Shown here: positions 1 to 17,522 of the stretch, piece after piece
How the letters are laid out: every line of letters starts with the position of its first letter
How positions within the stretch are numbered: the first letter of the stretch is position 1
Assembly: GCA_000482145.1 (NCBI GenBank)
Contig: AUXH01000412.1
Span: 1-17,522 of the forward strand
Reading direction: 5' to 3'
From: Strigomonas culicis
Lineage: Eukaryota > Euglenozoa > Kinetoplastea > Trypanosomatida > Trypanosomatidae
Length of the DNA stretch: 17,522 nt
Notes under the pieces: generated by a model
Told to the model about the DNA's origin: nothing
Databases searched by the model: none
The model's input: only the letters and a program-made list of their open reading frames with translations
Position numbers and translations under genes: made by a program

Positions 1-151
1 CTTTAAAAATAAACAGTTGGTGAGAGCTTTTTTTGATGATGATTCACAAAGTTAATCCATTCTCTGAGTTCTTGTTTTTTTTTGTATCAATTAAAAGCGT
101 GAGCGAGTAGTTACATAAAGGAACATAGACAGCCAACCTTTGTGCTGGGTT

Positions 152-355
152 ATGATGGAAACACTACAAGATCTATTATCATCATTGCTGCTTTATAGAT
201 GGACACGCAGTGTACCGATGGCAGTGACGGCCGTCACGGCTGCGGCGCATGCCTTATCCCACAGCTCTTCACGAACAATCCCATACGGAACATATACATT
301 AAATTTCTATCATGGACCTAAGAAGCGCGAGACTTATTTTTCAACCCCCCCCTAA
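152..355 (+). CDS. Doubtful small ORF, 67 aa, unrecognised
   Basis: An ATG-started frame of 67 residues runs from 152 to a TAA at 353-355. It has a leucine-rich start and a serine/alanine-rich middle, and matches no family I know. In its favour, a T-rich tract at 71-84 and an AG at 96-97 lie upstream, its central part is more GC-rich than the flanks, and without it this gap (at least 578 bp) is longer than most others in the window. Against it, composition and codon use are unlike the clear genes, and the C-terminus runs into a C homopolymer. It is most likely a chance ORF in UTR sequence. Confidence 0.13.
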   Translation: MMETLQDLLSSLLLYRWTRSVPMAVTAVTAAAHALSHSSSRTIPYGTYTLNFYHGPKKRETYFSTPP

Positions 356-470
356 AAAAAAAACAAGCAAGCAGGCATTCTTCTACTAGTGCAAGTAATG
401 CTATTAACATACACGTGTATTCCTGTATGTTCTGGCTTCCTACACACATACACACGCACATACACACACA

Positions 471-526
471 TTTTCATTTTCTTCTTCTCTTCCCTTCTCC
501 TCTTAATCATCCGCATTATCATACAG
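471..526 (+). promoter_or_regulatory. Trans-splicing signal (polypyrimidine tract + AG) for the IQ-motif gene
   Basis: An almost pure C/T tract spans 471-506, and the first AG after it is at 525-526. Splicing there would give a 5' UTR of 52 nt before the ATG at 579. Other AGs at 544-545 and 555-556 could also be used. That spliced-leader addition uses such tracts is established for trypanosomatids; the exact site here is inferred. Confidence 0.6.
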
Positions 527-578
527 CATATTGCTCTATCGACAGCCGATAACCAGAATCACATATAGGACAGCGAAC

Positions 579-2273
579 ATGACGACGTTAGCGTGGCCCC
601 TTGCGCCGACAGAAAGACTGCCGTCCGTGCTGTCGGCCGGCCGCCTCTCGTCCCTCCAGACGAGCGCGGCGCCGCTGCTGCGCTTCGTCCCTCTCTACGG
701 CCCCTCCCTCGCACAATCGGTCGTGGCGGCGCAGCGGGAGGCCTTCGAGCCGCTCGCGGTGCGCGACCCCACGGAGCTGATGACCGCGGCCCGTCTCTCG
801 CGTGAGGCGGAGGCGCTGCGGCGCCAGCGCATCGTCATGCACGCGCGGCACGTGGAGCACCTGGCCGCGTCGCTCATCCAGGCCACCTACGCGATGTACC
901 GCGCGCGCCGGCTCTTCCAGCGCCAGCGGCGCAGCGCCGTCCGCATCCAGAGCTGGTACCGCGGCCACGTGGTGCGCGAGGCACAGAAGGCGGCGCGCGC
1001 GCAGCGGCTGCGGCACAATCCCGCGCAGACCTCCTACGAGGACGTCGTCTTCTACTACTACGCGCAGCAGATCCAGCGGGTCTGTCGAGGCTTCCTGTCC
1101 CGCCAGCGCAAGAACCAGAACTACTACGCGCAGAAGCACTTCATCGAGTGCGTCACCGCGGCGAGTGAGCGCGTGCGGGCGGAGGCCGCCGCGGTGCGCG
1201 ACGAGACGGACCAGCTGACCGCGATCGTCACGTCACTGGACCGCGACGGCGCCTACGAGCGCGCGACGGAGCGCGCCCACTTCCTCCTCTCAACGCAGAG
1301 CGTTAAGGGCGTCTACCACGTGGCGGAGCCCGACCCCGCGGCGGGGGCGGGCGAGGCGCGGCCGGCGTCGCTCGGCCAGCCGCAGGAGGTGATCACACTC
1401 ATCGACGACGGGGACGAGGAGCCGGCGGAGGCCGAGGCGGGCGCGCGGCCGTTCGTGGTCAACCGGCTTGAGGCCGACATCGCGCGTAACACGCGTGAGG
1501 TGCGGCAGGCGGGGCTGGCCCAGACGATCGCACGGCAGTCGCACCAGCCGCTGACCCCCACGCCGCACAGCCCCGCGCACACGAGCCCGACGGCGAAGGG
1601 CAAGACGGTGGCCGCCTCCTACTCGGAGGACATGCTGCGGCGCTACAAGCAACAGCAGCAGCAGGAGGCCGCGCGCGGGGGCGGCAGTCGCAAGGACCTG
1701 CCGCCGCTGAAGGAGCGCGGCGCGCCGGCGCGGGCCCTGGAGACGTCCCTCCTGTCCTCATCCAAAGGTCCCACGCTCGTTGACAGCAGCGCGAAGCGGC
1801 CGTTCGCGAAGCGGGACGAAATCGTGTTCGAGAAGAAAGATGCAAATGAGTCGCTCCAGTCGGAAAGCGGCGACGTGAGCAACTACGAGAACAAGACGGC
1901 GCCGCTGCATCACCAGAGCTGCGAGTGGGAGAATCTAGATGTGCACCCGCCGCGGAAGCCGCTGGTGGCCGCCGAGCACACCATCATGAAGGGTAAGCAG
2001 ACGAAGAAGCACAGCGGCCTGACGGGAACGGCCACCACACTCGCGTATAAGGTGTCGTCCACCAATCGCAACTATAAGGTAGGGGCCCATGACTGCACGG
2101 CGCACGCGGCCCCGGTCGCACCGGGGGCTCCTAGCTACGAGGTGAGCACCTACGATGTGGAGACGGAGAAGCTGCGGAAGAGCGTCGATCAGAAGCTGGC
2201 GGATCACCTACACGCGAAGCAGGCCTTCACGGTGCCGGCCGGGCGGGGAGAGCGGTACTACACGAAAAAGTAA
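579..2273 (+). CDS. IQ-motif (calmodulin-binding) protein, 564 aa
   Basis: The protein probably binds calmodulin or a related EF-hand protein through three IQ motifs near its N-terminus. These start at about residues 100 (IQATYAMYRARRLF), 124 (IQSWYRGHVVREA) and 165 (IQRVCRGFLSRQR). The third is nearest the IQxxxRGxxxR consensus. Residues 70-200 are predicted to be mostly helical and rich in Arg, Ala and Gln. Residues from about 250 to 480 are low-complexity and probably disordered, with acidic, Pro/Ala and poly-Gln stretches. The basic C-terminal 40 residues look more ordered. There is no signal peptide or membrane segment. I chose the ATG at 579 because the frame upstream has only a TTG and 579 follows the splice signal. 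Cytoskeletal or flagellar location would fit such proteins but is not shown here. It could also be a light-chain-binding scaffold. Homologues should be sought as kinetoplastid conserved hypotheticals. Confidence 0.88.
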   Translation: MTTLAWPLAPTERLPSVLSAGRLSSLQTSAAPLLRFVPLYGPSLAQSVVAAQREAFEPLAVRDPTELMTAARLSREAEALRRQRIVMHARHVEHLAASLIQATYAMYRARRLFQRQRRSAVRIQSWYRGHVVREAQKAARAQRLRHNPAQTSYEDVVFYYYAQQIQRVCRGFLSRQRKNQNYYAQKHFIECVTAASERVRAEAAAVRDETDQLTAIVTSLDRDGAYERATERAHFLLSTQSVKGVYHVAEPDPAAGAGEARPASLGQPQEVITLIDDGDEEPAEAEAGARPFVVNRLEADIARNTREVRQAGLAQTIARQSHQPLTPTPHSPAHTSPTAKGKTVAASYSEDMLRRYKQQQQQEAARGGGSRKDLPPLKERGAPARALETSLLSSSKGPTLVDSSAKRPFAKRDEIVFEKKDANESLQSESGDVSNYENKTAPLHHQSCEWENLDVHPPRKPLVAAEHTIMKGKQTKKHSGLTGTATTLAYKVSSTNRNYKVGAHDCTAHAAPVAPGAPSYEVSTYDVETEKLRKSVDQKLADHLHAKQAFTVPAGRGERYYTKK

Positions 2274-2491
2274 GAATACGAACAATGGATGTATACTAAT
2301 GTTGTGTATAGATGTATGTACATAAAACAAACAAAAAAAGGTGCGATAGAATAATAATAATACATGATTAATCATGATTACTGTACTTTTCGTTTTTGCT
2401 ATTACAATTCCGTTTTCATTTTCTTTTTTCTACAATGTTCTTCTTATATTTCAGGAAATATACAAATGCATATGTATGTATGTATGTTATT

Positions 2492-2604
2492 GATTTCATC
2501 TTTTTCTTTTGTTCTCTTATGCTCTTTCTCTTTCTTCTCTCTAGTTATTCTCTTTTTTTCCCTTTATTGCTATTATTATTATTATTATTAGATCATCACC
2601 AAAG
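2492..2604 (+). promoter_or_regulatory. Trans-splicing signal region for the 2655-4337 gene
   Basis: The pyrimidine tract at 2492-2542 ends in CTCTCTAG with AG at 2543-2544, giving a 110-nt 5' UTR. A second tract follows at 2545-2570, then the TTA repeat, with AGs at 2590-2591 and 2603-2604. A last T run at 2611-2621 has no AG before the start codon. The choice among these acceptors cannot be made from sequence alone. Confidence 0.5.
2571..2590. repeat. Trinucleotide microsatellite (TTA/TAT)n
   Basis: Twenty bases of uninterrupted TAT/TTA repeat lie between two pyrimidine tracts and end at a candidate splice acceptor AG (2590-2591). Length variation here would change the tract-to-AG spacing. 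Probably a neutral intergenic microsatellite. Confidence 0.8.
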
Positions 2605-2654
2605 CTTACATTTTTTTTTTTGCAACTTTATATCCGTACCTATACACATCTCTA

Positions 2655-4337
2655 ATGGATACCTTTGCGGCGCTCGACGCCCGCACGCGGCGGCTGAAGG
2701 ATGTCACGACCGCGTCGTCGCTGCTGCCGGCGCCGCGGTCCGGCCCGCACCTGCGGGCCGCGCAGGCAGACCTGGAGGACTACGTTTTTTCCCTGCACCA
2801 GCATCAGCAGAGCCGCGACCCCCACAACCCCCGCCTACCGGCCAAGGAGAGCGGTATGCTGCGCGGTTTCTTAGAAAAGAATGGGTGTCCGACGCTGAAG
2901 CGGCTGTATAGCTCCTTCTCCGCCGCGAAGGCGACGGACCCCTTCTACGAGCAGCCCAGCATCAACAACAACCAGGACCCTTTCTTCCTCCAGTTTCTGC
3001 AGTCCGATGTGCCGCCGGGGCCCACCGGCGGCGGCGGGCGCAGGCCGCACTGCTTTACGCTCGGTAGCTTCTTGGCCTTCTTCGCAGACGCCGTGGTGCA
3101 CTTGTTCGCGGACGAGGAGAAGGGCGTATCGGACACGGAGGATTTCGCTGCCTCTTTTTTTTACTACCTGAACCAGACGCAGGGCACGGACGGCAGCAGC
3201 GGCGCGACGGCGAACCCCTTGAAGGAATACATGTTCGAGCTGCAAGGGTTCGCCTCGCTCTTTTTGTTCTTGTGGTTCCAAGTCTCCTCGTGGCGTGCGG
3301 CGGAGCGCTATTACAACACGGCACTCGCTGAGGCCGCGCGCTGCCTGTCCCAGGACGAGGAGCTGCCCGTCTACGATAGCGCGAACAACCGGTCGCGCTA
3401 CAACGCGACGAATCGCACGCAGACGTTTCCAGAGAGCGTCCAAACCTCGGCCCCCGAGCGCGAGGCGGGCGTGGCCCCGCCGCGGGTGATGACCACCCGT
3501 GCGGAGCTGCTGATGGAGGGGGAGTCGGACGCCAACGAGCGCACGGAGGCGCCCGTCGATCCACCAGCAGAGGCGCGGCGGCCTCTGGCGGCCGCCGCGC
3601 CACGCGACGGGGAGCGGCGGCAGGGCGGGGACGAGCGGACAGGGAAAAAGATGGCCTTCACCACACCGGTGCCGGCACGTGCCGCAGCCGCGCGAAGCGA
3701 GCCGACGACGGAGGCGAGCCGGGCCGTGACGCTGAAGGGCGCTCGGCCCCACGCCGTGGTGCCCCTCAAGACCGCTGTCGTGGGCACGTTCGATGCGGAG
3801 GCGAGCGGGAAGGGCCTCGCGGCCAGCGAGATCCCCACCAGCGGAAAGAAACACGAGGGCGGCGGCCAGGCCTCCGGGCGGTCTCCGCGGACACAAACGG
3901 CACCCCCCGCTGCCGCACCGGGCGAGGCGTGCAGCAGCATTGAGCGTTACATGGAGCGGGAGCGCGAGGGGGAGCTCATGCGGGCGTACAAGGTCAAACA
4001 GATCGCCAACTACGCGAAGCGAGATGCGGAGGCGTACATGCAGTCGCTCGAGGCCGCGACGCGCGAGCTCGTCGACGCCGCGGATGGCGCACCAGAGGAC
4101 GAGGGGGCAGACACAGACTCCTCGCGGATTCCGGATGTGCACGCCAAGGAGGCAGCGCCCGCCGCAGCCACCGAAGCACGACCGAACCGGTTTAGCACCA
4201 GCAGCAATCATGTGTTCCACGCCATCCATGATCAGAATTTCGGGAACACGACGGACAAAAGTTACAGTCTGTCGATGAGCGACTATCGGCAATTTGACTT
4301 TCTGTTTGAAAAGAAAAAGAATAACCGAACCATGTGA
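2655..4337 (+). CDS. Unrecognised conserved-type protein, 560 aa
   Basis: I do not recognise the family. Residues 1-250 look folded and contain two aromatic/leucine-rich patches: about 136-152, around LGSFLAFFADAVVHLF, and about 196-215, around GFASLFLFLWFQVSSW. The second could be taken for a membrane segment but fits a buried amphipathic helix equally well. Residues about 255-425 are Ala/Pro/Arg/Glu-rich and probably disordered. Residues 427-475 are rich in Glu, Arg, Ala and Gln and likely form a long helix or coiled coil. The tail (about 515-560) is Asn/Ser/Asp/Phe-rich and ends in a basic stretch. There is no signal peptide. The ATG at 2655 is the first in frame after the splice signals, and the GC-rich coding composition begins there. 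A long antisense open frame covers the same region but is a by-product of the GC bias. The architecture resembles cytoskeleton-associated scaffolds, a weak inference only. Confidence 0.85.
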   Translation: MDTFAALDARTRRLKDVTTASSLLPAPRSGPHLRAAQADLEDYVFSLHQHQQSRDPHNPRLPAKESGMLRGFLEKNGCPTLKRLYSSFSAAKATDPFYEQPSINNNQDPFFLQFLQSDVPPGPTGGGGRRPHCFTLGSFLAFFADAVVHLFADEEKGVSDTEDFAASFFYYLNQTQGTDGSSGATANPLKEYMFELQGFASLFLFLWFQVSSWRAAERYYNTALAEAARCLSQDEELPVYDSANNRSRYNATNRTQTFPESVQTSAPEREAGVAPPRVMTTRAELLMEGESDANERTEAPVDPPAEARRPLAAAAPRDGERRQGGDERTGKKMAFTTPVPARAAAARSEPTTEASRAVTLKGARPHAVVPLKTAVVGTFDAEASGKGLAASEIPTSGKKHEGGGQASGRSPRTQTAPPAAAPGEACSSIERYMEREREGELMRAYKVKQIANYAKRDAEAYMQSLEAATRELVDAADGAPEDEGADTDSSRIPDVHAKEAAPAAATEARPNRFSTSSNHVFHAIHDQNFGNTTDKSYSLSMSDYRQFDFLFEKKKNNRTM

Positions 4338-4667
4338 ATATGGCTTCACGGCCGTTATAATTTGTATACTTTCCCCCTTTTTTTCTCCTTTCCTTATCAT
4401 GTACAGTGTATAGTACGTTCATTCATCTCAAAAAACAGCAACAACAGAGAAAGTCATAACATAACAGACACAAACAATGATGTATACGGTCTAAATGGTA
4501 CTGTCATGTTGCCATGTTTTTTTTTCTCTCACTCCTCTTCCTTTTTTCTCCCCTTTCTGTATGTAGGTGAACATTTACACACATACATCATATACCATAT
4601 TCATCATAGAAAAAAAAAAAAGAAACAGAGCGCATAGCGTCCCCGCGTCCACTTCTACGTCGCGCGT
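4338..4667. other. Intergenic region before the GH31-like gene
   Basis: AT-rich gap with 3' UTR sequence, a strong C/T tract at 4517-4560, an A run at about 4610-4621, and a more GC-rich 40 bases just before the start codon. No gene or RNA was recognised. Confidence 0.6.
4517..4566 (+). promoter_or_regulatory. Trans-splicing signal for the GH31-like gene
   Basis: A 44-nt run of nearly pure pyrimidine is followed by TATGTAG with AG at 4565-4566. This is the clearest acceptor for this gene and would give a 101-nt 5' UTR. An alternative AG lies at 4608-4609, after purine-rich sequence. Confidence 0.65.
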
Positions 4668-7600
4668 ATGCTTCGGAAGAAGGGTGGAAAGCTGCTGCGG
4701 CGGCACGGCGGCAGTCGGCGGCGCACGGCCGCGCTCCTCTTTGTCTTTGTCATCGGGTTGGCTTTTTTAGGTCTCATCCTCACCCACACCCCCACGACGC
4801 GCGCCCGACGCGGTGCCGGCACAGACGGCCGTGGCGATGGGGCGGAGGCGCCGTTGCAGGAGACCCATCCGCCGCCGCGTCCGCAGGATGTCACCACCAG
4901 CACCACCGCTACCGTTGAGACGGGTGCGCCCCACCCAAATGAAAGGGAAGTCACCGCCACCACCACTGCTGTTGCTGGCACTGCGACGCTTCATACGCAT
5001 GGGGTTCGCGTTGAAAACGAAAAGCTGATCCGTCTACACGTCTATCCGTCCTTGACATTTGAAAAGGACGTGCCAGAGCGCCATTCGCGTCGGGTTCGAA
5101 AAACGTATGGGCAGCAGAGCACGGAGGGGGCGACGCGGCCTCCCGCGGTCGGCACGGATAGTGTTTACTTCGCGCACCACTTCGATCACGCGCACCGCAG
5201 CGTGAGGCCGCTGCGGACCGTCGAGGTGCAGTTGATCAAAGAAAAAGAACATCGGCACTTTTTTCTTTCCGATACCGCTTCCGTGACGACGGCCTCGGCG
5301 GTGGCCAGCCGCGAGCGGCTGAGCCGCATCCATGCGTATTATGCGGGTGCTGAGGCTGCAACGACACCGCGGCTGGACACCAAACCTATTGTCAGTGTGA
5401 TTCCTTGTGAGGAGGGTGGGGAAGACGAGGGTGATACTTCGTATGGCAACCGTCACTTGTACTTTCCTTCGCAGGTGTACGAGAGGGATCCGTATTTCTA
5501 TAATTCAAACCCAAATCATAGTGCTACTAGTAGTGGTGATCCTACGGACGATGCCACACAGGAGCTATTTCCTTTCTCTACATACCTTTTACCGGAAGGG
5601 AAATCAGAAAAGCAGAGCGAGGTCTGTCTTTCAGTCCTTCCCAACACTGCTGGTGCGCCGCAAAGTCCCGATTGTGTGTTGAAGGTACGACATGCGAATG
5701 CGGATACGCATGATAAGGAGGGCGAGGAAGAGGGGGACGCCAAGCGGCTCAATCTCCACACGTTTGAGTACGACCGCACATTTGAATTCCTATTGTTTCA
5801 AACGTACTTACACAATCATAAGAGTAAAAATAAGAACACACGAGTCGATTATTCGTACACGACGGCCCTCTCCGCGGTCTTCTTGTTCCCCCCGGCGCCG
5901 CACGGCACGTCCCCCACGCTGGTGGGCATCGACAGCCCACTGTGGGGCCGCGACTCGCAGCGGCGCATCGAGCGGTTGCTGGCCGCGCGCCACGCCGACG
6001 CGGCGGACGCCGTCTTCCACCACTCCATCACGGTGCAGCCCACGGACGGCGGCGGGGAGGCGCCGCCGTCGATGGTGCCGCTGGTCTACCTCACCCTCGA
6101 CCATGCGGCGCGGCGGCGCTCGACGGTCGGCCTCGCGTGGCTGAACGCGGGCGCGCCGCTGAACGTGACGCTGTTCCGCACACCGCGGGGCGCCCTCGCG
6201 CTGCGCCTCGACTCGGTCGCCGCGGCCACGCGCTTCTATCTCCTGCCCGGCGGCGGCGGCGGTGGTGAAGGTGCAGCGCCGCGCCTGGACGACCGGAAGC
6301 GCCTGCTGCGACAGTATTACTCCGTCTTCGGCTTCCCGATGCTGCCGCCGCTGTGGCTGCTGGGGTACCACTTTGGTTACCACTTCCTACCCGCAGTGCC
6401 GTCCCCCGCCCCCGCCGTTGCCGCATCGCCGTCCGTTGCCCTGCCGCGCGGTGTGCTGACGGCCACGGTGATGGCCACCGCCACGCACGTAGTGGAGGCG
6501 CGCCGGCTGCCGCTCGCCTCCGTCTCGCTCTCCTTTCCGTCCGTCTATGCCATCCAGACCCCCTTCTTGATCGATAACTACTACTTCCAGTATAAGGGTG
6601 ACACTTCGGGTGGTGCTGCAGCGGCCTTGGACGTCTCCTCCTTCGCCGCGCTGCAGAGCCACGTGGCGGCCCGCTACCAACTGCATCTTTCCCTGTTTCT
6701 GCTGCCGTCGCTGCGCCACAGTCTTTCCTCTGTCGTGACCAACACGCTGTCCTACAGGCACAGTCTGCTAGAGCGGCGCGCGAGGCGCGGCGGCAGTCAC
6801 CACCGTCCCCGCGAAGGTGACGGCTCGTCGCCGCTGCAACAAGACCAAAAGCGTGACGTTGTGAATGACTTTCCTTTTTACATTAATTATGGAGAAGCCA
6901 TGAAGTACGTGCCGCTGCCGGTTGCGGTGCCGCAGTCTGCTATCGACATTCGTCATGTTAAGGGCAAGAAGAAAGTGGATGATCCTGCGGATCCTCCACA
7001 GGAAGACGCAGACAAAAGGGAGTACCTCTTTAATCCCTATTTTATGAATGGTAATGCTAATAATACTACTACTAATAATAGTGCGAGTTGGATGCAGTTT
7101 TATGTCTCCACAAACCAGACCCATTTTTACAACGTCCTCTTCGATTTTGCAAATCCAAATGTGCAGAAAAACTACGGCTACCTGTTCATGAAGGACGGCT
7201 TTCTAGATGCCCCCGCCACGGAAAAGCACGCAAGGAACGTCCGCCCCGATGCCTCGTTGTGTTTTACCTTCTTTAACACGTTCAACGCATTCCCGTTTGT
7301 GGTGGCAAGCCAACACAATAATCTCAACAAAACTCCTACGAATGATGTGTTAATACCGGTGCCCATGATGGCCATGCAGTCGACGACGCAGCGCGTGAAG
7401 CGGGTGCGGTCCGTGTCGAATGCGAAGCAGCCGAATTACGCCTTTGAAGACCGGGTGATCACCTTTGCCTTCCGCCAGAATGCACACGCGTATGCCTTTT
7501 CCTATTTATTTTCGTCCTTTTTCGGCGCCTATATCAAGACGAACTTTGCATTTCGAACGGCACTGCTCTTCGAACCGAATCTAAATAACCTGTATAACGT

Positions 7601-9239
7601 GAAAATGCATCCAAGGCGGCGGCAGCAGCAGCACCATCGAACGGCTACGAATTATGTGACAATAGGGATGCATCGCCTTCCCATTGCCTTTTATCTGAAT
7701 GACTACACGTCGGTGCTGGAGAGCCAGCAGCAGCCGAGTGATGCCGCGCAGACGGCTTACTTATTAAGCGTGTTGGAGAACTATGTCGATCAACTGCTGT
7801 GCCTGGGCGAGAGCGGCGTCGGCGTCGTGGGCTTCAACACGGAACCTGTTTTTCCGGTTGTGCAGCCGTCCACCGTGGGCGGGCGCCGCGCGTCCAGCGC
7901 ACAGGCGGAGATGCGTTTGTTGTGGCACGAAGTCGCATCTGTTTTCCCACTCATGAAGACGGAGGTGTCTTTTTATGCGGTTTACAACGCGCACCCGAAT
8001 AACAGCTACTCCGTCACTCCCTACCGTGTGACAGACTCTGGCACGGAGAGCGGCCTGACGCCCGCCGAGCGGACCGTCCTGCTGCACTACCAGCTACAGC
8101 TGTTCCTCTATACGGCGTTGATGGAGCACAGCTTGTTGGGGCTGCCGGTGTTTTCTCGGGCGGTGTCGGCCGGTACGCCTGGCGACAAAAAGGATAGGAA
8201 CATTTGTTTTTGGATGGGAAACACGGTTCTGTTTGTCTGTCCCTTTGAGCGGGTGCAGCGGACTACGGCAACGACGGCGCCAAACGAGAAGCCGCACCCG
8301 CATGTGCTGCCTTTTCAAATAAATGATAATAAGCATAATTACGAAGTGCTTTCGGTGTATCAGCACACGCAGACCATCGTGGCAACGTACAACCATCCGC
8401 TCCTCACCGTGTACGCGCGCGGGCGTGCGCCTCCGACGCACTTTGTGCCGAACAACAAGGCACCCGCCAATGTGTCCCTGCACCTCGCGCTGCCCCTGCT
8501 GCGGCGGCCGCGCGCCGCGCCGGCGGTGGGAGCACCGCCGCGCACCGTCCTCCTGGCGCGCGGGAACGTGTACCTCGACGACGGCATCACGAACACCCAA
8601 GTCGTCCCTGAGCTGTTCGCTTCCTTTTTCAAGAATCGTCATGGGAGGGAGGTGCACAGAAAGCGCATCGCGGTGACGGAGGAGGTGGGCGGCTGCTTCT
8701 CGGTGGTCACGTTTTATGAGGTCCGTGAAGACCGGCGATCCTATTTCTTACTCGAGGTCACGGATCTATTCGCGGCGGCCCCGCCCAGCGATCCGACGGA
8801 GCGTCCCGACACGGCGAATCCGTGTCGGACGGCACTGGAGCGGGCCCAGCGTCTCTGGACGGCTGAACTGACGGGCACCAAGGGTACGCAAACGAAGACA
8901 ACAGCGACGCCTCCTCCTTCTCCGAGTTCGATGTATGACTATAAACAAAACTATCGAGTTGAAATCATCCACTTTCTCTTCTCGTCCGCGCGTGACGCGT
9001 CGTTTTTGCACAACACGATCACGCGCTTTATACAGAATCAGAAGGAGGAGGATCCGGCGCAGCATGCGGTCAGCATCGACTCGGTAGGCACCTCCCCGCC
9101 CGCGTTGGATGCCGCGCGTTGGGATCTGTTTGTATACTTGCGGGTGCGGCCGCCTCTTTTTCTGCACGAGTCGCCAGACCGACAGGAGCAGGTCTTGTGG
9201 TCGCTGAAGATACCCTTTTTGGATGAGGAGGCAACGTAA
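4668..9239 (+). CDS. Membrane-anchored glycoside hydrolase family 31-like protein, probable pseudoenzyme (1523 aa)
   Basis: GH31 alpha-glucosidases, including ER glucosidase II, trim glucose from glycans; this protein has their layout but probably not their chemistry. A basic N-terminus and one hydrophobic segment (about 21-39) suggest a type II anchor with a lumenal or extracellular body carrying several N-glycosylation sequons. Family landmarks in order: VGLAWLNA (487-494) as in the N-terminal beta domain; LPPLWLLGYHFGYH (559-572), matching the barrel-start motif LPPYWALGFH; DFANP (near 840), matching DFTNP; FYLNDYTSVL (1008-1017), matching WTGDNTATW; FWMGNTVLFVCPF (1181-1193), matching QFMxGDxLLVAPV; and YLDDG (1302-1306), as in the C-terminal beta domain. 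The nucleophile motif WxDMNEP is replaced by a segment with no acidic residue (864-875, LCFTFFNTFNAF). Asp1012 keeps the acid/base position. At 1523 residues it exceeds the usual 800-950 because of low-complexity insertions, some AT-rich. The start is the first ATG after the acceptor; the gene ends in four tandem TAA codons. GH31 membership is fairly sure; inactivity is inference from my alignment. Confidence 0.87.
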   Translation: MLRKKGGKLLRRHGGSRRRTAALLFVFVIGLAFLGLILTHTPTTRARRGAGTDGRGDGAEAPLQETHPPPRPQDVTTSTTATVETGAPHPNEREVTATTTAVAGTATLHTHGVRVENEKLIRLHVYPSLTFEKDVPERHSRRVRKTYGQQSTEGATRPPAVGTDSVYFAHHFDHAHRSVRPLRTVEVQLIKEKEHRHFFLSDTASVTTASAVASRERLSRIHAYYAGAEAATTPRLDTKPIVSVIPCEEGGEDEGDTSYGNRHLYFPSQVYERDPYFYNSNPNHSATSSGDPTDDATQELFPFSTYLLPEGKSEKQSEVCLSVLPNTAGAPQSPDCVLKVRHANADTHDKEGEEEGDAKRLNLHTFEYDRTFEFLLFQTYLHNHKSKNKNTRVDYSYTTALSAVFLFPPAPHGTSPTLVGIDSPLWGRDSQRRIERLLAARHADAADAVFHHSITVQPTDGGGEAPPSMVPLVYLTLDHAARRRSTVGLAWLNAGAPLNVTLFRTPRGALALRLDSVAAATRFYLLPGGGGGGEGAAPRLDDRKRLLRQYYSVFGFPMLPPLWLLGYHFGYHFLPAVPSPAPAVAASPSVALPRGVLTATVMATATHVVEARRLPLASVSLSFPSVYAIQTPFLIDNYYFQYKGDTSGGAAAALDVSSFAALQSHVAARYQLHLSLFLLPSLRHSLSSVVTNTLSYRHSLLERRARRGGSHHRPREGDGSSPLQQDQKRDVVNDFPFYINYGEAMKYVPLPVAVPQSAIDIRHVKGKKKVDDPADPPQEDADKREYLFNPYFMNGNANNTTTNNSASWMQFYVSTNQTHFYNVLFDFANPNVQKNYGYLFMKDGFLDAPATEKHARNVRPDASLCFTFFNTFNAFPFVVASQHNNLNKTPTNDVLIPVPMMAMQSTTQRVKRVRSVSNAKQPNYAFEDRVITFAFRQNAHAYAFSYLFSSFFGAYIKTNFAFRTALLFEPNLNNLYNVKMHPRRRQQQHHRTATNYVTIGMHRLPIAFYLNDYTSVLESQQQPSDAAQTAYLLSVLENYVDQLLCLGESGVGVVGFNTEPVFPVVQPSTVGGRRASSAQAEMRLLWHEVASVFPLMKTEVSFYAVYNAHPNNSYSVTPYRVTDSGTESGLTPAERTVLLHYQLQLFLYTALMEHSLLGLPVFSRAVSAGTPGDKKDRNICFWMGNTVLFVCPFERVQRTTATTAPNEKPHPHVLPFQINDNKHNYEVLSVYQHTQTIVATYNHPLLTVYARGRAPPTHFVPNNKAPANVSLHLALPLLRRPRAAPAVGAPPRTVLLARGNVYLDDGITNTQVVPELFASFFKNRHGREVHRKRIAVTEEVGGCFSVVTFYEVREDRRSYFLLEVTDLFAAAPPSDPTERPDTANPCRTALERAQRLWTAELTGTKGTQTKTTATPPPSPSSMYDYKQNYRVEIIHFLFSSARDASFLHNTITRFIQNQKEEDPAQHAVSIDSVGTSPPALDAARWDLFVYLRVRPPLFLHESPDRQEQVLWSLKIPFLDEEAT

Positions 9240-9574
9240 TAATAATAACAAACAAGAGAAAAGAACACTTTATTTATTTCTATCATTGTTATTCATTTAG
9301 ATTGTATTTTTTTTCATTATGTTCTTTTGTTGCGCTCATGCGTTAACCGTTCACAAATCTATATAAAAAGTACTAAGTAGTATCGGAAGTGTTTGTCATG
9401 AACATACATGCTTCTCTCTTTTTTTCGCATTGCTGTTTTATCCGGTTATAAACTTTCATTATCCCGCCCCCAGTTTCCCCCCTTTTCACTTTTATCTTGA
9501 ATAAGCCAACAAAAGTAAAAAAATAAAGAAAGAAAACAACGACAGAAAAAAGGGAAAGAGAAGTGGCTACCACA
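9240..9574. other. Intergenic region between the GH31-like and LRR-like genes
   Basis: AT-rich UTR sequence that begins with the rest of a TAA repeat overlapping the upstream stop. It contains T runs, a C-rich patch at about 9465-9482, and an A/G-rich 5' UTR from 9506 to the start codon. No gene or RNA was recognised. Confidence 0.6.
9474..9505 (+). promoter_or_regulatory. Trans-splicing signal for the LRR-like gene
   Basis: The C/T tract at 9474-9498 is followed by AATAAG with AG at 9504-9505, giving a 69-nt A-rich 5' UTR. An upstream alternative is the AG at 9472-9473, right after CCGCCCCC. The exact site is inferred. Confidence 0.5.
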
Positions 9575-11380
9575 ATGGACATCGCATCCTTCCCGCTGCT
9601 GGCGAAGCGCATGCAGAACTACAACAACAGGAAGACCGCCGGCAATCTCATGATGACGAACGATTACCTCGTCCACACGTTGGCCCAGAATGACCCGACG
9701 CTACATTTCTTCTCTCTCACGCGCTCACTCGCGGATGAGATCATTGCCTCCGCGACGTCCTTGTTCGAGGAGAAGCCGCCGCAGGAGGCCCACCGTGCGA
9801 ATCGAGTGCTGCGCGCCATGCAGGCCCACCACGCCATCAACTCCATCCACGTCGACGGGCAGGCGCTTGGTAAGCTCGTAGCGTTCGATGCGCGGCTGAA
9901 CCGTAACGACGATGCGTCTACTCTCCCACACACCGGCGACCGTGCGAATAGCGAAGGCGAGGCGAAGGCGGACACGGACAGCGACTACTACTTCAACTAC
10001 TATCTTTTCGAAAACAACCCTTCCGCCCCCAAGGCGAAGCTCACGCAGCATGTGCTCCTGTCCTTCTACCACTTCCCGATCCGGTCCTTGTTCTTAAACG
10101 AGCTCCCGCTGGGCATGCATAACGAGCACCACAATCAGGTGCTGCTGGGCATCATAAACCTGGTCGCACACCTCAGCGGCGTATACGCCTTCGGCGCCGT
10201 GGATACCTTCCTCCCGCCGACGGAGAAGGACGGCGGCGCCGCGCGGCCCCACCACCCCCACCACCGCCACGGGACGCTTGCACTGTTAGACCTGAGCAAC
10301 AACGAGGCGCTGTGGCGGGTGGAGACGCGGGAGAGCAGGGATCTGCGGGACAGCCTTTACGTGCAGGAGAGCTCCGGTGCGAGCCCATTAAGTAGCGATA
10401 CGACCCGCACCATCGTCCGCACGCCGAACACCAGCAACACCAGTAACCTCAACACGTATCAGGTGTTGCCGCTCACGCGCACGGAGGCGATGGTTGACCA
10501 GCGGCGCGCGACGCTGTTGGTGTTACTGGGAAAAGTGCTGTTCTTTTCGGACAGCATCGCCGCGGCGGCGAGCGGCGACCCGCCGCACCACCCCGCGCGC
10601 AGCTCGCTCCAGAAGGTATGCTTGGGGGACGGCCGCATGGGCGACTTCTCCTTTCTACACCTACTGAACTACCCGGGTGCGAAGCAGCAGGGACCGACGG
10701 AGGAGCGCTACACCCTCAACCGCGCGCTCGTGCACGTCGACTTCAGCGGCAACCATCTCGTGGACAACCTCTCCTTTGAGCGCGTGCGGCAGCTCTTTCT
10801 GAGCGGTGTGCCACCGCGGCGGGTGGACCTGGTCGTCCACCTCGAGGCGAACTACTGGCGCGGCAGCCCCTCTCGGAACATCAAGTACACGGTGCCCGGC
10901 AGCGGCAGTGACCCGGAGGAGGAGGAGGAGGAGCCGGAGCGCGCCGCGAGCCGCGACGGCGGCAGCCAGGCGCCCGCGCCGCCCCCGGCCGACGCGCGGA
11001 TGGTTGTGGATCGCTTCGGTACGCTGGCGCGGGTGGCGGGGCAGCTGCTGCAGCAACAGGTGGACTGGACGGCGACGCTGTACGGGCGCCGGACGAGCGA
11101 CGGCGCGCAGGGCGATGAGCCGGAGCGCGGCCGCGTGCCGAGCGGCGGACACGCGGCCCCCGCCAGCAGCACCGGGCACGCGGAGGACGGCGATACGGCC
11201 AGTCATACGAATGCGAGTGATGCGCCGTTCACGGCGGCGGCGGAGAAGGTACCACTGCAGTTAGGGTTGTCGGGCCATGACAAGTTACGTCTGCGCATCC
11301 AGAAGCGCATTGAAAATGGAGAAGGTGAGATACTGGATAAGTACTACTATCTAAAGATGTTGCCGTTTCTGGGCAACTAG
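9575..11380 (+). CDS. Leucine-rich-repeat-like protein, 601 aa
   Basis: The evidence for LRRs is partial. Two segments fit the LxxLDLSxNxL pattern: LALLDLSNNEAL (235-246) and LVHVDFSGNHLVDNLSFERV (385-404). The latter is the more typical of the ribonuclease-inhibitor-like class. Between them the sequence is hydrophobic and regular but degenerate, with inserts. A Glu run (about 448-454, from a GGA repeat) opens a probably disordered region to about 560, rich in Ala, Gly and Pro. A basic helix-forming C-terminus ends in KMLPFLGN. No signal peptide or membrane segment is visible. I use the ATG at 9575, not the GTG 12 bases upstream, because trypanosomatids initiate at AUG and it lies downstream of the acceptor. 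LRRs usually mediate protein binding; partner and location are unknown. LRR assignment is moderate, gene reality high. Confidence 0.86.
   Translation: MDIASFPLLAKRMQNYNNRKTAGNLMMTNDYLVHTLAQNDPTLHFFSLTRSLADEIIASATSLFEEKPPQEAHRANRVLRAMQAHHAINSIHVDGQALGKLVAFDARLNRNDDASTLPHTGDRANSEGEAKADTDSDYYFNYYLFENNPSAPKAKLTQHVLLSFYHFPIRSLFLNELPLGMHNEHHNQVLLGIINLVAHLSGVYAFGAVDTFLPPTEKDGGAARPHHPHHRHGTLALLDLSNNEALWRVETRESRDLRDSLYVQESSGASPLSSDTTRTIVRTPNTSNTSNLNTYQVLPLTRTEAMVDQRRATLLVLLGKVLFFSDSIAAAASGDPPHHPARSSLQKVCLGDGRMGDFSFLHLLNYPGAKQQGPTEERYTLNRALVHVDFSGNHLVDNLSFERVRQLFLSGVPPRRVDLVVHLEANYWRGSPSRNIKYTVPGSGSDPEEEEEEPERAASRDGGSQAPAPPPADARMVVDRFGTLARVAGQLLQQQVDWTATLYGRRTSDGAQGDEPERGRVPSGGHAAPASSTGHAEDGDTASHTNASDAPFTAAAEKVPLQLGLSGHDKLRLRIQKRIENGEGEILDKYYYLKMLPFLGN
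10915..10932 (+). repeat. (GGA)6 coding microsatellite
   Basis: Six GGA units inside the LRR-like gene encode its glutamate run. It starts the predicted disordered region, so length changes would keep the frame and probably be tolerated. Confidence 0.75.
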
Positions 11381-11392
11381 ATGTAGGCCTTG

Positions 11393-11414
11393 TATATATA
11401 TATATATATATATA
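11393..11414. repeat. (TA)11 microsatellite
   Basis: Twenty-two bases of uninterrupted TA lie 12 nt after the stop codon of the LRR-like gene, so within its 3' UTR. Likely length-variable between strains. Confidence 0.85.
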
Positions 11415-11576
11415 AACAAGATGATGTACATCAAAACTGTTTTATGGTTATGTCCATTACTATGTATACTGAAAGCTCTTTTTGTTCATGTGTTTATTGC
11501 TACATGTTGGATTTGTTATTACCCTTTCCTTTTCTCATATATCCTTGTTTGGTTTTCGATGTATGCCTCCTTATCA

Positions 11577-11636
11577 TTGTTCCACACTTTCCTCTTGCTT
11601 CCTTCTCACACACAAAAAAGAACGAAAAACAAATAG
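11577..11636 (+). promoter_or_regulatory. Trans-splicing signal for the 11644-14430 gene
   Basis: A C/T-rich tract at 11577-11608 is followed by AGs at 11619-11620 and 11635-11636, only 23 and 7 nt before the ATG at 11644. Both leave that ATG as the first start codon, which argues against any upstream extension of the frame. Confidence 0.55.
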
Positions 11637-11643
11637 GAAATAC

Positions 11644-14430
11644 ATGTTTAAAACATGCTACCTGCGCCTCGCGCCCGCCGCGCTGGGAAAGGACGCAAAG
11701 GCGATGGGGCAGCGTCTCGCGACCGCTACTGGTCCCTCCCCTCCGGCAGCTGTCGGGCCCACGCTGGCGATGCCCACCTTTCGACCTCAGCCCTTCGAGG
11801 TAGACAAGTTCTTGTCGCTTCAGAAGTGCGACATGGGCCACTACATGCAGATGCGGCAGGCCATCTTGGAGCGGATGGCGGAGCTGACGGAGGAAGTGGA
11901 TCGCCTCCAGCAGCAGGCGACGAAGGAGCCGCACCGCCCGCCGCCGCATGGCCAGCTCCGGGCTCTATCGAAGCAGGTGTATAATCTGAATCTCCGCGCG
12001 CTGCGCATACGGGACACCCAGGGCTTCGTGTTGGAAGACGGGCTCCTCTTCGAGCTCTTCCATTTCAACATGCGGCTTCACCGCGCGGCGCAGCCGTACA
12101 ACATGAACAACTACCACTTCGCGCTGAAGACGCTGCTGCACGATCACATACTGCAAGACGTGTTTGGGCTCACCCACGCCGCGCCGCACGCGCATCCGGT
12201 TTTTGTGAACCTGCCGCTCGACGTACTGACCGACTTGAACACATTTGTGTCAGACTTCCTGCTTGTGTTGATACCACCCAGCGACCAGTTCTTCTTGGTG
12301 CAGGACGCGTCGCATGCGTACATGCGGTACCTCCAGCAGCAGTACATCCAGCCCTATTACGAGTGCATACAGAAACTCCACCTACTCGGCAGCCACCTCC
12401 AGGCCGACCCGAGCGCCATTCGCCAGAAGGATTTCAACCTCACCGACGCGCCCGCGCGTCCTCCGGCGGGTCTCTTCTCGCTTCTATTCGCGCACCCGGA
12501 GGACCATCCACTGGAGCAGACCCGGTGGATTCGGCAGGTGCTGATGTCCTTCACCCCCACGTCTCCTGCGGCGCCTCATGCGAATGCCTTGGCGCCCCTC
12601 CAGGAGATTCTCACCAACATGGTCTTGACCGCCTCCTTGCTGGCTGAGGTAAAAGGGATTCACCCGCCCACGGATAGGCATCCTGCGCTTAGTTATTTCG
12701 TATCGCTACAGCACTCCTTTTGCACAGCGTTTCTGCACCGATCCGCGAGACGGCCGTCCCTGCGGCCGGTCGCGCTGAACACAGAGGGGTGGCTCGGCTC
12801 TCTCCCCGCCGGCGGGGACGGGTCGCTCCGGGCGGAGGGCGCGGCGCGGTTGGTGGACGCCATCAACAAGTACCTCTCCTTTCTGTACTACGGCAAGACC
12901 CGCGCGAAGAATGAACGTATCCAGCAGCAGGCGCTGCGCATCTTAGCGTTGTTGTTTGTGGAAACGGAGGCGAGGCCGACACGGGAGGCCATCCAGGCGT
13001 TCGAGCAGGACGTCTGGCTGCCGTTGTATAAAACGCTGAGAAGCAGGGCGCCTGCTGTCGGTGCTACTCCGACGGAGGCCACCGAGCAGCAGCTGCTGAC
13101 CGAGCTGCAAGAGAACATGGCGGTGCATCGGAAGCTGGAAGAGGGGCAGCAGGAAGGCAGCGCGACGGCCGACGACGAGGATGCCCTGGCGCCGGAGAAT
13201 GCGGAGTACGTACTCGACAGCATCACCAACTACTCTATTGTGGAATTCTTACAGCACTGGGGCGCCGATGAAGGCGCGAAGGCGACCACTGCCGACCTGA
13301 ACTTGTCCGAGGCGCGCTTGTACGTCGGGACATTCAATCGCAATCTGGAGTGGATAGCGTCGAGTGCGACCAGCACTACGGAAACGGAATGGCTCTCCGT
13401 GTATCTCCAAATGGAGGAGGCGCTCTATCAAAACGTGCGGCTTCTGTTCCGAGCATTCGGCACGAATGCAACTGATGATACTCAGACTGCGGAGACGAGT
13501 GCCGGTGCGAACTATCCTAACCGTGCGGACCTATGGTCCCTCCTGAACGAAAAGGGCCTGCACATGATACAGTCCATGTTAGAAACGGAAGACGAGGCAC
13601 CAACCGATAGGAGTATACAACCGAGTGGGGTGCGCTGCTATGTGCTGTCTGCCGCGGAGACGCTTCTGCAGTGCCTGATGCTGTCGGTGCCCTTGGAGCT
13701 GAGTCAGGTGTTCGCGACGGCGGCCCGGCAGGCGCGGCCGCCACCGCCGGAGGCGGCGGTTGACGCAGAGGCGGACGTGCAGCTTTACGCGGCGTACGAC
13801 ATGGCATACTTGGGGGCGGCGCTCGGCGACCCGGCGGACGATCGCAGACACCCCGCGCCGGACTGCGTGCGAGCCCCGCTCGCGGAGCGCCTCGAGTCCT
13901 TCTTGGTGTCCTTTATGGAGCTCCTCGAGAAGCACAATGCTGCGCCGCATGCGCGGGCGGCCGTGCTGTCACCCGCTAGCTTGTGCATGCTCACGCTCTT
14001 AACGAAGTACATGCCAGCACCGCCGCAGGATGGCGGCGCCGGGGATGGTTCACCGCGTCCCGCCGCGCCCACTCTGCTGCTGCACTTCGTCGTGACGCAG
14101 GTGGAGGCTCTGCTCCGGCATCCCTCACAGTGTGCCGGCGGTAGCACGTACAGCTTTGGCAATCTCTTCAGCGTTCTGCTGGCGCACTTGGCGGCGCGGC
14201 ACATGTGGGAGGACGTGTTGTTCGTGCTGGACCACATCTTAGGGTGCACCAATCCATCGGACACTACTAGTAACCGTAATAATCATAATGACGAGGAGAA
14301 GGAAAACCGCATCAACAGCGTCACCTTGGAGAGCACGCTGTACAGCGAGCTCTTCACCCTCGCACGCGACGCGGGGCAGAGTGGTGTCTGCATCCGGCTT
14401 CGAGAGAACCGCCAGCGGCTTTTCTTTTGA
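11644..14430 (+). CDS. Unrecognised large helical protein, possible mitochondrial presequence (928 aa)
   Basis: I do not recognise the family. The frame is open upstream to 11482, but the splice signal and first downstream ATG place the start at 11644. The N-terminus (MFKTCYLRLAPAALGKDAKA) has basic and hydrophobic residues and no acidic residue until position 17, which fits a mitochondrial presequence. A second in-frame Met at residue 21 would remove it. Residues about 63-100 look like a coiled coil. The remainder is Leu/Ala-rich and mostly helical, with Ala/Pro/Gly linkers. Two low-complexity inserts stand out: an acidic one at about 495-520 and an Asn-rich, AT-rich one at about 875-890. 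The last 80 residues (MWEDVLFVLDHIL near 854, then TLYSELFTLARDAG) loosely resemble helical-repeat units of the PPR kind, common in kinetoplastid mitochondrial RNA-processing and ribosome proteins. That is a weak hint. Helical scaffolds such as vesicle-tethering or nuclear-pore subunits are alternatives. Confidence 0.85.
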   Translation: MFKTCYLRLAPAALGKDAKAMGQRLATATGPSPPAAVGPTLAMPTFRPQPFEVDKFLSLQKCDMGHYMQMRQAILERMAELTEEVDRLQQQATKEPHRPPPHGQLRALSKQVYNLNLRALRIRDTQGFVLEDGLLFELFHFNMRLHRAAQPYNMNNYHFALKTLLHDHILQDVFGLTHAAPHAHPVFVNLPLDVLTDLNTFVSDFLLVLIPPSDQFFLVQDASHAYMRYLQQQYIQPYYECIQKLHLLGSHLQADPSAIRQKDFNLTDAPARPPAGLFSLLFAHPEDHPLEQTRWIRQVLMSFTPTSPAAPHANALAPLQEILTNMVLTASLLAEVKGIHPPTDRHPALSYFVSLQHSFCTAFLHRSARRPSLRPVALNTEGWLGSLPAGGDGSLRAEGAARLVDAINKYLSFLYYGKTRAKNERIQQQALRILALLFVETEARPTREAIQAFEQDVWLPLYKTLRSRAPAVGATPTEATEQQLLTELQENMAVHRKLEEGQQEGSATADDEDALAPENAEYVLDSITNYSIVEFLQHWGADEGAKATTADLNLSEARLYVGTFNRNLEWIASSATSTTETEWLSVYLQMEEALYQNVRLLFRAFGTNATDDTQTAETSAGANYPNRADLWSLLNEKGLHMIQSMLETEDEAPTDRSIQPSGVRCYVLSAAETLLQCLMLSVPLELSQVFATAARQARPPPPEAAVDAEADVQLYAAYDMAYLGAALGDPADDRRHPAPDCVRAPLAERLESFLVSFMELLEKHNAAPHARAAVLSPASLCMLTLLTKYMPAPPQDGGAGDGSPRPAAPTLLLHFVVTQVEALLRHPSQCAGGSTYSFGNLFSVLLAHLAARHMWEDVLFVLDHILGCTNPSDTTSNRNNHNDEEKENRINSVTLESTLYSELFTLARDAGQSGVCIRLRENRQRLFF

Positions 14431-14687
14431 TCCAGCCTAATAGGAAAAGTTTTCTTCCCTTTTCCCTTTTTTGCTTCTCTCCCTTTTTTTGTACATTTTG
14501 TTCTTTCTTCTTTTTGTTTCTCCGCTCGTTCGTGTCTTTTTCATTTTGGGAACATGCTCTTTTCTTATTTGCTTTGTATATCTTTTCCCCCCTTCCCCAC
14601 TCCTCGCTTCCCTCTCGTTACACCAAGTCCATATATAAACGCTTTAGTAGCGTCGTGCGCACTCTCTCTTTTTCCTGAGGGAGGCAC

Positions 14688-14718
14688 CCTTCGTTTTTTT
14701 CTCTTTTTTTTTTGTTAG
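14688..14718 (+). promoter_or_regulatory. Trans-splicing signal abutting the start codon of the 14721 gene
   Basis: The C/T tract at 14688-14713 runs into GTTAG with AG at 14717-14718, two bases before the ATG at 14721. If this AG is used, nearly the whole 5' UTR would be the spliced leader. AGs at 14677-14678 and 14682-14683 precede the best tract and are weaker candidates. Confidence 0.65.
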
Positions 14719-14720
14719 GA

Positions 14721-15401
14721 ATGCTGCGCCGCACGGTGGTCGCCCGCACGGCGACGCCGGCGTCCTTCAGCCAGCTCGGCAAGACGCTGCCGCCGCCGGC
14801 GCGCAACGGCGTGGGGCGCGCGAACAAGATGCGCAGCAAGCCGTCCGACAACACGGCGTGGTACGACCGCGGGCCGGTCGAGTGGCTCCCGCGGCCGGTG
14901 CGGCTCACGTACGGTCAGCTGGACGCGCTGCGCGACTGGATGATGCGCGAGACCCTACACCCCAACCACCAGTCGCCGCCGGCCGCTGCTGCTGCGGCCC
15001 CCACCCCCACCGCGACGAGCACCGCCTTCCAGGACATCCGCCGGCTCCAGGAGGAGTACGGCCAGCTGCCGCTGCTGCCGGTGCTGGGCGAGATCGAGCC
15101 CAAGTTCCCGCTGAACCTCTACAAGCAGAACCATCGCGCGAAACGGCGCTTCCTCGTGCGCTGGCACAAAGCGAACACGCCGCAGCAGTGGCTCTGGATG
15201 CCGCGCGGGCGGCAGGGCGGCGGCGGCGCCGCCGCCGCCGCCCCCGGCGCGCCGGAGACGCCGTCCATCGCATGGAAGGAGGCCGTCCTCCACCGCGGCG
15301 CGAACAACGTGCTGGCGTATCCGGAGAGCTGGCGCGCGATGCGGGCCGCGCAGCAGCAGCAACAGCACCAGCAACAGCCACGCGGCAGCTTGCCCAACTA
15401 A
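14721..15401 (+). CDS. Small basic protein, probably mitochondrial (226 aa)
   Basis: The N-terminus (MLRRTVVARTATPASFSQLG) is rich in Arg, Ser, Thr and Ala, with no acidic residue in the first 35 or so, a good mitochondrial presequence. Two conserved-looking blocks follow. One is at about 46-77, with WYDRGPVEWLPRPVRLTYG. The other, at about 115-152, is aromatic and basic, containing NLYKQNHRAKRRFLVRWHKA and QQWLWMPRG. Between and after them lie Ala/Pro, Gly/Ala and Gln runs that look like low-complexity insertions. The size, basic charge and presequence would fit a mitochondrial ribosomal or ribosome-associated protein, or a small accessory subunit of a respiratory complex. I cannot name the family. 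The ATG at 14721 is used because the in-frame TTG at 14712 lies upstream of the splice acceptor. No membrane segment is visible. Confidence 0.82.
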   Translation: MLRRTVVARTATPASFSQLGKTLPPPARNGVGRANKMRSKPSDNTAWYDRGPVEWLPRPVRLTYGQLDALRDWMMRETLHPNHQSPPAAAAAAPTPTATSTAFQDIRRLQEEYGQLPLLPVLGEIEPKFPLNLYKQNHRAKRRFLVRWHKANTPQQWLWMPRGRQGGGGAAAAAPGAPETPSIAWKEAVLHRGANNVLAYPESWRAMRAAQQQQQHQQQPRGSLPN

Positions 15402-15924
15402 AAAGGAAAAGCAAAAAAAAAGGCATCCAGGGGATGAGTATCGTGCGTAGGGAGGCCACGATAAGGTTAATGAAAAAGAGGTTGGCTCACACATTCTTTT
15501 GCTCACTCGGTTTTTTATTTTTGTAGATGACACGGCGTTCTCTCTTCTTTTGGGAGTAGTGTTGTTTCGGGCTTGTTTGTTTGATTATTTGTTTTGAAGG
15601 AACTGTGTGTTCATTGTAATCTAATAGTAAAAGAAAACAACTGTCTGTGGTTTATTATTATTGTTATCATTACTATGCGTGCCCTCTGTACTTCCCTCTT
15701 GTGCCTCCTCACTGAAACTACTGTTGTCTTCTTCTTCGCCCTCTCTTGTGAAAAATAGATAGTTTTTATTTTGCGCTTTTGCGATATCTCAGCTTTTTCC
15801 TCGACAGTCGTCAACTAAAAAAAAAAAAGAGTACTCAACGAAAAAAAAAAAAAGCAGCGTCGGTATTCCTGCGTTTTTATCTTCTTTCGTAACACTCGTA
15901 AACCTATAAGAAGAAAAAGAAAAA
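15402..15924. other. Intergenic region before the amastin-like gene
   Basis: AT-rich sequence with several pyrimidine tracts (for example about 15690-15747) and two long A runs at about 15817-15828 and 15841-15853 in the probable 5' leader of the amastin-like gene. No gene, tRNA or other RNA was recognised. Confidence 0.6.
15791..15910 (+). promoter_or_regulatory. Candidate trans-splice acceptors for the amastin-like gene
   Basis: Possible acceptors are AG 15791-15792 and AG 15806-15807, both following T-rich tracts, and AG 15909-15910 after the weaker tract at 15869-15889. The first two would leave a 5' UTR of about 118-132 nt containing both A runs. The last would leave only 14 nt. The sequence does not decide between them. 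Confidence 0.45.
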
Positions 15925-16530
15925 ATGGAGTGCAACTTATACATGGTGATGCGCTGGATCGTGCTGCTCATGCTGCTGGTGTTCACGGTATTTTCCATTG
16001 TGGGTACGACGCAGCCCATCTTTGTGCACGATCTTACGGAGGATGACCAGACCGGCAAGGTGACAGTCACGTTCTTCATGATTCAGATGACGAAGACGAC
16101 GCTGACGGCGCCGGCCTTCACGGTGCCGGCTGGCAACTACTCGCGCCTGAACTACGCGTCCTGCGGCGCCTTCAAGAGCTCCATGCGCGCCTCCGAGGCC
16201 TTCGCGATCTCCGGCTCTGTCTGCGGCTTCTTTGCTCTTCTCTCCTCCTGCGTACAGTGCCTGTTCCGCCTCAAGATGAAGCTGTGCATCTTTGTCTTCA
16301 CCATCTTCGCCTTCGTGTCCGAGTTTCTGTGCATCATCGTGGTCGGCTCTGCCTACACGACGACCTTTTGCAAGAATAACTACACGACCAACTCTTCCGC
16401 CATCGTCTTCAAGAGCGTGGGTTACAAGCTGGCGTCGGGCTTCGTGCTGCATGTCGTGGCGGTCCTGGGCTTCGCGGTCTGCGTCATCCTGGCGCCGTTT
16501 ACCCAGCAGCTTTGGTGCGGCAGCTGCTAA
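15925..16530 (+). CDS. Amastin-like surface membrane protein (201 aa)
   Basis: Amastins are small trypanosomatid surface glycoproteins with four membrane passes; their exact function is not settled. Here the membrane segments lie at about 11-30, 92-113, 118-142 and 170-191. This leaves a large outer loop at 31-90 and a smaller one at 143-168, with sequons at Asn71, Asn152 and Asn156. The passage around CGAFKSSMRASEAFAI (80-95) matches the family's conserved entry into the second membrane segment, where an Arg-x-x-x-Ala-x-Ala-Phe-Ala-Ile-like pattern is typical. Length also fits the usual 180-200. The canonical first-loop signature, which starts and ends with Cys (CxxLWGxKxxC type), is absent: residues 31-79 have no cysteine. 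The protein ends in a Cys-rich tail (WCGSC). No tuzin gene or tandem amastin copy is seen in the window. A divergent amastin subfamily is the best call; another claudin/PMP22-like tetraspan protein is possible. Confidence 0.85.
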   Translation: MECNLYMVMRWIVLLMLLVFTVFSIVGTTQPIFVHDLTEDDQTGKVTVTFFMIQMTKTTLTAPAFTVPAGNYSRLNYASCGAFKSSMRASEAFAISGSVCGFFALLSSCVQCLFRLKMKLCIFVFTIFAFVSEFLCIIVVGSAYTTTFCKNNYTTNSSAIVFKSVGYKLASGFVLHVVAVLGFAVCVILAPFTQQLWCGSC

Positions 16531-17364
16531 GGAGCACGGCGCGGAGCGCATGCATCTGTAGTTCTTTTTTTTTTAATTCTTGAGTTTCTGTGTCTCTCTT
16601 TTTTCTAAAAAAAAGTACCTTTTTTGACTCTAGAATATACATACATGTATACACTTTGTTTCGCGTTGTGATGTTTTCCTATTTTTTTTTTTACTTTTTT
16701 TTTTTTTGCAATTCTTTTTTTTTTGCTTTTCCATAGTGGTACCTTTTCTATTTTTCTTTCCGGATATGACATAATAACAGAAGAAAGGAAAACAAAACTT
16801 CTTTTCTTTTTGTCTTCCTTCCCTCCCACAAGCAGCAGTCTTAAAAGGGGAAAAAAGACGAACAAAAAAAAAATAAAATGGATTATCTACACACCACTGA
16901 GATAATGCCCTTTTTTTTTGAAGAAAAGGAAAATGAAAGGAAAGAAAAGTATAGTTGCTGTTAAAAACTAAATAGAAAGAGGTAAAAAAAAATGCCGTGG
17001 TGATGTGTCCAGAGTAAAACCGAGAAAACTAGGGTTTTGTTTGTTTATACACTTCTTCAGTACAAAAAAAAGGTAAAAGGCAAAAAGATGTATATTGTTT
17101 ATTTTGAGTGCTTTCTTGTTTTCAATAAAAAAAAGTTTATCCTGAACAAAGGTGTTTCATATTTTCTATCTTCTTTCGAAATAATAGTATTGAAAATTAC
17201 CACACGAATGTGTGATAGCTCTAACGAAAACAATGCTTTGCAGGGCATGTGTTGCATCCAACGTGTGTTTGTGAACGACCGCTGAAAACAAATGACTTCT
17301 CTCCCTTCCTTTCTTCTGCCCTTGGTTTCGTTTTTTTCATAGGACACCGCCAAAAAAAAAAGTG
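16531..17364. other. Long AT-rich intergenic region downstream of the amastin-like gene
   Basis: This is the longest gap in the window (834 bp), made of homopolymer runs of T (about 16563-16574, 16682-16724) and A, with a palindromic ATACATGTAT near 16641. Short open frames here start at non-ATG codons or lack coding composition. Most of it is probably the 3' UTR of the amastin-like mRNA. Known amastin genes in Leishmania and T. cruzi are regulated through their 3' UTRs, so the U-rich tracts could matter for mRNA stability, but no specific element is recognised. Confidence 0.55.
17297..17342 (+). promoter_or_regulatory. Trans-splicing signal for a gene at the right edge
   Basis: A strong pyrimidine tract ending GTTTTTTTCATAG puts an AG at 17341-17342, 22 nt before the first ATG at 17365. 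It looks just like the acceptors of the other genes and is the main reason to expect a gene start here. Confidence 0.6.
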
Positions 17365-17522
17365 ATGATGACTCGGCAAAACCCGCGGGGTGGCTTCCGA
17401 ACGGAGCTGGGGCTTGCCGTGGACTCCTCCATAGGGACCTGCCTAGGGCCCGGTCGAGGGGGACTTCCACCCCGCCCCAGGCGCTGCCCCCCCCTCCCTG
17501 GGAGGGGACGTGCTCGGTGGGT
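17365..17522 (+). CDS. Probable 5' end of a further gene, cut by the window edge
   Basis: From the ATG pair at 17365/17368 the frame stays open for 52 codons to the end of the window. The predicted start (MMTRQNPRGGFRTELGLAVD) turns Pro/Arg/Gly/Cys-rich after about residue 27. The shift from AT-rich to GC-rich sequence at the start codon, 22 nt after a good splice acceptor, is the pattern of all the other genes. However, the frame one base earlier is also open throughout, and so is one frame on the other strand, so coding frame is not secure. The third-position GC is about the same in both + frames. No family is recognised. A GC-rich dispersed repeat or retroposon edge is the alternative. Confidence 0.4.
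   Translation, partial: MMTRQNPRGGFRTELGLAVDSSIGTCLGPGRGGLPPRPRRCPPLPGRGRARW
17491..17507. repeat. GC-rich inverted repeat
   Basis: Perfect 8-bp arms CCCCTCCC and GGGAGGGG flank a single T. It lies within a G/C-run-rich stretch near the window edge. It may be chance in such skewed sequence or part of a structured repeat. Confidence 0.6.

What the first reader, a model, noticed from the sequence alone, without database searches (positions are those of the whole stretch)
4668..9239. GH31 glucosidase-like protein that has lost its catalytic nucleophile and other active-site residues
The fold landmarks of GH31/glucosidase II are seen in order: WLNA, LPPLWLLGYH, DFANP, LNDYTSVL, FWMGN and YLDDG. 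The catalytic positions are changed. Where WxDMNEP should be, residues 864-875 (LCFTFFNTFNAF) contain no Asp or Glu in any register. The first-strand WLDI aspartate lines up with Ser622 (VSLSF). The LSR arginine lines up with Glu969 (RTALLFEPN, 963-971). The GADVGGF aspartate lines up with Asn1057 (VGFNTEP). Only the WTGDN aspartate is kept (Asp1012). Retaining fold while losing four catalytic or substrate-binding residues suggests a pseudoenzyme, perhaps a glycan-binding or quality-control partner of the true glucosidase II. The role is inference.
Basis: partly seen in the sequence, partly recalled or inferred. Interest (0 to 1): 0.78.

Follow-up and report, generated by a model that had tools for sequence, protein, structure and literature searches.

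The report
Membrane-anchored, probably dead alpha-glucosidase relative
A large membrane-anchored protein of an insect trypanosomatid is a very distant relative of sugar-cutting alpha-glucosidases that seems to have lost the cutting residues, so it probably binds or holds other proteins rather than digesting sugar; similar 'fake' glucosidases are known in animals, so it is a neat new case rather than a new kind.

Summary
The 1523-codon ORF is intact. Its GH31 kinship is real but remote: Pfam finds nothing, yet residues 430-640 find only GH31 enzymes in the PDB (9 of 9 rows to E 10, best 0.002), and a bacterial GH31 profile scores 17.2 bits over two colinear segments against 3.0 for the best of 3000 shuffles. 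The genome, Strigomonas culicis by 100% identity of its glucosidase II alpha, shows one intact enzyme of that kind.

No D-x-x-E starts between residues 783 and 1374; 121 of 121 GANAB-type and 58 of 59 bacterial proteins contain that pattern somewhere. The GADxGGF Asp is replaced (acidic in 0 of 240 alignments). Asp1012 is probably kept. The WLDI and LSR positions are undetermined; WLDI falls on an Asp in at least 129 of 240.

One N-terminal membrane segment suggests a type II lumenal pseudoenzyme, like 4F2hc/rBAT and insect NET37 proteins lacking catalytic residues. No orthologue was found, so selection is untested.

The parts
4668..9239 (+). Complete ORF, 1523 aa, GH31-derived putative pseudoenzyme
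   Evidence: the only full-length match in its own genome, the one other row being E 0.36, N-terminal and with two stops; open frame p about 7e-18
4728..4784 (+). Residues 21-39, hydrophobic segment after a basic N-terminus: predicted signal anchor (type II topology)
   Evidence: Kyte-Doolittle 2.76 over 19 residues; no window above 1.6 outside the N-terminal region; topology is inference
6105..6371 (+). Residues 480-568: end of N-terminal beta-sandwich and start of the barrel (WLNA ... LPPLWLLGYH)
   Evidence: profile domain 1; PDB phmmer of residues 430-640 finds GH31 only; hhalign E 2.2e-6
6531..6533 (+).
   Evidence: 44 of 240 alignments against 90 for Asp760; Asp760 favoured, at low posterior 0.05-0.15; block scan prefers 750-752, i.e. 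the Asp760 region
7131..7205 (+). Residues 822-846: equivalent of SSWPDFxNPxxRxWY, upstream anchor of the nucleophile strand
   Evidence: best block match, 15.4 bits against 3.6 for the next place; Asp826 in 225 of 240 alignments
7257..7292 (+). Residues 864-875 LCFTFFNTFNAF: most likely equivalent of TWxDMNEP; no Asp or Glu
   Evidence: alignment A2 puts the nucleophile Asp on Thr871 and the motif Asn on Asn873; commonest placement, 78 of 240; ordered block scan with the broad profile puts the motif at 861-875, with the GANAB profile at 892; model strand 868-869, block pLDDT 49-59
7701..7703 (+). Asp1012, probable retained acid/base (WTGDN) aspartate
   Evidence: 191 of 240 alignments; alignment A2; not recovered by the ungapped block scan, which put the WTGDN block at 1016 with a negative score
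7779..7853 (+). Residues 1038-1062: equivalent of the helix and GADxGGF strand; Asp replaced by Asn1057 (or Thr1069)
   Evidence: best block match 11.4 bits, next 2.3; acidic in 0 of 240 alignments; acidic posterior 0.00 in all six settings
7911..7976 (+). Residues 1082-1103: equivalent of RWxQxxxFxPFMRxH; Arg to Lys1097, His possibly to Glu1099
   Evidence: bacterial GH31 profile alignment; posterior up to 0.88 and 0.57 with the broad profile, up to 0.40 and 0.16 with the GANAB profile; Lys1097 in 167 of 240, but His column on Glu1099 in 76, His1109 in 74, Asn1107 in 67
8055..8246 (+). Residues 1130-1193: end of barrel and proximal C-terminal domain (LxYxLxxxLYT ... GLP ... FWMGN ... CPF)
   Evidence: profile domain 2 in all three profiles
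8571..8585 (+). YLDDG of the distal C-terminal domain (residues 1302-1306)
   Evidence: aligned to YLDDG of glucosidase II in 239 of 240 alignments

Best explanation
The gene encodes a single-pass, N-terminally anchored (type II) protein of the secretory pathway. Its lumenal or surface part is a far-diverged GH31 alpha-glucosidase fold with long inserts. It no longer works as a retaining alpha-glucosidase, because the nucleophile motif and at least one pocket Asp are gone. It most likely acts as a structural, binding or chaperone-like ectodomain for partner proteins, the way the dead GH13 ectodomains of 4F2hc and rBAT do. Shown here: intact frame, remote GH31 kinship, absence of a nucleophile motif, replacement of the GADxGGF Asp, one intact glucosidase II alpha in the genome. 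Inferred: topology, fold of the barrel core, loss of activity, and the scaffold role.
For: GH31 kinship: PDB phmmer with residues 430-640 gives 9 rows to E 10, all GH31, best E 0.002. A profile of 59 bacterial GH31 ORFs gives 17.2 bits, E 4.9e-8 as one comparison, in two colinear segments that also score alone (2.0e-6 and 1.6e-6); the best of 3000 shuffles reaches 3.0. Of 64 control sequences, the only ones that score are P0001's own frame with its upstream extension and two ORFs from loci fetched as weak PF01055 matches.

Loss of catalysis: no D-x-x-E starts between residues 783 and 1374, against 121 of 121 GANAB-type and 58 of 59 bacterial proteins with the pattern somewhere; the stricter nucleophile pattern is in 117 of 121 and 56 of 59 and nowhere in P0001. 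Acidic residues between the PDF and WTGD anchors are 4.3% (8 of 185), below the range 6.5-15.7% of the 75 of 121 GANAB proteins in which it could be measured. The GADxGGF Asp column is acidic in 0 of 240 alignments.

Enzyme elsewhere: one intact glucosidase II alpha with WLDI, WVDMNEP, LSRS, WTGDN and GADIGG, plus matches for the beta subunit and calreticulin.

Membrane anchor. Precedent: abstract of PMC8537225 and passages of PMC8063059.
Against: The register of the catalytic core cannot be fixed by sequence: posterior mass at the nucleophile column is only 0.03-0.14 and a forced alignment is no better than chance. Acidic residues take the nucleophile column in at least 41, and the WLDI column in at least 129, of 240 alignments; an Arg (991) takes the LSR column in 41 and a His (1109) the MRxH column in 74. 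Asp1012, the probable acid/base, is kept. No orthologue was found, so purifying selection is unproven. Nothing tested here shows a binding partner. The structure model that supports the fold was built on a GH31 alignment and is partly circular; alone the sequence folds poorly (pLDDT 33).
Confidence: 0.6

Rival explanations
1. Glycan-binding or quality-control partner of glucosidase II: the dead pocket still binds N-glycans in the ER lumen and works as a lectin in the UGGT/calreticulin cycle.
For: The genome has glucosidase II alpha, a PRKCSH_1 (beta subunit) match and calreticulin. Trypanosomes run a UGGT, glucosidase II and calreticulin cycle (PMC9472816, passages). GH31 kinship.
Against: A pocket position beyond the nucleophile is also replaced (GADxGGF Asp), and the MRxH Arg and perhaps His too, so the glucose pocket itself seems changed. 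Nothing tested points to ER retention. No co-occurrence data.
Confidence: 0.17
2. A still-active but unorthodox glycosidase or transglycosidase, with a migrated nucleophile (for example Asp893, Asp861, Glu927 or Glu969) working with Asp1012.
For: Asp1012 is kept in 191 of 240 alignments; acidic residues take the nucleophile column in at least 41 of 240 and the WLDI column in at least 129 of 240.
Against: No D-x-x-E in the barrel downstream of residue 782 and few acidic residues between the anchors; loss of the GADxGGF Asp.
Confidence: 0.1
3. A decaying gene: a former GH31 enzyme drifting without function, still open by recency.
For: Extreme divergence, homopolymeric inserts (GGGGGG, RRRQQQHH), no detectable orthologue, lower GC3 (0.70) than the neighbours (0.75-0.93).
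Against: 1523 codons without a stop (chance about 7e-18), while such divergence should take long (inference); codon-position GC pattern still in frame; no GH31 signal in 109 other-frame segments of the ORF.
Confidence: 0.07
4. Not a GH31 relative: a lineage-specific protein with chance resemblance.
For: No Pfam match for the whole protein at E 1 or for six pieces at E 10; residues 569-1069 not recognised by any profile; residues 1070-1210 alone find nothing in the PDB.
Against: Two colinear segments, database-wide GH31-only rows for one of them, YLDDG at the right place.
Confidence: 0.04

Closest known systems
GH31 glucosidase II alpha subunit (GANAB type), e.g. P0002 in the same genome
   Same: Landmarks in the same order from the beta-sandwich to YLDDG; model of the core matches glucosidase II structures (the model is partly circular)
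   Different: No WxDMNEP, no GADxGGF, no [FM]RxH string anywhere; membrane anchor; long inserts; 610 residues longer; best BLASTP piece against P0002 21 bits, E 0.49
Insect NET37 (MYORG-like) GH31 proteins of clade IV, Lutzomyia longipalpis (PMC8063059, passages seen)
   Same: Single N-terminal membrane segment with a non-cytoplasmic GH31 domain; reported without the catalytic residues
   Different: Found by ordinary HMMER search; insect, not trypanosomatid; orthology not tested here
4F2hc and rBAT (SLC3) ectodomains, described as fake or orphan alpha-glucosidases (PMC8537225, abstract seen)
   Same: Single membrane segment plus a bulky alpha-glucosidase-like ectodomain that serves stability and trafficking of a partner
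   Different: Alpha-amylase family, not GH31; vertebrate; covalent link to an SLC7 light chain, whereas the first Cys here is at residue 247
Lysosomal alpha-glucosidase and maltase-glucoamylase
   Same: Best single-sequence PDB matches for residues 430-640
   Different: Active enzymes with the complete motif set (recalled)

Membership tests
GH31 (by descent and fold) | Significant profile similarity to GH31 sequences | tested here: met
   17.2 bits, E 4.9e-8 as one comparison, best of 3000 shuffles 3.0; PDB rows of residues 430-640 all GH31; but below detection by Pfam
GH31 (by descent and fold) | Complete (beta/alpha)8 barrel with flanking beta domains | tested here: inconclusive
Active GH31 retaining alpha-glucosidase | Nucleophile Asp in WxDMNE on strand 4 | tested here: not met
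   Motif pattern absent from the whole protein; no D-x-x-E starting in 783-1374; most frequent equivalent Thr871, though an Asp in at least 41 of 240 alignments
Active GH31 retaining alpha-glucosidase | Acid/base Asp (WTGDN) | tested here: inconclusive
   Asp1012 in 191 of 240 alignments, but within YLNDY, not WTGDN, and not recovered by the block scan
Active GH31 retaining alpha-glucosidase | GADxGGF Asp | tested here: not met
   Thr1069 in 104, Asn1057 in 101, Gly1052 in 23, acidic in 0 of 240; acidic posterior 0.00
Active GH31 retaining alpha-glucosidase | MRxH Arg and His | tested here: inconclusive
   Lys1097 and Glu1099 in the profile alignment and best posterior; His1109 in 74 of 240 alignments
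Active GH31 retaining alpha-glucosidase | WLDI Asp and LSR Arg | tested here: inconclusive
   Placements scatter; WLDI on an Asp in at least 129 of 240, LSR on Arg991 in 41 of 240
Glucosidase II alpha subunit | Close similarity to trypanosomatid GANAB and soluble lumenal form | tested here: not met
   BLASTP to P0002 best E 0.49; N-terminal membrane segment; the true orthologue is P0002
SLC3-type dead glucosidase ectodomain (as a mode of action) | Complex with a transporter light chain | not testable with these tools
   Amino-acid permease genes exist in the genome (4 PF13520 matches), which shows nothing about binding
NET37/MYORG GH31 membrane glycosidase | Orthology to NET37 | not tested
   No NET37 sequence was compared

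The most novel reading that the evidence does not exclude
A trypanosomatid lineage turned a GH31 alpha-glucosidase into a membrane-anchored, non-enzymatic ectodomain, a GH31 counterpart of the GH13-derived 4F2hc/rBAT heavy chains, specific to Strigomonas or its close kin and too diverged for the family libraries searched.
Probability: 0.25. Interest if true: 0.62.

Novelty: new variant of a known kind. Interest (0 to 1): 0.45.

Why it matters
Dead relatives of alpha-glucosidases are described in animals. A trypanosomatid case that Pfam and NCBIfam do not see would suggest that such proteins hide among 'hypothetical' ones, and would give an independent example of a glucosidase reused as a membrane ectodomain. 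It lies in an endosymbiont-bearing insect trypanosomatid, where localisation by tagging would be an ordinary next test.

Tried and rejected
Pfam for the whole protein (E to 1) and six pieces (E to 10): nothing. NCBIfam: only an irrelevant weak row, E 0.062. Two homologue searches with P0001, residues 440-1400 (the 7989 best-sharing candidates scored, E to 0.01) and 996-1196 (913 candidates, E to 10): no homologue. The method needs shared 5-residue words and a candidate length of 0.55-1.75 times the query, so this does not show that orthologues are absent.

Single-sequence structure: unusable. Global alignment of residues 569-1132 to the GANAB profile: no better than shuffles. MAFFT strategies with fewer sequences, and one with a shorter query, lost the N-terminal anchor; the 118-sequence alignment used for the model was chosen because it held the anchors.

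Frameshift as the cause of the missing motif: no GH31 signal in 109 other-frame segments of the ORF. N-glycosylation sequons: 9, as expected by composition (9.4 in shuffles), so no evidence. Second GH31 in the genome: PF01055 and PF21365 each match only the locus on C164; the assembly may be incomplete. A genome-contig scan with GANAB alignment A1 found 2 loci, used only to reach bacterial GH31 genomes.

Literature: searches (12 of 54 listed) showed no report of a trypanosomatid GH31 pseudoenzyme in their listings; in the S. culicis genome paper PMC3616161 the terms 'glucosidase', 'glycosidase' and 'pseudogene' do not occur in the main text. Most subscription papers are not held. The roles of the WLDI, LSR, GADxGGF and MRxH residues in sugar binding are recalled; the two catalytic Asp positions are also stated in PMC8063059 (passage).

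Full report
What is there. The ORF at 4668-9239 (+) is 1523 codons with no internal stop. The landmark strings and residue numbers in the finding are correct. Under the gene's own codon-position composition such a frame would stay open by chance with p about 7e-18. Residues 21-39 form the only strong hydrophobic segment, after a basic N-terminus, so a type II membrane protein is likely (inference).

Whose genome. The canonical glucosidase II alpha of the same genome (P0002, contig C164) matches a Strigomonas culicis protein (P0003) at 100% identity over 80% of the searched region. P0002 carries WLDI, WVDMNEP, LSRS, WTGDN and GADIGG. It is the only PF01055 match and the only PF21365 match found in the genome. 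P0001 has no second copy; the one other row has E 0.36, is N-terminal and has two stops. A PRKCSH_1 match (E 8.2e-12, one TAG inside the matched stretch) and calreticulin (E 1.7e-51) are present.

Is it GH31? Ordinary family search says nothing. Three other lines say yes. First, phmmer of the whole protein against the PDB gives three rows to E 1, all GH31. Residues 430-640 alone give nine rows to E 10, all GH31, best E 0.002; residues 1070-1210 alone give none. Second, profiles built here score 10.3 bits (GANAB type), 14.4 (broad) and 17.2 (59 ORFs from bacterial genomes; two loci, L004 and L006, come from the same gene region, so the set is not free of duplicates). In 2000 full and 1000 local shuffles the best scores are 7.4, 6.4 and 3.0 (HMMER printed scores for only some of the shuffles, the rest not reaching its report). 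The two matched segments (about 543-569 and 1070-1193) are in the right order, and each scores alone (E 2.0e-6 and 1.6e-6 with the bacterial profile). Among 64 control sequences, three score: P0001's own frame with its upstream extension, and two ORFs from loci L033 and L034, which were fetched as weak PF01055 matches (one of them scores above P0001 with the bacterial profile). Third, hhalign gives E 2.2e-6 and probability 89% for one segment. I take GH31 descent as about 0.95 likely.

What happened to the active site. Between the two recognised segments the sequence is not recognisable by profile, and a forced alignment is no better than shuffles. Some anchors inside this gap are good: NVLFDFANPNVQKNYGYLF at 822-840 and NYVDQLLCLGESGVGVVGFNTEPVF at 1038-1062 are clear best block matches, and Asp826 and Asp1012 fall on their GH31 partners in 225 and 191 of 240 perturbed alignments. 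Against Asp1012: the ungapped WTGDN block is not recovered there.

Nucleophile. Given the anchors, the strand must lie between 840 and 1012. The commonest placement is Thr871 (78 of 240), with the motif's Asn on Asn873 in alignment A2. Other printed placements are Asn885 46, Val858 22, Asp893 19, gap 19, Asp847 13, Asp861 9; 34 of the 240 fall on places not printed. The posterior is uninformative (0.03-0.14 in total). The alignment-free fact is firmer: no D-x-x-E starts between residues 783 and 1374. The pattern is somewhere in 121 of 121 GANAB-type and 58 of 59 bacterial proteins; the stricter D-hydrophobic-small-E is in 117 of 121 and 56 of 59, and nowhere in P0001. Acidic residues in 827-1011 are 8 of 185 (4.3%), outside the 6.5-15.7% of the 75 of 121 GANAB proteins in which the interval could be measured.

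Other positions. The GADxGGF Asp is Thr1069 (104), Asn1057 (101) or Gly1052 (23) of 240, never acidic; the acidic posterior is 0.00 in all six settings. MAFFT puts the His column on Glu1099 in 76, His1109 in 74 and Asn1107 in 67 of 240. The WLDI Asp is open: Asp760 in 90, Ser622 in 44, Asp655 in 28, Ser681 in 26, Asp636 in 11 of 240; so an Asp in at least 129. Among the 141 runs that keep both upstream anchors Ser622 leads with 44. I find Ser622 structurally more natural, because a helix-strand pattern (DVSSFAALQSHVAARYQLHLSLFLLP) follows it as in GH31; that is judgement, not a test. The LSR Arg is open too: Asn995 99, Arg991 41, Glu969 20 of 240.

How it most likely works. A membrane-tethered GH31 shell without the nucleophile motif, and with at least one pocket Asp replaced, is unlikely to cut alpha-glucosides by the usual mechanism. 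The two usual fates are scaffold or chaperone for a partner and sugar binding. The altered pocket favours the first (inference). The abstract of PMC8537225 describes 4F2hc and rBAT as alpha-amylase-family ectodomains serving stability and trafficking of transporters, and its title calls them fake or orphan alpha-glucosidases. Passages of PMC8063059 (12 of 67 places shown) describe insect NET37 GH31 proteins with one N-terminal membrane segment, and a clade of them without the catalytic residues. So the kind of thing is known; the trypanosomatid example, its divergence and its invisibility to the family libraries are new as far as the listings show. PMC9472816 (passages) states that trypanosomes have a UGGT, glucosidase II and calreticulin cycle, which keeps the quality-control reading possible.

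Limits. No orthologue could be reached, so conservation, dN/dS and the age of the losses are untested. No expression or binding evidence exists here. Sugar-binding roles of the WLDI, LSR, GADxGGF and MRxH residues are recalled from general knowledge of GH31.

Noticed in passing
window 579-2273 (+): Neighbouring ORF with IQ calmodulin-binding motifs (PF00612, two stretches, E 8.6e-6).
   Followed up: no
window 15925-16530 (+): Amastin-family surface glycoprotein ORF (PF07344, E 1.2e-7).
   Followed up: no
window 9563-11380 and 11482-14430 (+): Two long ORFs (605 and 982 aa) with no Pfam match at E 1; the seven ORFs I took as likely genes all lie on the + strand, as in a trypanosomatid transcription unit.
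   Followed up: no
window 7068-7667, residues 801-1000: Local drop of acidic residues (9 in 200) with a rise of Asn, Phe and Tyr in the stretch that should hold the active site; first-position GC falls to 0.43-0.49 there.
   Followed up: partly
L001:463-3201: The own-genome glucosidase II alpha frame has 107 residues, largely hydrophobic, before an MRLSLLVLLLSALLVASVANG signal-like sequence, so its true start is probably the later Met (Met108).
   Followed up: no
L069 (G000:C1:1194-1493, -): The glucosidase II beta (PRKCSH_1) match contains one in-frame TAG; sequencing error, gap or real, not checked.
   Followed up: no
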